Positions 1-64,000 of a DNA stretch of 64,000 nucleotides are shown piece by piece (within the stretch, counting starts at the first letter, position 1; each line of letters starts with the position of its first letter). Under the pieces are notes generated by a model. That model had not been told where the DNA came from. It made no database searches and worked only from the letters and a program-made list of their open reading frames with translations. This DNA is from Candidatus Binatia bacterium (lineage in GTDB: Bacteria; Desulfobacterota; Binatia; HRBIN30). Made by a program: the position numbers and the translations under genes. The stretch spans positions 186,001 to 250,000 of the forward strand of contig JAOAHD010000002.1 in the NCBI GenBank assembly GCA_026415395.1, written 5' to 3'.

Positions 1-2
1 TC

Positions 3-152
3 GCCGAAAGCGCCTTGCGCGTGCACGGAGGGATTGGCTTTACCTGGGAACACCCCTTACACATTTGGTTCAAGCGGGCGCAGTGGAACCGCTACGCATT
101 TGGAAGCCCGGAGTGGCATCGCGAACGCGTGGCGCAAGAGTCTGGGTGGTAG
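3..152 (+). CDS. Acyl-CoA dehydrogenase, C-terminal fragment (5' end outside window)
   Basis: Only the last 49 codons lie in the window; the gene enters from the left edge, reading from base 3, and stops with TAG. The visible peptide contains RVHGGIGFTWEHPLHIW, the hallmark C-terminal helix of acyl-CoA dehydrogenases (the 'HGG.G...E...R' region that contacts FAD across the dimer). The family oxidises acyl-CoA thioesters to enoyl-CoA and passes electrons to ETF. The substrate cannot be told from this fragment. It ends 67 bases before the next start on the same strand. Confidence 0.85.
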   Translation, partial: AESALRVHGGIGFTWEHPLHIWFKRAQWNRYAFGSPEWHRERVAQESGW

Positions 153-219
153 TGGGCGAGGTGGCTCGCAAGCCCTCGGAGCAGTTCAATCTTGTCCGGT
201 GCAAACGAATTCCAGTAGG

Positions 220-963
220 ATGCCTGCTGTGATCCAAAGGGTCGAGCGTAGAGCTGATGGCGTGCGGGTGATCCGAAAGGATGCCACGCGGTCGCGCTGG
301 ATCCTTGCATTGGTCGTGCTCGCGCTTGGCAGTGCTGCCGTCTTGCTTTGGTGGAATGCGCGCGTGGGGGCTCCGGCCTTCGATGGATCTGTCTCTGGAA
401 GCAGCGAGCGAGCCGCTCCGGTCGAGGGGTTTCGGCAGGAGGGAGGAACAAAGCTTGACCGAGTGGCTATTCGGGACTCCAGACGTGAAATCGGCGGCGC
501 GTTAAAGCCGACGGATGTGCAAGAGCGCCACGCTCCAGGACGTGCCCCAGCACCTTCGCAAACTTCAGCGAGTGCGGAAAAGGGCACCACGGAAGCTGAA
601 CCCGCAGGAGCCTCTGGGGGCGACGAGCCGAGTGGCATTGCATTGTTCCCACCGCCTGGAACAAACCCGCCGAAAAGTGGCCTGATTGTGCCCGACGACT
701 TCGAACTTCCTCCCGGTTACATGCGCCATTACCAAGTGACCGACGATGGCAAACCGCTTCCACCAATTCTGATGTTTCACCCGGATGCGGAACTCTACGA
801 TACGGCGGGAAACCGCATTCCTTTGCCGGAGGATCTTGTTGTTCCCGCGGGGTTAGCCCCTCCGGGACTACCGCAGAAAATGCTCGAAGTCCCCGAGTCT
901 GGTGTGCCCCTGTTCGAACCGCCCCCTCGAGAGGAAGTAGCGCCATCCCTGAGCAATGAGTGA
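220..963 (+). CDS. Single-pass membrane protein with Pro-rich periplasmic tail, unknown function
   Basis: I do not recognise this 247-residue protein. It has a short basic N-terminus (residues 1-26, many Arg), one hydrophobic segment at about 27-45 (ILALVVLALGSAAVLLWW) and a long, hydrophilic, Pro/Gly/Ser-rich remainder, so it is probably anchored in the inner membrane with a periplasmic tail. Around residues 165-240 the composition is more ordered (LPPGYMRHYQVTDDGKPLPP), suggesting a small domain. The open frame continues further upstream, but that part is the wrong-frame image of the acyl-CoA dehydrogenase end, so I start at the ATG at 220. Its stop overlaps the start of the lnt-like gene by 8 bases, so the two are probably translated together and may act together; that link is inference. 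Confidence 0.7.
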   Translation: MPAVIQRVERRADGVRVIRKDATRSRWILALVVLALGSAAVLLWWNARVGAPAFDGSVSGSSERAAPVEGFRQEGGTKLDRVAIRDSRREIGGALKPTDVQERHAPGRAPAPSQTSASAEKGTTEAEPAGASGGDEPSGIALFPPPGTNPPKSGLIVPDDFELPPGYMRHYQVTDDGKPLPPILMFHPDAELYDTAGNRIPLPEDLVVPAGLAPPGLPQKMLEVPESGVPLFEPPPREEVAPSLSNE

Positions 964-2629
964 ACCGGTGCCAGCGGTCGAGTCCTCCCGAAGCCTGGCG
1001 CTGCTGCGTGATGCGGTGATGGGCGTGTTGGGGCGACTCCTTGGCATTGTTGTCGGTGCGGTCCTGGTCCGCCTGTATGCAGCCGGTCAATGGCCCCATG
1101 TGTGCGTTGGCTGGGTTGTGCTCGTTCCGTGGCTGGTGCTGTGGAGACGCTGTGGCTCGATCGGCAAGCTGGTTGTTTGGTCCGTTGTTGCAACTGTCTT
1201 GTTCACGCTGTCGGCTTTTGGCTGGTTTGTCGACGCAGTGGCGGCATACACGGGCTGGTCGTATGCAACAGCCGCAGCACTGTTGAGCGGCGCCGCTTTG
1301 TTCGTGCAACCACAACTCGTGGCACTCGCGCTCACGACGCATGCGCTGCAACGGCAGAGGTCACCCGCGCTGCACGGGTACTTCGCTTCGGCGTTTCTGG
1401 GAGCGGCGGTGTATACAGCCTGCGACTGGTTTGCGCCGACAAAGCTGCTGGGCGATACGCTCGGTCTTGGCTTGTGGCCCATGTTAGCTTGGGCTCAAGC
1501 GGCAGACTTGGGCGGTGTGTACCTGCTGACGTTCATTCTCCTGTGTGTGAACATTTGGATTGCCGGCGGGCTAGATGAGTTGGTGTTCCGGAGGAGCCTT
1601 CGCACGGGGCTTGCGAGCTTCGGCCTGGCGGGAGCGACGATTGCCGCAGTGTGGCTTTACGGGTGGGCTCGACTTGTACAGTTGGAGAGAACTGCGGGGG
1701 TTGGGGCACAGCATGAAGTTCGGGTAGGGGTTGTTCAGGGAAACATCTCGCACTACGAACGCTTGAGGCAGGAGCTCGGTGCCTTCGAAGCCGTAAGGCA
1801 AATCCTCCAGCGGTACTTGAGCCTGAGCGCAACATTGGACGGCGAGGTCGACCTTTGGACTTGGCCCGAAACCGTGTATCCAACCACCTTCGCGCGTCCG
1901 AAAAGCCGCGAAGGGGCTCTGTTCGATCGGGAAATTGCGGCCTTCGTCCAGTTTCACCGCCGCCCGTTGGTCTTCGGCGCTTATGATCGCGACGACAAAG
2001 GGGAATATAACGCGGCCTTTTTCTTGGTTCCGGAAGACGACGAGCGAGGATTGCGGGTAAGACTTCAGAGAAAACTCCACCCCTTCCTCTTCACGGAGCA
2101 TGTTCCCAGGTGGATGGATTCGGATTGGTTACGCCAACATCTCCCCTGGTTGGGAACGTGGAGGCCAGGATCCACGATGGAAGTCGTGGAGATACCGGTG
2201 ACTGCGGCCGCTTCGTCAGTACGGGTGGCCGCTTTGATTTGTTACGATGCGGTGGTGCCGGGACCGGCCAGGGAAGCGGTGAACATGGGAGCGGATTTGC
2301 TGCTCTCGCTCTCCAATGATTCTTGGTTCGAACGCCAAGCGGGCAAGCGGTGGGCGCTGATCGCGAGCGCCTTGCGGAGCATCGAAACTCGGCGACCACA
2401 GGTCCGTGTGACGCCGACAGGTCTGACCGCCTCCATCGACGAGACGGGTCGGATCCGGCTGCTCGTCCCTCCGGACCAAGCCGGAGCAACTGTAGTCGGT
2501 GCACGGTTGGTCTCGGCGGAGATGACACTGTTTGTAGCTTGGGGAAGTTGGGTTCCGCTGTTGTGTCTCGTGGGGAGTGCCATCGTTGTGCTCCACGAAG
2601 GTGTGCGCTGGTTGCGAGCGAGGCGGTGA
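956..2629 (+). CDS. lnt: Apolipoprotein N-acyltransferase (Lnt-like)
   Basis: A 557-residue inner-membrane enzyme with the Lnt layout: about six hydrophobic segments in residues 20-240, then a carbon-nitrogen hydrolase (nitrilase-type) domain from about 255. Lnt transfers a third acyl chain from a phospholipid to the N-terminal Cys of mature lipoproteins. The Glu-Lys-Cys triad is visible: E305 in TWPETVYP, K373 in LQRKLHPF and C429 in ALICYDAVVPG. Most Lnt proteins have CYE after the nucleophile; here it is CYD. The VVQGNI motif at about 259 opens the nitrilase domain, and SNDSWF near 449 is also typical. A last hydrophobic segment lies at about 525-545. It overlaps the membrane-protein gene upstream. 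The window contains several lipobox proteins that would be substrates. Confidence 0.85.
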   Translation: MSEPVPAVESSRSLALLRDAVMGVLGRLLGIVVGAVLVRLYAAGQWPHVCVGWVVLVPWLVLWRRCGSIGKLVVWSVVATVLFTLSAFGWFVDAVAAYTGWSYATAAALLSGAALFVQPQLVALALTTHALQRQRSPALHGYFASAFLGAAVYTACDWFAPTKLLGDTLGLGLWPMLAWAQAADLGGVYLLTFILLCVNIWIAGGLDELVFRRSLRTGLASFGLAGATIAAVWLYGWARLVQLERTAGVGAQHEVRVGVVQGNISHYERLRQELGAFEAVRQILQRYLSLSATLDGEVDLWTWPETVYPTTFARPKSREGALFDREIAAFVQFHRRPLVFGAYDRDDKGEYNAAFFLVPEDDERGLRVRLQRKLHPFLFTEHVPRWMDSDWLRQHLPWLGTWRPGSTMEVVEIPVTAAASSVRVAALICYDAVVPGPAREAVNMGADLLLSLSNDSWFERQAGKRWALIASALRSIETRRPQVRVTPTGLTASIDETGRIRLLVPPDQAGATVVGARLVSAEMTLFVAWGSWVPLLCLVGSAIVVLHEGVRWLRARR

Positions 2630-2896
2630 CGAACGGCGGCTTCTGTGCTCATGCGGGATTGTTGGCGCACAACGACGCAATCGTAGTTGTACGGTAGGGC
2701 AAAGGTTGGTAAGGGTGTTCATCGATAAGAAAGGATAGCCGGGAGGCATGGATCCTGCGCGAACCCAGGCGGTGGTGTTGAGGCTGCTTGTCGAAAGCCG
2801 CTGAGGGCCGCTTGGGGCTAAAAGTGTCGCAAAAGCCGTCCGACCCGGAGCACATTCAGTCAAGAGCGCGTGCTGCAGTTGCAAAAGGAGGTACTC

Positions 2897-3205
2897 ATGG
2901 GTCGGAAGCTTTACGTTGGGAATTTGCCTTTCGATGCCACCGATGCGGATTTGCAAACCCTGTTCTCCCGAGTGGGTCAGTGCGAGTCGGCGGCAGTGAT
3001 TGTCGATCGCTACACGGGGCGTTCCAGAGGGTTTGGATTTGTGGAGATGAGTTCAGCAGCGGAGGCGGCGGACGCCATTCAGCAACTGAACGGCGCTTCG
3101 TTCATGGGGCGCAACATCACCGTGGCTGAAGCGCGGGAACAGAATAAAGCAGCTTCGCCCCGGACGGGTGGGCGCGGTGGGCGAGGCGGTGGTCGGCGCT
3201 GGTAG
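2897..3205 (+). CDS. RRM-type glycine-rich RNA-binding protein
   Basis: A 102-residue single-RRM protein of the bacterial Rbp type. RNP2 is LYVGNL (residues 5-10) and RNP1 is RGFGFVEM (44-51), both with the aromatic residues that stack on RNA bases. The last ~20 residues are a Gly/Arg-rich tail (GGRGGRGGGRRW), as in cold-induced RNA-binding proteins. The ATG at 2897 is chosen because a very strong ribosome binding site (AAAGGAGGT, 2884-2892) sits just upstream; an in-frame earlier start lies inside that site. It stands alone, with about 240 bases of apparently gene-free DNA before it. A long untranslated leader with cold-dependent control is usual in this family but was not demonstrated here. 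Confidence 0.93.
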   Translation: MGRKLYVGNLPFDATDADLQTLFSRVGQCESAAVIVDRYTGRSRGFGFVEMSSAAEAADAIQQLNGASFMGRNITVAEAREQNKAASPRTGGRGGRGGGRRW

Positions 3206-3320
3206 GGCGCGAGCTTTCGACCTGACGGGTTGCCCCGTTCCAGCAAGCTCGCTGCGATGTCGTGCGCGAGCGCTGCACTGTAGGGGTTGTTCAGAGACTC
3301 GGCCGACGCGTGGGCGGCGG

Positions 3321-3349
3321 GTTGTGAGTCACTTCGTTGTGAGTCACTT
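3321..3349. repeat. Two tandem copies of a 14-base sequence
   Basis: The sequence GTTGTGAGTCACTT occurs at 3321-3334 and again at 3336-3349, one base apart. It overlaps the 3' end of the minus-strand SLOG-like gene and lies between two convergent genes. It could be a small slippage product or a paired binding site; nothing else indicates a function. Confidence 0.8.
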
Positions 3350-3898
3350 AAAGGAGCGAGCGAACAAGTCTTCGATTGCTTGCCGGCCATTGGCTTCGAG
3401 GTAACGCGTGCCGGTTCCGCAAAAATGATGGTGGGAGATGGTCGGCAGCTTGACGATCCAACGTTCTCCGTTCCAGTGAAACCAATCGTTGCGCGCTTGG
3501 TCGAACACAAACAGTGGCTTGTTGCAGAGCTTGGCAAACTCCGCGCCCCAACCGGTTCCGCCCTGTACCGTGTCGTCTGGCAGGATGGTGCCCACCACGA
3601 ACAGCTGTTGGGCGTTGTTCACTTGATACCAGATGGTTTGGAGGACTTTTTTGAAATAGTCCGTCTCCGGGTAATGTCGGTGCATGAGCTTGGAGACGTA
3701 AGCGAGGCTCACGTCACCTTTTTGGAGTTCCTCGTGCGTGAGCACGCGCAAACCGCGCTGGCGCTCGATTTGGTGCCCTTCAAACGTAAATGTGACCTCT
3801 TCGATGCCGTAGCGCTCCGCCGTGGCACCGAAGCATGCTTCGCTTCCTTTCAGACCGCCGCTGAACAAGATGCATTGCCGGGGATCTAACGCTGCCAT
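3344..3898 (-). CDS. Conserved protein, probable SLOG-like Rossmann nucleotide-binding fold
   Basis: A 184-residue protein without signal peptide or membrane segments. Near the N-terminus it has a Gly-rich motif, ILFSGGLKGSEACFG (10-24), then alternating strand/helix-like sequence and a second Gly-rich segment, VQGGTGWGAEFAKLC, at about 109-123. This pairing resembles SLOG-superfamily proteins (DprA, LOG, YpsA-like), which bind nucleotides or nucleic acids, but I place it there only by motif appearance. The C-terminal part contains many aromatic residues and ends with LEANGRQAIEDLFARSF, reminiscent of a widespread uncharacterised family. It is transcribed alone and converges with the RRM gene. 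SLOG proteins often act in defence or stress signalling; no neighbour here supports a specific job. Confidence 0.7.
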   Translation of the reverse strand: MAALDPRQCILFSGGLKGSEACFGATAERYGIEEVTFTFEGHQIERQRGLRVLTHEELQKGDVSLAYVSKLMHRHYPETDYFKKVLQTIWYQVNNAQQLFVVGTILPDDTVQGGTGWGAEFAKLCNKPLFVFDQARNDWFHWNGERWIVKLPTISHHHFCGTGTRYLEANGRQAIEDLFARSFK

Positions 3899-4086
3899 GT
3901 TCCTCTGTTCCTAGTTCGCGCTCAAGGCGATGCGCGCACAGTTTTCCCAACGCAAAGCGAAATTGCCGAAGGCTTGCAAGAGTTCGCACCGTCGACTCGC
4001 TTGCGGGAGCTGTTGACGCAGCAAGCGGGACCACCCAAAAAGCGGTTGTGGTTACGAGAACTCAGCGGCGGAAGGAAGACATCCAC

Positions 4087-6609
4087 TTGAAGAAGGTCGC
4101 ACTCGTTCTTCTCTTGACGGTGAGTGTGGCAGTGGGCTGCGGAGATGATGGGGAGACAATGATGCGGCCTTCAGGCGGCATCGAGCTCGGTCGCGACTAC
4201 CGCCTGGAACTCGATCCGGCAGCGGGAACGACGCGTGTGTGGCGTGGCGGTCGCGCGTTGGTGGTGATCGACCTCTCCGGGTGGCAACTCGGCTTCGTTG
4301 CGCAAGTAGACCCAGGGTTCAACTACGATCCTTACCCCTTATTCGTGCCGAACGGGTTGTATGCCTCACCGGCGGGTCTGCGTTGGGTCTCGCCGCTTGC
4401 TCTCGAAGTGGTTTCACGAACAGCCACATCCGTGGAGGCAAGGCTCAGGTATCCCGAGGCGGTCGAGGCACAATTGCTGATCCAGGAGGAGGCGAATGGG
4501 CGCTTCCAAATTCAATGGCGGCCGCTTCCCGCTCCTGCGGTTGCGTACTTCCGGCTGCGTTTTCTCGCGCCCGAGGAGCAAGGGTTTTACGGCCTGGGGG
4601 AATATTTCGACGATGTGAACCATCGCGGGAAATTGCGCGCCATGCAGATCGAGTTGGATCCGGAGCTGGAGAGTTTTTACAACGAGGCTCACGTGCCGGT
4701 GCCGTTTTTAATCGGCTCGGGTGGCTGGGGCGTTTTGATCCACTCGTACTTCCCGGGCGTGTTCGATGTGCAGTGGAGCGATCCGGAGCATGTCGATGCG
4801 GTGTTCGGGCTTGGGGAAGCGAGCAGCACTGGTCTCGATCTGTACCTCGTTGCAGCAGCGAGCGGGCTCGATGTGACGCGCCACTATTATGAAGTCACCG
4901 GCTTTCCGCGGTTGCCGCCTCCGTGGGTGCTGGGACCTTTGGTGTGGCGGGATGAAAACCGTGACCAGGCCCAGTTCGAAGACGATTTGGAAAAGATGCG
5001 CGAGCTCGACTTGGCAGCAACGGGTGTCTGGATCGACCGCCCGTATGCATCAGCAGTAAACTCGTTCGACTTCGATCCAGCCCGATTCCCCGACCCCGAG
5101 CGGATGTTCAAGAAGGCGGGTCAGCTCGGTTATCGCGTCGCACTCTGGCACACACCGTACCTGGATACGCGCGCCGAAGCGACTCGAATCTTGCGCGAGC
5201 AAGCTGCTGCACGTGGTTTTTTCCCCGTGCGAACGGGAACGTTATTGAATCCGTGGGGCCGCCCGTTGGATTTCACGAATCCCGACGCGCGCAGTTGGTG
5301 GCAGGGTTTGCTGCAAGGGTACCGGAGTCTCGGGGTTGCCGGTTTTAAGCTGGATTATGGTGAAGACGTGGTCGTTGGCGTGAGCTCCCAACGCAACCGC
5401 TGGCTGTTTGCCGACGGCAGTGACGAGCGAACCATGCACGCACGCTACCAACTGTTCTACCACCAGACGTACGCCGAAGTTTTGCCCCCGGAAGGCGGGC
5501 TTTTGTTGGTCCGCCACTCGACCTTGGGCGGGCAGGCGTTCGGTCCAGTGGTGTGGCCGGGAGACTTAGACGCGAGTTTTGCGCGCCACCGCGAGCGCGT
5601 GACGGAAGACGGTACGACTTACGTCGCCGTCGGCGGGTTGCCTGCGGCGGTGGTAGCCGGGACTGGGCTTGGGCCCTCGGGCTTCCCGCTCTTCGCCTCG
5701 GACACTGGCGGCTATCGCCACTCGCCACCGGACAAGGAGCTGTTCGTTCGATGGTTCCAGCACACAGCGCTGAGCCCGGCGATGCAAATCGGCACGAGCA
5801 CGAACGACGTGGCCTGGGAGCCGACGCCCGAGAATGGCTTCGATGAAGAGTTGCTCAACTGGTATCGAACGTACACTCGCTTGCACCTGCGCTTGTTCCC
5901 ATACCTCTGGACGTACTTGCAGCGGTTGCAGCAAGATGGCCGAGCAATCCAGCGCCCGTTTGGCCTTGTCGAGCCTTCTCTCGGCGAGCACCCTTGGGAT
6001 CAGTATTTCCTCGGCGACTTTTTGCTCGTGGCTCCAGTGGTCGAGCATGGGCGGCGAGAGCGGGAGGTGCTGTTTCCCAGCGGAGAGTGGATCGAATGGT
6101 GGACCGGGCAAAGGTATCGCGGCCCGGGACGGTCGACCGTGCCCGTACCTTTGGCGAATATTCCCGTGTTCCTCGCACAGGGCGGCATTGTGCCGTTGTT
6201 GCGGCCCACCATTGACACCTTGGTTACTACCTCGGACCCCGAGAGGGTGGACTCGTACGCCACATCTCCCGGAACGCTGTACGCGCGCGTGTTCCCGGGA
6301 GGAAGAACCGCTTTCCGGGTGTTTGACGGAACGCGACTGGAACAAGCTGTCGAGGTTGCGCCTGAAGGCGACAGAGTACGGCTGCGGTACGCGCCAGGGA
6401 GCGACTTCCGCCGTGGGGCGATTGTCGAGTGCCTGGGTTTACCCGTGGGGGCCGTGCGTTCAGTGCACGCCGGAGAGCGAAGCATGCCAGAGCTAGGGAC
6501 GATGGCCGATCTTGAATCGCAGAATTCAGGCTGGCGTCGCGACGGAGAGCAGATTTGGGTTCGCTTATCGCCTGAAACGACCGAAGCGGAGATCACGCTT
6601 GGCCGTTGA
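4087..6609 (+). CDS. Glycoside hydrolase family 31 lipoprotein (alpha-glucosidase/alpha-xylosidase type)
   Basis: Starting from TTG at 4087 gives 840 residues beginning MKKVALVLLLTVSVAVGC, a classic lipoprotein signal with lipobox AVGC. That TTG has a GGAAGGAAG ribosome site eight bases upstream; an in-frame GTG at 4048 would add 13 hydrophilic residues before the signal and is less likely. The GH31 barrel is evident: nucleophile Asp423 in GFKLDYGEDV, acid/base Asp493 in VWPGDLDASF, and the conserved ASDTGGYRHSP and RWFQHTALSPAMQIG segments. GH31 enzymes release alpha-linked glucose or xylose by a retaining mechanism. A beta-sandwich N-domain (about 20-240) precedes the barrel. As a lipoprotein it is likely anchored in the periplasm or on the surface. 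Substrate cannot be read from sequence; no sugar transporter is adjacent. Confidence 0.9.
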   Translation: MKKVALVLLLTVSVAVGCGDDGETMMRPSGGIELGRDYRLELDPAAGTTRVWRGGRALVVIDLSGWQLGFVAQVDPGFNYDPYPLFVPNGLYASPAGLRWVSPLALEVVSRTATSVEARLRYPEAVEAQLLIQEEANGRFQIQWRPLPAPAVAYFRLRFLAPEEQGFYGLGEYFDDVNHRGKLRAMQIELDPELESFYNEAHVPVPFLIGSGGWGVLIHSYFPGVFDVQWSDPEHVDAVFGLGEASSTGLDLYLVAAASGLDVTRHYYEVTGFPRLPPPWVLGPLVWRDENRDQAQFEDDLEKMRELDLAATGVWIDRPYASAVNSFDFDPARFPDPERMFKKAGQLGYRVALWHTPYLDTRAEATRILREQAAARGFFPVRTGTLLNPWGRPLDFTNPDARSWWQGLLQGYRSLGVAGFKLDYGEDVVVGVSSQRNRWLFADGSDERTMHARYQLFYHQTYAEVLPPEGGLLLVRHSTLGGQAFGPVVWPGDLDASFARHRERVTEDGTTYVAVGGLPAAVVAGTGLGPSGFPLFASDTGGYRHSPPDKELFVRWFQHTALSPAMQIGTSTNDVAWEPTPENGFDEELLNWYRTYTRLHLRLFPYLWTYLQRLQQDGRAIQRPFGLVEPSLGEHPWDQYFLGDFLLVAPVVEHGRREREVLFPSGEWIEWWTGQRYRGPGRSTVPVPLANIPVFLAQGGIVPLLRPTIDTLVTTSDPERVDSYATSPGTLYARVFPGGRTAFRVFDGTRLEQAVEVAPEGDRVRLRYAPGSDFRRGAIVECLGLPVGAVRSVHAGERSMPELGTMADLESQNSGWRRDGEQIWVRLSPETTEAEITLGR

Positions 6610-6703
6610 GTGATGCTAGTGAACACCATTTGCGTGGGTGCCAAGCATCCTTGGAAAGCGATGGTCGGGTGCTCTATGGACCGCCCAGCGCGCAGAGACC
6701 TCG

Positions 6704-7039
6704 CTATTTCGTTGCTGGTGCCGCCCCTGGCGCTGGAAGTGCGGGTTCGCCGACAGTTACCTGCGGCCGCAGTGTGGCCAGAAGTTTGTCGCCAATTCCG
6801 GTGACATTTTTAAGCTCGTCCACCGTTTTGAACGGGCCGTGCTTTTCGCGATGCTCGATAATGGCCCGCGCCTTTGCCTCCCCGATGCCTTTGATGGACA
6901 TGAGCTCCGCCATGGTTGCCGTGTTCACGTTGATGGGCTTGGTTTCGGCGGCCCAGCCGGGCATCGCACAAGAGCAAAGCAATAACGCGATCAGTGCCCC
7001 GCCGACGAGGCGTTGCCGGTAGCTTTTTCGTTCCATCAT
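6704..7039 (-). CDS. ComEA-like secreted helix-hairpin-helix DNA-binding protein
   Basis: A 111-residue protein: signal peptide (hydrophobic stretch about 11-28, cleavage near PGWAAE), then the ComEA-type double helix-hairpin-helix region with motifs LMSIKGIGEAKARAIIEHR (46-64) and VTGIGDKLLATL. The family binds DNA in the periplasm, classically during DNA uptake for transformation. The ATG at 7039 follows an ideal AAGGAGGGAGA site; the frame runs 30 codons further upstream, but that part has no initiation signals. A Cys pair within the signal (CSC) could alternatively support lipidation. No other competence gene is in the window, and small ComEA-like proteins also exist outside competence systems, so a role in transformation is only possible. 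Confidence 0.88.
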   Translation of the reverse strand: MMERKSYRQRLVGGALIALLLCSCAMPGWAAETKPINVNTATMAELMSIKGIGEAKARAIIEHREKHGPFKTVDELKNVTGIGDKLLATLRPQVTVGEPALPAPGAAPATK

Positions 7040-7094
7040 GTCTCCCTCCTTCGTTTGGGTAGCTGTTGAACTGCACCCGACCATCTGCTCGTGC

Positions 7095-7123
7095 ATGATG
7101 AAGTAAACAAAATCATTTGTCAA
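7095..7123 (-). promoter_or_regulatory. Candidate sigma-70 promoter for the ComEA-like gene
   Basis: On the minus strand a perfect -35 TTGACA (7118-7123) is followed by a 17-base AT-rich spacer and a weak -10 hexamer CATCAT (7095-7100). This places a start site about 50 bases before the ATG at 7039. The local AT-richness stands out from the GC-rich surroundings. Confidence 0.45.
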
Positions 7124-7141
7124 GTGCACTGTAAAGAACGC

Positions 7142-8113
7142 TCACCATGCATACGCTTCCGGGGCCGGACCTCCGGGCCCTGGCCAAATCGCATCGAGTT
7201 CCGCCAACTGGCTCGGGTCGAGCTGAATGGACAACGCCTCGACGGCGTCGAGTAGTTGTTGCATAGTTCGTGGTCCGATAATCGGGGAAGTCACGCCCGG
7301 CCGATGGAGCAGCCACGACAAGGCAACTTTGGCGGGAGCCAAACCAAGAGAGCGGCAGAACTGTTGATAACGTTGCAACGCAACCTGGTGTTTTTCGGCC
7401 GCCTGACGAATGCGGTCGCTCGCGCGTCGAGACAGTCCCTGCGGATCGTCCGTGCCGGCGAGCAGGCCGCCTGCAAGAGGGCTCCAGGGAATCACAGCAA
7501 TGCCCAACGCTTGGCACGCGGGTAGGACTTCGAGCTCGATCGTGCGCTGGGCGAGATTGTAAAGACTCTGCTCGCTGACGATACCGAGCAGATGGCGTTC
7601 CTTGGCGACCGCGTTTGCTTGGACGATATGCCAGGCGGCGAAGTTGCTGCTGCCCACGTACAGAACCTTTCCCTGTTGGATGAGCACGTCCATCGCTTGC
7701 CAGATCTCTTCCCAGGGCGTGTCGCGGTCGACGTGGTGCATCTGGTACAAGTCGATGTAATCGGTTCGCAGGCGCCGTAGGCTCCCCTCGCACGCTTGCA
7801 GGATGTGACGGGCAGAAAGCCCGCGATCGTTCGGACCTGTACCCATCCGGCCAAACACCTTGGTGGCCAGCACCACCTGGTGGCGACGAGATTTGTCCTC
7901 GGCAAACCAGCGCCCGAGAATCTGCTCTGTCACTCCTTCGCCAGTTTTCCACCCGTAAACATTCGCCGTGTCGAAGAACTGAATGCCGAGCTCCAGTGCA
8001 CGATTCATGATCGCGAAGCTGTCCTGTTCGGTGGTGACAGGTCCGAAGTTCATCGTGCCGAGGCAAAGGCGACTGACTCGCAACCCCGTTCGACCTAACG
8101 AAACGTACTCCAT
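7142..8113 (-). CDS. Aldo/keto reductase
   Basis: A 323-residue NADPH-dependent aldo/keto reductase of the soluble (beta/alpha)8 barrel type. The catalytic tetrad can be assigned: Asp48 (FFDTANVYG), Tyr53, Lys85 (VLATKVFG) and His126 (DLYQMHHVD). GSSNF at about 155-159 and the IPWSPLAGGLL segment are typical of the AKR 'YghZ/tas-like' group. It reduces carbonyl compounds, but the substrate is not predictable. The ATG is preceded by GGAGGAAAGCG. It is divergent from the FecR/DUF6600 gene, sharing an intergenic space of about 150 bases. Confidence 0.93.
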   Translation of the reverse strand: MEYVSLGRTGLRVSRLCLGTMNFGPVTTEQDSFAIMNRALELGIQFFDTANVYGWKTGEGVTEQILGRWFAEDKSRRHQVVLATKVFGRMGTGPNDRGLSARHILQACEGSLRRLRTDYIDLYQMHHVDRDTPWEEIWQAMDVLIQQGKVLYVGSSNFAAWHIVQANAVAKERHLLGIVSEQSLYNLAQRTIELEVLPACQALGIAVIPWSPLAGGLLAGTDDPQGLSRRASDRIRQAAEKHQVALQRYQQFCRSLGLAPAKVALSWLLHRPGVTSPIIGPRTMQQLLDAVEALSIQLDPSQLAELDAIWPGPGGPAPEAYAW

Positions 8114-8261
8114 CGCTTTCCTCCTGCCGCGGTTTTTGGGGGACTCTAGTAGACGTTACCCGGGCTCGGCCACAGGTTGCGATTCGGGCGATGGGGAGCC
8201 GTCGGTTCTGCGGTCGAAAAGTGGGGCTTCTGGCTTAGCGCGTAGGTGCTACACTGGAGCC

Positions 8262-10349
8262 ATGACTTCATCAGCCAAACCGCGGACCACGTGGTTTGTG
8301 GCCGCCGCCTTGTGGGCGTTGATGCCCGGCGTAGCACTTGCGGCACGCGACGTGCCGAGCCACACGCCGCCGCGCCTCGGGTTTGCGGAGGGCGAGGTCT
8401 CGTTTTGGCGACCTGCGCTCGGCGATTGGCAAAGTGCGACGTTGAATCTCCCTCTGGCGCCGGGGGACGTGTTGGCGACTGGGGCGCGGAGTCGGGCGGA
8501 ACTGCAACTGCGCCGCGGTGTGTATTTGCGGCTTGCCTCGCAAAGCGAGCTGGAACTCGTGGAGCAAACGGATTCCTTTTACCGCTTCGAATTGGGCAGC
8601 GGCGTGCTGGCTCTGCACGCGCGGGCGCCGATCGGTAGCGGGGACATCGAAATCCTTTCGGGTTCGTTTCGGATCCGGCCGACGAGAGAAGGTTTGTATC
8701 GTCTGGAGCGGCGCGATGGGCGAGTTCGCCTCGTCACACGGGATGGAGCACGCGCTCGTGTTTCTAATGGAATAGATGAACGGGAACTTGGGAGCGATCT
8801 CGAATTGCTTGTCGACGATTCGGTGTCTGGGCCGTTGCCGATTGCCCAGGCAGCACCGCCACCGGATGAGTGGGATACATGGAACTTTCAGCGAACCGCA
8901 TCACTGCTTCGCCAACGGGGGCGGTTCGCAAGTGATGTTGTCGGGTTGGATGAGTTGGATGCTTACGGCGAGTGGCAGAGCGTGCCAACCTATGGGCTCG
9001 TGTGGTTCCCGCGCGTGCCGCGGATGTGGACGCCGTACAGCGTGGGTCGGTGGATTTGGGATCCGTTTTATGGATGGACCTGGGTGGACGTTGCGCCCTG
9101 GGGCTGGGCTCCGTTTCATTACGGAAGATGGGTGTGGGTAGGTGGCCGCTGGGGCTGGGTGTTGGGCCCGCCCGCACCACGCCTGGTCTATGCCCCAGCC
9201 CTCGTTGCTTTTTACGTTGGAAAAGGTGTGTTCGTGGGCGTGGGGACCGTGGCTCCGCCGGTGGTTGCGTGGGTGCCGCTCGGGTGGGGCGAACCCTGCA
9301 TCCCGTGGTGGGGACCCACTTGGTTCGTTGGCAAACCTTGGTGGGGAGGTTGGCATGGACCGCGGCGCCCATTTCCCGCGGAACGCTGGAGAGAGACACA
9401 CCGCCCGCCGAGCGTGACCCCTGTCGATGACTTCGAACACGGCCGTGGACGTCGAGGGCTTCGCTGGGCGACTGCGGATCGCTTTGGACTGTTCCCGGTA
9501 GTCACCGCACGAACCGAGCCGGTAGAAATCGAACGCTTGGCTTTTCCCGGGCGAGATTTGCCACGCCGGCCCGCTGGCGCGCATCAGCGGGAGGAAGCCG
9601 TACCGAGACCCACCTCGCCGTTCGAGCGTGTGGTTCCTGGCGGACGCGAGCACGGACGAGACGTTCGCCTTCCGCGGGGTCCACAGGCAGCCGCTGCGGA
9701 AGAAATGGGCGCCTCTCCTCGCCCCCGGCGCCCGCCGCGTAGCGGGGAGACGCTGCCCGCCGATCCGCAGCACGGGGCGGACCCTGCGCGCAAGAGAGCT
9801 GCGGAAGAGCGTTGGAGTCCGTTCGCACCGAGATTCCGCAGCGGGGACTTTCAACGAGATCCCGAATCGTTTGGACAGGAAAAGTTGTCGCGACCGCAGC
9901 CTCGCCCGCTCCACCCCGATCGTGCTCCGGTGCCCCGCGGGCCATGGCTGCGGGAGGGGATCGAAGTCCCGCGGCGCGTACCGCGGGCTCCTGCCGAGCA
10001 GCCCGGAGTGGCACCCGGTAGCCCTGGGCAACGCGACGGCTTGGAATTGCAGCCGAGTCGCCCCGCGTTTCGCGTCGCGCCATCCGAGTTCGGAAGTCAG
10101 CGGTCGCCGTTCGAGACCGGACCAGGGGTCCAAATCAATCGCGAACGGGTGCCGGCCCTCGATTTGCCCCCGCGGCGGCCCAACTTCCAAGGCGGTGGAC
10201 GGTTCGTGCCGCATCCGCCGGTTAGAGCACAAGCGGTGCCCGGTGGCGGCCTCTTCACGTCGGGCACCGATGCGAGTTCGGCTCCACCGGAGCGGCGGCG
10301 GGAGTTGCCCACGGGGCGCGACCGACGAGCAGTGCAACGGGGCCACTGA
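8262..10349 (+). CDS. FecR-domain and DUF6600-type secreted protein with long Pro/Arg-rich tail
   Basis: A 695-residue exported protein. Residues 1-27 form a signal peptide (WFVAAALWALMPGVALA). A FecR-like beta domain follows (about 35-180). Then comes a Trp/Tyr-rich repeat block (about 230-370) with units such as WTPYSVGRWIWDPFYGWTW and PWGWAPFHYGRWVWVGG, characteristic of DUF6600 proteins. The final ~300 residues are low-complexity, rich in Pro and Arg, and probably disordered. FecR domains in other proteins sense or transmit signals across the envelope; for DUF6600 proteins no function is established to my knowledge. The start at 8262 is chosen because it begins the signal peptide; the open frame extends upstream into the region antisense to the aldo/keto reductase. 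Confidence 0.82.
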   Translation: MTSSAKPRTTWFVAAALWALMPGVALAARDVPSHTPPRLGFAEGEVSFWRPALGDWQSATLNLPLAPGDVLATGARSRAELQLRRGVYLRLASQSELELVEQTDSFYRFELGSGVLALHARAPIGSGDIEILSGSFRIRPTREGLYRLERRDGRVRLVTRDGARARVSNGIDERELGSDLELLVDDSVSGPLPIAQAAPPPDEWDTWNFQRTASLLRQRGRFASDVVGLDELDAYGEWQSVPTYGLVWFPRVPRMWTPYSVGRWIWDPFYGWTWVDVAPWGWAPFHYGRWVWVGGRWGWVLGPPAPRLVYAPALVAFYVGKGVFVGVGTVAPPVVAWVPLGWGEPCIPWWGPTWFVGKPWWGGWHGPRRPFPAERWRETHRPPSVTPVDDFEHGRGRRGLRWATADRFGLFPVVTARTEPVEIERLAFPGRDLPRRPAGAHQREEAVPRPTSPFERVVPGGREHGRDVRLPRGPQAAAAEEMGASPRPRRPPRSGETLPADPQHGADPARKRAAEERWSPFAPRFRSGDFQRDPESFGQEKLSRPQPRPLHPDRAPVPRGPWLREGIEVPRRVPRAPAEQPGVAPGSPGQRDGLELQPSRPAFRVAPSEFGSQRSPFETGPGVQINRERVPALDLPPRRPNFQGGGRFVPHPPVRAQAVPGGGLFTSGTDASSAPPERRRELPTGRDRRAVQRGH

Positions 10350-10358
10350 TAGCCGGAG

Positions 10359-10402
10359 CGCTGCACGAGCTTCGTCGGAGTGGAGCCGAAGCTCGTGCAG
10401 CG
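10359..10402. terminator. Long perfect hairpin after the FecR/DUF6600 gene
   Basis: A 16-base stem (left arm 10359-10374, right arm 10387-10402, arms exact reverse complements) with a 12-base loop starts ten bases after the stop codon. There is no T-run on either side, so it is either a terminator of the non-canonical kind, an mRNA-end stabiliser or a protein-binding inverted repeat. The rest of the 281-base gap to the next gene shows nothing else. Confidence 0.6.
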
Positions 10403-10630
10403 AGGCAACGGATACTGCGGCCCCGTCCGCGCCACCGGAGGCTCGGTTTCAGCTCCACTGTCGTGGGACGCTGCGCCTCAGGTGGAAATGCGCTTGCTCC
10501 AAGGTCGTGATTGTCCCATATGCTCACAGGTTGCGCGGCTTCGAAGATGCAAGTTCAAAGAGAGGCGAACCAATCGGCTGTTCCCGCAATGGTCCTTTGA
10601 GGTTGTGTGGCGATACTGCACGTCGGCGGC

Positions 10631-11359
10631 ATGAGAACGATCATTCTTCCCTCCGTCCTGTTTGGGGTTCTTTGCGGAGTCGTTGGGCTGGGTCTGGCAG
10701 ATCCCTCGCCGGGGCCCACAGTCACCCCGGAGGCAAGAACGCCAGAAGCCTCACCCAGTCCCGAGGCGCAAGCCAGCAAGACGCCGGCTGCGGAGTCCGT
10801 TACGCAGGCGTTTGGCGAAATTCCTGAAAGCCTTGCCGGATTGTGGCTCATGGTAACACAGGCGCAGGTGGGTCCCGGTAAAGTCCGTAACAATTTCCAC
10901 CTTTACAGAATCCGGCACGAAGGTTCGCAGTGGCGATTTCAGCGGCTGCAGAAGCCAGAGCACTTAGAGTGTTTCGAGCCTTTGGTTGCTGCAGAAAGGG
11001 ATCCGAGCCCTTTTCGTCCGAGTTCGCGGCAACTTGCGAAAGTGAAAGCAGAGCGAGAACAGTTGGCCGCGTTGCCGGCCCTGCCCGAGGCCTCGACGTT
11101 TCAAGTCGTACACATCCGCAGCGGCGACGCCATCCTTCCCCAACCTCCGCCGCCTCCGGCGGCAGCCGGAACCAAGCTGGCGATCGAGTTTCTCGAACAG
11201 ACGTCTTCGCCGAACACGCTATCCGCGGTGTCGTTTTACGTGAAAAAACTCGACCGCGACCAAATGGAAGGCGACATCCACGCGCTCACGTTGGTTGCGG
11301 GAATGGGCGTGGTGCCAATCGTGACACCCGGAAAATTTTTGATGTTCCGCATCGAGTGA
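10631..11359 (+). CDS. Secreted protein of unknown function
   Basis: A 242-residue protein I do not recognise. It begins with a signal peptide (TIILPSVLFGVLCGVVGLGLA, cut near LADPS), then a ~40-residue Pro/Ser/Glu-rich linker and a soluble domain from about 65 on. The domain starts with ESLAGLWLMVTQAQVGPGKVR, the type of opening used by beta-rich lipocalin-like folds; that is only an impression. Pro-rich stretches (QPPPPPAAAG) divide the domain. An in-frame GTG lies eight codons upstream but the ATG begins the signal peptide directly. It stands between a strong hairpin and another gene of unknown function. Confidence 0.65.
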   Translation: MRTIILPSVLFGVLCGVVGLGLADPSPGPTVTPEARTPEASPSPEAQASKTPAAESVTQAFGEIPESLAGLWLMVTQAQVGPGKVRNNFHLYRIRHEGSQWRFQRLQKPEHLECFEPLVAAERDPSPFRPSSRQLAKVKAEREQLAALPALPEASTFQVVHIRSGDAILPQPPPPPAAAGTKLAIEFLEQTSSPNTLSAVSFYVKKLDRDQMEGDIHALTLVAGMGVVPIVTPGKFLMFRIE

Positions 11360-11555
11360 AGCACGACTGGAGCCCAGCCTTCTTCCTCAAATGGGGGCGC
11401 GGTGGCGAGGATGCAAGAAGGTAGTTGCTAGCGGTATTCGCTGGCGCTATACGGCGCATCACAGCCACTGATCCCGGGTGGAGGGGCGGTGGAATCCGGA
11501 GGTCGGGTAGCGGGAGGCCGGGAGACCGGTTCTCTCCATCAGCGGGCTGCGCCGC

Positions 11556-12029
11556 ATGAACCGACAAACTAAGCACCAGGTAGAAAGGGCAGCCGTAGCA
11601 GCGAAATTGCGCCGGATGGGTTTCGACGTGCAGGAGGTCCCGCGCAGCGGAAAGTACGACTTGCTGGTGGATGGGCACATCCGCGTAGCGTTGCGCGTGG
11701 CCTTCCCAGGTCGTTACGCTCATACCGTCACCGTCAATGGGCGGCGGTACGCGTACGACTATAAGAGTTGGAACTTCAACTTCCACCGGCACGGGCGTTG
11801 GGACCGGCGTTATTGCGACGTCTTTATCTGCATCGCCAAGCAGCGTCGCGCGGAGGACGAGGTTTTTGTGATCCCGGCAGAGGCTGTTTCCGGCCCAACG
11901 TTCAGCCTCCATGGCGCAAGCAAGCCGTATCGCGGCCGCTATGCCCAGTTCCGCAACCGCTGGAGCATTTTTTCCTCTTGGCCGCGGCAGCGCGAAGGGT
12001 CGGGCTCGCCGGTAGCCGAGGTAGCCTAA
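11556..12029 (+). CDS. Small PD-(D/E)XK-like protein, catalytic motif incomplete
   Basis: A 157-residue soluble protein. The N-terminal third reads VAAKLRRMGFDVQEVPRSGK followed by YDLLVDG and RVALRVA. The helix, then 'YDLLV-DG', then a hydrophobic strand arrangement is that of PD-(D/E)XK nuclease-fold proteins. Active members would have E-x-K in the last strand (for example VEVK); here it is ALR, so it is probably inactive or misassigned. The middle has SWNFNFHRHGRWDRRYCDVF and the end an aromatic segment FRNRWSIF, both reminiscent of small nuclease-fold families seen in many genomes. The ribosome binding site is weak, so the start is uncertain. It converges with the decayed defence operon, ending 105 bases from it. 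Confidence 0.6.
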   Translation: MNRQTKHQVERAAVAAKLRRMGFDVQEVPRSGKYDLLVDGHIRVALRVAFPGRYAHTVTVNGRRYAYDYKSWNFNFHRHGRWDRRYCDVFICIAKQRRAEDEVFVIPAEAVSGPTFSLHGASKPYRGRYAQFRNRWSIFSSWPRQREGSGSPVAEVA

Positions 12030-12134
12030 ACCTGGGCGGAGCGTCGCCAGCCGAACGGCGCGAACGGCGCTTGGGAAATGGGGCTCACTGAGCAGGTGAG
12101 CGGAGATCGAAGTGTGCGCGGTCAGCGTGGCGGC

Positions 12135-15100
12135 TCACGACGCCGCCATCGGTACCTGGGCTACAGCAAGCCGTACTGGCGCCGGACGCGCTGTCCCCTC
12201 ACTGAAGTACAATCCGTGGAAGCGTTCGAGCTGTTTGATCCGATCGACTAAGAGCCGTTCTTGATCCAGGGGGGCAACATTGCGTACCACCGCCTTGGCG
12301 TCGGGCTCGTTCAAGCGAAGGACAAGGTAGTTCGCCACCGTGGAAAATAGCGACGGGTGGAAGTCGCGTGCCTCCTGCCGGGCGAGCACGAGCGAAATCC
12401 CGAACTTGCGGCACTCCTTGGCCATGGTGGAGATGAGGCGCAAGCGTGCGGCTCGGTGAGCCTCGTCGAGAATGATTGCGTGAGTGATCCGGTCTCGCAG
12501 CCCCCGCCCCAAACATATCCTTGTACAGCCAGTAGAACACCAGCGAAGCGAACGCGCGTTGGAGGCGCTCGTTTTGCGTTCGGTGGATGCGCAACATGAG
12601 CGGGCTGTCGAACTCCCACAAACAGCGCGTGCTTCCGCGCGTGTGAAACAGGCCGTAGTCTGCCAGCTCTTGTAGCCTCATGACTAAACCACGCAGGCTA
12701 CGATCGGAAGAGTGCTGGTTCTGAAGGATCTCGAAGAAGCGCCGGAAGGACGGCGTTTGGAGAATTGCACGGTCCGCCGCCACATCTGCCCAGCCGCACT
12801 CAATGAAGCTTTGCTTGATCGCCTCGCGCAGGCGTTCCCCTTGCAGCTCGCGTAAATCGGGGAAAATCGCGAGGAAAATGTCGCGCATGATGCCAGCGAC
12901 GTCCAAGTAAGCAGTCGGGTTATCTCGCTGGGCGATTTCTAGGGGATTGAAGCTAAGTTCTTCGAAATCGAGAAAACGAACGCCCGGCACCAACGCCGCC
13001 AAGCGCTCGTTGATATCCTGGTGATAGGAGTACACCACCGGCCGCACACCGGCTAGTGACATCTGCGTACACAAGTTGACCAGGCTCGCCGTCTTGCCCA
13101 TCCCAGGCAGGCCTGCCACGAGAAGGTGGGGGTTGCCGCGAGCGCTGAGGGTCCAAACGACTGGGTCGCCTGTACGTGCGTGCGCTCCCAAGACGATTCG
13201 CACGACTTCGGGTGCCGGCACCACTCCATCGTGCTGCGGCTCGACCGCGTCACGGTCGGCACAGAAGAGAATTTCCGCATCCATGTCTGGCCCGCCATCG
13301 CGAGTGTGGTCCAGCATGCTCGCGGGCGAAAGCGCCGGGAGTTCTTGGCTGACTTCGGGTGGCTCTTCGGCGGCGGACACTTCGCCTCGGCCACGCCAAT
13401 CGGGCAGCAATGCCCCGCCGAAGAGAAGTACTGGAACCTCCGCCCGGCTGATCCCGGTGGGCTCTTTGACCTCGTATTCCGGGCAACAGATCATCACCCG
13501 GGCGCGAGCGGGAGCGAGCTTATAGTTGACTCCCCGCTCCATTAGCCGATCGAGTTCGGCGAGGATCGCTTGGTACGTTTCCCCTTCCAAGTGGTGCCGC
13601 AGTGCGCGGTCGGCATAAAAGCGCAACACGCGCACAAACCTCGCTCGCCGCAACGCGAGCAACGACGGAGGCACCTTGTCGCCCGCAATCCACTCGTTCC
13701 ATCGGTGGCGGAAGGTCTCCACCTCGTCTGCAAGTTCGTCGATAAACTCCGCCGCCCGTGCAGAGCGCAAATGCTGGCGGTATCCGACGCGGATCCATTC
13801 GAACGTGAGACCGCGCCGCGGTGCAGGAGCAACGTAAAGCAAGTCCGCGTGCGCACTCCGGGCGGATCCTGCTTCTCTCGGAGGAGCGATAAGCGGCAGC
13901 ACATCCGCGACATCAGCGAGCGGCACGAGGAAGCCCTGTTGCAACGACGGCCAGTCGGTTCCGCGACCGTTACTTGCCCGGCACTGCGGATAGGCGAGCG
14001 CCAGTGCGGCAATTTCCGGCGAGGGCGGGCGCTGCCCGGTGAGGCAAATGGCCAAGCGCCCACTGACGGCTTTGAGTTGATCGAGTAAGAATTCGGCGTT
14101 GCGCCGGCTTTGCACCAAGCCCATGTCCCCCAGGACCGTGTCGAGCAAGGCCCGCACTTCCTCGAAGTTGGAGGTCGACGTGACCAACTGCAGGCAGCCA
14201 AGGCCGTCGCGCTTCGGAACGCGGTCGATGATGTAGACTTCGTAAATTTTCGGATGCTCGCGCGGCGAGTCGAAATACTCGATCCCCGCATTCCGATCGA
14301 CGGTGATCACCCAATCACAAAGCCGATGCAGCTCCGCCAGTGCCTCGTTCGCCTCGGGCGAAATCTCGGTACGGAGCACAGGCAGCACATCATTGCCGGG
14401 CGATAAGTGGTTTGCCACACAACGCAACACCGCTTGCTGCAACCGCAGGAGCCGCTCGGTGTGTGTGCGATCGGCGGGATGCTTTTCCCCGTCGGAGCCG
14501 AGGCGGACGAAACTTCGCCATATGGGCAACGGTGTGCCCGAGTAAACGCGCTCCCAAGCGGACAGCAGCCCGTACGCCAACCAGGGGCGCCCGGGCGGTG
14601 CCGCGCGGGTGGGTTCGACAGTGACGCGCATCCTAAACGTGTCGAACGCTAGGGCGAAATGGGCGGGTGTGGAGGGACGATCTGCGTCGCGCTTTGCCCA
14701 CCGGAGGCGCGGCATCGCGACGCCGTGGGGAAGGGCAACCGACTCGATCAGCCACCGATCTTCTGGTGCCAGCGAACCTGCCCCTTTGCGTCGCTTCTCT
14801 TGCGCCTCGGCAAGGAACCTCCCCGCCGAGTGACGCTGCTCCGGCGACGAGTACAACTCCAACGCAAACGCCAAAGGTCGGCGCGGAGGCTGAGCCGCTT
14901 CTTCTTGCTCGTCTCCGGAAGCAGTTTCCGCTGCAACGACAGAACCCAGGGCCCGCGCTACGGTGAGGCCATCGCCGGCTCGCAAAGCGTGCAACTGCAG
15001 GATCCGCACGAACCCGGGTTCCCCGGAGCCCCCGCCCTCGTGGCACTGTAAGTATTTGTGGATTTCTTGCGCCAGCACCTGCGCACTCTGGCTGCCCACA

Positions 15101-17200
15101 GTGGGAGAAAAGTCCTCTCCATTGGCTCCACCGGCAGCCATGGCCATGGTGGCCACGGCTGCCTTGGGCTCGGTATCCGTGTCAGGCACCATGGCCACGG
15201 AATGAAATCCTAAAGTATCCGCGAACACAAAAGTGGATCCCGGTTGCAGCCCAGGGAGGAACGGCGGCACCAAGGCGCTATCGAGCAGGGAAAACTCTTC
15301 CCGGATCAGGGCGGGCCGCGCGTTTTCTTGAAAGCGGTTGTGCAACACCAAGTTGTCGTAGGCAACGTGCCAAGCGACACGCAGGCAGTGACTGGGCAGA
15401 ACCATGAGGCCGAGCGTCCGCCCCGCCAGCGATTGCACCTCGAGCGTATGGGCAAGGGCGAGCGCTGGCTCGCCACTGCGGAGGGCGGCATCCCAGGCGA
15501 GGAGGTATTCCCGCACGGTGTCGAAGCCAGGAACTTCCTGGTCGTAGACCTGGCCGACGCCGCCGCCGAACGCAGCAAAGCGTTCGGCCAGTTTGCGACT
15601 AGCGTTCGTCAGCCGCTCCCACGCTGCTCCGCTCACGTTGTCGGGGCGGTCGATCGCAAGAGCCTCCGGCCCGCTGGCTAGCCCGCCCGTGGCGCGCACA
15701 CGTGCCACCCAACGCCCGATGGCACCGCCTCGGTTGCACCAGTCCTCCTCCACCCGGCGGAAGAGCGGCAGACGGAACACGCGAAAGGCTTTGCCGCGCT
15801 CGGACGTGCGCAAAATGACGAATGACTTGCGATCCGTGACGAGCGGTTGGGCGGGCGTAATCCGCTGTAACGTCTCGATGACCGCTTCGCGGCTACCGAG
15901 CTCGATCAGGCCTTCGCTCAAGGTGCGCATCCGGCGAGCTCCGCTGGCGGCGTCGACCGCCTCGACATCGCCGACGCAGATGATGAACTCCTCGCTCTCG
16001 ACGGCTCCGACCTCCGGATGTCCGACCACGTACACTTCTGCCCGCGCGCTCACCACCGCGTCATCGTCGAGTTCTTGGAAGTCGTCGTTGTCGAAGCTGC
16101 AGCTCTGGTACTAACGCTTGCGATGCCGCACCACGCTTGTGGCCAATTCATCGCCCTGATCCGAGAGGATGGCCACACGATACTCGACCGCGCCGTCTTC
16201 GAGTTCTTGTGGCTTCGACTTCCAGCGGAATTCAAGCCTGGAATAGTCCCGTCGGTCCGTGGCTCGCGGGTCGATGATCAGCCGGGGTGGATCTTGCGGT
16301 CCGAGTCCTTCTCTCAGGCCCGACCACTTGACAATCCGTCCTGTGGCCGTGCGCCACGGAACCAGCTCGAGAGCGTAGACGGCCTGCTCGAAGTCGCGAA
16401 TGGGGAGCTCGTAAATCCACAGGTGCGGCTTATCGGCGAGGTGGCGCAAGGCCTCGAGCAAGGATCGCGTTTCTACCTCCCGCAAAAACTGCTCGAGGAG
16501 CGACCGCTGCTGCACACTCACATCGGCAAGCTTGACGGCGTCGATGCGCTGGTAAGCGGACAGTCCGGCTGTGTCCGCCAGCAGCCGCGCAACGAACATG
16601 CGGGAAATGTCGAGCGAACGGTTCCAGTCGTGGTGGCCGGATTTTCCTTCCGCCAAGGGCCAGAGCCCGAGCAGGTACAGAAGGGCCCCCGGCGTATGCT
16701 CCCCGGCCGCCACGCGCACGAGGAAGTCGAACTCGGTCCAGGGAGAAATCCGGACGAAGTGGCTGCGAAGGCGTGCTTTTTTCAGAGCTTGCTCTGCGCG
16801 CTCGCGCATTTCCCGCGAGTGCCGCAGGGTGATCGCACGTGCTGCTCGGCGTAAAGCCGAGCGGAAGAGGGTGGCTTCGTCCAGCTCCCGCGCGGCGCTG
16901 TAAATGCCGTCCATGCCGGCCCCGGCGCGTTGCGCATCGACGAGCAGTAACAACGGGTCGCCCTTGCCTTCGCGGACTTCCACGGCAAGGTCGGCAGTAA
17001 TCGTGCGCGTGGCGTCGTCCACGCTATCGGCCACGCGGCACACTTGCCAGCCCCGGGGTTGACAACGTGCATCGAGCGCGAGGTTCCACACCACTTCTGG
17101 CGGCAAGCAGCGCATGAAGGCAATCGCTCCCGGCTCCGGATAACCGACTACTTCCGCAACCGCCTCGGCAAACAGTTGGGGCGTGCAGCTCAGTCCACAT
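12135..17200 (-). pseudogene. Broken gene for a ~1,690-residue HerA/FtsK-type defence ATPase
   Basis: Third gene of the minus-strand operon. If three lesions are repaired it reads through as about 1,687 residues. The ATG at 17200 overlaps the stop of the preceding gene by 11 bases. Lesions: one extra base in a G-run at 17178-17181 (+ strand); an in-frame TAG at 16111-16113, after which the same frame continues 18 codons (FDNDDFQELDDD) before the next possible start; and one extra base in the C-run at 12507-12510. The C-terminal part is a P-loop ATPase: Walker A GLPGMGKTASL (about 13085-13115), Walker B HAIILDEAHRA (about 12455-12485), then SLVLARQEARDF, the sensor region of HerA/FtsK/VirB4-like motors. 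The long N-terminal part is not recognised. Size and layout resemble DptH of Dnd restriction and the large ATPase of the MADS system. The largest intact piece is 1,285 codons (12199-16056). Confidence 0.75.
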
Positions 17201-19011
17201 CCCAGCTTCCTCCCAGCGGAAAACGTGCCCGCAACTGCTTCATCGATTCCGCGTCGTTCACCGCCACGAGCAGGCCCAAATCGCGCAGCCGGCGCTCCAA
17301 TATCAGGCGGTTCTTGCGTAGCAATTGCATGGGCAGGTCGCTGCCGGGCGGCGAGGTGTCGACGAAAAAACCGTAGCGTTTGCCTAGGAGAGCGAGGAAG
17401 TCCTTGAGTGACAAGGCTCGATGGTGTCGCCCCCGCCCGGCGGGCAACAAATGCAAATGCACGAGGTAGTCGAGCACCGAGTCGGTAAAGACGAGCGAGC
17501 GCACCACTTGCTTGCGCACGCTCGCAGAGCCGTAAAGCTTGCGGGTCGTCTGCCGCTTGACCGCCAACCCATTGGGCCGGTCAATATGAGAGAGAATCGA
17601 CGGCCTTGTGGACCCCTTCCCGGGCGAGGCCTCGACTGAGTAACGACGCAATCATTTCGGCGAGCTTGATGAGGGGATTGCTTCCACCGTTCTCTTCGAA
17701 CACCCATGCGTTCGCAGGGAGGGATTCTTTCGGTTGTTCCGCGAGTTCGGAGCACTTGCGGGCAGCGTCGTAGTGCAATGCGGCGCTGTCGGGGTGCCGC
17801 TCATACAAGACGTCGCCCAGGAAATTCAACCACTCTTGTGCCGAGGGCGCCGTTGCGATTTGGACCTAGCGGAGCGTGGGATCGTGACGAACGCTGTAGT
17901 CCAACAAGCGTGCGAGGGTGAACACAAAGGGCAAGCGTTCGGCGGTGCGAAAGAAATCACTGAACGAGGCTTCAGCCGCGGCGCGCAGTTCACTGTCGAG
18001 GCCGGAAGAGCAATCGACAAACAGCGGCACGGGAGCCTGCGCCTCCCGCGCTGGTACCTTGCCTGTTGCTGCCCACTCGAGCATCGCCTGCACGACGCTG
18101 GCAAACACCGTGGTGAACCCTACGGCCATGCACGATTCCAGCAGCTCGACGAGAGCATGGCGGGGAACAGCTTCCGCGTAGGCGCGCAGGAATCGGCGCA
18201 AGTCTTCGGCGAAGTGTTTCGCCGCCACTTCGGCAATCGGCAGGCGGTTGGGAATTTCCGCGGCGCCGTCCACGCGGTTTTTGTCGGGTGCAGCACCCAA
18301 GGCTTGCGCCAAGCGGATCGTGAGAAATTGGTCCAGACCCACCGGCGTGCTTTCGTCGAAGCGGTCAGCAGCGCGGTCGCCGTACGGACCCTCGATGCGC
18401 ATGCCGGATCCGAATACGCGCAGCAGCAAGTTTTGCTCGAACCCGTGCCCCACGGCAAACCGAGTGCGCGCCTGATCAGGGGTCTGCTCGATGCGCTCGC
18501 CACGCGGCTGGTTTGCTAACAAGGCCACAGGGGTTTCGGGGACGGATCGAAGGTGGGCCACATGTTCGGGTAGGTCTACCCAACTCGCCATGTAATGAGT
18601 CGGTAGAACGCGTTGTACCTGTTCTTGCCGGCTTAAAGCGTGCAGGCGATTTTCGAGACAAAAGCCGAGGAGCAAGTCCGCCAAGATAGCGCGCTCCGTC
18701 TCGCCGTCGAAACCGCTGAACCACTCCAGCCGATCGCACAGCTTGGCTGCGATGCGCTCCGCCGTGGCTCCCTTCCGCCGCTCCCGCGGCGACGGGGATT
18801 CGGCGCCGAATACCTCGAGAAAACGTCCACGACCTCGGCGTTGTGCGAAGCGGAACGAGTAGAATACCGCGGGCAGGACGGCGGCGAGGTCGACATCGAA
18901 CACAGTGAGCGGCAAGGCCTTTTCGTAGTTCCCCGACCACAACTCGCGGGTCATGGGCTTGCCAAGGACATCTTCCAGCAACGCACGGGGGTTAGACAGG
19001 CTCAGCCTCAC
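17190..19011 (-). pseudogene. Broken gene for an unrecognised ~607-residue protein of the defence operon
   Basis: Middle gene. It starts at GTG 19011, overlapping the TGA of the kinase gene as GTGA, which argues for translational coupling. Two lesions: an in-frame TAG at 17866-17868, explainable as CAG to TAG, after which the same frame continues openly (VQIATAPSAQEWLNFLGDVLY); and a 2-base loss (or 1-base gain) in a GA dinucleotide run at 17588-17595. Repaired length is about 607 residues. I recognise no catalytic motif. The sequence is mainly helical, with acidic and Arg-rich segments; the C-terminal ~110 residues (VRSLVFTDSVLDYLVHLHLL to the end) look like a compact helical domain. Position between a kinase and a giant ATPase matches a 'core' subunit of such systems, possibly the counterpart of Mad7; that is inference from order and size only. 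Confidence 0.65.
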
Positions 19012-22000
19012 AGCGAAAGATTTTCGATGACGATTCGTTGGCGGGGGCCTTCCGCGCTGCCTTCGGTATGGGCTTGTACTCGATAAATCTCTGCCTCGTT
19101 CATCGGGTTCCACGCCAGCAGCTCCCGCTCGCCCTCTCGCACCAAGCGCTGCACAAAGATGGCGAGGCGGGTAAACGTGTCGTCGCTCGATACGTCGCCA
19201 AGCTGCAGTCCGTCGGCCAGCTCCAGCAGCAAATGGAAAAGCTCTGCGCCAATGGCGAGCCGTTCCTCGCCGCCGTTGCGATAGCGGTATACGAGGTCGA
19301 CTTGACGGTGGAGGCGACTGACGCCTGGGGTTTCAGCAGGCAAATCGACCGCGAGAGAAAATCACTCCAGGGGTTTCTCCACCCAGAAGGCTGTTTCCGT
19401 AGGCGTTCGCGTGGTTACTCGCAGCGGCACCACACCCGAGCGGCGGTACGCTTGCGGGGGAAGGTTTTCCAAGCGGGCGATGCCGCGACACAACCGCTCG
19501 CAAAGGCTGGCCTTCTCGCTTTCGGCAAGAAAGGGCAGTTGGGGAAACAGGTACAAGTGCTGCCCCCGCGCCAGCCCCAGCGCACGAGGGGAGCCGGCCA
19601 CGGCTTCGATGTCGGCCTCCAGCCATTCAAAAAAGGCCCGCCGCCGTGCCGACGCGAGAAGGAGCTCAGGGTACCGGGGCGGACCGGCGGGACCGGGATC
19701 CTCGGTCACGCTGCTCAGGTAACGGTCGAGTTTTGGGTGGGCTTCCAATGCCGGGTCGAAGCGGGCAAGCTCCGCGAGGACTTCGCCTTGGCGTGCTGGT
19801 GCGTCGGGGGCAAAGGGGCGGTCCCAGTAAGGCAACGCTTCGGTGCCGCGGTGGTAGTCGTCGCAAAAGTGAATGCCAAACAAGATGTAAACGAGCGCCG
19901 CGCGCAGCTCGCGGGTGGTCACATGCACTTCACCGCGGAAGTGGACGGCTTGTAACGCCTCCAACAGCCGGTCGCGGGCACGCTGGCGGAGCGCTTCCGG
20001 TGCTAGGGTTGGCAGGGTGTCCGGCCCGAACACTTGGTTTGCCCGCCGCGCTTCGCAACGCTGTTGCGCGATACAGCCTTCGCAGGGGGCCCAGATCTCA
20101 CCTGCACGGTCGCCTCCGTAAAGTGCTCGGACGCGTCGCTCGACAAAGCGAGTGCTGATCGTACTCGCTTCCGGGTAAAGCTCGCCCACTAAGGACCGGT
20201 CGTTCAGGTTGACGAAGCGGATGTAACCGTTGGCTTCGCCGCCTTCGCCTTGCACGAAGCGGTACAAAGTTTCGGTAAGGGTCGTGCTTTGCCCGCGATT
20301 CCGTTGCCGCAGAGCACCACAAGTCGGACCCGTTGCTCGGGAATGTCGCAAAGCAACACTTCTTCGAGCTCGGTCTCCACATACGTTCGGGCGGCAAAGT
20401 CGGAGTCCAGCCCACGCGTTTCACGGTTTCCCCAAAGCGAGCCGGGGTATGATTGCAGGAGCCAGTGGAGCCATTCGACCCGTTGGGGGCGAAGCGGCAC
20501 CGCTTGCCACGGTTGCGCGGTTGTGTCCTCCGGCGCGGGTTCGGCCTGCGCGTGCCGTCGCTCGCGCTCGTTTGCTTCGAGCCAAGCCATGGCCTCGGCC
20601 ACAGAGGCGAAGCGCTGCGTCGGATCCGGGTCGGTGGCCCGCGCCAAGAATTCAGCGAGCACCGGATACTCGTCCCGATCGATGCCGTCCCAATGGAGCC
20701 CGACCCGTTTTGACTCCAGGCTCCCGGCAGGAAACGGTTCGCGCTCGAAGACCACGTGGTACAGGGTGGCCGCTAAGGCATACAAATCATCGGAAGGCGA
20801 GGCCGTGTGGCCCTCGACGTACGAGGGCGAGGAGTAAAGGGGTGTGCCGGGATGTTCGATCCGATCGCCTATACGGGTGACGAAGTCGTAGTCGATTAAC
20901 ACCAGATCGCTGCCAGAGACGATCAGGTTACGCGGCGTGATGTCGCCGTGGATCAAACCGTTACGGTGCAGGACATCGAGGGCCGAGCACACACCGCGCA
21001 GCCAGCGGAGGGCGAGCGCTTCGGGGTTCGGCTCTTGCTCGTTTTCGGCGAGCAAAGGGAACACACCGATGAAATCGCTGAGGGGGGCTTCCTGGAACCC
21101 AAGACATGACGGCGAGGAATTCGTTTTCCCGCCACTCTCGAGCCACTTCGAAAATTGTCGAGAGCCCAGTGTGCCGGAGGTGAGAGCGGGCAAGCTCGTA
21201 TGCGCGCAACGCCCGGCGGCCGCTTTCGCCGTCGTACGCCACCTTGGCAACGTAGGTTGCCGCGCTCCTCGTGGGGGCTCTCGCCTACCTCCACCACTTT
21301 GAATGCAGCCCCGACACCGCCGGAGCCGAGGCGATTGATGATGCGGTACGTGCGGCCCGCAAACGGTACGAGTTGCCCTTCGGCCCAAAACCGCGCGGGC
21401 GGCGCCGGAGGTGAGGACACTTGGTCTCCTCCAAGTAGCGCGAGCTCACGCTCCACAGCGTCGATCGGGGCCCGTTGCTCTGGCTCCTCGGCCAAGCCTA
21501 GGGCAAGTATGGCGTGCGCCTGCGCGCTTTCAGCTTCGCTCCGACCAGCAAACAGCATTTGCAGCGAGGCACAAAGGGCGTACAAGTCGGAAGAAGTGGT
21601 CGCCGCCGTGAGCCCGCGCGCCAGCACCTCGGGGCAGTTGTGGTCGGGTCGAGTTGTTCAGGTTGGACGGCGGTTGCGATGGTTTCGTCTCCGGGAATGC
21701 GGGCAAGGTGCATGCCGGTCAGCAGCGGCGTGTTGTCATGGCGCACCAGAATGGTGTTCGGCGACAGGTTGCGATGCAGGGTCGGGGCGCCGCCATCCTT
21801 TGTCGCGTGCAGCTCGCGCAAGGCGGCGAGAGCGCGCACGGCAAAGGCGATGAGCTCTCGCACTGCCCAAGTGGTATCGGTGGACCGCTCGCGCAGACTC
21901 GGAGCGTCTGGATCGACAATCGTGAAAAAGAACATCTCTCCGTGATAACCCGGCACAGGCTGGAAGGAGTCGAGGATGCGGGGTGCCCAGCGATAGGTTT

Positions 22001-22738
22001 GCAAGCGGTGGAGGGCCTCGAATTCCCGACGGGCAAGGGTCTCGGCACGATCGTCATCATGTGCGGAGAGGTCGTACAGGTACAACATCACGCGGTCCCG
22101 CCGCGCAGGATGACGGGCGCGATAAATGCGCACGAAGCGGTCGTTACGCGGACTAATGAGGCGCAGGTCGACATAGCCTGCCAGGCGCGGGAGGACGTCG
22201 TCGATGGCCGTGCGCATGCGGGGCTCGAGCAGGCGAGCGAGGCGGGTCAGTTGTGCCTCGGACAAGCGTGCTGGCGCAGCGCAGCCTAACAGTACAGTTC
22301 AGACCACTGCGGGAGAGTAAAGAACGGCACGCCGAGAACGGGCCGGATCTTGTCGATGCGTCCTTTCGGCTGCTCGCGAGTCAGCAAAAATACCGGCTCT
22401 ACAAGTGGTAGCTCAGGAACGGTGCGCCGGAGCGTTGTCGCCAGCTTGCGTGCCTTGGCGTTGAGCTCCTGTGCTTCCGTTTCGATGTCGCGCGGGTTGT
22501 TTTCCATCCACGCGACTGACCAGTGCTTGATCTCCACCACGCGCACGCCGGGTGGACCGATGGCGACCAGGTCGATCTCCTCAGCCAATGCCTGATGATT
22601 CACGGAAAACGTGAGATTGCTCAGTAGGAACCAGCAACCGTTGCCGGCTTGCGACTGCAGGCGAGTCTTCAAGAATTCGAAGGCGCGGCTCTCGCTTGCG
22701 TTGGCAGCCGGGTCGCACGGAACTAAGGTCACCCGCAT
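19008..22738 (-). pseudogene. Broken gene for a NERD-pseudokinase-kinase-P-loop protein (PglW/Mad6-like)
   Basis: First gene of the operon, about 1,241 residues when six lesions are repaired. ATG 22738 has a GGAGG site seven bases upstream. Domains in order: NERD nuclease-related domain (22300-22738; EEIDLVAIGPPG then VRVVEIKHW, i.e. Asp and Glu-x-Lys present); kinase fold 1 with LHRNLSPNTILV in place of HRD and no DFG, a pseudokinase; kinase fold 2 with GSGGVGAAF loop, YVAKVAYDG, LIHGDITPRNLIV, VLIDYDF and GTPLYSSPSYV, probably active by design; a P-loop segment whose Walker A (GNGIAGKSTTL) is seen only after repairing an A-run; a Cys cluster (CEGCIAQQRCEA); and an alpha/beta C-terminus. Lesions: 5-bp duplication 22289-22298; run indels at 21631-21634, 21257-21258, 21082-21087 and 20288-20290; in-frame TGA 19362-19364 (Trp TGG to TGA fits). 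NERD-kinase fusion recalls PglW of Pgl/BREX type 2. Confidence 0.78.
22289..22298. repeat. 5-base tandem duplication breaking the NERD-kinase gene
   Basis: The + strand shows ACAGT twice in tandem. On the coding strand the second copy brings in a TAG at 22286-22288. Removing one copy joins the NERD reading (LPQWSEL) to LGCAAPARLSEAQLTRLARL and on into the kinase fold without any other change. Confidence 0.7.
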
Positions 22739-23230
22739 CTTACTTCCTCCGCATGCGCAGCTCGCAAAGCCGCATTGACCGATCGGGGCCACGCGTCGGG
22801 GGTGTTTCGGTATTCAGAACGCCGGCGTCGTCCCCTACCCAGTGCATTCGCTGCGTTCTCCCCAAAAATTCTCGCGGTTTGGAACGGCAAGCCTTTACCC
22901 CTGAGTTGTGCTGTTGGGCAAGACACCGTCGTGGACGGGCAGACACTAGCGCTGGTGAACGCCGGAAAGTTGCTTCGCCTGCGGTCGGGCGGCGTCCTCC
23001 GGAAGCGATCGGTAGCGATCCGCTCTTCTATTACGAGCGATTTTCTCCCAGCGTGGCTCCCTGGGCTGATTCGGCCGCTCCGGTGTTCGCCGCCCTGCGG
23101 TTTCCCGTGTGATTCTCTTTGTAGCTTGCCGCGTTTTTTTTGTTGACACCGGCATCCGCTGTGGCGTAAGTGGGGTTTCCGGGTGGTGGGGTAGTGGTAG
23201 GCGGAGCTAGCTAAGGAGGCGAAATTGATA
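22739..23230. other. Intergenic region between the defence operon and the surface-protein gene
   Basis: About 490 bases between divergent genes. Frames are open on both strands, but their translations have no recognisable domain and carry no ribosome site, so I see no gene. A T8 run occurs at 23134-23141 just before a TTGACA box. I could not find a convincing promoter for the minus-strand operon. Confidence 0.5.
23143..23171 (+). promoter_or_regulatory. Weak candidate promoter of the surface-protein gene
   Basis: TTGACA at 23143-23148 is a perfect -35 box, but the hexamer 17 bases on (GTAAGT) is a poor -10. It lies about 60 bases before an AAGGAGG ribosome site at 23213-23219. Confidence 0.3.
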
Positions 23231-25828
23231 ATGCTTGGGTGGCATTTCTTACGTGGCGTCCCCGCCGGGGCTCGCTTTAGCCAAGAGGGCGGAGGGGTGA
23301 GGAAGGATCCTCTCCTACCGCCGAGACGTCTAGGTCGCTGGATCAGTGGCAAACGTTTTCGGTCGCGCGCTTCGCTTACGAGCGCGGCGAGGGAAGGGTC
23401 GCAGAAGTTGGTAGCCCCGGGTAGTCATTGGCGCCACGATCGGGGGAAGTGGAGAACTCGCACTCTGCTGTGCTCGATCGCCGGAGCCGTGATGTTGTGC
23501 GGGGCGTGGAGGAGTTCGTTTGCCGGGGACTTGCCGCCGGCCTCTCCGAACATCGAAACGATTCCGGCCGGATCGCTCGTGATCCCCATGGATAACGACA
23601 AGCAGAACATGGGTGCACCATTCAATTTGAAAGCATATGGGTTGGTGCAGCGGCTGTTGAAGGCGCAGATCCCTGTGAAATGGGTGATCCGAACCGGCAA
23701 GGCAAAGGACGGGGTCGACTTTTCCGGGCAGGCGGAGCGGGTGCTGCCCAGTGCGCAGGCCGCAGGGCTCACGGAATTCCGTGGAGGCCCGTTTGTTGTT
23801 GAGACTGGCTTTGCCGCGGCGGCGCTCGATGTCGCAATGGGTTATGGAAACAACGTTGCCGTGTACCGGCTCACTCAAGCGGTCGAGGCGGACGTGAGAT
23901 ACACATTGCGCCAGCGCGCGTTTGTGTTTGTGGCCAACGACGACAATAACGCCTCGGTGCACACCGCAATTCTCTTGGCTGCTGGCTTTGTTGCCGGAGA
24001 GGATTATGCGGTGCTGGCCCGGCCCACGACGAGTGCGCAACTCAATGCGAATTTGTGCGCAACAATTGTGACCGAGCCTCATTATGACGGATCGGGCGAT
24101 CCGAACTGGGCCACGGTGGTTGCTGCGGTGCGCGACTTCCTTGCGTCCGGGGGAAACGTGCTTGCCCAGTGCAAAGCCATTGAAAGTTACGAGAACCACC
24201 CCACGTACGGTAGGTTTCAAACCACGAACGGCGTGGTAAAGCCTGGAAATTCTAAAACGGGGTTCAATTACCTCGTCCCGGATTTAGCCTTCAGTCAGTT
24301 TGTCGGTGACTTGCACGATCAAGGTGGGGCAACACCGCGTTATGCGCTGGCCCAGGGATCGAGCTTTCAAAACGGTGGGCACGCCCACATAGAGTACAGA
24401 GGTGCGGGGGCGGGTCGATTTAAGGCGAGCGTCAGCAAGCTCGGAAGCGAAGCTGGCTCGCTGGTTTTCTACTTAGCGGGACACGATTATTCGGGCTCGT
24501 CCATCGAGAGCATCAACGGGCGCCGGATGTACCTAAACGCTGTGTTTCACCCTGCGCGAAGACCGGCGAGTTGTGGCTTCGATTTCCCGAGCCCCACACC
24601 GACGAGCCCCACAGCCACCCCTGCAAGCCCTACCCCGACCTTCGCCGAGACGTTGACACCAATTCCGGTCGCCTCGCAAGTGACTCCGTTAACGGCCACT
24701 CCGAGCGTCTCAGCCACCGCAACCTCGGTACCTGCAACTCCCACATTTACAGCGCCGCCTCCGTCATTCACTGGCACGGCGACACCAACCGCGACCAGCG
24801 TCCCCCCCACGCGCACGTTCACTTTTACGCCCACGTCGACTCCGAACCCCTGTGGTAACGGAGACCTCGATCCGGGAGAGGAATGCGATGACGGAAACAA
24901 CGATAACGGAGACTGCTGCAATGCCACGTGCCAGCTCGATCCCGCTGGTACGCTATGCGAAGACGGCTTGGACTGCACCGAGGGAGACTACTGTGATGGC
25001 GTTGGTGTATGCCGCAGCGAGCCCTCGACGGGGCAATACGCCATCCTCCGATGGGTTCCCTCCGACGAAATAGGGAGTTTTGTGACCCTGCTGAGCCGGC
25101 GGGCACTGGTGGGCGGGCATGTTTGCACGGGTGCTGCTCACTTGGCAGGGAGTTCGCGCATTTTGGGAGATTTGGTCGGCCTACTCACCAGTGGCAATGC
25201 GTTGTCTTTCGGCAAGCGCACGCACGTTCTGGGGGCCGTTGTCACTCGAGGCGGAGCCGTGGTGGGCGCGCAAAATGCCGCGATCGGCGAGTTCTTGGGG
25301 GCGGACAGTTCCGATTCTACTGAGGAAGTCCGTGCGTGTGCAGAGGCGCGGACGAAGACCTTCGAGGCGCGGGAGCTGCTCGTCACGTTGCCCAATAACA
25401 GCGGGGCCATGTTCGGCGCCACGAAAGTGAAGGCGCGAAAAACGCTGCGGATCCCTGCCTCAGGGCAACTGGGTGGGGGAACGGTGGTGGCGGATTTCGA
25501 TGACCTTAAAATCGGGTCGACTGGCGCGGTGGAACTGGTTGGCAGCGCGTCTACCGAGGATGTCGTGATTCGTGTGCAGAACCAGTTGCGGATGGGTCGC
25601 CGAGCGAAATTCGTGTTGGACGGCCTTGAACCCAACCAGGTGGTGCTCGTTGTGAACGGAAGGACAACAATCGGCGACTCGGCCTACTTGCCGGGCACCT
25701 TGATTGGTGGCGACCGCATTATCGTGCGGCGACGGGCGCGGGTCGAGGGTGGGTTGTTTGGTAAGACGGTCTTGGTTTCCGGCTCTGCAAAAATTCGCCG
25801 AGCTGGTTGGGTAGGGTGGTGCCGGTAG
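23231..25828 (+). CDS. Mosaic secreted surface protein with Thr/Pro linker and Cys-rich DUF4215-type repeat
   Basis: An exported protein of 865 residues if started at ATG 23231 (an in-frame TTG at 23225 sits closer to the AAGGAGG site). A hydrophobic signal-like segment, TLLCSIAGAVMLCGAW, appears only at about residue 80, so the true start may be later. Domain 1 (about 100-445) is an alpha/beta domain beginning AGSLVIPMDNDKQN; I do not know its function. A ~90-residue Ser/Thr/Pro linker follows. Then a Cys-rich repeat, CGNGDLDPGEECDDGN (near 24850), of the Myxococcus-type DUF4215 family, and a C-terminal beta-rich domain (about 605-865) with Val/Gly/Ala repeats suggesting a beta-solenoid like polymer-forming surface proteins. 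No catalytic motif is recognised. It is probably displayed outside the cell. Confidence 0.75.
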   Translation: MLGWHFLRGVPAGARFSQEGGGVRKDPLLPPRRLGRWISGKRFRSRASLTSAAREGSQKLVAPGSHWRHDRGKWRTRTLLCSIAGAVMLCGAWRSSFAGDLPPASPNIETIPAGSLVIPMDNDKQNMGAPFNLKAYGLVQRLLKAQIPVKWVIRTGKAKDGVDFSGQAERVLPSAQAAGLTEFRGGPFVVETGFAAAALDVAMGYGNNVAVYRLTQAVEADVRYTLRQRAFVFVANDDNNASVHTAILLAAGFVAGEDYAVLARPTTSAQLNANLCATIVTEPHYDGSGDPNWATVVAAVRDFLASGGNVLAQCKAIESYENHPTYGRFQTTNGVVKPGNSKTGFNYLVPDLAFSQFVGDLHDQGGATPRYALAQGSSFQNGGHAHIEYRGAGAGRFKASVSKLGSEAGSLVFYLAGHDYSGSSIESINGRRMYLNAVFHPARRPASCGFDFPSPTPTSPTATPASPTPTFAETLTPIPVASQVTPLTATPSVSATATSVPATPTFTAPPPSFTGTATPTATSVPPTRTFTFTPTSTPNPCGNGDLDPGEECDDGNNDNGDCCNATCQLDPAGTLCEDGLDCTEGDYCDGVGVCRSEPSTGQYAILRWVPSDEIGSFVTLLSRRALVGGHVCTGAAHLAGSSRILGDLVGLLTSGNALSFGKRTHVLGAVVTRGGAVVGAQNAAIGEFLGADSSDSTEEVRACAEARTKTFEARELLVTLPNNSGAMFGATKVKARKTLRIPASGQLGGGTVVADFDDLKIGSTGAVELVGSASTEDVVIRVQNQLRMGRRAKFVLDGLEPNQVVLVVNGRTTIGDSAYLPGTLIGGDRIIVRRRARVEGGLFGKTVLVSGSAKIRRAGWVGWCR

Positions 25829-25921
25829 CCCGAACGGCGAAGCGGGTGGTGGTAGCGGCCCGGGGGTTCATTTGGGAGCGTGGCATGCGCCAACGAGCCC
25901 TCGGAGACCCTATGGCTGCCG

Positions 25922-26407
25922 CTAATCCCGGAAGTTCACGAACTGCAGGGGAATGCTGAAATCCTGTTCCCGCAACAAGCGAATAACCGCTTGTAAGTCG
26001 TCCTTCTTTTTACCGGTCACACGCACTTGATCCGCTTGAATTTGCGCCTGCACCTTGAGCTTGCTGTCCTTGATGGTCTTGACGATGTGACGCGCATGCT
26101 CGGCATCGATCCCTTGTTGGATTTCGATCGTTTGTCGGGCCCGACCTCCAGCGGCCGGTTCAATGGGGCCATACTTCAAGGCCTTTAGGGGTACACCCCG
26201 GCGCGCGAGCTTGGATTGAAGAATGTCGACCACCGCCTTCACCTTGAAGTCGTTCGCCGAAACGATGGTAATCGTCTTCTTGTCCCAAAGGATGTCGGTC
26301 TGGGTGTCTTTGAAGTCATACCGCTGGCCGACCTCCTTGCGGGCTTGATTCACGGCATTGTCGACTTCTTGCAAATCGACTTGGGAGACAACGTCAAACG
26401 ACGGCAT
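25922..26407 (-). CDS. yajQ: YajQ-family nucleotide-binding protein
   Basis: A 161-residue YajQ (UPF0234) protein, recognised from MPSFDVVSQVDLQEVDNAVNQ at the start, RYDFKDT (29-35), the SKLARRGVPLKAL segment and the C-terminal EQDFSIPLQFVNFRD. Two ferredoxin-like domains make up the family fold; some members bind cyclic di-GMP and act with a transcription factor, others were linked to tRNA or viral nucleic-acid binding. It is the last gene of the minus-strand set rnj-ftsK-lolA-yajQ, 14 bases after lolA. Confidence 0.96.
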   Translation of the reverse strand: MPSFDVVSQVDLQEVDNAVNQARKEVGQRYDFKDTQTDILWDKKTITIVSANDFKVKAVVDILQSKLARRGVPLKALKYGPIEPAAGGRARQTIEIQQGIDAEHARHIVKTIKDSKLKVQAQIQADQVRVTGKKKDDLQAVIRLLREQDFSIPLQFVNFRD

Positions 26408-26421
26408 GAAAACCTCCCGTG

Positions 26422-27102
26422 CTAGCCTTGAGGAGCATCCAACACATCAACCCCCGGCGGCACCTCGAATTGGAACACGCCATCACTGAGGCCTGTGTTC
26501 CGCTTGATGTTCTGCAACGTTAGCTTGCTCGTGTTGCCGAGCGGATCCTTCACCTCCGCGCCAACGATATCGTAAGTCGTTGGGTCCACGTCGAGCCACA
26601 ATACGCCAACATCCGCATCGCCCCGTTTGGGCACTAAGCGTAAGCGAAGATGGGTGCCCGCAGCAGGTTCTAGGCTTGGGATGAAGTCTTCCGCAATTCT
26701 CCCCACACCCGTGAGGAACGACACCGGCATGTTCGAACGAAACGCTTGCGCAAACCGTATGCGAATCACTTGTTGGTCTTCGGGGCGGTAAATCCACAAC
26801 GTTTGTCCATCGCTCACGATGACTTCCTTTTGGCCGTTGGTCAGCTCCCAGCGCATCTTGCCGGGTTTACGAAACGCCACCGTGCCGCTGGCCGTTACCC
26901 GCTTGTTCAGACGGGTCAAGACCGTTTCTTGCGTGACGTCCGCAGTGAGGTCCCGCGTCGCGTCGTAACGCTCTTGTACTCGAGCCACGATGGCTCCGAC
27001 GCCCGCCTGTTCTGGCGTAGACTCGCCAACCGTCCGACTCGAGTGGGCAACGCCCAAGGCTACGGCAGCAAAGAGCAGCCAGGGCTTTAAGGGTGACTTC
27101 AT
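26422..27102 (-). CDS. lolA: Outer-membrane lipoprotein carrier protein LolA
   Basis: A 226-residue periplasmic protein with a signal peptide (PWLLFAAVALGVAHS). The LolA fold is clear from QERYDATRDLTADVTQETVL, ASGTVAFRKPGKMRWEL, VIVSDGQTLWIYRPEDQQV and a C-terminal FQFEVPPGVDVLD. LolA takes lipoproteins released by LolCDE and ferries them across the periplasm. Its ATG overlaps the ftsK stop by four bases (ATGA), a gene order (ftsK-lolA) common in Gram-negative bacteria. Presence of this gene is one of the best arguments that the host has an outer membrane. Confidence 0.95.
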   Translation of the reverse strand: MKSPLKPWLLFAAVALGVAHSSRTVGESTPEQAGVGAIVARVQERYDATRDLTADVTQETVLTRLNKRVTASGTVAFRKPGKMRWELTNGQKEVIVSDGQTLWIYRPEDQQVIRIRFAQAFRSNMPVSFLTGVGRIAEDFIPSLEPAAGTHLRLRLVPKRGDADVGVLWLDVDPTTYDIVGAEVKDPLGNTSKLTLQNIKRNTGLSDGVFQFEVPPGVDVLDAPQG

Positions 27103-29351
27103 GGTTCCGGGGGTGGTGGTGCAAGCACCTCGCGCGGACGCCCGTTCTCACTCCGGCTGACAATGCCTTCGTGCTCCATCCGCTCGATGAGGCGCGCGGC
27201 CCGGTTGTAACCAATTCGCAGCCGGCGCTGCAAGTAAGAGATCGACGCGATCCGGGTTTCTGTGACGATGCGCACCGCTTGGTCGTAAAGTTCGTCGTTG
27301 TCGACACCGTCCGCCTCACCCGTGAGATTTCCGGAGACCTCCTCCGCCGCGGTGTTTTCCAACAGGCTGAACGCATACTCTGGCTCGGCTTGCCGTTTGG
27401 CAAATTCGACCACGCGGTGGATTTCTTTCTCCGCAACAAAGGCCCCGTGCAGCCGCTCCATCGCGCGACCGGGTTGCAGGAACAGCATGTCTCCCTCCCC
27501 AAGCAGTCGCTCGGCCCCCATGGAGTCGAGAATCGTACGCGAGTCGATCCGGGATGCGACTTGGAAAGAAATTCTCGCGGGGAAGTTCGCTTTGATGAGG
27601 CCGGTGATCACGTCTACCGATGGGCGCTGTGTGGCAACAATCAGGTGCATTCCGCAAGCCCGAGCCTTTTGCGCCAATCGGATGATGGGCGCTTCCACGT
27701 TGCGGCCGGAAGTCATCATGAGATCAGCAAGTTCATCGATAATGACCACGATTTTGGGCATGTGTTCGTGCTGGAAGTCGGAGCGCACCCATTCCTCGCT
27801 GTCAGCGCCGCTTCCCTGCACGACGTCCTCTGCGTCCTCTTCTAGAATTGCGATATCTTCGTCTCCAAGGTCGATGACACCGTCGTCCACTTCGCGTGCA
27901 AGCAAGGCGTTGTACGCATCGATGTTCCGAACGCCCTTGTCTTTCAGCAGCGAGTAGCGGCGATCCATTTCGCGGCAGAGGTTGTTCAGCACAACGAGCG
28001 CGGTCTTGGTGTCGGTCACCACCGGAACGAGCTGGTGCGGCAAACCTTCATAGAGTGGGAGCTCGAGCATCTTGAGGTCGATCATGACGAAGCGGACATC
28101 GCGCGGCGACGCTTTGCTCAGGATGCTCATGATCAACGCGTTGAGGAACACCGATTTTCCTGTGCCCGTCGCTCCCGCGATGAGCAAATGAGGCATGCGA
28201 GCGAGGTCTTCCACACGGGGTGTGCCTGAACTATCTTTGCCCAAAGCTAGCGTGAGCACAGACGGCGCCTCCTGGAAGGCGTCGCTGCCGATGATCTCGC
28301 TCAAATACACGCGCTCGCGCTTCTGATTGGCGACTTCGATCCCGACCACGGATTTGCCTGGTACCGGCGCGATAATGCGTACCGGAGAGCGCAGCGCCAT
28401 GGATAAATCGTCTTGCAACGCCAGGATGCGGTTGACCTTGATGCCCGGCGCCAACTGGATCTCGAAGGTGGTGATTACCGGACCAGGCACCACAGCCACC
28501 ACCTGCGCCTCGATGCCGAAATGAGCGAGTTTTGTTTCGAGAATTTCGGCACTGCGGCGAAGCAACTCCTCGTCCAACTGGAGGCGGTCCGAGCTTGCCG
28601 GCTTCTCGAGTAAGGAGATTGGCGGCAGTCGGTACTCATCGCTTGCAACCAGTGGGAGAGAGCGTTGGGCGTTTTGGCGCTTCCGTTTCGGTGCTTCCTC
28701 CTCCGGCTCGGGTAAGGTGATAATTGGACCCTCGTTCTCCGGCTCGGGCTTGCGCCAAAGCCAGCCGGGGCGTGCGTGCGGCTCGGTGGAGGGAGCGGGA
28801 GCTGCTGTTGCACGGATCCGGGGGCGGGATGGGTTGCGCCGGATGAGTAAGCGCAAGGGGGTTGTTCCAGAGATGTAACTCAGGGCCGTGAGCACCGTGA
28901 TTGTAAGCCCGAGCCAAGCGCCAACGAGGCCGCACCAGTTCAACAGCAAGGTTCCGAGGAACCCGCCAAACCAGCCGGCAACTCCTTTCGTGCCAGTGGG
29001 ATCGAGCAGGCCGAGCATGCCCGAGACCAAAACCAGCACGAGGAGCCAAGCGCCCAGTCGCGGGAGCGTGAAGTCGTGCAATCCGCCCCGAAAGAAGCGC
29101 ACGGCCAGGACGGCGAGGCCGAGGGGAATTACATAAACCGCATAGCCGAATAGGCGCACGAGCGCGCGCGCTAGCGTGTTGCCCAGAACCCCACCCCACG
29201 TGGCTTCGAGCCCCAAGTGGTACGAAGTAAAGCTCGCCAATGTGAACAGTGCGGCAGCGATCGTGATCAAGCCGGCGATCTCGTTGACGTACTGGGAATC
29301 GATCAGGTCGGAGCTCGCGCGCTGGGAGGGCTTCGTACCAACGAGCGCCAT
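27099..29351 (-). CDS. ftsK: DNA translocase FtsK
   Basis: A 750-residue FtsK/SpoIIIE translocase. The N-terminal ~160 residues hold four hydrophobic segments; a charged Pro/Glu linker (about 175-240) follows. The motor has Walker A GATGTGKS (393-400) and Walker B VVIIDELADLM (535-545), and the C-terminal winged-helix gamma domain (about 685-745; YLQRRLRIGYNRAARLIERM) reads KOPS/SRS sites. FtsK moves chromosome termini at the division septum and activates Xer recombination; a XerD-like gene lies in the same window. The linker is short compared with E. coli FtsK. A small acidic insertion (about 495-525) sits just before Walker B. One base separates the start from the rnj stop. Confidence 0.97.
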   Translation of the reverse strand: MALVGTKPSQRASSDLIDSQYVNEIAGLITIAAALFTLASFTSYHLGLEATWGGVLGNTLARALVRLFGYAVYVIPLGLAVLAVRFFRGGLHDFTLPRLGAWLLVLVLVSGMLGLLDPTGTKGVAGWFGGFLGTLLLNWCGLVGAWLGLTITVLTALSYISGTTPLRLLIRRNPSRPRIRATAAPAPSTEPHARPGWLWRKPEPENEGPIITLPEPEEEAPKRKRQNAQRSLPLVASDEYRLPPISLLEKPASSDRLQLDEELLRRSAEILETKLAHFGIEAQVVAVVPGPVITTFEIQLAPGIKVNRILALQDDLSMALRSPVRIIAPVPGKSVVGIEVANQKRERVYLSEIIGSDAFQEAPSVLTLALGKDSSGTPRVEDLARMPHLLIAGATGTGKSVFLNALIMSILSKASPRDVRFVMIDLKMLELPLYEGLPHQLVPVVTDTKTALVVLNNLCREMDRRYSLLKDKGVRNIDAYNALLAREVDDGVIDLGDEDIAILEEDAEDVVQGSGADSEEWVRSDFQHEHMPKIVVIIDELADLMMTSGRNVEAPIIRLAQKARACGMHLIVATQRPSVDVITGLIKANFPARISFQVASRIDSRTILDSMGAERLLGEGDMLFLQPGRAMERLHGAFVAEKEIHRVVEFAKRQAEPEYAFSLLENTAAEEVSGNLTGEADGVDNDELYDQAVRIVTETRIASISYLQRRLRIGYNRAARLIERMEHEGIVSRSENGRPREVLAPPPPEP

Positions 29352-29352
29352 G

Positions 29353-31017
29353 TTACATCTCCAGAACGAAGGGAACGATCACCGGCCGGCGGTCGAGGAT
29401 GCGCGCGAAATACCGGCGCAACACGCGGCGCACCTGCTCTTTCACCTCTTGCGGGTCGGTACGAGACTCCGTTGGCAACTCGGCCAAACTTTCGAGCACA
29501 AGCCCGCGTGCCTGCTCGAGCACGGGCTCTGCACCCGTATCGGGAAGAAATCCGCGCGACAGCAAGTCCGGCCCAGCAATCACGTTTCCGGTCTGCTGGT
29601 CGAGCGCCAGCACAGCAAGCACGATTCCGTCGGACGAAAGGTGCCGGCGGTCCCGCAGGACGACATCCATCGCATCGCCGACCCCCTTGCCGTCCACGAA
29701 TACTCGGCCAGCCTTTACGGGCTGTACCTGGCGCGCACCTTGAGCATCGATCTCGAGAACCTTCCCGTTCTCGAGGAGAAACGTATGGTCGGCGGGGACG
29801 CCAACCTCGATCGCTAGGCGACGATGAGCCAGGAGGTGACGAAACTCGCCGTGGATGGGCACGAAAAACTTCGGTTTGCACAGGGCAAGGAAAAGTTTGA
29901 GCTCCTCCTGGCTGCCGTGCCCCGACACGTGCACCGGGGTGCTTTGTGAGTGAAACACCTCGGCGCCTCGACGTAAGGCGTGGTTAATGAGATTGCCGAT
30001 TTGCTTTTCGTTCCCCGGGATGACGCGCGAGGAGAGTACCACCGCGTCGCCGGGATCGATGGCAATTTGTGGGTGGCCCCCCTCGGCGATACGAATCAAC
30101 GCGGACATCGGTTCGCCCTGACTGCCCGTGGTGAGGACGGTGACGCGGTTGATCGCGTCCCTCGGCAGGTCGCTGGGATCGAGAAACAAGGACGGGGGAT
30201 ACTCGAGGTAACCGAGTTGGGTCGCAATTTTGAGCGAGTTCAGTAGGCTTCTGCCCACCACTGCAATTCGGCGGTCGTGCGCCAACGACAATTCGATTGC
30301 ATGTTTCAGCCGGTGGATGTGCGAGGCGAACGTGGAGAAAAACACCTTGCCGGACGTGTGGGCAAAGATGTCGGCCAAAGGCTCACGGAGCGAACGCTCC
30401 GACGGCGTGTATCCAGGCCGTTCGGCGTTTGTCGAGTCGGACAAGAGCAAAAGAACGCCTTCCTGGCCGTACTGGCCCAACCGGTGGAGATCCGAGGGCT
30501 TTCCGTCAATCGGGGTTTGGTCGAACTTGAAATCCCCGCTGTGCATGACCACGCCCAGCGGAGTGCGAATGGCAAGCGCAACGGTGTCGACCAGCGAGTG
30601 GGTTACGTGAATTGCTTCGATGCCAAACGGACCGAGCTGCCAGGAATCACCCGCCCGAAAGACATGAAACTCGGCCCCGATTCCGTGCTCCTTGAGCCGC
30701 TCGCTCACCAGTCCGTGAGCCATCGGTGTGGCGTAAACCGGCACAGAGAAAGTCCGCAACGCAAACGGCAGGGCTCCTTGGTGGTCTTCGTGCCCGTGGG
30801 TCAACACAAAGCCGAGGAAGCGGTCACCAAACTGTTCCAGGTACGAAAGGTCGGGAATGACCAGATCGATGCCCAACATGTGGGGCTCGGGGAACATCAC
30901 GCCGCAGTCGATCGCAATGGCGTAGCCGTTCCATTCGAGCACCAAACAGTTGAGCCCGATCTCCCCCAGGCCTCCCAGAGGAACGATGCGCAAGGTGCCG
31001 GACGCGCTTCCCGTCAT
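29353..31017 (-). CDS. rnj: Ribonuclease J
   Basis: A 554-residue beta-CASP metallo-beta-lactamase nuclease. Zinc-binding HGHEDH is at 74-79 (VLTHGHEDHQGALPF). Other marks are LGGLGEIGLNC at the start, MHSGDFKFDQTP, LLLSDSTNAERPG and the beta-CASP and C-terminal motifs TTGSQGEPMSAL, VHVSGHGSQEELKL and FVPIHGEFRHL. RNase J degrades and processes RNA both as endonuclease and 5'-3' exonuclease; it is common in Gram-positives and also found in deltaproteobacteria-like groups. It heads the set with ftsK, lolA and yajQ. About 200 bases without a gene lie upstream. Confidence 0.96.
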   Translation of the reverse strand: MTGSASGTLRIVPLGGLGEIGLNCLVLEWNGYAIAIDCGVMFPEPHMLGIDLVIPDLSYLEQFGDRFLGFVLTHGHEDHQGALPFALRTFSVPVYATPMAHGLVSERLKEHGIGAEFHVFRAGDSWQLGPFGIEAIHVTHSLVDTVALAIRTPLGVVMHSGDFKFDQTPIDGKPSDLHRLGQYGQEGVLLLLSDSTNAERPGYTPSERSLREPLADIFAHTSGKVFFSTFASHIHRLKHAIELSLAHDRRIAVVGRSLLNSLKIATQLGYLEYPPSLFLDPSDLPRDAINRVTVLTTGSQGEPMSALIRIAEGGHPQIAIDPGDAVVLSSRVIPGNEKQIGNLINHALRRGAEVFHSQSTPVHVSGHGSQEELKLFLALCKPKFFVPIHGEFRHLLAHRRLAIEVGVPADHTFLLENGKVLEIDAQGARQVQPVKAGRVFVDGKGVGDAMDVVLRDRRHLSSDGIVLAVLALDQQTGNVIAGPDLLSRGFLPDTGAEPVLEQARGLVLESLAELPTESRTDPQEVKEQVRRVLRRYFARILDRRPVIVPFVLEM

Positions 31018-31217
31018 GCTTTCAACCCCATAACCGTGGGGTCACGGCTCGGGCCGGAATCACCGTTGCCACCCCTCAACCACTCACCCTCACAGGGCTT
31101 CGCAGGAACGAATTGAATCATTGTCCCCGTACGGCAACGGCTTCATACTCTGATTCAGGGCGCTCGGCAAACGTAATTTCTTGCCGCTGGCACCGCTCGG
31201 CCAGCACGCACAGGAGG

Positions 31218-32681
31218 TTAGTTGCGCAAATTCACCTGTGTTCCGTAAGGAACGCTGATGGACTTCGCTTCGAGGTACCCGAGGAGGCCTTCGGGGCCGA
31301 GCTCTCGGCCGATTCCGCTGGCTTTGAAACCACCGAAGGGCGCACGAAACTCGAGGGCAAAGCCGTTCACCGTGTAGGTGCCGGTGCGCACCTGACGAGC
31401 GATATCAACACCGTGCTGAACATCACTGGTCCACACCGTACCCGAGAGGCCGTAGTCGGAGTCGTTGGCAATGCGAATTGCCTCTTCCTCAGTTTCGTAG
31501 GGAATCACCGCCACCACCGGACCGAAAATTTCTTCCTGCGCAATGCGCATCCGGTTGTTGACCTGAGCGAACACAGTCGGCTCCACGTACCAACCCTGCG
31601 ATAATCCTTTGGGCCGCCCTCCACCGCAGACAATTTGCGCGCCCTCTTCCTTCCCTACGCGGATGTATCCTTCCACCCGGTCGCGCTGGCACGCAGACAC
31701 AAGCGGCCCGACCACGGTTGCCGGATCGAGCGGGTCGCCCACAGGCACCGCCTGAAATGCTTGCGCCAGTGCGTCGACCACCTCCGCGTAACGCCGCTTA
31801 GAAGCAAGGACGCGCGTTTGGGCCACACAGGCTTGGCCATTGTTCATCAAGATGGCGGGGACGAGTCCGGCAACCGTCTGCGAAAGATCTGCGTCGTCGA
31901 GAATAATTGCCGCCGATTTGCCGCCGAGTTCGAGCGTGCAACGTTTCAGCCGCTCTCCACAAAGTGAGGCAATGCGCCGACCGGCCGCGGTACTCCCGGT
32001 GAACGCGACCTTGTCCACCCCGGGATGGCAAACCAGGTATTCCCCAACCTCGCGCCCTGCGGGAACGACGTTCACAACCCCGGGTGGGAATTCGGCCTGC
32101 TGGATCAATTCTGCCAACACCAGCCCGTCCACCGGAGTTTCCGGCGCGGGCTTGAGCACCACCGTGGCTCCGGCAGCGAGAGCAGGGGCAAGCTTCAGCA
32201 TCGTGGTGAACAACGGAACGTTCCAAGGGACGATACAAGCAGCAACGCCCACAGGCTCGCGGCGCACGACCACCGGACCCATCATCCCCTCGCGCAGCTC
32301 CTCGAACGCAAAACTGCGGGCAAGGCCGACGTAAAACTCCAACACCATGTTACTGGCCAAGGTTTGACCGAGGCGGGAGAAGCTAATGGGCGAACCCATT
32401 TCTTGCGTGATGAGTTGGGCAAGGGCTTCCTGGTTTTCTTGCAGTAGGCGTAACAGCCGCTCCATGAAGTTGGCCCGCTCACGGGCGCTCATCCGTGGCC
32501 ACTCGCCGCGGTCGAACGCTGCACGGGCCGCCGCAACGGCTCGGTCGATATCTGCTTTCTCCGCTGCCGGGACGCGCGCAATCACTTCCTCGGTGTGGGG
32601 CGAGATGACGGCAATCGTCTCTCTGCCTGCTGGCTCTACCCACTGGCCGCCGATGAACAATCGATCGAAACTCTGCAGCAT
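31218..32681 (-). CDS. NAD(P)-dependent aldehyde dehydrogenase
   Basis: A 487-residue aldehyde dehydrogenase superfamily member. Catalytic Cys285 is in NNGQACVAQTRV, the general base Glu251 in CTLELGGKSA, and Asn154 in VPWNVP; the coenzyme loop is AFTGSTAAGRRI. It oxidises an aldehyde to its acid. Substrate is unknown, but the closest-looking homologues are broad-range enzymes often placed with acyl-CoA dehydrogenases and APH-type phosphotransferases in lipid, steroid or alcohol catabolism. It is the last gene of a three-gene minus-strand operon, 54 bases after the phosphotransferase gene. Confidence 0.93.
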   Translation of the reverse strand: MLQSFDRLFIGGQWVEPAGRETIAVISPHTEEVIARVPAAEKADIDRAVAAARAAFDRGEWPRMSARERANFMERLLRLLQENQEALAQLITQEMGSPISFSRLGQTLASNMVLEFYVGLARSFAFEELREGMMGPVVVRREPVGVAACIVPWNVPLFTTMLKLAPALAAGATVVLKPAPETPVDGLVLAELIQQAEFPPGVVNVVPAGREVGEYLVCHPGVDKVAFTGSTAAGRRIASLCGERLKRCTLELGGKSAAIILDDADLSQTVAGLVPAILMNNGQACVAQTRVLASKRRYAEVVDALAQAFQAVPVGDPLDPATVVGPLVSACQRDRVEGYIRVGKEEGAQIVCGGGRPKGLSQGWYVEPTVFAQVNNRMRIAQEEIFGPVVAVIPYETEEEAIRIANDSDYGLSGTVWTSDVQHGVDIARQVRTGTYTVNGFALEFRAPFGGFKASGIGRELGPEGLLGYLEAKSISVPYGTQVNLRN

Positions 32682-32735
32682 GTTCCCAAGTCCTCCAAAT
32701 CGTGAGTGTAGTGTGGCGCGAGGGGATGTCCACGC

Positions 32736-33806
32736 CTACGCACCGCGTGAGGCGAGTTCGCGCTCGAGCACCACGGAAGCGAGGTTCTCGCGGTCCATCG
32801 TCGTATCCGCGGGGAATACTTCGTAATGGCAAAGCTGGCGAATCACCCGAGCCATGATTGCGGTAAACTTGTACAATGCAAGGACCTCATAGTAGTCGAA
32901 GTGCTGAGCAGAAAATCCCGAGTGTTCCTCCCACAGGGAAATGGTTTCCGCACGCTCCGGTAAGCCACTCAGTCTCGGTAGTCCCAGGCCTTCGCTAAAG
33001 CAGCGATCGATGGCCCACCACCAAGCGACGTCCTGCACCGGGTCGCCCAGGCGCGCCATTTCCCAGTCGAGCAGCGCAACACAGTGCCCTTTATGAAACA
33101 ACTGATTGCCGAAGCGCGCATCGCCCCAGCAGAGAGCGACTTGTTCCTCGCTCGGGCGGTGCTCCCTGAGCCATGCTTCGGCTCGAGCGAGCAACGGGTA
33201 GCGATCTCGCTCCAAGCCCCAGTCAATGAACTCCTTGTAGTCTTCCAGTTGTAGCTCGAGATAGGTTTTCCCCGGCGGCGTCTCTCTAAACACGGTGCCA
33301 GCAAGCTCCTGCCAAGGTATCCGATGAACCGCAGCCATGCTGGCGATTCCCGATTCCCATAACTGCCGCCTCTCTTGATCCGTTAGCTCGAGCAGCCAAC
33401 CGGTAGTGTGGTATGGGGGATTGTCGCTCGGTACCCGCCCTTCCACGAACTCCATCACGTAAAACGGCCCACCGAGGATGCGCTCGTCCGTCTCCAGCCA
33501 CAACACCTTTGGCACACGCACATCAGGAAAGCGCCCGAGGAAAGCAAGCAATCGATATTGTTGCTCCAAGTCATACTTCGGGAAAACTGTAAGGCCCTGT
33601 GGATGCAGCTTAGCAACGAGCGTACGTGCTGCGGGCGGGTTGCTCGAGTCCAAGACGTCGAAGAGTAAGGTGTCGCTCGAGTAGCCAGTTTCCGTGGGGC
33701 CGCGTAGGTTGGCAACCGAAAGCGACGGCCACTGTGGAAACTTAGGCCGGAGCCAGTCCGTTAACGCAGCTTGCACAACCGAGAGATCTCGCCTTGGAGC
33801 GGGCAT
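32736..33806 (-). CDS. APH-family phosphotransferase
   Basis: A 356-residue aminoglycoside-phosphotransferase-fold protein. The Brenner-type catalytic motif is LCWGDARFGNQLF (Trp in place of the usual His before Gly-Asp) and the metal-binding motif is ALLDWEMARLGDP; the latter form, with AW..AIDRCF downstream, is typical of the 'ACAD10/11-like' kinases that work on hydroxyacyl-CoA in lipid catabolism rather than on antibiotics. The ATG at 33806 has GGAGG six bases upstream; a longer frame exists but lacks signals. It sits 23 bases after the CrtC-like gene and before the aldehyde dehydrogenase, so it probably shares a pathway with both. An antibiotic-resistance role is unlikely. Confidence 0.85.
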   Translation of the reverse strand: MPAPRRDLSVVQAALTDWLRPKFPQWPSLSVANLRGPTETGYSSDTLLFDVLDSSNPPAARTLVAKLHPQGLTVFPKYDLEQQYRLLAFLGRFPDVRVPKVLWLETDERILGGPFYVMEFVEGRVPSDNPPYHTTGWLLELTDQERRQLWESGIASMAAVHRIPWQELAGTVFRETPPGKTYLELQLEDYKEFIDWGLERDRYPLLARAEAWLREHRPSEEQVALCWGDARFGNQLFHKGHCVALLDWEMARLGDPVQDVAWWWAIDRCFSEGLGLPRLSGLPERAETISLWEEHSGFSAQHFDYYEVLALYKFTAIMARVIRQLCHYEVFPADTTMDRENLASVVLERELASRGA

Positions 33807-33829
33807 CCCAGTCCTCCAACATTCCCTGC

Positions 33830-34975
33830 CTACTCGGTGTGAGTTGTCGCCTCTGGCGGGGCACCGGAAAAAGCGTCCTGCAAGCCATAACGGCGGAACG
33901 GCCCCCAAAAACCAAATTCATGGAGACCGTATCCGACTTCGCCGCGGTTGGTCGTGAAGCGGGCAACTTGATCCACGAGCCCGTACTGCCCGTAGGAGGC
34001 GATTTCTTCCACCGCCCGTTCGAAACCCTGCACGACGAGAGGGCCCTGATACATGCCGTGCCGCCAATCTGGCTCCATCCCGTAGCCTGTTCCGATGGCC
34101 ACAAAGGCATTGAGTAAAGGAGTCACTTCGATTTCCAGCGGACCTTCGGGCGCTTCTGGAAAGAGAAGGCGCGAAGCGCGGACCAGCCTGGTGCCAGGAA
34201 TGAGGCTGTGGCGGTGATCCGGCCTGCCTAAGGGCTCAGGTGCGCGTTGTGGATCCGCCCAAATGCGCACAGCTTCCTCCAGCGGCCGCTGCCCGTCGTC
34301 GTTTTCATTGACCATGTAGAGAATGGCGAAATCGGCAAACTGCATGGGCGCATAATTCCACAGGCCCGTGAGCTGTCCTTCGTTCTGGCGGATTCCGGGA
34401 TGCTCTGCTTCGCCAACTGGTCGCACGCCCCATGAGCGGTCCCGTGTGCCCCAATAGCGATCGGCCGTGACCCGGAACTCTCGCTCCCCGACGCGAAGCC
34501 AACCGGTCCAGAAACCAGTTTGCGCAAACCGTTGTGTATCGAACAGCACGCGCCCGTACTTCCGAATGAATTGGCGCGGCTCCAGATAAGCTGGTGTGTG
34601 GGCGATCCATTGCAGATCGCAAGCGATGGTGTAGTCCCCCGGATCCACGGCCACGCGGAGCCGCTTTAACGGTTCCTGTACCTCGATTCGGAACGGGCCC
34701 ACCGTAGTGTCCATCCGGTCGCCCAAGATCCGGGAGGCGCGAACCACGTGGTACTTGCCCGCCACGGTGGCGCAGACGAATGCATCCTGCACCGCCAGGT
34801 TCGGGTACTGCCCCATGCCGAAGATCACAAACAGCGAATCGTCGCAGGCGTGTAGGTTGAAATAATACCGGTCGTAAAAGTTGCGGTCGCTCGTGCCCAC
34901 ATGCCGGACGACTTCGGGAATTTGGTGCACGGGATAGTCGTCGAATGCTGAGAGGGGCGAACGCTCGTTAACCAT
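33830..34975 (-). CDS. CrtC-like lipocalin-fold protein (DUF7064/7065-like)
   Basis: A 381-residue soluble protein without signal peptide. Its pattern ([53 protein letters not shown] and [14 protein letters not shown]) is that of a large group of double beta-barrel proteins distantly related to carotenoid 1,2-hydratase CrtC and abundant in lipid/steroid-degrading bacteria. Assignment is from memory of this pattern, so the family name is tentative and no activity is established. It heads an operon with an APH-type phosphotransferase and an aldehyde dehydrogenase, and diverges from mutS; about 140 bases separate it from the mutS start used here. Confidence 0.7.
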
Positions 34976-35117
34976 GGGGCTGAATCAATCACACGGTGAC
35001 GTGGACTGGCAAGAGGGGCAGGGCTCCTCCGGGGGCGAGGCCATCGCCGTTGCCGCGCGAGCGAGTTGCGCGACTGCGTTGCCGCTTTCCGCCACTGCTG
35101 CCATTATCGGGGAACTT

Positions 35118-37721
35118 ATGGAGCGTGCTCAGCCTAAGCTCACGCCGATGATGGAGCAGTATCTGCGGCTGAAGGCAGAGTATCCGGATGCCTTGCTGTT
35201 TTTTCGCTTAGGGGATTTTTACGAGCTGTTTTTCGACGATGCGGAACGTGCTGCCCCGATCCTCGACGTGGCTCTGACCACCCGGAGCCGCAAGGATGAA
35301 GTGCCGATTCCCATGTGCGGCGTTCCGCACTTCGCTGCACAAAGCTACATCGCCAAGCTGCTCGCCGCTGGGTTTAAGGTGGCCATTTGCGAGCAAATGG
35401 AAGACCCGGCCACGGCGAAGGGCTTGGTCGAGCGCGCCGTGGTGCGGGTGGTCACTCCGGGCACCGTCACGGAAGAGGAATGCCTCGAGCCGCGGCTACC
35501 GAATTACTTGGTCGCCCTGAGCCTCGACGCGGCAGGCGGTGCGGCAGTGATCGCCGCCGATGTCTCGACGGGCGAAATGCAATGCTTCCGCGCCGCGGAC
35601 CGGGCAGGGCTGTGGGATGTTCTCTTTCGTTTGGATCCGCGGGAAGTTCTGCTGTCCGAAGCTCACTCCGAGTTCGCGCAAGAGCTCAGCGGCCGGCTGC
35701 CGAGAGCCCTAGTAAGCCGCGAGGCCGAAAGCACTTTCGACCCGCAGCAAGCTGCAACTTGGTTGGTGCAGCATGCCGCCGACCTTTCTTCGTGGCACAG
35801 GGAATTTCTCGCACCACTGGGAGCGCTCCTTTCTTACTTGCGAAAGACTCATCGTTCCGAACTTGGGCACTTACGACCGCCGGCGTCGGGAGAGCTGCCT
35901 GCGGTGCTGTACCTCGATCGGGCCACCCAGCGGAACTTGGAACTCGTCACGAATTTGCGCGGTGAGGCTCGCGGCTCGCTCTTGTGGGTGCTGGACCAGA
36001 CCCATACTGCCATGGGGAGCCGGCTTCTACGCCGCTGGCTGCTAGCGCCGCTTACGGACCTCAGGCAAATCGGCGCACGGCTCGACGCAGTGGAAGAGCT
36101 CCTCGACAAGGGAACGTGGCGTCGGGATCTCGAACGAGAGCTGGCGAGCCTGGGAGACCTGGAGCGGCTTAACGCGCGTCTGGCTGTGCGTCGGGTCAGC
36201 CCGCGCGACCTTGCTCACCTGCGGCGCGCCTTGCAGCGCGTCGAGCAACTCAAGTCGGAATTGCATCAGAGCCGGAGCCTTTTGCTGCGCCAGTGCGGGG
36301 AACAGATCGATCCGATGACCGAGTTACGGGCGCGTTTGGAACAAGCGATCGTGGAGGAACCGCCGCAGCAACTCCATCAGGGACCGGTGATTCGACCCGG
36401 GTTCGACCAACTGATCGATGAACTTCGAAACCTAGCGCAGAGCGGACGGCAAATTTTGGCTGAACTCGAAAGCCGCGAACGCGCACGCACGGGGATCGCC
36501 TCGCTCAAAGTCCGGTACAACAACGTGTTCGGCTATTACATCGAAGTCACTAAGCCGAACCTGCATTTGGTTCCTTCCGAGTACCAGCGCAAGCAAACCA
36601 CAGCCAACGCGGAACGATTCGTCACTCCGGAGCTGCAGGATTACGAACACCGCATCCTCGGAGCGGAGGAACGCTTGCGTGCGCACGAAGCGCAGATCTT
36701 TGCACAACTGGTCGACGAAGCGGCTGCAGCCCAGGAACGATTGGCGCGTTCGGCCGGGGCCTTGGCGACACTGGATGTGCTGTGTGCCTTAGCTGCGGTG
36801 GCCGAACGGCATGGGTACGTGCGGCCGCGGCTCCATCAAGGGCGCTCGATCCGAATCCGGGATGGTCGCCATCCGGTTGTGGAAGCCATGAGCGGCCGCG
36901 CGGGCTTTGTGCCGAACGATACCATGCTCGATCCAGACGAGACGCAAATCGTGACCCTCACGGGACCGAACATGGCGGGCAAGTCGACGTACCTCCGCCA
37001 GGTCGCCTTGATTGTGTTGCTGGCCCAGATGGGCAGTTTTGTTCCCGCGTCGGAGGCGGAAATCGGCATTGTCGATCGTCTCTTCACGCGCGTCGGTGCT
37101 TCCGACAATCTCGCCGAAGGGGAGTCGACCTTCATGGTCGAGATGAAGGAAACGGCCGGTATTCTCCGCCATCTAACGCCACGGAGCCTGGTGGTGTTGG
37201 ATGAGATCGGCCGCGGGACCAGCACCTTCGATGGTATTTCCATTGCGTGGGCGGTCGCTGAGTTCTTGCACGAGTCTTCCCAGCGGCCCTTGGTCTTGTT
37301 TGCTACGCACTACCACGAGTTGACGGATCTGGCCCGTTTGCACCCGCGGATCAGCAATTTTTCGGTGGCCGTACGCGAGTGGAAGGGCGAAGTAATCTTC
37401 TTGCGCCGTGTGGTGCCAGGTGCAGCCTCGCGCAGTTATGGCATCGAAGTGGCGCGCTTGGCTGGGGTGCCGGACGCGGTTGTCGAGCGGGCCAAAGAGA
37501 TACTGAGTAACTTGGAACAGGGAGAACTCGATGCCGCCGGCAGGCCGCGCCTGGCTCGGGGCAAGGGGAGTGCTGGCCGGGAGTTGCAAATGACGCTGTT
37601 TGCGCCTCCACCGGACCGTTGGCGCGAAGAGCTTGCGCAAATCGACGTGGAGCGCTTGACGCCAATCGAGGCGATGTTGCGGCTGCACGCACTGGTGGAG
37701 CGAGCCCGTCGTTCCGACTGA
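35118..37721 (+). CDS. mutS: DNA mismatch repair protein MutS
   Basis: An 867-residue MutS. The mismatch-reading motif RLGDFYELF is near residue 35, the lever/clamp contains [16 protein letters not shown], and the ATPase has Walker [12 protein letters not shown], then [12 protein letters not shown] and ATHYHEL. MutS finds mismatches and recruits MutL. I start at the ATG at 35118 (GGGGAACTT upstream), because [19 protein letters not shown] matches the usual MutS N-terminus; the frame is open 48 codons further, into the promoter space shared with the divergent CrtC-like gene. No mutL is in the window. A 277-base gap with no visible gene separates it from glnD. Confidence 0.97.
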
Positions 37722-37998
37722 ACTTGTCGACACCCCGTCCGCAAACTTTTCCCCAGGCAACCGAGGGACCATGCTTGTAGCCCAGGGAGTCGCTCGCAGG
37801 CTTCGCGATTAAGGGCGCCGTGCGTTTGCCCGCTCCTGAGCGAGCGAAACCGCGGTAGCTGCTCGCCGCGAGCGTAAGATCTCAACGGCGTGCGGATGTT
37901 ACATCGCGCTCGATGTGGTTCTGTGTACGCTTGCCCCTCCCGACTCTTGCGCACACCCGGCTCGAAAACGATAGAGGGAAGAAAGGGCCACGCGCAGC

Positions 37999-40728
37999 AT
38001 GATGGATCGGAGCGAGACGATGAGTTCGGGCGCCGCGGCTTCGCCCATGGTGACGCTCTCGTTGGAGGGCGACTGGGGCCGCGCCGCTCGGGAATATCTC
38101 GAGACAACCAGGGAGCGCTTGTTCACCTGGCACTGCGAAGGAGCGAGCGGCGCAGCCGTTGTGCAAGCGTACACGGCAGCAGTGGATGGGCTGATCCAAG
38201 TCCTGTTCGATGCCTCGGCCAACGAGGCGCAGCAGCGGTTTCCTTTGTTGAACCAGTCGTTTTGCCTGGTCGCTCAAGGAGGGTATGGTCGCGGCGAACT
38301 CAACCCCTACTCTGACTTGGACCTGCTGTTTTTGTACCCGCACAAGAGCGAGCCATTTATCGAGTACGTGGCGGAGCGCATTCTCTACACGCTGTGGGAT
38401 GCCCGCCTGACCGTGGGAAATGCGTTGCGCAACGTGCGTGAATGCCTGCGGCTTGCGGCGAGCGATTTCAAGGTCAAAACCGCATTGCTCGATGCCCGAC
38501 TCGTGTGCGGAGATCGGCCCCTGTACGAGGAGTTTGCCGCGCGTATGGAGAAAGAGGTGTTGAACCGCGACGTGGAACGCTTTTTCGAAAACGTTCTCGC
38601 GGAAATTACGGTGCGCCACCATCGTTATGGCGACTCCGTCTACCTCTTGGAGCCGCAAATCAAAGAGGGGCAGGGAGGTCTCCGCGAGTTACATGCAGCG
38701 CTGTGGCTGGCCAAAGTGAAGTACAAGACGAACCGCCTCGGTGAGTTGGTGCAAAAGGGGATTTTGACCGAGCGCGAACGAGCGGAGGTCGAGAGCGCGC
38801 GCGACTTCCTCTTCCGCGTGCGCAACTCGCTGCACTTTCTCGCTCGGGGCCACCAAGATCAACTCACCTTCGAATACCAAGAACGGATTGCGGCCTTGTT
38901 GGGCTTCGAGGATACCCCGCAGATGAAAGGGGTCGAGTACTTCATGCGGGCCTACTATATGGCGGCGACGACGTTGGACCGCTTTGCGGCCGACATGATT
39001 GAACGCTGCGTGCGGCAGCCGCGGTCGTACCTGTCGTTTTTCCGGCCGCGGATTCGGCGGATCCGCCCTGGCGTGACGATTGCGCAAGGTTTGTTGAGCA
39101 TCACCGGCCCGGAGATGCTGCAGGCGGACCCGAGTAATTTGGTGCGTGTCTTTCTGGATGCGCAAAGACATGAAGTGAAGATCTCCAGGGCCACCAAGCG
39201 GGTTTTGCGCGAACACCTCCACTTGCTCGACGATCAGTGGCGAAGCCACCCGAGCACCGTGGAAGCCTTTTTCCAGATTCTGCGCGGAAAGAACGTGGCG
39301 GAAACTTTGCGAGAAATGCATCAGGCAGGTGTTTTGGGTGCGTTCCTGCCCGAATTTGGTGCCTTGACCTGTATGGTCTTGCACGACGTGTATCACATTT
39401 ACACCGTCGACGAGCATTCGCTCCGCGCGGTTCAAGAACTCGAGTGGCTACGGGCAGGCAAGTATCGCGACTCGGTGCCCTTGCTCACCCACGTGATGCG
39501 GGACATCGATCGCGTGGACTTGCTCCTCCTCGGCATGCTGCTGCATGACATCGGTAAGGGCCGGGGTGGGGGCCATTCGGAACGAGGAGCTGCGATGTGC
39601 GACGGCATCGCCGCTCGCTTGCGCTTGAACCCCGACGAGGCTGCCCAAGTGAAGTTCCTGGTGGCCCAACACTTGAACATGGCGCACCTGGCCCAACGGC
39701 GGGATATTCACGACCCGCGGCTCATTATTGATTTCGCACGCCGGGTGGAAACGCTGGATAACCTCAAGCGTCTCTACCTTCTCACCTTTGCAGACATGCG
39801 CGCAGTCGGCCCGAAAATCTGGAACAGTTGGCACGACATGCTGCTTGCCGAGCTGTATCTCCGAACAGCAGAGGTGTTCGAGCGCGAGGCTTTCATCGAG
39901 GAAGATTACCGCGAGCGAGCGGCTCGCGTGCGCGAGCGGGTAGCGGCTGCCAGCACCGTTCCCGAGGTGATCCGCGAGCGATTCTTGAGAGGCATGCCGG
40001 ATCGGTACTTCCTGTCGACGGCTGAAGAGACCATTTTGCACCATTTGGAACTGTACCGTGACTACCACGATGGCGAGGTGGTGTGCTCGGTGCGACACTT
40101 CCGCGAGCGCGCTTTTAGCGAGTGGACGGTGGTGACCGCTGATCGCCCCGGCCTCTTTTCGATGATCACCGGCGTGTTGCTGGCCGAAGGGATGAACATC
40201 CTCACCGCCAACATTCACACGAGTGCAGGTGGCGTGGCCGTCGATGTATTCCGAATCTCCCACGGCGAGAATCCGGACACTGTATTGGCGCCCGAACGGT
40301 GGGAGCGGGTCGAGGCGAACCTGCGCCGGGTGTTGCAGGGCACGCTCGACGTGGAGGAGCTGGTGGCACGAGCACGCCCGCAGTTGCGTTTGGCGCGCCG
40401 GTATACGCCGAAGGTCCCGACGCAAATCGAGGTCGATAACCAAGTGTCCGAGCACTACACGGTGCTCGATGTGTACACGCATGACCGCGTGGGCTTGCTG
40501 TTCACGATCACGAACACGCTGTACCACCTCGGCCTCTCGATCCACCTGGCGAAGATCACGACGAACGTGGACCAGGTGCTGGATGTGTTTTACGTCACCG
40601 ACAGCACCGGCCAGAAGATTCTGGATCCGGAGCGAATCGAACATGTCCGCACCGTGCTTTACGAGCGGCTGGCGGAGAATGGCGGCGAGGCGAACGGAGC
40701 GGCGGTTGCTGCTGCGGGTGGCGCGTAA
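37999..40728 (+). CDS. glnD: Bifunctional [protein-PII] uridylyltransferase / uridylyl-removing enzyme GlnD
   Basis: A 909-residue GlnD. Nucleotidyltransferase motif GGYGRGELNPYSDLD lies at 94-108 (the uridylyltransferase centre), an HD domain with LHDIGKGRGGGHSERG near 515 (uridylyl removal), and two ACT domains at the C-terminus (VVTADRPGLFSMITGVLLAE and DVYTHDRVGLLFTITNTLY) that sense glutamine. It sets the modification state of PII proteins and so controls nitrogen assimilation. No PII or glutamine synthetase gene is in the window. A second ATG one codon later is equally possible as start. It is followed by xerD 13 bases downstream. Confidence 0.97.
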   Translation: MMDRSETMSSGAAASPMVTLSLEGDWGRAAREYLETTRERLFTWHCEGASGAAVVQAYTAAVDGLIQVLFDASANEAQQRFPLLNQSFCLVAQGGYGRGELNPYSDLDLLFLYPHKSEPFIEYVAERILYTLWDARLTVGNALRNVRECLRLAASDFKVKTALLDARLVCGDRPLYEEFAARMEKEVLNRDVERFFENVLAEITVRHHRYGDSVYLLEPQIKEGQGGLRELHAALWLAKVKYKTNRLGELVQKGILTERERAEVESARDFLFRVRNSLHFLARGHQDQLTFEYQERIAALLGFEDTPQMKGVEYFMRAYYMAATTLDRFAADMIERCVRQPRSYLSFFRPRIRRIRPGVTIAQGLLSITGPEMLQADPSNLVRVFLDAQRHEVKISRATKRVLREHLHLLDDQWRSHPSTVEAFFQILRGKNVAETLREMHQAGVLGAFLPEFGALTCMVLHDVYHIYTVDEHSLRAVQELEWLRAGKYRDSVPLLTHVMRDIDRVDLLLLGMLLHDIGKGRGGGHSERGAAMCDGIAARLRLNPDEAAQVKFLVAQHLNMAHLAQRRDIHDPRLIIDFARRVETLDNLKRLYLLTFADMRAVGPKIWNSWHDMLLAELYLRTAEVFEREAFIEEDYRERAARVRERVAAASTVPEVIRERFLRGMPDRYFLSTAEETILHHLELYRDYHDGEVVCSVRHFRERAFSEWTVVTADRPGLFSMITGVLLAEGMNILTANIHTSAGGVAVDVFRISHGENPDTVLAPERWERVEANLRRVLQGTLDVEELVARARPQLRLARRYTPKVPTQIEVDNQVSEHYTVLDVYTHDRVGLLFTITNTLYHLGLSIHLAKITTNVDQVLDVFYVTDSTGQKILDPERIEHVRTVLYERLAENGGEANGAAVAAAGGA

Positions 40729-40741
40729 CGGGCTTAGGACG

Positions 40742-41662
40742 GTGAGTACAAAAGAAGAGGCGAAGAGTTCCGATTGGCATTTGGCTATCGATCGCTTCTT
40801 GGCGCACTTGGCTCTCGAGCGCGGCGCTTCACAGCACACGCTTGACGCATATTCGCGCGATTTGCGAGACTTCGTTGCCCACATGATGCTCCGCCAAACT
40901 GCGGAGCCCGGGCAACTAGTGGCGGCGGACATCTCGAGCTTCCTCCAATCGTTGCACCAACGGCAGCTGAGCGCGCGGACGCGGGCGCGGCGTCTGTCGG
41001 CTGTTCGGAGCTTTTGCCGCTTTTTGGTTTTGGAGGGCCTGCTTGCACAAAACCCAGCGGAGGACGTTCACCCACCCCGACTGCCGCGAACCCTACCGCG
41101 CAGCCGGTCGCCGGAAGAAATCCTCGATTTATTACGCGACGATCCTGGCGACGATTTGTTGACCCGGCGGGACAAGACTCTGGTGGAACTCGTGTATGCG
41201 GCGGGTTTGCGCGTGTCCGAAGCGGTGAACTTGCGCTTGCCGCAGGTCAACCTGGAAGCTGGTTTCGTGGTGGTCAGCGGGAAGGGGGGCAAGCAGCGCG
41301 TCGTGCCCATCGGCCAGTACGCCCGCGAACGGCTGCAAACCTACTTGCGCGAAGTGCGCCCCCACCTCGTGGGAAGTAGGCCCAGTGCGTTCCTGTTCGT
41401 CAGTCGGCGGGGACGGCCACTACGCCGCCGCCATGTGGCTCGGCGGCTGGAACGGCTTGCGCGCCGTGCTGGCCTCACGGGCAAACTCAGTCCCCACATG
41501 TTGCGGCATTCATTTGCCACGCATTTGGTGGAGCGCGGGGCGGATTTGCGCGCCGTGCAAGGCATGCTCGGCCACGCCGACATCAGCACGACGCAAATTT
41601 ACACCCATGTCGCGTTGGAACACCTGCGCTCCGTGCACCGCAAGTATCACCCGCGGGGTTGA
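40742..41662 (+). CDS. xerD: Tyrosine recombinase XerD/XerC
   Basis: A 306-residue tyrosine recombinase with the N-terminal SAM-like core-binding domain (about 12-100) and the catalytic domain. Catalytic residues are visible: Arg in YAAGLRVSEAVNL, Lys in VSGKGGKQRVVP, His-x-x-Arg in SPHMLRHSFATHL, His in MLGHADISTTQ and Tyr in IYTHV. Xer recombinases resolve chromosome dimers at dif with FtsK, whose gene is also in this window. XerC versus XerD cannot be decided safely; XerD is favoured by overall appearance. Start is GTG at 40742, just after glnD; the frame is open further into glnD but that part is its wrong-frame image. The 3' end overlaps ogt tail-to-tail by 16 bases. Confidence 0.93.
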   Translation: MSTKEEAKSSDWHLAIDRFLAHLALERGASQHTLDAYSRDLRDFVAHMMLRQTAEPGQLVAADISSFLQSLHQRQLSARTRARRLSAVRSFCRFLVLEGLLAQNPAEDVHPPRLPRTLPRSRSPEEILDLLRDDPGDDLLTRRDKTLVELVYAAGLRVSEAVNLRLPQVNLEAGFVVVSGKGGKQRVVPIGQYARERLQTYLREVRPHLVGSRPSAFLFVSRRGRPLRRRHVARRLERLARRAGLTGKLSPHMLRHSFATHLVERGADLRAVQGMLGHADISTTQIYTHVALEHLRSVHRKYHPRG

Positions 41663-42219
41663 ACGGCGTGGCGGCTCTCGTGCATTAAAAGCCACTGTTT
41701 CCTTTGCACGCCGCCGGCATAGCCGCCGAGGTTTCCATCAGCGGCAATTACTCGATGGCAGGGGAGAACGAGCGCCACCGGGTTGCTGCCGACGGCCCTA
41801 CCGACAGCGCGCTGTGCTGTGGGTCGTTTCACCCACCGAGCTAGCGTTCCGTAACTGACCGGCCTTCCCGTTGGGATTTTTTGGAGAAGCGCCCAAACCC
41901 GGCGCTGGAACTCCGTTCCTCGAGGGCTTGCCTGCAAGGCGTGAAGGCTGTCGATGGTGCCGCGGAAGTAAGCGCAGATGGCTCGCTCGACGGGTGCGCA
42001 CCGCCCCCGCTTTGGCCACGGAACGCCTTGATACCAACGCTGCCAGTGCCGTTCTGCAATTGTCCTCTGCTCGTCCCAAAAGGCAAGGTGGACGTGCTCC
42101 GTTTCGTCGACGATGAGAACGAACCTACCGAGATTCGTCGGCACCGAACAAAGCACAAACCCGCTCTCTTGGTTTGGGCTTACCAGAGCCGGCGTTTCGA
42201 AACGGTGGCCCGGTCTCAC
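41647..42219 (-). CDS. ogt: Methylated-DNA-[protein]-cysteine S-methyltransferase
   Basis: A 190-residue suicide repair protein that takes the methyl group from O6-methylguanine. The active-site motif VLPCHRVI places the acceptor at Cys154; the helix-turn-helix and arginine finger region is [26 protein letters not shown], and the [14 protein letters not shown] segment closes the fold. The N-terminal ribonuclease-H-like domain is shorter than in Ada. The GTG start overlaps the smpB stop as GTGA. Convergent with xerD, sharing 16 bases at their 3' ends. Confidence 0.95.
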
Positions 42220-42692
42220 GATTTCCCTCCCCGCATGGCCCGCTCGATTTCTCGCTGCGCGTCGCGCTCCCGCAGCGCTGCGCGCTTGTCGTAAAGCTTC
42301 TTCCCCCGTGCAAGACCCAGCTCCACCTTGGCGCGGCCGTTTTTGAAGTAAATGCGCAGCGGAATTAACGTGAGTCCCTTTTCACGAACTTTGCCCGCTA
42401 GACGCGCGATTTCCCGTTTGTGCAGCAGGAGCTTGCGCGGTCTTGTGGGGTCGTGCCCGAAGCGAGCTGCCGGCGCATATTCACTGATGTGCGACTGCAG
42501 CAGCCACACCTCGCCGTTCTTCACTCGGGCATAACTGTCTTTGAGTTGCCCTTTGCCCGCACGCAGCGATTTCACTTCGCTGCCCGTGAGCACCAAGCCG
42601 GCTTCGATGGTTTCCTCAATGTGGTAATCGTGGCGGGCACGACGGTTCACCACCGCATCCCGCACTTGCCCCTTATCCTTTTTCTCGCTCAT
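42216..42692 (-). CDS. smpB: SsrA-binding protein SmpB
   Basis: A 158-residue tmRNA-binding protein. Diagnostic segments are [59 protein letters not shown] and [19 protein letters not shown] near the basic C-terminal tail that enters the mRNA channel. With tmRNA it rescues stalled ribosomes. The ATG at 42692 has an AGAGG site; the frame extends 24 codons upstream without support. It follows the ABC permease gene by 74 bases. No tmRNA gene (ssrA) is seen in the window. Confidence 0.96.
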
Positions 42693-42766
42693 GCTGCCTC
42701 TGTCATCGGTTTCGAGTTGTCTCCTGCTGGCCGTGCCAAGGCGCGGGTTCCATGGCACCTGCATCC

Positions 42767-43621
42767 TCAGAACTTGAGTGCGCCGCTGACGATGCCTGCG
42801 ACATAGGCACGTTGCACGGCAAGAAACAGCGCCACAGCCGGAAGCATTGTGAGCACAGCGCTGGCCATCATCAACTCCGTCTCTTGAATGTGCTCCGCGG
42901 CTAAACTTGCCAGCGCGACCGGCAGTGTTTGCTTCTTGGCGTCACTGAGCACGATCAGTGGCCACAAAAAGTCGTTCCAAGTCCCTAGGAACGTGAACAC
43001 ACCGAGGGTCACGAGAATGGGGCGGCAGAGCGGTAGCCCCACCGACCAAAACACCCGCAGTTCGCTGGCCCCGTCGACCCTCGCGGCGTCGAGCAAGCCA
43101 TCCGGGATCGACTGAGCGTATTGGCGCACAAGGAAAATGCCGAAAACGCTCGCTAGACTCGGCACGAGTACGCCCCAGTACGTGTCGATCCAGCCAAAGG
43201 AACGCAGGATGAGGAACAGGGGCAGCATGCCAACTTGCGCAGGCACCACGAGCAGTGCGAGCAGGAACAGGAAGACCCGATCGCGGCCGACGAAGCGGAG
43301 CTTTGCGAGTGCGTAACCAGCGAGCGAATTGCAAAACAAGGAAAGTCCGGTTGCGGCCGTGGCGAGGAAGAAACTGTTGAAAAAGTTGCGGCCCAGGTGG
43401 AGCGAAGCGAACAGGGTCCGGTAATGTTCCGCAGTGACCCGGCTGGGCCACCACCGTGGCGGAAGCTGGCTGGCCTCGCCGGCTGGCATGAGCGACGCCA
43501 CGCACATCCACACAAGCGGCGCGAGTGTGAGCGCGGCGGCAACAAGGAGAAGCGCATGGAGGAGCAAGCGGTGCCCTTTCTGTGCAAGAAGTACGAGAGC
43601 TGCTTTCCATTGCAGGCGCAT
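42767..43621 (-). CDS. Carbohydrate ABC transporter permease, MalG type
   Basis: A 284-residue inner-membrane permease with six hydrophobic segments. The MalG-type EAA loop that docks the ATPase is [20 protein letters not shown] (about residues 190-209). Its ATG overlaps the stop of the partner permease (ATGA at 43621), so the two are coupled. Together with the binding protein upstream it forms a CUT1-type importer for an oligosaccharide, glycerol phosphate or similar solute. No ATP-binding subunit is encoded here; these importers often share an MsmK/MsmX/UgpC-like ATPase encoded elsewhere. Confidence 0.94.
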
Positions 43622-44511
43622 CACGACAAACCCCACCCCCTTTGGGCTCGTAGTCGTGTCAGCAGCGCGGTGACGGTCACGAGCAGGGCGAACAACACCC
43701 ACGCAACTGCCGCGCCGTAGCCGACATTCCACCACTGGAATCCGTTGCGATACATCAGCAACACCAAGCTCAGTGTGGCGTTCGCCGGGCCTCCTTGGGT
43801 CATCACATAAGGTTCCGCGAACAATTGGAAGGATCCTATCATGGTGATCAGTGCCACGAACGACAGGGCCGGCCGCAAAAGCGGAAGCGTTACGTGCACA
43901 AACTGCTGCCGGCGGTTGGCACCATCGACGGCTGCAGCCTCGTACAGCCGCTGCGGAATGCTTTGCAGTGCCGCAACGAAGATGACCATGTGGAACCCGA
44001 AGTTCTTCCACACAGAGAAGAAAATGATGGCCGGCATCGCCCAGCGCGGATCGCCAAGCCAGTCCACCGCTGGCAAGCCCAGCGAATTGAGGGTGAAGTT
44101 CACCAAACCCACGCGCGGGTGGTACCAGGCACGCCAAACCACCGCTGCGGCAACCAGCGTGGTGACCACCGGAAGAAAGAACACGGTTCGAAATACTGCT
44201 TGCAGCGCTCGAGCGGCTGCGGAAACGGCGAGTGCAGCAGCGAGGGCAACGAGCACCGTGAGGCTGCCCCCGGCAACGACGAACACGAGCGTGTTCTTGA
44301 GTGCTTGCCAGAACAACGGGTCAGCGAGCAGGGTGCGGTACTGTTCCAGGCCAATCCACCGCAAGTTCCGCCAATGCGCGAGTGTGTAGATGTCGAAGTC
44401 GGTAAAGCTGAGGAACAAGCCAGCGAGCACGGGAACGACAAAGAAGGCAACAATGGCGGTCAGTGCTGGAGCAAGAAAGAGCCAGGCGGTGAGGTCGAGC
44501 GCGCGTCGCAT
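43621..44511 (-). CDS. Carbohydrate ABC transporter permease, MalF/UgpA type
   Basis: A 296-residue permease with six predicted membrane segments, beginning TAWLFLAPALTAIVAFFVVP. The EAA loop is EAAAVDGANRRQQFVHVTLP. It pairs with the MalG-type permease whose start overlaps its stop. The binding-protein gene ends 15 bases upstream. The family moves sugars or glycerol phosphates into the cell; the solute is not evident. Confidence 0.94.
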   Translation of the reverse strand: MRRALDLTAWLFLAPALTAIVAFFVVPVLAGLFLSFTDFDIYTLAHWRNLRWIGLEQYRTLLADPLFWQALKNTLVFVVAGGSLTVLVALAAALAVSAAARALQAVFRTVFFLPVVTTLVAAAVVWRAWYHPRVGLVNFTLNSLGLPAVDWLGDPRWAMPAIIFFSVWKNFGFHMVIFVAALQSIPQRLYEAAAVDGANRRQQFVHVTLPLLRPALSFVALITMIGSFQLFAEPYVMTQGGPANATLSLVLLMYRNGFQWWNVGYGAAVAWVLFALLVTVTALLTRLRAQRGWGLS

Positions 44512-44526
44512 GTCGCAACCGAGTTC

Positions 44527-45810
44527 TTAAGGCGCCGTTGCCGAGCGTTGCAACAGCCAGCGGCGTTTTGCCAGCACGCGATCGGTCTCTTCGTCGAGCT
44601 GGGTCAGCGCGGTATCGATAGTCAAATGGCCCCGAACGACGAGCTCGGTGTAGCGAACGAGTAAGCCTGCGATCCGCTCCCATTCAGGAATGGGCGGTGT
44701 GCTTCGCGCGTGCTCGAGCTGGAGTCGAAAGGCCAGCAAACGCTCGGCGTCGTTGCCTCCGAGCAGCTTCCAGGCGCTCCGTCTTGCCGGTAGGTCCCCA
44801 GTAGCTCGATGCAGGCGCACTTGTTCGTCGGTGCTGAGCAAGAAGTCGATGACTTGTTGTGCAGCCTCCGGCTTGGTGCAGGACTTGGTGATCGCCAGGC
44901 TCGCCCCGCCCATGACCGACACCGACGGCCTCCCGAGCTCGGGCGTGGGCAGCACAGCCGTTGCCCAGTGCTCTTGCAGCCCCGGGGGAAGGCGACGGCG
45001 AAACTCGCCGAGATTCCACGGCCCGGTTACGTAAAACGTGAACAAGCCGGCAGCGAAATCCTGGTACACGTTTGCCACCTGAGCGGGCCCCTGAAACGGG
45101 GCAAAGCCATCGTGGAAGAGCGACACGTAAAAAGAGAGCGCTCGCCGAAATGCTGCGCTGCGGAAGTTTCCCCGCGTATCGTGCTCGCGCAGTAAGTCGG
45201 CGCCGGCTTGGAATGCGAGGGCAACCAGGAGCTGCCACTCGTCGAGCGGGGCGAGCAGGCCGTAGTGGTCGGGGCCGAGCTCGCGGATGCGCGCCATCGC
45301 CTGGCGCCACTCTTCCCAAGTCCGTGGTGGATCGGCAAAACCAGCCCGAGTCAGCAGATCCCGGCGGTAGAACAGCACTCGGGTGTCGACATACCACGGC
45401 GTTGCACACCAGGCACCGCCGCTGCGGCTGGATTCTATGGCTCCCGGGAAGAAATCTCTGACCAGCTCTGCCTTGGCCTCGTTTTGGCAAGCCAGAGCGC
45501 CCACCGCGACGAATTCGGGAATCCAGGTGCTACCGAGCTGGATCACGTCGGGCAGCGTGCCCGCTACGTACGCGGTCAAGAGTTTCTCGTGCGCCGCGCT
45601 CCAGGGAATCCGTTGGACTTCGACACGATGCCCCGCAACGCGTTGGCCATCGACGGTTTGGAACAAGTATTCGGCCTCCTTGCCCATTGCCCAAACCTTG
45701 AGCGCCGGTGCGCTTTCCGCCGTGCCTTGGCAACCGGTGAGAACCGCGAATGCTGCCGTGCTCAACATCCACACCCAACCTCGCGCTGGTGGCAATCGCG
45801 CCGCACCCAT
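44527..45810 (-). CDS. Extracellular solute-binding protein family 1, lipoprotein
   Basis: A 427-residue periplasmic binding protein for the ABC importer encoded just downstream. The N-terminus holds a lipoprotein signal ending in the lipobox LTGC, so it is tethered to a membrane. Characteristic stretches are LPDVIQLGSTWIPEFVAVGAL, ATPWYVDTRVLFYRRDLL, RTWEEWRQAMARIRELG and SVMGGASLAITKSCTKPEAA, all typical of MalE/UgpB-like proteins. It probably binds a sugar or glycerol-phosphate-type ligand. It is the first gene of the minus-strand set binding protein, MalF-type, MalG-type, (smpB, ogt) and is divergent from the purine permease gene. Confidence 0.94.
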   Translation of the reverse strand: MGAARLPPARGWVWMLSTAAFAVLTGCQGTAESAPALKVWAMGKEAEYLFQTVDGQRVAGHRVEVQRIPWSAAHEKLLTAYVAGTLPDVIQLGSTWIPEFVAVGALACQNEAKAELVRDFFPGAIESSRSGGAWCATPWYVDTRVLFYRRDLLTRAGFADPPRTWEEWRQAMARIRELGPDHYGLLAPLDEWQLLVALAFQAGADLLREHDTRGNFRSAAFRRALSFYVSLFHDGFAPFQGPAQVANVYQDFAAGLFTFYVTGPWNLGEFRRRLPPGLQEHWATAVLPTPELGRPSVSVMGGASLAITKSCTKPEAAQQVIDFLLSTDEQVRLHRATGDLPARRSAWKLLGGNDAERLLAFRLQLEHARSTPPIPEWERIAGLLVRYTELVVRGHLTIDTALTQLDEETDRVLAKRRWLLQRSATAP

Positions 45811-45908
45811 GGCAGAGGTGCTGTAGTGCGGAGGAGTCCGGCGGTCTAGCCCGCGGGTCGTAGCTTCGAACTCTCGCGCATTGAGCGGGGTTGCGGTACG
45901 GAGGGTGC

Positions 45909-47219
45909 GTGCTGCGGGCGCTGGAAGAGTACTTCGAATTCTCCATCCATGGCACCACTTGGGCTCGGGAGATCATGGCCGGTGCGACCACGTTTCTCAC
46001 CATGGCCTACATTATCGTGGTCAATCCGGCAATCTTGGCCGCGGCCGGCTTGCCGCGCGAGGCGTCGGTCACGGCCACGGTCGTCGTCGCTGCAGTCGGG
46101 TCGTTGGCCATGGGTGTTTACGCGCGGCGACCCTTCGCCGTTGCACCGCTGATGGGTGAGAACGCGTTCGTCGCCATGACAGTGGTGGGCGTGTTAGGCG
46201 AGCCGTGGCCGGCAGCTCTGGGTGCAGTGTTTTGGAGTGGCGTGACCTTTGCCTTCCTGACGCTTGTCGGTTTGCGACAAACTTTGGCAGAGGCGATTCC
46301 CCCTTCGCTGCGCCACGCCATTGCTGCCGGTCTGGGCCTGTTTTTGACGTTCATCGGTTTGCACAGTGCCGGGCTCGTCGTGCCCAGTGCCAGCGGCCCG
46401 CCTGTCCGGTTCGGCGATTTTCACGACACGCGCGCGTTGCTTGCCACGCTCGGCTTTCTCGGCACCTGCATCTTGCTCTTGTACCGCGTGCCGGGAGGCG
46501 TTCTCTTGGGCATCCTGTTTGTCACGTTCGCTTCCATTCCGCTTGGGCTGGCGGAGCGGCCCGCGGCGATCGTCGCCTGGCCGGCGAGTTTGCAACCGAT
46601 CGCAGGAAAGTTGGAGTTCGCAGCCATCCTTTACCCACGGCTGTGGCCCATCGTGCTCACCATCTTCATTATGGTGTTTGTAGATACGCTGGCCACGCTT
46701 TACGGTCTGTCCATTCGTGCTGGCCTGCTGGATGGTCGCGGCCAGCTACCGCAAATCGAGCGTCCCTTGCTGGTGGACGCGCTCGCCACGGCACTGGCAG
46801 CACTGTTGGGTACAACTACCGCGGGTGCGTATGTCGAGTCGGCAACTGGAATCGTGGCTGGAGGTCGCACGGGAGTGGTGGCATGTGTGGTGGGTTTACT
46901 GTTTTTGGCGAGCTTGTTTTTTTGGCCGCTGGTGACGGCCGTGCCGAGCCATGCTTACGGCCCCGCGCTCGTTCTCGTCGGCTTGTTGATGTTGGAGACG
47001 ATCCGCGGCGTGGCCTTCGACGACTGGACTGAGCTCGTACCGTCTTTCGTGACCATCGCGCTCATGGTCTTCACTCTCCACATCGGCATGGGAATGACTG
47101 CCGGATTTGCCACTTACGTGGCGATGAAATTAGCCGCAGGGAGGGCGGCGGAGGTCCCTCTTGGGCTTTGGTTCTTGGCCGGTATCTCCGTGCTCTTCTT
47201 TCTCGTTGCACCCCACTGA
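45909..47219 (+). CDS. NCS2-family purine permease, AzgA type
   Basis: A 436-residue transporter with about twelve membrane segments. The AzgA-type start, FSIHGTTWAREIMAGATTFL, is very clear, followed by NPAILAAAGLP, the substrate-site MGENAFVAM segment and a second half-site GTTTAGAYVESATGIVAGGR. AzgA-like permeases take up adenine, guanine or hypoxanthine with protons. The GTG at 45909 aligns with the family N-terminus; a TTG six codons earlier is also in frame, and both have imperfect ribosome sites. The GC-rich, gene-free region starts right after its stop. Confidence 0.92.
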   Translation: MLRALEEYFEFSIHGTTWAREIMAGATTFLTMAYIIVVNPAILAAAGLPREASVTATVVVAAVGSLAMGVYARRPFAVAPLMGENAFVAMTVVGVLGEPWPAALGAVFWSGVTFAFLTLVGLRQTLAEAIPPSLRHAIAAGLGLFLTFIGLHSAGLVVPSASGPPVRFGDFHDTRALLATLGFLGTCILLLYRVPGGVLLGILFVTFASIPLGLAERPAAIVAWPASLQPIAGKLEFAAILYPRLWPIVLTIFIMVFVDTLATLYGLSIRAGLLDGRGQLPQIERPLLVDALATALAALLGTTTAGAYVESATGIVAGGRTGVVACVVGLLFLASLFFWPLVTAVPSHAYGPALVLVGLLMLETIRGVAFDDWTELVPSFVTIALMVFTLHIGMGMTAGFATYVAMKLAAGRAAEVPLGLWFLAGISVLFFLVAPH

Positions 47220-47723
47220 TGCGGAGAACGCGCAAGCGTAGAGTTGCCGCGCTCTCACGGGACCAGTGCTCACCCTGTTTCCCTCTCCCCCTTGCGGTGG
47301 AGAGTGAGGGTTTTTGTGAGGGGCGGATATCCTTGCCGAGCAATCGCCCACGCCGTGCCATCCACACCCGTGTCGCCTCCAGCGGCGAGAGAGGATGTTT
47401 GTCCGCGGCGGACATCGTCGCCAAACACCGGTCGCGCCGCAAGAGGCCCACACCGTCGCCCCTGCGCGCGAGAGCGAGGATGTTTCAGCTGCGGTTGCAC
47501 GCTTGCCGCACATGTGGTGGCGCCATCCAGACACCCTCGCCTCCTGCTGGGGGAGAGACTGCGGCGTTAGCCGCGGGTGAGGGGGCACAAGTGGCGAGTT
47601 ACCAGTAGCGAGTGGTGTGGCCCGGCGATTGGCGAATAGCGAATGGGGAACACCCCGATTGGCGGATGCTGTTACCACCGGTGCCCCGCGCGGGCGCTCT
47701 TGGCGTGCGGCAACAACACGATC

Positions 47724-47751
47724 GTAGAGGCGACGCATGCGTCGCCCGTAA
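47724..47751. repeat. REP-like palindrome copy 1 (imperfect arms)
   Basis: An 18-base perfect palindromic core at 47729-47746, centred on GCATGC, with imperfect outer arms (GTAGA... and ...CGTAA). The core is the same as in copy 3 at 48409-48436. Confidence 0.75.
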
Positions 47752-47874
47752 GGCTGGGTGGGGCGCCAGCGGCGACCGGAGGGAATCGACGAATGCCGGA
47801 ACAAGTGCTGTGGGGAGTGTGTGGCGAGCGGTGCCACGTGCGCTGCCATCTTGCCAGCCTGCGCCAACCCGTTC

Positions 47875-47900
47875 GTAGGGGCGGCCCTTGTGGCTGCCCT
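47875..47900. repeat. Related hairpin, diverged
   Basis: Starts with the same GTAGGGGC as the other copies and folds imperfectly around a CTTGT loop (arms GGGGCGGCC and GGCTGCCC, one mismatch). It is a variant often seen with this palindrome type. Confidence 0.5.
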
Positions 47901-48160
47901 CGTTGCCGGCCACCACGCCGCCGCTGCCTGCTCCACGGCCGACAACCCCAACCCCGACGGGCAGGCACAAGGCCTGGCCGTACAATTTCTATTTTTACAC
48001 GCTTTCTGGCGCCGCGGTCGCGGCGCCCCTGTGCGTGGCCCGGCACACGTGATGAGCCCACCGTAGAGCCACAACCGCTCGTTATTCGCCGCTCGGCCCT
48101 CGCCGACCTATTCGCCCTTCACCACTTGTTCGCTGCGGGTGAACGGGCAAGCGAGATTTT

Positions 48161-48188
48161 GTAGGGGCACGGCATGCCGTGCCCCTAC
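48161..48188. repeat. REP-like palindrome copy 2 (perfect, 28 bases)
   Basis: A perfect 28-base palindrome: GTAGGGGCACGGCA followed by its exact reverse complement. The outer eight bases are shared with copy 3, the core differs (CACGGCA in place of GACGCA), so the copies are related in arms, not identical. Confidence 0.85.
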
Positions 48189-48408
48189 GCTTGTTTGGCA
48201 CTTCTGGCGTGCCGGGGTAGGGAAGAAAAAATAGCGCATCGAGCTCGTAGTCGAGCTGAAAGCGCCGCTCGCGGTCGTAGCGGAACGGTGAAATAAGCGA
48301 CAGGCGCGGCAGCGAGCAGCGAGCGGTGAGTGGCGAGTGGTGTGAAATGGGGAATTGTGAATGCGGGACACGCTTCATGCAGCTTGCGGCCCTGCGCCGA
48401 CGCTATTC

Positions 48409-48436
48409 GTAGGGGCGACGCATGCGTCGCCCCTAT
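48409..48436. repeat. REP-like palindrome copy 3
   Basis: A perfect 26-base palindrome at 48410-48435, with one more unpaired base at each end. The core is shared with copy 1; the GTAGGGGC arm is shared with copy 2. Confidence 0.85.
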
Positions 48437-48767
48437 GTTGCCACCGGCCGCAGCGTGCTAGGTGGTGCGAGGGCGCCCCCTTGCGTGTCACCTGTCCGCG
48501 CGGATGGAGAATGCTCGAAGCTATGCCCCGGCTTTGAACGCCACGCTGCGGTATCGCGGATTGGTTGCCCTCGCCCGAATGCTGCTTCGGCGCCCGAAGT
48601 CGCCGTTCGTGCCCTGAAACGGATCGGTGTCGAGAGGCGCAAAAGGTAAGAACGCGGTTCGCTGCGTTGTTGTGTTGACAGACCGAACCGACCGTGGCAA
48701 AACAACTTCTGTTTAAATCAAAAACGAAGGCAGCCAGGAGCAAAGGTTGCCACAGGAGGCAGTGACC

Positions 48768-51700
48768 ATGCGCGTGCGACGATGGCAGCGAAACCTGTTG
48801 CTCGGTTGGATTGGCGCTGTGGGATTGGCAGCTTGCGGCGGTAATGGTGACAACGGGCCGGCTTCCCGGGCCACAGCGACTTCGGCACCAACATCGACGA
48901 AGACGCGCACGCAAACCCAGATCGCCACACCCAGTCCTACGGCCACACCAACGGCGCCAGGGAGTGCGGTGGAGGGCGTGGTGGTGCTTCGGCGGGAAGT
49001 ACCGACTGGACCGCAAGACGGCGTTGCCCCGGCACCGCCAGGTTGGGCCGAGGGTGGAGATGCAGAATCGTTCGACCGCGGACTCGGCTACGCCACGCTG
49101 CGCTTGGTGGGAGAGGAAGTCGTTACGGTGGAGAGCAACCCGGACGGCACCTTTACGATTCCCCGTGCCCCCCGCGACGTGCGCAGGCTCGAGGTGGAGA
49201 AGGTTCTCAACGGCAATTTGATTCAGGCTGCGGTGCCACTGCCCGCTATGCTCGTGGGCCCTCTCCAAGTGGTTGTGCAGGTTGGCTGGGGTGAGATTCG
49301 CGTTTGGGTGCGCGGAAGTGATGGTCAGACGAGCGTCGCGCAGGTGTTAGGACCCGAACAAGTCTCCATCCGCTTGCAGAACGGGCTCATCGTCGAGCTT
49401 GTGCAAGGGTCGTACATCTGGCGTGACGAGGACAGCGACGGGGTGCTCGAACCGGTCGAGTGCCCGCGCACATTGTGGGAGTGCGCCAGCGACTTTACCT
49501 GCGCGGATGGTAGCCGTTGCTCGTGCACGGCAAGTTGCCCGGCATGCGACGACTGCGGGCCGGGAGTGTGTGGCCTCGTGGATGGCAGCGTTGCTTACCG
49601 CTGCACAGACGATGGCCAGTGTGCTCAACCGGGCGACGCCTGCGTGTGCGTGGCGAGCTGCCCCACCTGCACCGACTGCAGCCGCCGCGTTTGCGTGCCG
49701 GAGTGCAGCCCACTGGAGATCAAAGGCATTGACATTGCGGGCCCCGCGGAGGCCGTTGTTGGGCGGTGGGCTCAATTGCAAGCAACAGCGTATTTTTCCA
49801 ACGGCACGAAGCTCGACGTGACTCGCTTGGTGTCCTGGCAGGTTTCCGACGAGAACGTTGCCAGCATCGATTCGTGGGGCCAGCTCAGTGCCAAAGCGGT
49901 GGGCGAGGTGGTGGTGAGCGCGAGTCTCGGCGAAGTCGCAAGCTCTCGGTTCACCGTGCGCGTGGTCGAGCGAAGTTCTCTGCAACGGATTGTCGTGCGG
50001 AATCTTTCCTGCACCTGCCCGGTGTTCCTGCGAGAGCCCGTGGTCGCGCCGCCCGATCCGTCTCTCCCTCCGTGTATCCTGCTCGAGCGGCCCGCTGTGG
50101 ACCTCTTGCCTGTGCCTCCGTGTCGCGACGTGATCTTGGTAGGCCGCACGCTCCAGTTGGCCGCGCTCGGCGAGTTTGTCGACGGGTCGGTGGAAGACCT
50201 CACCGACCTTGTCGAATGGATCGTGGAACCAGCGAGTGCAGCGCGCATCGAGCGGGGAACGCTGACAGCGTTGTCCGCCGGGCCTGTGTCGGTGCGCGCA
50301 CGGTACGGCGGTGTCGTGAGCGATCCGCTGCAGCTCCGAGTCGTCGAGCGGCCAACGCCAGTGACCCTACGAATTTTCGCGCAAGGCCCTGTTCCCGGTG
50401 TTCAACAGGGTGGCTCGGACCCAACGGTCCCCCCGGGAGAGAACCCGTGCCTCGGTTGCGATTACGTGATGACCATGTTGGTGGGTGACCGCTTGGCGTT
50501 CAGCGCTTCGGTCGAGTACGACACAGGCGAGTGGGAAGAGGTGACGCAGCGGGTCACGTGGCGCAGCAGTAACGAAGCGGTTGCTGCGTTCGCGGAACCT
50601 GGCAGTCTGCTCGCGCTGGCGGTTGGTCAAATTCGGGTGGATGCAACGTTGGGTGAACTTACGAGCAACACCGTTGGAGTGCGCGCAGTGGCTGAGGCAT
50701 CGGTTACCGGGCTTTACGCGTACGTGGAGAGCAACGACCGCGTGGTAGCCAAAGGAGGCAGCCTCTTCCTCCGGGTGAACGCTACCTATGACTTGGGCTT
50801 CGTGCGCGATGTGACCGACGAGGCGACGTGGCGGAGCGCGGACGAGACCGTCGGCACATTTTTTCGCGCGGGGGAATTTGCTGGCCGGGCCGCCGGGCGC
50901 ACGGAAGTCTGGGCAGAATTCGGTGGCATTGCCAGCAATCGCATCCCGTTGGAAGTCTTTGAGACCAGCGAGCTCGAGTATTGCGATGCCGCAAACGTGA
51001 ACCGCGCGGTTTGGTCGGACGCGTTCAACCGTGTCGTCCTGGAGTCCGATTGCAACCGGTACGAGATTCCAGCCATCGTCAACCTCCGCTACACGGTCAC
51101 CGAGATGCAACCCCACGGTGGCATTTTCGACCCCTGCTTGGATTTGTACGTGTACCGTGGCGTCGAACTGATTCGCGTGTTGCGGGAAGAGGGTTGTGGG
51201 CAGCCATTTTTGTCGCCCGCCGTTCCCGCGAGTGAGGATGAGGTGCTGCGTTACCAAACCCGGGCTTTTTGGGACTTGCGGGACCAACGTGGGGAACTGG
51301 TTCCTCCCGGGGTCTACCGGATCTACGGAAGGTTCTTCCTGTACTATGACCCCGTCGTTTACATTGATGTTACCGTGGGGCAGCCAGGCCCGGAGCCATC
51401 GCCAACCCCTGTGTTGTCGGGCGCGGGCTGCTTCTTGGGCGACTGTGGCGCGCCCTTCATGTTTGGCAACCTCGATCGTGCCGGGTGCTGTGCTTATGCG
51501 CGAACCAGCGTGCTGCAAATGTCCTGGTGTGAGCAAATCACGAATGGCAAGTGCGCGCCGGGCGCCTGCCGCCATCCTTGCGAGAGTGAGCCGACGTGTT
51601 GCCCGCCGAACGCCCGTTGCCTCCCCGAAGTGCCACTGTGCGAAAGCAAGTGCTGCCCGCCGGGGGCCGTTTGTGACCCGACCACGCTGCCCTCGTGCGT

Positions 51701-51881
51701 GTCGTGCGCCGACGGCGGCAAGATCTCTGGCTGTGTGCCTAATCCTGGTGCGGCTTGTCCGGCTGTGTGGATGCCGGTTTGCGGCTGCGACGGGCGAACC
51801 TACGGAAATCGCTGTGAGTCGATGGCGGCGTGCGTTATGCCCGCACACGAGGGTGCCTGCGCGGCCGTACGCTCGCCGTGA
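48768..51881 (+). CDS. Large surface lipoprotein with Ig-like (BIG2) repeats and a Kazal-type domain
   Basis: A 1,037-residue lipoprotein. The ATG at 48768 follows ACAGGAGG and begins a signal with lipobox GLAAC (NLLLGWIGAVGLAAC), then a short Thr/Pro linker. Residues ~65-230 are a beta domain; Cys-rich segments follow (CSCTASCPACDDCGPGVC and CVCVASCPTCTDC). Next are about four bacterial Ig-like BIG2-type repeats (roughly 49710-50975), each with a 'DVT..V.W...D..VA' core and a closing 'G.V.V.A' strand. After a domain starting LEYCDAANVNRAVW and a second Cys-rich part, the last 40 residues are a Kazal-like module: VWMPVCGCDGRTYGNRCESM, with the correct Cys pattern. Kazal modules inhibit serine proteases, so an extracellular protective role is possible but inferred. 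Confidence 0.82.
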   Translation: MRVRRWQRNLLLGWIGAVGLAACGGNGDNGPASRATATSAPTSTKTRTQTQIATPSPTATPTAPGSAVEGVVVLRREVPTGPQDGVAPAPPGWAEGGDAESFDRGLGYATLRLVGEEVVTVESNPDGTFTIPRAPRDVRRLEVEKVLNGNLIQAAVPLPAMLVGPLQVVVQVGWGEIRVWVRGSDGQTSVAQVLGPEQVSIRLQNGLIVELVQGSYIWRDEDSDGVLEPVECPRTLWECASDFTCADGSRCSCTASCPACDDCGPGVCGLVDGSVAYRCTDDGQCAQPGDACVCVASCPTCTDCSRRVCVPECSPLEIKGIDIAGPAEAVVGRWAQLQATAYFSNGTKLDVTRLVSWQVSDENVASIDSWGQLSAKAVGEVVVSASLGEVASSRFTVRVVERSSLQRIVVRNLSCTCPVFLREPVVAPPDPSLPPCILLERPAVDLLPVPPCRDVILVGRTLQLAALGEFVDGSVEDLTDLVEWIVEPASAARIERGTLTALSAGPVSVRARYGGVVSDPLQLRVVERPTPVTLRIFAQGPVPGVQQGGSDPTVPPGENPCLGCDYVMTMLVGDRLAFSASVEYDTGEWEEVTQRVTWRSSNEAVAAFAEPGSLLALAVGQIRVDATLGELTSNTVGVRAVAEASVTGLYAYVESNDRVVAKGGSLFLRVNATYDLGFVRDVTDEATWRSADETVGTFFRAGEFAGRAAGRTEVWAEFGGIASNRIPLEVFETSELEYCDAANVNRAVWSDAFNRVVLESDCNRYEIPAIVNLRYTVTEMQPHGGIFDPCLDLYVYRGVELIRVLREEGCGQPFLSPAVPASEDEVLRYQTRAFWDLRDQRGELVPPGVYRIYGRFFLYYDPVVYIDVTVGQPGPEPSPTPVLSGAGCFLGDCGAPFMFGNLDRAGCCAYARTSVLQMSWCEQITNGKCAPGACRHPCESEPTCCPPNARCLPEVPLCESKCCPPGAVCDPTTLPSCVSCADGGKISGCVPNPGAACPAVWMPVCGCDGRTYGNRCESMAACVMPAHEGACAAVRSP

Positions 51882-51896
51882 CCGGATCTTGTTGCG

Positions 51897-52328
51897 TCAC
51901 GACGGGCGGATTGTCGTGAGCCAGCGCTGCATCTCCGTTGCCGGCACAAAACCGGAGTGCTCGAAGGCGACCGAGCCACGGTCAAACACGATGAAGTGCG
52001 GGATTCCCATCACGCCGTAGCGTGCTGCTAGCTCGGGGTAGCGATCCGTGTCGACTTTGAGCACGATCGCTTGTCCCGCCAAAGCGCGGGCCACTTCCTC
52101 CACTTCTGGTGCGGCCCGGCGACATGGGCCGCACCACGCGGCCCAGAAATCCACCAGCACAGGAACCTGCGCATCGCGAACGATCTCTTCGAACGTTTGC
52201 GGGTCGACGTTGATCGGCTCAGCAACCGGAGGTAGTGGTGCTTTGCACGCCCCACAGCGGCCGGTGTCCGCCAGGTGTTTCGCAGGCACTCGGTTGTTCC
52301 GCCCGCACTGACGACATACACGCAACAT
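51897..52328 (-). CDS. trxC: Thioredoxin 2-like protein with N-terminal zinc ribbon
   Basis: A 143-residue thioredoxin. The N-terminus is a zinc ribbon (CRQCGRNNRVP and GRCGACKAPL), which sets TrxC apart from TrxA, followed by the thioredoxin fold with active site FWAAWCGPCRR and the cis-Pro segment MGIPHFIVF. It reduces protein disulfides in the cytoplasm and is typically used in oxidative stress. I start at the ATG at 52328 directly before the zinc ribbon; the frame stays open further upstream, into the deoxynucleoside kinase gene region. It is divergent from that kinase gene and converges with the Kazal lipoprotein gene, 15 bases apart. Confidence 0.93.
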   Translation of the reverse strand: MLRVCRQCGRNNRVPAKHLADTGRCGACKAPLPPVAEPINVDPQTFEEIVRDAQVPVLVDFWAAWCGPCRRAAPEVEEVARALAGQAIVLKVDTDRYPELAARYGVMGIPHFIVFDRGSVAFEHSGFVPATEMQRWLTTIRPS

Positions 52329-52431
52329 GAAATGCTTGTGGCACAACTCAGAGCAGCCGCCAAGCAGAAAGCGGCGGAGTTTGCGGGGAGTAAAATCTGT
52401 GGTACGAGCCAGGTTGAAAGGCCCGAGCGAG

Positions 52432-53073
52432 ATGGGGAACTTGCGGTACATTGCTGTCGAGGGGCCGATTGGCGCAGGAAAAACCACGCTAGCGAATTTG
52501 TTGGCGGCGGAGTTCGGAGCGCGCGCTGTGCTCGAGCAGGTGGAGGAGAATCCCTTTCTCCGCCGCTTTTATGAGGATCCTCGTGCCTGGGCATTTCAGA
52601 CCCAGTTGTTCTTCCTGCTGTCTCGCTACCGCCAGCAAAGCTTGCTGCGGCAGCAGGAGCTCTTCGATGCTGGGGTGGTCAGCGACTACCTGTTCGCCAA
52701 AGACCAAATCTTCGCTCACGTAAACCTAAAAGGCGAGGAGCTGAGCTTGTACCGCCAAATTTACCACCTGCTCGATTCCCGCTTGCCGAAACCGGATCTT
52801 GTAGTATACCTTCATGCCCGTCCAGAAATTTTAATCGAACGGCTACGGAAACGGGATCGTGACTACGAGCGGCGCATACCGCGTGAGTACATCGAAGCCT
52901 TGGCAGCAGCGTATCGGAACTTCTTCTTCGATTACAACGAAACCGCGCTGCTCGTTGCGGATGTGTCGGCCGTGGATTTCGTTAATAGCCGGGACGACTT
53001 TGTCGATCTCGTCCGCGAGATTCGTTCGATGGGAAAAGGAGTGCAACATTACATTCCGCTTGGATCCAGGTGA
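52432..53073 (+). CDS. Deoxynucleoside kinase family protein
   Basis: A 213-residue kinase of the dGK/dCK type. P-loop GPIGAGKTTLA is at about 11-21, the catalytic Glu/Arg region reads VVSDYLFAKDQIFA and VYLHARPEILIERLRKRDRDYERRI, with REYIEALAAAY after it, as in the family lid region. It phosphorylates a deoxynucleoside or similar nucleoside for salvage; the preferred base is not predictable. The ATG at 52432 starts right at the core; the longer frame has 35 further codons without support. It is divergent from trxC. Confidence 0.9.
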   Translation: MGNLRYIAVEGPIGAGKTTLANLLAAEFGARAVLEQVEENPFLRRFYEDPRAWAFQTQLFFLLSRYRQQSLLRQQELFDAGVVSDYLFAKDQIFAHVNLKGEELSLYRQIYHLLDSRLPKPDLVVYLHARPEILIERLRKRDRDYERRIPREYIEALAAAYRNFFFDYNETALLVADVSAVDFVNSRDDFVDLVREIRSMGKGVQHYIPLGSR

Positions 53074-53261
53074 CCCCAGCGCAATGCGCCCGGGGTGCGG
53101 ACCGAGACGGAGCGCCTCGCAGCAAGGAATGGTGAAGAGTGGTTCTGAGTACGTCCGCGCGGTGACCGCAATCGGCACCGACCGGTGCTGGGCGGCTGAG
53201 TTCCCTTCGCCTGTCCTCGTGCACGAAAGCCCTCCGGGTTCGGTCCCAGGAGGTGCTTTCG

Positions 53262-54110
53262 ATGCAAGGCAAGGTTACCGTACCGGACATTCGCGCGCGT
53301 AAGGGATCGGGCGTACCGATCGTTGCGCTCACTGCGTACGACTACCCCTTTGCGCGTTTGGTGGATCAGGCCGGCGTCGACTTGATTCTGGTCGGCGACT
53401 CCGTGGGCATGGTGGTCCAGGGGTTGGAGACCACGCTCCCCGTCACGGTGGACGAAATTGTCTACCACTGCCGCATGGTGGCGCGCGCTCGCGAGCGGGC
53501 GCTGTTGGTGGCTGACTTGCCATTTGGCTCCTACCAAGTGTCGCCGCGCGCGGCCATTGCCAACGCCGCACGCCTTTTGAAGGAAGGTGGTGCCGAGGCG
53601 GTGAAGTTGGAAGGGGGTGTACGGGTAGCGCGCATCATCCGGGCCTTGGCGGAAATGGACATTCCCGTGATGGGCCACATCGGCCTCACCCCTCAGTCGG
53701 TGCACCAAATGGGCGGACACAAGGTGCAGGGACGGCGCCCGGCGGAACAAGACCGGCTGGTAGAAGACGCCTTGGCGGTGGAAGAGGCAGGTGCATTTGC
53801 TGTGGTTCTCGAGGGGATGCCGCGCGAGCTGGCCGCGGAGATTACAGCAAAGCTCTCGATCCCGACAATCGGCATCGGCGCCGGGCCGGATTGCGATGGG
53901 CAGATCCTGGTTTTGCACGATGTACTGGGGCTGACCGAGAGCCGTGCCCCAAGATTCGCCAAGCGATATGTGAATCTCCGAGAAGTGGTTGGCGCTGCGT
54001 TGAGCGCGTACGTGGAAGAGGTGCGCACCGGCGCTTTCCCAACCGATGCTCACTCATTTCACACCCTTGTGGGTGTGCCGCGCGACCGCGCCGCGGGGGC
54101 GGCTTCGTAG
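53262..54110 (+). CDS. panB: 3-methyl-2-oxobutanoate hydroxymethyltransferase PanB
   Basis: A 282-residue PanB, the first enzyme of pantothenate synthesis: it adds a hydroxymethyl group from methylene-tetrahydrofolate to alpha-ketoisovalerate, giving ketopantoate. Recognised by ALTAYDYPFARL, LVGDSVGMVVQG, ADLPFGSYQVS, VKLEGG, MGHIGLTPQSV and IGIGAGPDCDGQILVLHD. The ATG at 53262 lies eight bases after AGGAGG; a GTG three codons before it falls on that site. It starts a pantothenate operon with panC and panD. Confidence 0.97.
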   Translation: MQGKVTVPDIRARKGSGVPIVALTAYDYPFARLVDQAGVDLILVGDSVGMVVQGLETTLPVTVDEIVYHCRMVARARERALLVADLPFGSYQVSPRAAIANAARLLKEGGAEAVKLEGGVRVARIIRALAEMDIPVMGHIGLTPQSVHQMGGHKVQGRRPAEQDRLVEDALAVEEAGAFAVVLEGMPRELAAEITAKLSIPTIGIGAGPDCDGQILVLHDVLGLTESRAPRFAKRYVNLREVVGAALSAYVEEVRTGAFPTDAHSFHTLVGVPRDRAAGAAS

Positions 54111-54118
54111 CCGAAACA

Positions 54119-55021
54119 ATGATGCGCTTGGTTGAGAGCGTCCGCACGATGCAGGAATGGGCGGATCGAGAACGCGCCCAAGGCAGGCGGATCGGTTTTG
54201 TGCCGACGATGGGTTACCTACACGAAGGGCATCTGAGCTTAGTGCGGTTGGCTCGCGAGCGCGCGGATTCCGTGGTCGTGTCGATCTTCGTGAACCCCTT
54301 GCAATTTGGCGCCAATGAAGACTTTGACCGCTACCCGCGGGACCCTGTCGGTGATCGCCGCAAGCTGGAGGCTGCCGGTGTGGATGTGCTCTTCTTTCCG
54401 GAGGCCAGCGAGCTGTACCCGCCCGGGTTCCAGACGACGGTCGAGGTTTCCGAGGTCACCCGCGGCTTGTGCGGAATCTCGCGGCCAACCCACTTCCGGG
54501 GGGTAACTACGGTGGTGGCGAAGTTGTTCCTTGCGGTCAAGCCGCACGTTGCTGTTTTTGGCGCCAAGGATTTTCAGCAGTTGGTTACGGTCAAGCAAAT
54601 GGTTCGGGATCTCAATTTTGACGTCGAGATCATTGCCGGGCCGATTGTTCGAGAGGCGGACGGCTTGGCCATGAGCTCGCGCAACGCCTACCTCACTCCC
54701 GAGGAGCGGCAAGCCGCGCGGGTCATTCCTGAGTCCCTCGCTGAGGCACGCCGGGCGTTTGCTGCCGGGGAATCGAGTGCCGAGCGGTTGCGGGAAATCG
54801 TGATTCGACGCCTCTCCGCCGAACCACGTGCGCGAGTGGACTACGTCGAGGTGGTCGACGCCGAAACTCTGCAGCCAGTAACGGCAATCGAGCGAGCGGC
54901 TCTGTTGGCGATCGCTGCCTTTTTTGGCCGAACCCGGTTGATCGACAACTGCGTTCTCGCTCCGTCCGACCGAGCTTTAGAGCACAACACCCAAGAATGT
55001 TTCACGGAGGGCAACGTATGA
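54119..55021 (+). CDS. panC: Pantothenate synthetase PanC
   Basis: A 300-residue ligase that joins pantoate and beta-alanine with ATP. Motifs: [17 protein letters not shown] (the HIGH-type nucleotide site), [58 protein letters not shown]. Two adjacent ATGs (54119, 54122) can start it; the longer open frame upstream is the image of panB. It lies eight bases after panB and its stop overlaps panD (ATGA). Confidence 0.97.
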
Positions 55022-55413
55022 GGACCATGCTGCGAGGCAAGATTCATCGAGCCACGGTGACCGCTGCGGAACTTCATTACGAGGGCAGCGTGACGATCGA
55101 TGCAGAACTGCTCGAGCTTGCTGATATTTTGCCTTACGAACGCGTGGACATTTGGAACGTGACCAATGGCGAGCGGTTTTCAACTTATGCGATCGCCGGT
55201 CAGCGCGGCTCTGGCGTGGTGTGCATTAACGGCGCCGCTGCCCATAAAGCGCGCAAGGGCGACATCGTGATCATCGCGGCGTTCGCCACAGTCGGGGAAG
55301 ACGAGGCCCGCTCGTGGCAGCCGCGCTGCGTGTTTGTTGACGAGCGGAATCGCCCGATCGAGATCCGCAGTGAACAAGCGGGGCAAGCTCGAGTGGCGAG
55401 TGGGTGGCAGTAA
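55018..55413 (+). CDS. panD: Aspartate 1-decarboxylase PanD
   Basis: A 131-residue pyruvoyl enzyme that makes beta-alanine from aspartate, thereby supplying the second substrate of PanC. The self-cleavage site is Gly-Ser in HYEGSVTID (the Ser becomes the pyruvoyl group). Other marks: [12 protein letters not shown] at the start, [19 protein letters not shown] and [17 protein letters not shown]. The ATG overlaps the panC stop and follows GGAGG. The C-terminus overlaps the next gene. Confidence 0.97.
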
Positions 55414-56515
55414 CTTCGGCTTGTCGCTGCGTTACGCACGAATTCCGCTGTTGCTCGCCGGCGGCGTGAGTTTGCTTGCCGGGCTGTGGGCAGGTCTCGC
55501 GCGAGCGGGGTTACCGCTGCCGCGCGTCGGACTCGCCGGACTGCACGGCCCGCTGATGATTCCCGGCTTTCTCGGCACGCTGATTGGCCTCGAGCGAGCT
55601 GTCGGCCTGGGCCGCCGGTGGGCTTACCTCTCCCCGCTGGCGAGCGCTGTGGGCACCGCGTTGCTGTTGCTCGGTGCCTCGGCCACTTGGGTTGCAGTGA
55701 CTTACAGTGTCGGGGCAGTGTGCTTGCTGGCCACGATGATCAGCCTTTGGAGCGGGCACCGTGCTTGGTACACGTTCTTGTTTGTTCTGGGGGCCTCGTG
55801 TTTGGTCATGGGAGATCTCTACTGGCTGGCCGAGGGATCCCCCACTCATGGGGCCGGTTGGTGGCTCGCGTTCTTGATTGCCACGATCGCTGCTGAGCGC
55901 ATGGAGCTCAGCCGAGTGATTGTCCCGCCTCGATGGGCGCAGCCTGCACTGGTAGCGGTATTTTTCCTTCTGGTTGCGAGTCTGGTGAGCGGCGGGCTTG
56001 GCACACGCCTCAGTGCAATCGGCATAGGAGTTGCGTTGGTTGCCATCGCGCTCTGGCTCGTTCGCTTCGATGTCGCTTGGCGCACAGTGCGGCATCGGGG
56101 CTTGCCGCGCTTCGTGGCCATCGCCCTGCTCTCCGGCTTTACCTGGCTCGGGGTGGCGGGAGCGTTGGCGACGACGCAACCTGCGGCTCTTGCAGGCACG
56201 GCCTATGATGCCGTTTTGCATGCCGTGTTTCTTGGCTTCGTGTTCTCGATGATTTTTGCGCACGCTCCGATGATCTTCCCGTCGATTTTGGGGTTGCGCG
56301 TGCCGTTTCATTGGATGTTTTACATTCACCTCGCCGTGCTGCATGTTTCCGTGGCGCTGCGGGTGGCGGGCGATGTTGGTCAGGACTGGTTCGTTCGGAC
56401 CTGGGGAGTGCTCGGCAACGCGGCAGCGATCGTGTTGTTTCTTGCAGTGACGATCAGCCGAATTCTTTTCTCTTCCCAGGAGAAGCATGCAGTGGTGGAG
56501 GTGAGACGGGCATGA
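55400..56515 (+). CDS. Polytopic membrane protein, possibly NnrS-like
   Basis: A protein of about 370 residues with some ten to twelve hydrophobic segments, beginning [20 protein letters not shown]. Features: [20 protein letters not shown], a His-bearing segment [12 protein letters not shown] and [14 protein letters not shown]. His positions in membrane helices and the general pattern recall NnrS/haem-copper-related proteins, which are linked to nitric-oxide stress, but I am not certain of the family. The start is unclear: GTG at 55400 or 55370 are both in frame and overlap panD by 14 or 44 bases. The stop overlaps the amidohydrolase start (ATGA). Location in the pan operon suggests co-expression; function in pantothenate uptake or export would be pure guess. 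Confidence 0.65.
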
Positions 56516-58191
56516 CGAGGCCTGGTGACCACCACAGCGACGGTGGCTGCATTCTCCCCGCAGAGGATGAGCCCCATCCCGTTGTGGTGTTCCACAATGG
56601 CAGAATGCTCACGATGGAACGCGGCGCTCCGCCGGATGCTACGGTGCTCGTGACACGAGGCGGGCGCATCGAGGCCGTAGGTGGCCGCGAGCTGCTGCAG
56701 CGCTACCCCCATGCATCCCATGTGGATTTGGCAGGATGCTGGTTGTGCCCGGGTTTCATCGATGCCCATAACCACCTGTCGATTGCGGCCTTGCATCCGC
56801 TGTGGGCCGACTTGTCTGCCGTGCGCAACGAAGAAGAGCTGGCAAACGTGCTGCGCGCGCAGGCGGCGCGCGACCCTCACGCGCCGTGGGTTCGGGGGGC
56901 GAATTGGAACGAAGTGGAAACCGGGCTGCTTCCCGACCGCCGCATGCTCGACCGCATCGGTCTCGATCGCCCAATCTTGATTGCGCATTACACCCTGCAC
57001 CAAGGAGTGGTGTGTTCCCGCGGGCTCGATGAGCTCGGCATTGGTCGCAGCACGCCCGATCCACCCGGGGGCATGATTGCGCGCGACTGGGAAGGCAACC
57101 CCAGCGGCTTGTTGGTGGAGCGAGCCTGGAGCGAAGCCCATGCGCGGTCGGTGATGCCGTACCGTGATCGTGATCGCCACGATGATTGGATTGTGGAGCG
57201 GGCTCAGTTGCTGCTTGCTGAGGGGATCACGTGTGTGCACGACGCTGCATGCCCGCCCGCAGCAGAGCAAGCCTATTGGCGGTTGGCGCGTTCGAACCGA
57301 CTGCCGATTTCGGTGCTCGTCATGCCCCACGCGGAGGCCATCTTGCGCGGCCAGGATCCCCAGCGATGGCATGGTCCACCCACGGGAGAAGGAGACGAAT
57401 GGCTGCGCGTAGGGCCAATGAAGTTCTTTGCCGATGGCGGCATCGCTCCCGCCTTGGACGTGTGCGCGGCTGGCATCCGCATGCAAATGGGCATGGAGTT
57501 CACTGACTTGCAGGCAGAGCTCGAGCGAGCGGTGGCTCACGGCTTTCGGGTCGCCGTGCACGCGATCGGTAACGCGGGGCTGGAACGCGCGCTCTCTTCG
57601 TTCGCTGAGATTCGCCGGCGGAACCCGAGCGCAGATTTGCGTTTTCGGGTGGAGCATGCGTGTTTGGCGTCTGAGGAGCAGTTGCGCCGCTTACGCGAGC
57701 TAGGAGGTGTCGCGGTGGTCCAACCGGGATTTCTCCACCACTTGGGCGAGGCCGTGCTCGAAGTCCGTTTCGATAATGCCACCTGGCTCCCCTTTGGAAC
57801 GATGATGGAGATCGGACTTCCCCTGGCAGCCTCCTCTGACGACCCGTGCGCGTTGCGACCACCGTTACTCACAGCCAGCTACGGTGCCAGTCGCCGAACT
57901 GCGTCCGCACGCATTCTCGATCCCAGCGAAGCCGTACCCTATGAAGAGTGGCTGCGTGCTTACACGATCGGCGCGGCCTACGCCGGTGGTCAGGAGCATG
58001 AGCGTGGCTCGCTTGCCCCGGGTAAGCGAGCCGACCTTGTTGTCTTGCACGGTGAGTTGGACTCTATGGCTCCGCCACGAGTAGTGCAAACCTGGGTGGC
58101 GGGTAAGCTTGGCTGGGGTGAACTGGCGCCGCTTGCAGATGCTGGCCACTTTCGCGTTCCTGTGTCCGCGCCTGGTTCTGACACCCTCTGA
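56512..58191 (+). CDS. Metal-dependent amidohydrolase, YtcJ type
   Basis: A 559-residue amidohydrolase of the D-aminoacylase/YtcJ group. The metal site is built from FIDAHNHLS, MKFFADGGIAP (usual carbamylated-Lys/Asp neighbourhood), VAVHAIGNAGLE, RVEHACLASEE and LAASSDDPCAL. The closing GSLAPGKRADLVVL is typical for this superfamily. Substrates of YtcJ-like enzymes are mostly unknown (amides, N-acyl compounds). There is no signal peptide. Start at ATG 56512 overlaps the upstream membrane-protein stop. It is the last gene of the panBCD run. Confidence 0.9.
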   Translation: MTRPGDHHSDGGCILPAEDEPHPVVVFHNGRMLTMERGAPPDATVLVTRGGRIEAVGGRELLQRYPHASHVDLAGCWLCPGFIDAHNHLSIAALHPLWADLSAVRNEEELANVLRAQAARDPHAPWVRGANWNEVETGLLPDRRMLDRIGLDRPILIAHYTLHQGVVCSRGLDELGIGRSTPDPPGGMIARDWEGNPSGLLVERAWSEAHARSVMPYRDRDRHDDWIVERAQLLLAEGITCVHDAACPPAAEQAYWRLARSNRLPISVLVMPHAEAILRGQDPQRWHGPPTGEGDEWLRVGPMKFFADGGIAPALDVCAAGIRMQMGMEFTDLQAELERAVAHGFRVAVHAIGNAGLERALSSFAEIRRRNPSADLRFRVEHACLASEEQLRRLRELGGVAVVQPGFLHHLGEAVLEVRFDNATWLPFGTMMEIGLPLAASSDDPCALRPPLLTASYGASRRTASARILDPSEAVPYEEWLRAYTIGAAYAGGQEHERGSLAPGKRADLVVLHGELDSMAPPRVVQTWVAGKLGWGELAPLADAGHFRVPVSAPGSDTL

Positions 58192-58521
58192 ATTCGCGGC
58201 CCCCCCGCTTCAGAGAACAGCCGTGGCAGACGCTGATTCAAAAGTCGGCAGCGTTGGGCAAGTTCCGGGCGGCATACGCGCGGCAAGCAAAGTGAACAAG
58301 CAGGCAGAGCGTGGTCGCAAGGCGAGCCGGCAAAGGAGTGTAAACCGTTCTCGGTGCAGACGAGGCGAAATCAGGTAGGCCGGGCGACGCTGATCTTCGC
58401 CGCCGAACTTGCAGAACAGTTTGTCGGCGCCGTCGCAGCATCTTCTCACGTCGGAGAGGGTGTGTTAAACAGTTGTTTACCTCTCTACGGTATCTGGCGT
58501 TCCACGAAATCGGGGTGTTGC
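58192..58521. other. 330-base region without a gene
   Basis: Starts after the amidohydrolase stop with a C7 run and shows no reading frame with a ribosome site. An open frame enters from it into the next small gene but has no start signals. No terminator hairpin with T-run is obvious. Confidence 0.5.
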
Positions 58522-58827
58522 ATGCAAGCGTCTTCGTCATTGTCCGAGCGCCAACAGCTACAGGAGAAGTTGTGGACGTATGCGCAGCGTATCGTCGTGC
58601 TCCTCGTTGCTGTCGGAGTGGGGGTATTCATCGGCTTTCAATTGTGGGGCGAGGCCGGGCAACTGCGGCAAGAGGTTCGAGAGCTCAAGGATCGCGTGCT
58701 CATGCGGGAAAAGGAACGGGATACTCTAAAAAGCCAAATGGCGATTATCGATCGCGACAAGAAGGAATTGGAAAAGCGTTTCCAAGACCTTCAGGCCCGC
58801 TGTGGCGCAGAAGTGCAGCCTCGGTGA
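58522..58827 (+). CDS. Small membrane-anchored coiled-coil protein
   Basis: A 101-residue protein: ~18 polar residues, one membrane segment (IVVLLVAVGVGVFIGFQLW, about 23-41), then ~55 residues of charged heptad-like sequence (LRQEVRELKDRVLMREKERD, ELEKRFQDLQARC). The layout resembles the FtsB/FtsL divisome type, but the sequence lacks specific marks, so I name no gene. The ATG at 58522 lies seven bases after GGGGTG. It is a probable single-gene unit about 100 bases before ffh, with a promoter-like element between them. Confidence 0.7.
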   Translation: MQASSSLSERQQLQEKLWTYAQRIVVLLVAVGVGVFIGFQLWGEAGQLRQEVRELKDRVLMREKERDTLKSQMAIIDRDKKELEKRFQDLQARCGAEVQPR

Positions 58828-58853
58828 CGGTGGGCAGGGGCGGTCGGGTCGGA

Positions 58854-58882
58854 TTGACAGGAGCGGGAGGCTCGTGTAGCTT
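58854..58882 (+). promoter_or_regulatory. Candidate sigma-70 promoter for the ffh operon
   Basis: A perfect -35 TTGACA (58854-58859), a 17-base spacer and a -10-like TAGCTT (58877-58882) sit about 46 bases before the ffh start. The arrangement is right for a housekeeping promoter. Confidence 0.45.
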
Positions 58883-58928
58883 GCAGTGCTCCCAAAGTCA
58901 GGAGTAATTCACACCACTGGCATCACGC

Positions 58929-60263
58929 ATGTTCGACTCGCTTTCCGAGAAGCTGGATCAGACCATCCGTCGGCTTCGGGGGCTCGGCAAAATCACCGAC
59001 CGTAACATTGAAGAAGCTGTGCGGGAGGTGCGTTTAGCCCTGCTCGACGCGGACGTGCATTTTCAGGTTGCCAAGGAGTTTACTGAACGCGTCCGCCAAA
59101 AAGCGCTCGGGCAAGAGGTTCTCCAAAGCCTCACGCCTGCCCAGCATTTCGTGAAGATCGTCGCCGCGGAGCTCACTCGGGTAATGGGCGGCGAGGCGGT
59201 GCCACTTGAAATTAAGGGCCCGCCGCCTGTGGTGCTGTTATTGGTGGGCTTGCAGGGTTCGGGGAAAACCACCTCGGCAGCAAAGCTCGCTCGGTATTTG
59301 GCCGAAGAACGAGGCCGGAAGCCGTACTTGGTTTCTGTCGACGTGTACCGGCCTGCGGCGATGGAGCAGCTTTCCATCCTGGCGGGGCAAATTGGGGTGC
59401 CGGTGTATCCCAGCCAGGCGGAACGCGATCCGGTCGAAATTGCTCGCGAGGCCGTGGATGCCGCAAAGCAGCTCGGGTGCGACACCGTGCTCATCGACAC
59501 GGCTGGCCGCTTGCACGTGGACGCAGAACTGATGGAGGAGCTCGAACGCATTCAAAAAGCGGTTCGCCCCCAGCATGTGCTTCTGGTTGTCGACGCGATG
59601 ACCGGTCAAGACGCAGTGCAAATTGCCCGCGGGTTTCATGACCGATTGCAGGTCAGCGGCGTCATTTTGACCAAGCTCGATGGAGATGCGCGGGGCGGGG
59701 CAGCGCTGTCTATCCGGACGGTGACCGGTGCACCCATTCTGTTTGCGGGCACGGGGGAGAAGGTCGATCGGCTAGAAACCTTTTATCCGGACCGCATGGC
59801 TCGCCGTATCCTGGGAATGGGGGACGTGCTGAGCCTCGTGGAACGAGCGGAGCGAGCGTACGATGCCAAACAGGCTGAGGAGCTGCAACGCAAGCTCCGG
59901 CGCAATGAGTTCACGATCGAGGACTTTCGCGAGCAGCTTCGCGCTGTGCGCAAAATGGGGGCCATGGGTGAGTTGCTCGGCATGATTCCCGGAATGAAAA
60001 AGTTCGTGCGTGGTGTCGACTTGGGCGCGGCCGAGGAGGAACTCAAGCGCATCGAAGCAATCATCAATTCCATGACCAAGGCCGAACGCCAGAACCATCT
60101 AATTCTGAACGCCAGCCGGCGGCGGCGCATTGCTCAAGGAAGCGGCACCAGCGTGGCTGAAGTGAACAGGTTTTTGAAGCAATTCGAGCAAACACGAAAA
60201 ATGATGAAGCAAATGACCAAGGCGATGGGCCGGGGTGGGCTTCCTTCGCGCCTCGGCTTCTGA
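58929..60263 (+). CDS. ffh: Signal recognition particle protein Ffh
   Basis: A 444-residue SRP54 GTPase. The N and G domains show G1 [11 protein letters not shown] (107-117), [12 protein letters not shown] (G3) and [10 protein letters not shown] (G4). The M domain from about 300 has [23 protein letters not shown] and a Met-rich tail binding signal peptides and 4.5S RNA. It targets membrane and secretory proteins to the translocon with FtsY. It opens the cluster ffh-rpsP-khpA-rimM-trmD-(methylase)-rplS, a gene order conserved across many bacteria. Confidence 0.98.
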
Positions 60264-60303
60264 GCTTGGTCGTGGATTTGACTGTAGGGGAGGAAAATCG
60301 CAC

Positions 60304-60603
60304 ATGGCAACCACAATCCGCTTAGCCCGGCACGGATCGAAGAAACGCCCTTTTTACCGCATCGTTGTGGCGGATTCGCGCGCGCCGCGCGACGGGCGCC
60401 GGTTAGACCAAATCGGGTACTACGATCCGACCCGCAACCCGGCGGTTGTACACATTGACGAGGCGAAGCTGAACACGTGGTTGCAGCGCGGAGCACAGGT
60501 GAGCTTGACGGTATCGCAGTTGATTCATCGGGTTCGCCGGTCGCAAGGCGCGGCGAGCGAAGCGATCGGGTCGGCACCACAAGCTGGGGAGGCAGAAGCA
60601 TGA
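60304..60603 (+). CDS. rpsP: 30S ribosomal protein S16
   Basis: A 99-residue ribosomal protein recognised from [32 protein letters not shown] and [11 protein letters not shown]. The ATG is preceded by GGGGAGG. It ends TGA overlapping the khpA ATG. The C-terminal 20 residues are an Ala/Glu-rich extension after the conserved core. Confidence 0.98.
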
Positions 60604-60836
60604 AGGAACTGGTTCAGGTTTTGGCGAAGCACTTGGTCACGAAGCCGGACGCCGTCGAGGTGCGGGAAACGCAGGGGGAGACCGCTTCCGTGGTGGAGCT
60701 GAAGGTGGCGCGGGAGGACCTGGGGCGGATTATCGGCAAGCAGGGGCGGATGGCGAAGTCGATTCGCACCATCCTCAACGCCGCGGCGTCGCGTGCCAAT
60801 CGCAAAGTCATTCTCGAAATCATCGAAGAAAAGTAA
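60600..60836 (+). CDS. khpA: KH-domain RNA-binding protein KhpA
   Basis: A 78-residue KH protein (YlqC family). The start [19 protein letters not shown] and the GxxG loop motif [17 protein letters not shown] are typical. It binds structured RNA, usually as partner of KhpB, in translation-linked control. The ATG shares bases with the S16 stop (ATGA) and has GGGGAGG upstream. Confidence 0.96.
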
Positions 60837-60888
60837 GAAAACTTCGATTGCACGTGGGCGCACGCCCGTAGGCGAACGAGCCGGGTGG

Positions 60889-61386
60889 GTGCGCATCGGC
60901 AAAATTGTCGGGTTGCATGCTTTAGCAGGGGAAGTGCGCCTGCTGCCGGATAATCCAGACGCGGCGGTACTCCCACCTGGAACCAACGTCGAATTGCGGC
61001 GCCCTGGCGAGGTGCGCTCGGCCGAGGTGCGCGGCGCCCGACGCCATCAGCGCCTGCTGTTGCTGCAGTTTGCTGGCGTGGAGGATCGCTCGACGGCCGA
61101 GCAGTATCGCGACTTCGAAGTTTGGATCCGTACCGAGCAACTGCCGCTGGCCGGTGCCAACGAGTACTACTACTTCGAACTCGAAGGCATGGAGGTATAC
61201 ACCACGGCCGGTGCATGGCTTGGAGTCGTGACCTCGGTGATGCCCACTGCAGCCGCCGATGTGCTGGTGATTCAGGGCAAGGAAAAGGAGTACCTCGTGC
61301 CGATGGTGGGGCAGTTCGTGAAGTCCATCGACCGGACGACTCGCCGTGTGTGCATTGATCCCATCCCTGGGTTACTGGAACCCTGA
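60889..61386 (+). CDS. rimM: Ribosome maturation factor RimM
   Basis: A protein of about 165 residues starting [20 protein letters not shown], then the PRC-barrel part ([39 protein letters not shown]). RimM binds S19 and aids 30S maturation; its location between khpA and trmD is canonical. I prefer the GTG at 60889 because it fits the usual N-terminus and length; an earlier GTG at 60793 would add 32 residues read out of frame from the khpA end. The stop overlaps trmD by one base. Confidence 0.93.
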
Positions 61387-62120
61387 TGCACTTTTTCCTT
61401 CTCACGCTGTTCCCGGAATTCTTTCACTCCCCGCTTTCGAGCTCCATGCTCAAGAAGGGTCAAGAGCGTGGCGCAGTGTCCTTCGAACTCGTGAACATTC
61501 GCGACTTTGCTACGGACAAGCACCGGGTGACGGACGACACCCCGTACGGGGGCGGCGAGGGCATGGTGATGAAGCCAGAGCCCATCGTGGCCGCGCTCGA
61601 GTCGTTGGACCAAGGGTGCGAACGCCCTTATCGGATCCTGCTGTCTCCGCAGGGGCGTTTGTTGAATCAAGCCCACGTGGAGGAGTTAGCGCGCAAGGCA
61701 GCACTGGCGCTGGTGTGCGGTCGCTACGAGGGCGTGGATGCACGGGTGAGCCACTTCGTCGATGAGGAACTTTCCATCGGAGATTATGTGCTTTCGGGTG
61801 GCGAAATCGCTGCTTTGGTTGTGGTGGATGCTGTCGCTCGCCTGGTGCCCGGCGTTCTAGGTTCCCCCGCCTCGATCCACTGCGAGTCGTTTGCCAACGG
61901 GCTGCTCGAATACCCTCAATACACGCGCCCGCAAGAGTTCCGCGGCTTGCGCGTGCCCGAAGTGCTGCTTTCCGGCGATCATGAGGCCATCGCACGGTGG
62001 CGCCGCCAAGAGTCGCTACGGCGCACATGGGAAAGACGCCCCGATTTGCTCGCCCGTGCTCAACTCACCGCCGAAGATCGCGAATTCTTACGATCCCTAG
62101 GGGCAGTGATCGATGGCTGA
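61386..62120 (+). CDS. trmD: tRNA (guanine-37-N1)-methyltransferase TrmD
   Basis: A 244-residue SPOUT methylase that modifies G37 of tRNAs to prevent frameshifting. Seen: [28 protein letters not shown], and the knot [25 protein letters not shown] and VPGVLG. It begins on the last base of the rimM stop and ends overlapping the following SPOUT gene by eight bases. Confidence 0.97.
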
Positions 62121-62673
62121 CCTGTACCTAGCCTTACTCCATCACCCAATGCTGGACAAAAATGGTCAGATCGTTGCCACCGCGCTGACCAACATGGACA
62201 TCCACGATATCGCCCGCAGTGCGCTCACCTACGGGGTGCGGCGTTTTTATGTGGCCCACCCGGTGCGCGCGCTACGCCTGCTGGCACAAAAGATCATCGA
62301 CCATTGGCAAACCGGCTACGGTGCCAGTTACAACGAAACGCGTAAAGAAGCCCTGGAAATTGTAAGCCTAGAAACCGATTTGGACGGGGTTTTGCTGGCA
62401 ATCGAGCGAGAAGGTGGGCGCCGACCCCTGGTCGTGGCCACGTCGGCAAAACGAGGACTTGGGCGGGTGAGCTTTGCGGAACTGCGGAGGCGCTTAGAAA
62501 CCGATTCGGATCCCTACCTGCTCGTGCTCGGTACGGGATGGGGGTTAGCCCCGGAATTGATTGCCCGCTGCGACCTATTTCTCGAACCGATCGAAGGAGT
62601 TGGAGATTACAATCATTTGTCGGTGCGCTCTGCAGCGGCGATCATGCTTGACCGATTGCGCGGCCAGCGCTAG
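62113..62673 (+). CDS. SPOUT-type RNA methyltransferase (DUF2168/TM1570-like)
   Basis: A 186-residue protein of the second SPOUT family often found beside trmD in some lineages. It starts [20 protein letters not shown], has [31 protein letters not shown] and a C-terminal knot [17 protein letters not shown] with [17 protein letters not shown]. The latter segment is a SAM-binding trefoil knot. Target RNA is not known. Overlap with trmD suggests coupled translation. Confidence 0.85.
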
Positions 62674-62718
62674 CAAGCTGGGCTTCGGTTCGCCGACGAG
62701 CTTGCAAGGAGAGCCACC

Positions 62719-63063
62719 ATGAACGTGATCGACGCTATCGAGCAAAAGCAGCTACGGTCGGATATTCCAGACTTTCGCCCGGGTGACACGGTGCGCGTAC
62801 ACTGCATCGTGGCGGAAGGGGATAAGGAGCGCATTCAGGTGTTCGAGGGCGTGGTTCTTAGGCGGTCGCGCGGTGCCAACCGGGCTACGTTTACGGTGCG
62901 CAAGGTCTCTTACGGGGTCGGCGTGGAGCGAACGTTTCCCCTGCACTCGCCGCGCATCGAAAAGATCGAGGTGGTCAGCCGCGGTAAAGTGCGGCGGGCC
63001 AAGCTCTACTATTTGCGCGGGCGCACGGGCAAGGCAGCACGGATTCAGGAAATTCAGTCCTAG
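62719..63063 (+). CDS. rplS: 50S ribosomal protein L19
   Basis: A 114-residue ribosomal protein with [35 protein letters not shown] and [14 protein letters not shown]. It ends the translation cluster. A small inverted repeat (GCAAGCT ... AGCTTGC, 62673-62705) lies directly before it. Confidence 0.98.
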
Positions 63064-63186
63064 CGGCACTGTTCTCTTGAGGCTGTTCGACCGGCGTTTG
63101 GAAGCGCAGCTTGTCAGCCTGGGCTCCGGGCAAAATGCGCGGTGCGGGCAACCGTGGCTGCAGCCCTGGGTTGCGAGCGGCGCCGC

Positions 63187-63975
63187 TCACGTTCCACCGC
63201 CAGCCCGCGGGAACTTGGCGAGCACGAAACCTCGCATCGCAGCGGCAACTTCGGCTCGCTCGTAGTCGAGACTGACCACGTGAAAACTTCTCTGTAGCCG
63301 CAGTATTTGTACCGGACCGGCTAGGTGCTCGCGCAGGTATTCCACCCCTTCCCACAGGCAGGTGTGGTCGAGTTCGGATTGCACAACCAACGTGGGCTGC
63401 GCCACTTCCTTCACCTCGCCGCGCACGACCCTCTGAAGCTTGACGAGTTCGGCCACGGCACGCAGTGGAATCACGTCATAACCGACCCGCGCACTCCGTG
63501 CTGCGGGATCGGCAATGTCGCTTTCTCCTTTGGGCCAATATGGGCGGATGCGGGCCAGCAGTGGCAAGAAGGCTGCGGCCTTTTCGATCCACCACGCGCG
63601 CAGAAATAGGGCGGGTGCGAGCAGGATTAACGCGGCCACCCATCGTGCGCGCGTTGCCGCAAGATGCAACGCGAGCAGTCCCCCGAGCGACTGCCCGACC
63701 ACGACCACCGGCGACCCTTCTGCCCCGGCTTGCCGGGCCGCCTCTTCGGTAGCCGCGTACCACTGCTGCCATGAGGTCACGGCAAGCGCTGCGGGAGAGG
63801 CGCCGTGACCCGGCAACAGCGGAACCAGAGCTTGGTGTCCAGCGCCCGCTGCGGACTCGGCGAGAAACCGCATTTCATCCGGTGTGGCGGTAAACCCATG
63901 CAGAAATAGGTGCGCGGGCGCGCCGCCCGCATAGGTTAAAGCAACCGCTGTCTTGGCAGGAACCGTGTTGTTCAT
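63187..63975 (-). CDS. Alpha/beta hydrolase (carboxylesterase/lysophospholipase type)
   Basis: A 262-residue hydrolase from the ATG at 63975. Catalytic Ser96 lies in VVGQSLGGLLAL, the Asp in VQSELDHTC and the His in RSFHVVSLDYER, an Est30/YvaK-like order; the oxyanion motif is LFLHGFTATPDE. The family cleaves short-chain esters or monoacylglycerols. An upstream TTG at 63996 is possible, but the window edge hides its ribosome site. It converges on rplS. Confidence 0.9.
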   Translation of the reverse strand: MNNTVPAKTAVALTYAGGAPAHLFLHGFTATPDEMRFLAESAAGAGHQALVPLLPGHGASPAALAVTSWQQWYAATEEAARQAGAEGSPVVVVGQSLGGLLALHLAATRARWVAALILLAPALFLRAWWIEKAAAFLPLLARIRPYWPKGESDIADPAARSARVGYDVIPLRAVAELVKLQRVVRGEVKEVAQPTLVVQSELDHTCLWEGVEYLREHLAGPVQILRLQRSFHVVSLDYERAEVAAAMRGFVLAKFPRAGGGT

Positions 63976-64000
63976 ACCGGCTCGGCTACCTGCCAACGGC

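What the first reader, a model, noticed from the sequence alone, without database searches (positions are those of the whole stretch)
12135..22738. Decayed three-gene kinase/ATPase defence-like operon
Three minus-strand genes are coupled by GTGA and 11-base overlaps, and become continuous reading frames of about 1,241, 607 and 1,687 residues only after repairing about eleven lesions: one tandem duplication, several 1-2 base indels in runs, and three in-frame stops. Flanking and distant genes in the window show no such lesions. The simplest reading is a large phage-defence operon losing function while its neighbours stay under selection. Gene order and sizes recall kinase-middle protein-giant ATPase modules such as mad6-mad7-mad8 of MADS.
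Basis: partly seen in the sequence, partly recalled or inferred. Interest (0 to 1): 0.85.

Follow-up and report, generated by a model that had tools for sequence, protein, structure and literature searches.

The report
Broken kinase-fused DndFGH defence operon
A three-gene anti-phage restriction machine of a recently recognised kind was picked up by this uncultured bacterium at a site that is empty in two close relatives, appears to have lost its main DNA-cutting site first, and has since been wrecked by about eleven mutations.

Summary
On the minus strand, 22738 to 12135, three coupled genes match intact three-gene operons elsewhere. Frameshift-aware alignment to five, six and seven relatives (genes 1, 2, 3) gives the same breaks: seven small frameshifts, three nonsense codons and one ~90-codon deletion. 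Neighbouring genes, compared with two genus mates, show no in-gene lesion on which both mates agree. Both mates keep the flanks with about 1.1 kb in place of 11.5 kb, so the operon is a ~10.4 kb insertion.

The intact form is NERD nuclease + pseudokinase + kinase + DndF-like P-loop, a MAD7/SspG-like protein, and a DndH-like giant (nuclease + HerA/FtsK ATPase). This matches a published class, standalone DndFGH with NERD-kinase-fused DndF (PMC10853773). It is homologous to mad6 and mad7, but intact relatives fall far below NCBI's MADS cut-offs.

New here: the D-E-K site of the DndH nuclease is kept in 16 of 16 intact relatives, but the window has D-R-G, and that domain evolved unusually fast (one scan was not significant). 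Best reading: nuclease disarmed first, frames broken recently. Raw reads were not available.

The parts
19008..22738 (-). Gene 1, broken: NERD nuclease + pseudokinase + Ser/Thr kinase + DndF-like P-loop region; 1,319-1,348 aa in L009, L010, L011
   Evidence: NERD E=4e-9, Pkinase E=5e-14; MAD6 profile on four pieces; frameshift-aware alignment to L011, L009, L010, G027, G407
22289..22738 (-). NERD domain piece, frame open up to the first frameshift; the E-I-D and E-x-K residues of the family are kept
20500..21400 (-). Active-type kinase region (Lys, HGD, Asn and DYD kept), interrupted by frameshifts at about 21255 and 21085
20285..20310 (-). Site of a deletion of about 90 codons, starting at or within the Walker A motif of the DndF-like part and removing the conserved ND segment; also frame-changing
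   Evidence: 5 of 5 relatives with gene 1 show 91-94 missing residues; motifs
19362..19364 (-). Nonsense codon in gene 1
   Evidence: 5 of 5 relatives
17190..19011 (-). Gene 2, broken: MAD7/SspG-like (DndG position); stop at 17866 and frameshift near 17590
   Evidence: MAD7 profile E=1.5e-15 and 1e-10 on two pieces; 6 of 6 relatives
12135..17200 (-). Gene 3, broken: DndH-like giant with REase region and HerA/FtsK ATPase; frameshift about 17176, stop 16111, frameshift about 12507
   Evidence: DndH and mad8 profiles E=2e-9 and 8e-9; 7 relatives
13783..13791 (-). Place of the E-x-K of the DndH nuclease site: reads R-V-G here, E-[VI]-K in 16 of 16 intact relatives
13087..13114 (-). Walker A region of the HerA/FtsK ATPase, conserved; Walker B lies beyond the 12507 frameshift
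12026..23527 (.). Interval that replaces about 1.1 kb in both genus mates; net insertion about 10.4 kb

Best explanation
The locus is the wreck of a horizontally acquired, standalone DndFGH-type restriction module whose DndF carries an N-terminal NERD nuclease and a pseudokinase-kinase pair. When intact, such a complex is expected to recognise invading DNA with its G and H subunits, translocate on it with the HerA/FtsK motor of H, cut or nick it with the PD-(D/E)xK domain of H, and use the DndF P-loop and the kinase/NERD domains as a sensing switch or backup effector (mechanism inferred from published DndFGH/SspFGH work, not shown here). In this lineage the module entered between two conserved genes, with no modification partner found nearby. 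The nuclease site of H was then lost by substitution (E to R, K to G) while the rest of the protein was still largely conserved. Recently all three frames collapsed (seven small frameshifts, three stops, one ~90-codon deletion in the DndF P-loop), so it should make no working complex today. Shown: homology, gene breaks, empty site in two genus mates, loss of the nuclease site. Inferred: order of events, toxicity as the reason, function of the intact form.
For: Same breaks against 5, 6 and 7 relatives for genes 1, 2 and 3. Uninterrupted three-gene operons in L009, L010, L011, G027, G407 and in the distant L086, L087, L089, L090, L091, L092, L093. Empty site in 2 of 2 genus mates with collinear flanks; gene 3 found in 1 of 7 family genomes, the window's own. 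No in-gene flank lesion on which both mates agree. Family hits MAD6/MAD7, DndH/mad8, and SspF, DndH, DptF on intact L011 (below the NCBIfam cut-offs); DptH structure 7es4 E=1.2e-8 for the ATPase part. Nuclease triad D-E-K in 16 of 16 intact H proteins, D-R-G in the window. REase piece branch 3.5 times the mean of G407 and G027, against 1.5-2.6 for seven of the other eight pieces (the eighth, 961-1090, is 10 times on very short reference branches); relative-rate ratio 1.9 (95% CI 1.3-3.1) against L011 and 1.7 (1.3-2.2) against L009. No DndC match in the held assembly. Published: DndF with NERD and inactive + active kinase, DndFGH standalone (PMC10853773); unpartnered SspFGH and DndFGH damage the host's own DNA (PMC8092258, PMC12707154, passages).
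Against: No reads, so assembly error is not excluded; four of the seven small frameshifts lie at or beside C or G runs of 4-6 (about 21640, 21084, 17176, 12507), as long-read errors would, although the 52.8 kb of flanks hold 368 such runs of 4 or more (71 of 5 or more). A scan for the least conserved stretch of gene 3 was not significant by permutation (419 of 2000 reach it); the REase Fisher test (p 0.002) chose its region after the fact; stretch 961-1090 next to it is also fast. The tree of H proteins gives the window a long branch overall (0.86 against 0.18-0.39 for G512, G407, G027) and flags unusual composition, so part of the speed is not REase-specific. Invariant-column retention in gene 1 (308 of 335) is as good as in relatives, so relaxation before the breaks is not seen there. 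The order 'nuclease first' rests on one lineage. G (triple wHTH) and REase folds could not be checked: both structure predictions failed (pLDDT 39 and 37).
Confidence: 0.85

Rival explanations
1. The breaks are assembly or sequencing errors in an insert carried by few cells of the population, so the real operon is intact.
For: Genome is a draft in 25 contigs; four of seven small frameshifts lie at or beside C/G runs; the insert is absent from both genus mates, so it could be less deeply covered.
Against: Three nonsense substitutions, a deletion of about 90 codons and the two catalytic substitutions are not run-length errors; only 0-5 arguable events in 15,067 flank codons.
Confidence: 0.1
2. 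It is a MADS system that has lost mad1-mad5.
For: MAD6, MAD7 and mad8 profiles hit the three genes. A gene beside the triad in L012 hits the PADLOC mad2 profile (E=3e-17).
Against: Intact relatives are far below the MAD6/MAD7 equivalog cut-offs and gene 1 carries a DndF-like C-terminal half (L011: SspF 50.7 bits, DptF 21.7 bits). The L012 gene is RsmD, an rRNA methyltransferase, above its NCBIfam cut-off. The neighbours scanned in G407 (7 ORFs) and L011 and L012 (2 each) are ordinary genes, not MADS genes.
Confidence: 0.05
3. The pieces are real separate genes or are rejoined by programmed frameshifting.
For: Several pieces are long open frames, one of 1,285 codons.
Against: No aligned relative has a gene boundary at a break; three stops and a large deletion cannot be rejoined; slips in different directions would be needed.
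Confidence: 0.02

Closest known systems
DndFGH with NERD-kinase-fused DndF (Rakesh, Aravind and Krishnan 2024, PMC10853773)
   Same: Three-gene F-G-H order, NERD + inactive + active kinase before the DndF core, giant H with REase and HerA/FtsK, standalone occurrence
   Different: Here broken in 10-11 places, DndF P-loop deleted, H nuclease site lost; G and H supported only partly, by sequence
MADS mad6-mad7-mad8
   Same: Homologous kinase and MAD7; C-terminal ATPase of gene 3 matches PADLOC mad8
   Different: Below MAD6/MAD7 cut-offs; gene 1 has a DndF-like half; no methyltransferase among the window ORFs scanned
SspFGH (PMC8092258)
   Same: Weak SspF and SspG matches; published toxicity without its modification partner
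   Different: Low similarity; no NERD-kinase part of SspF in the passages read
BREX type 2 PglW (PMC12839542)
   Same: Same NERD-pseudokinase-kinase order
   Different: PglW has a different C-terminal half; window pieces and intact L011 and L009 score 17-51 bits against a cut-off of 990

Membership tests
DndFGH, kinase-fused form | Three coupled genes F-G-H in order | tested here: met
   Window overlaps; intact operons in relatives
DndFGH, kinase-fused form | DndF core: P-loop with Walker A and ND motif | tested here: not met
   Present in intact relatives (GNAGDGKT ... NDGRL; L011 SspF 50.7 bits; DptF 21.7 against a cut-off of 50); deleted in the window. Membership is therefore claimed for the ancestor of this locus, not for a working system
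DndFGH, kinase-fused form | NERD + inactive + active kinase before the DndF core | tested here: met
   Pfam NERD and Pkinase in window pieces and in G407 (L085), L086, L087, L089, L090; the first kinase copy lacks the catalytic Asp and DFG-type residues in the alignment (motif meaning recalled)
DndFGH, kinase-fused form | DndG triple winged helix | tested here: inconclusive
   Weak SspG hits at the C-terminus; AF2 model too poor
DndFGH, kinase-fused form | DndH C-terminal HerA/FtsK ATPase | tested here: met
   DndH profile 33 bits window, 74 bits L011; 7es4 DptH E=1.2e-8
DndFGH, kinase-fused form | DndH active REase (D...E-x-K) | tested here: not met
   Kept in 16 of 16 intact proteins including one canonical DptH; D-R-G in the window. 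That this pattern is the catalytic site is inferred from position and conservation
DndFGH, kinase-fused form | DndH N-terminal SWI2/SNF2, TRD and inactive DAM domains | not tested
   No structure job was run on that part
MADS | MAD6 and MAD7 above NCBI equivalog cut-offs | tested here: not met
   Window pieces at most 57 bits; L011 170 of 460 and 154 of 410; L009 154 and 95
MADS | Neighbouring mad1-5 genes including a methyltransferase (gene list recalled) | tested here: not met
   None among 20 window ORFs scanned with Pfam; not all window genes were scanned
BREX type 2 | PglW above cut-off with pglX, pglY, pglZ | tested here: not met
   PglW 16.7 and 26.2 bits against 990; no pgl-type genes among the 20 ORFs scanned

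The most novel reading that the evidence does not exclude
The DndH of this lineage worked for a long time as a nuclease-dead protein: its cutting site was abandoned while the kinase, NERD domain and DNA motor were still kept, implying that kinase-fused DndFGH can defend by a nuclease-independent route (phosphorylation, NERD cutting, or blocking DNA movement), before the whole operon recently collapsed.
Probability: 0.25. Interest if true: 0.55.

Novelty: new member of a known kind. Interest (0 to 1): 0.4.

Why it matters
It gives a mapped case of a very large defence module being gained at a defined site and then lost, with the most dangerous activity apparently removed first. The intact relatives found here, several with no modification gene among the neighbours scanned, make a concrete test possible of how a restriction machine avoids cutting its own chromosome, and of whether the fused kinase and NERD domains are switch, backup effector or the main weapon.

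Tried and rejected
MADS membership, BREX/PglW membership, split genes and programmed frameshifting were tested and rejected (see rivals). A search for a second copy of gene 3 in the genome found only the window. A viral-contig scan found no relative and the phage collection one weak ATPase-region match. Plasmid search with the intact gene 3: 15 records, 2 of them over 80% of its length. Searching the own genome for a relative of one of the two Rhizobium anhuiense methyltransferases found nothing (the tool warns that without a positive control an empty answer shows nothing); the other one was not tried. AlphaFold jobs on the REase region and on gene 2 gave pLDDT 39 and 37 and were not used. Profile searches of the PDB with gene 2 and with the REase region gave nothing useful. 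A permutation scan for the worst conserved stretch of gene 3 was not significant. Paper searches for MADS found no primary paper in the held library, so statements on the MADS gene list are recalled. A search of the insert ends for repeats found nothing convincing.
Full report
WHAT WAS CHECKED. The window lies in a 3.69 Mb draft genome in 25 contigs, at G000:C2:186001-250000. On the minus strand between 22738 and 12135 there are many overlapping open pieces. Ten of them were scanned; their family hits run in order: NERD and MAD6 N-terminus, MAD6 middle, MAD6 again, protein kinase, two pieces without a clear hit, MAD7, MAD7, one piece without a clear hit, then a DndH/mad8-type ATPase.

INTACT RELATIVES. 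tblastn with the longest piece found two Rhizobium plasmids over most of its length and one partial match, and a scan of GTDB contigs found a Hydrogenedentota MAG (L011) and a Desulfobacteraceae MAG (L012). L009, L010 and L011 carry three adjacent open genes of 1,319/604/1,647, 1,330/607/1,646 and 1,348/601/1,685 aa; L012 has 598/1,686 aa with the contig start just upstream. A search of 395 genomes of the window's phylum with the middle protein gave 6 with a match, the window's own included; among them G027 has the full open operon. A search of 148 genomes of the class with gene 3 gave 20 with a match at E <= 0.001: the window's own, two full-family members (G407, complete operon; G512, partial on a 4.1 kb contig), two distant relatives matched in the middle (G416, G487), and 15 matched only in the ATPase part. 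More distant open triads are in G416, G487, G397, G302, G042 and on Piscinibacter and Bacteroides plasmids (kinase domains were checked by Pfam in the first four). So none of the 12 complete operons looked at (5 close, 7 distant) is broken; the window's is.

LESIONS. A frameshift-aware protein-to-DNA alignment was written and run with each relative. For gene 1 (five relatives) all show small frameshifts near 22290, 21650, 21255 and 21085, a gap of 91-94 residues at about 20300 with a frame change, and a stop at 19362. For gene 2 (six relatives) all show a stop at 17866 and a frameshift within 17586-17610. For gene 3 (seven relatives) all show the stop at 16111 and the frameshift at about 12507; the frameshift at about 17176 is seen with L011, L012, G027 and G407, not with L009, and could not be seen with L010 and G512, whose proteins start later. 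Events not counted, because one relative alone gave them: a stop at 21658 with L011 (another placement of the 21650 break), a frameshift at 17219 with L009, two frameshifts at 13219-13272 with G512 and gaps of 12 and 20 residues near 13230 with L010 (a poorly conserved stretch), and end effects with L011 and G027. The deletion starts at or in the Walker A motif of the DndF-like part and removes the conserved ND segment. Three stops at an opportunity of 0.033 stop-making changes per random substitution suggest roughly 90 unselected substitutions in 10.5 kb, about 0.9% (my arithmetic; the Poisson range is wide, about 0.2-2.6%), so the collapse of the frames looks recent.

FLANKS AND SITE. Two genus mates hold the same genes in the same order on both sides (aligned DNA about 66-79% identical), but where the window has 11.5 kb between aligned positions 12025 and 23527 (23546 with G002) they have about 1.1 kb. 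Net insertion is about 10.4 kb, close to the 10.6 kb operon. No tRNA or convincing flanking repeat was seen, and no integrase among the ORFs scanned. Gene 3 is in 1 of 7 family genomes, the window's own. For the control, ORFs of the two mates were aligned in the same way to the window: 16 ORFs and 7,783 codons for G001 gave 4 raw frameshifts and 0 stops; 33 ORFs and 15,067 codons for G002 gave 9 and 10. By comparison, most lie before the window's start codon, after its stop, or in an antisense frame (two doubtful places were looked at again). One raw event, at 29352, appears with both mates; it lies one base before the start codon of the ftsK gene. Those inside a listed ORF (10669 and 33843 with G001; 9942, 9980, 35111 and 40717 with G002) are not seen with the other mate; 33843 has no counterpart in the G002 list. 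This sorting was by hand.

WHAT IT WAS. The intact L011 and L009 proteins reach no NCBIfam cut-off: L011 gene 1 scores 170 of 460 bits for MAD6 and 21.7 of 50 for DptF, gene 2 154 of 410 for MAD7. PADLOC gives L011 SspF 50.7 bits, DndH 73.7 and mad8 69.9, and the best PDB match of the gene 3 profile is the DptH ATPase structure 7es4, E=1.2e-8. The layout is the one described by Rakesh, Aravind and Krishnan (PMC10853773; I read the abstract, passages, and sections 12, 19, 21, 22 and 25): DndFGH as a standalone counter-invader system, some DndF proteins with NERD and tandem inactive and active S/T/Y kinase domains, DndH with REase and HerA/FtsK. PMC12839542 (passages only) notes the same order in PglW. 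I therefore file the ancestor of this locus as kinase-fused DndFGH, and not as MADS or BREX.

THE NUCLEASE SITE. In gene 3 a D...E-x-K pattern sits where the REase is expected. Aligned with 16 intact H proteins (seven of the close family, eight distant triad-type ones, one canonical DptH), all 16 have D, E and K; the window has D, R and G. By the genetic code any Glu codon needs three base changes to become the window's CGC, and any Lys codon two or three to become GGA (window codons): too many for a locus with about 1% free divergence. By iqtree branch lengths on nine pieces, the window's REase piece (193 residues) has a branch of 1.78, 3.5 times the mean of G407 and G027; seven others are 1.5-2.6 times, and 961-1090 just before it 10 times, on very short reference branches. 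On columns identical in G407 and G027 the window differs at 48% in the REase piece and 27% elsewhere, while L011 differs at 20% and 21% and L009 at 44% and 42%. Against this, a permutation scan over invariant columns was not significant (419 of 2000), and the window's whole H protein has a long branch with unusual composition. Residues of the NERD site, the active kinase and the HerA Walker A are still those of the family, and of the columns invariant in intact relatives the window keeps 308 of 335 in gene 1, 146 of 170 in gene 2 and 371 of 432 in gene 3 (relatives left out one at a time keep 86-88%, 87-97% and 87-95%). The simplest order is loss of the H nuclease under continued constraint on the rest, then collapse.

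WHY IT MIGHT HAVE HAPPENED. SspFGH without its modification genes damages host DNA and impairs growth, and the same is reported for DndFGH (PMC8092258 and PMC12707154, passages). The window genome has no DndC match (assembly 96% complete) and no methyltransferase among the 20 ORFs scanned. An unpartnered, costly nuclease would be under pressure to be switched off. This step is inference: four of the intact loci also show no modification gene among the few neighbours scanned (G407 7 ORFs and G027 3; L011 and L012 2 each), so the class may have another way to spare its host.

LIMITS. Other papers were seen as listings or abstracts only (PMC3488263 abstract and outline; PMC11662687 listing).

Noticed in passing
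L093 8634-11805 (Bacteroides finegoldii plasmid): A distant kinase-G-H triad is followed directly by a PP2C phosphatase, a Fic protein and RhuM, which suggests kinase/phosphatase control of the module.
   Followed up: no
L010 19255-22250 (Rhizobium anhuiense plasmid): The intact triad is followed by two DNA methyltransferases; the R. phaseoli copy (L009) has a type ISP enzyme and a methyltransferase further on. A possible self-protection partner in rhizobia.
   Followed up: partly
window 60264-61386: Stretch after the SRP54 gene aligns without gaps over about 1.3 kb to genus mate G002 with several frames conserved; not annotated here, possibly small ribosomal-type genes (a guess).
   Followed up: no
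L022 5928-7811 (G027): Next to the intact operon of G027 lies a NERD-UvrD helicase gene, another likely defence gene.
   Followed up: no
window 23225-25828: Large gene with a weak ice-binding-like match just beyond the insert (below Pfam's cut-off); by eye its promoter region marks the right edge of the empty site in the genus mates.
   Followed up: no
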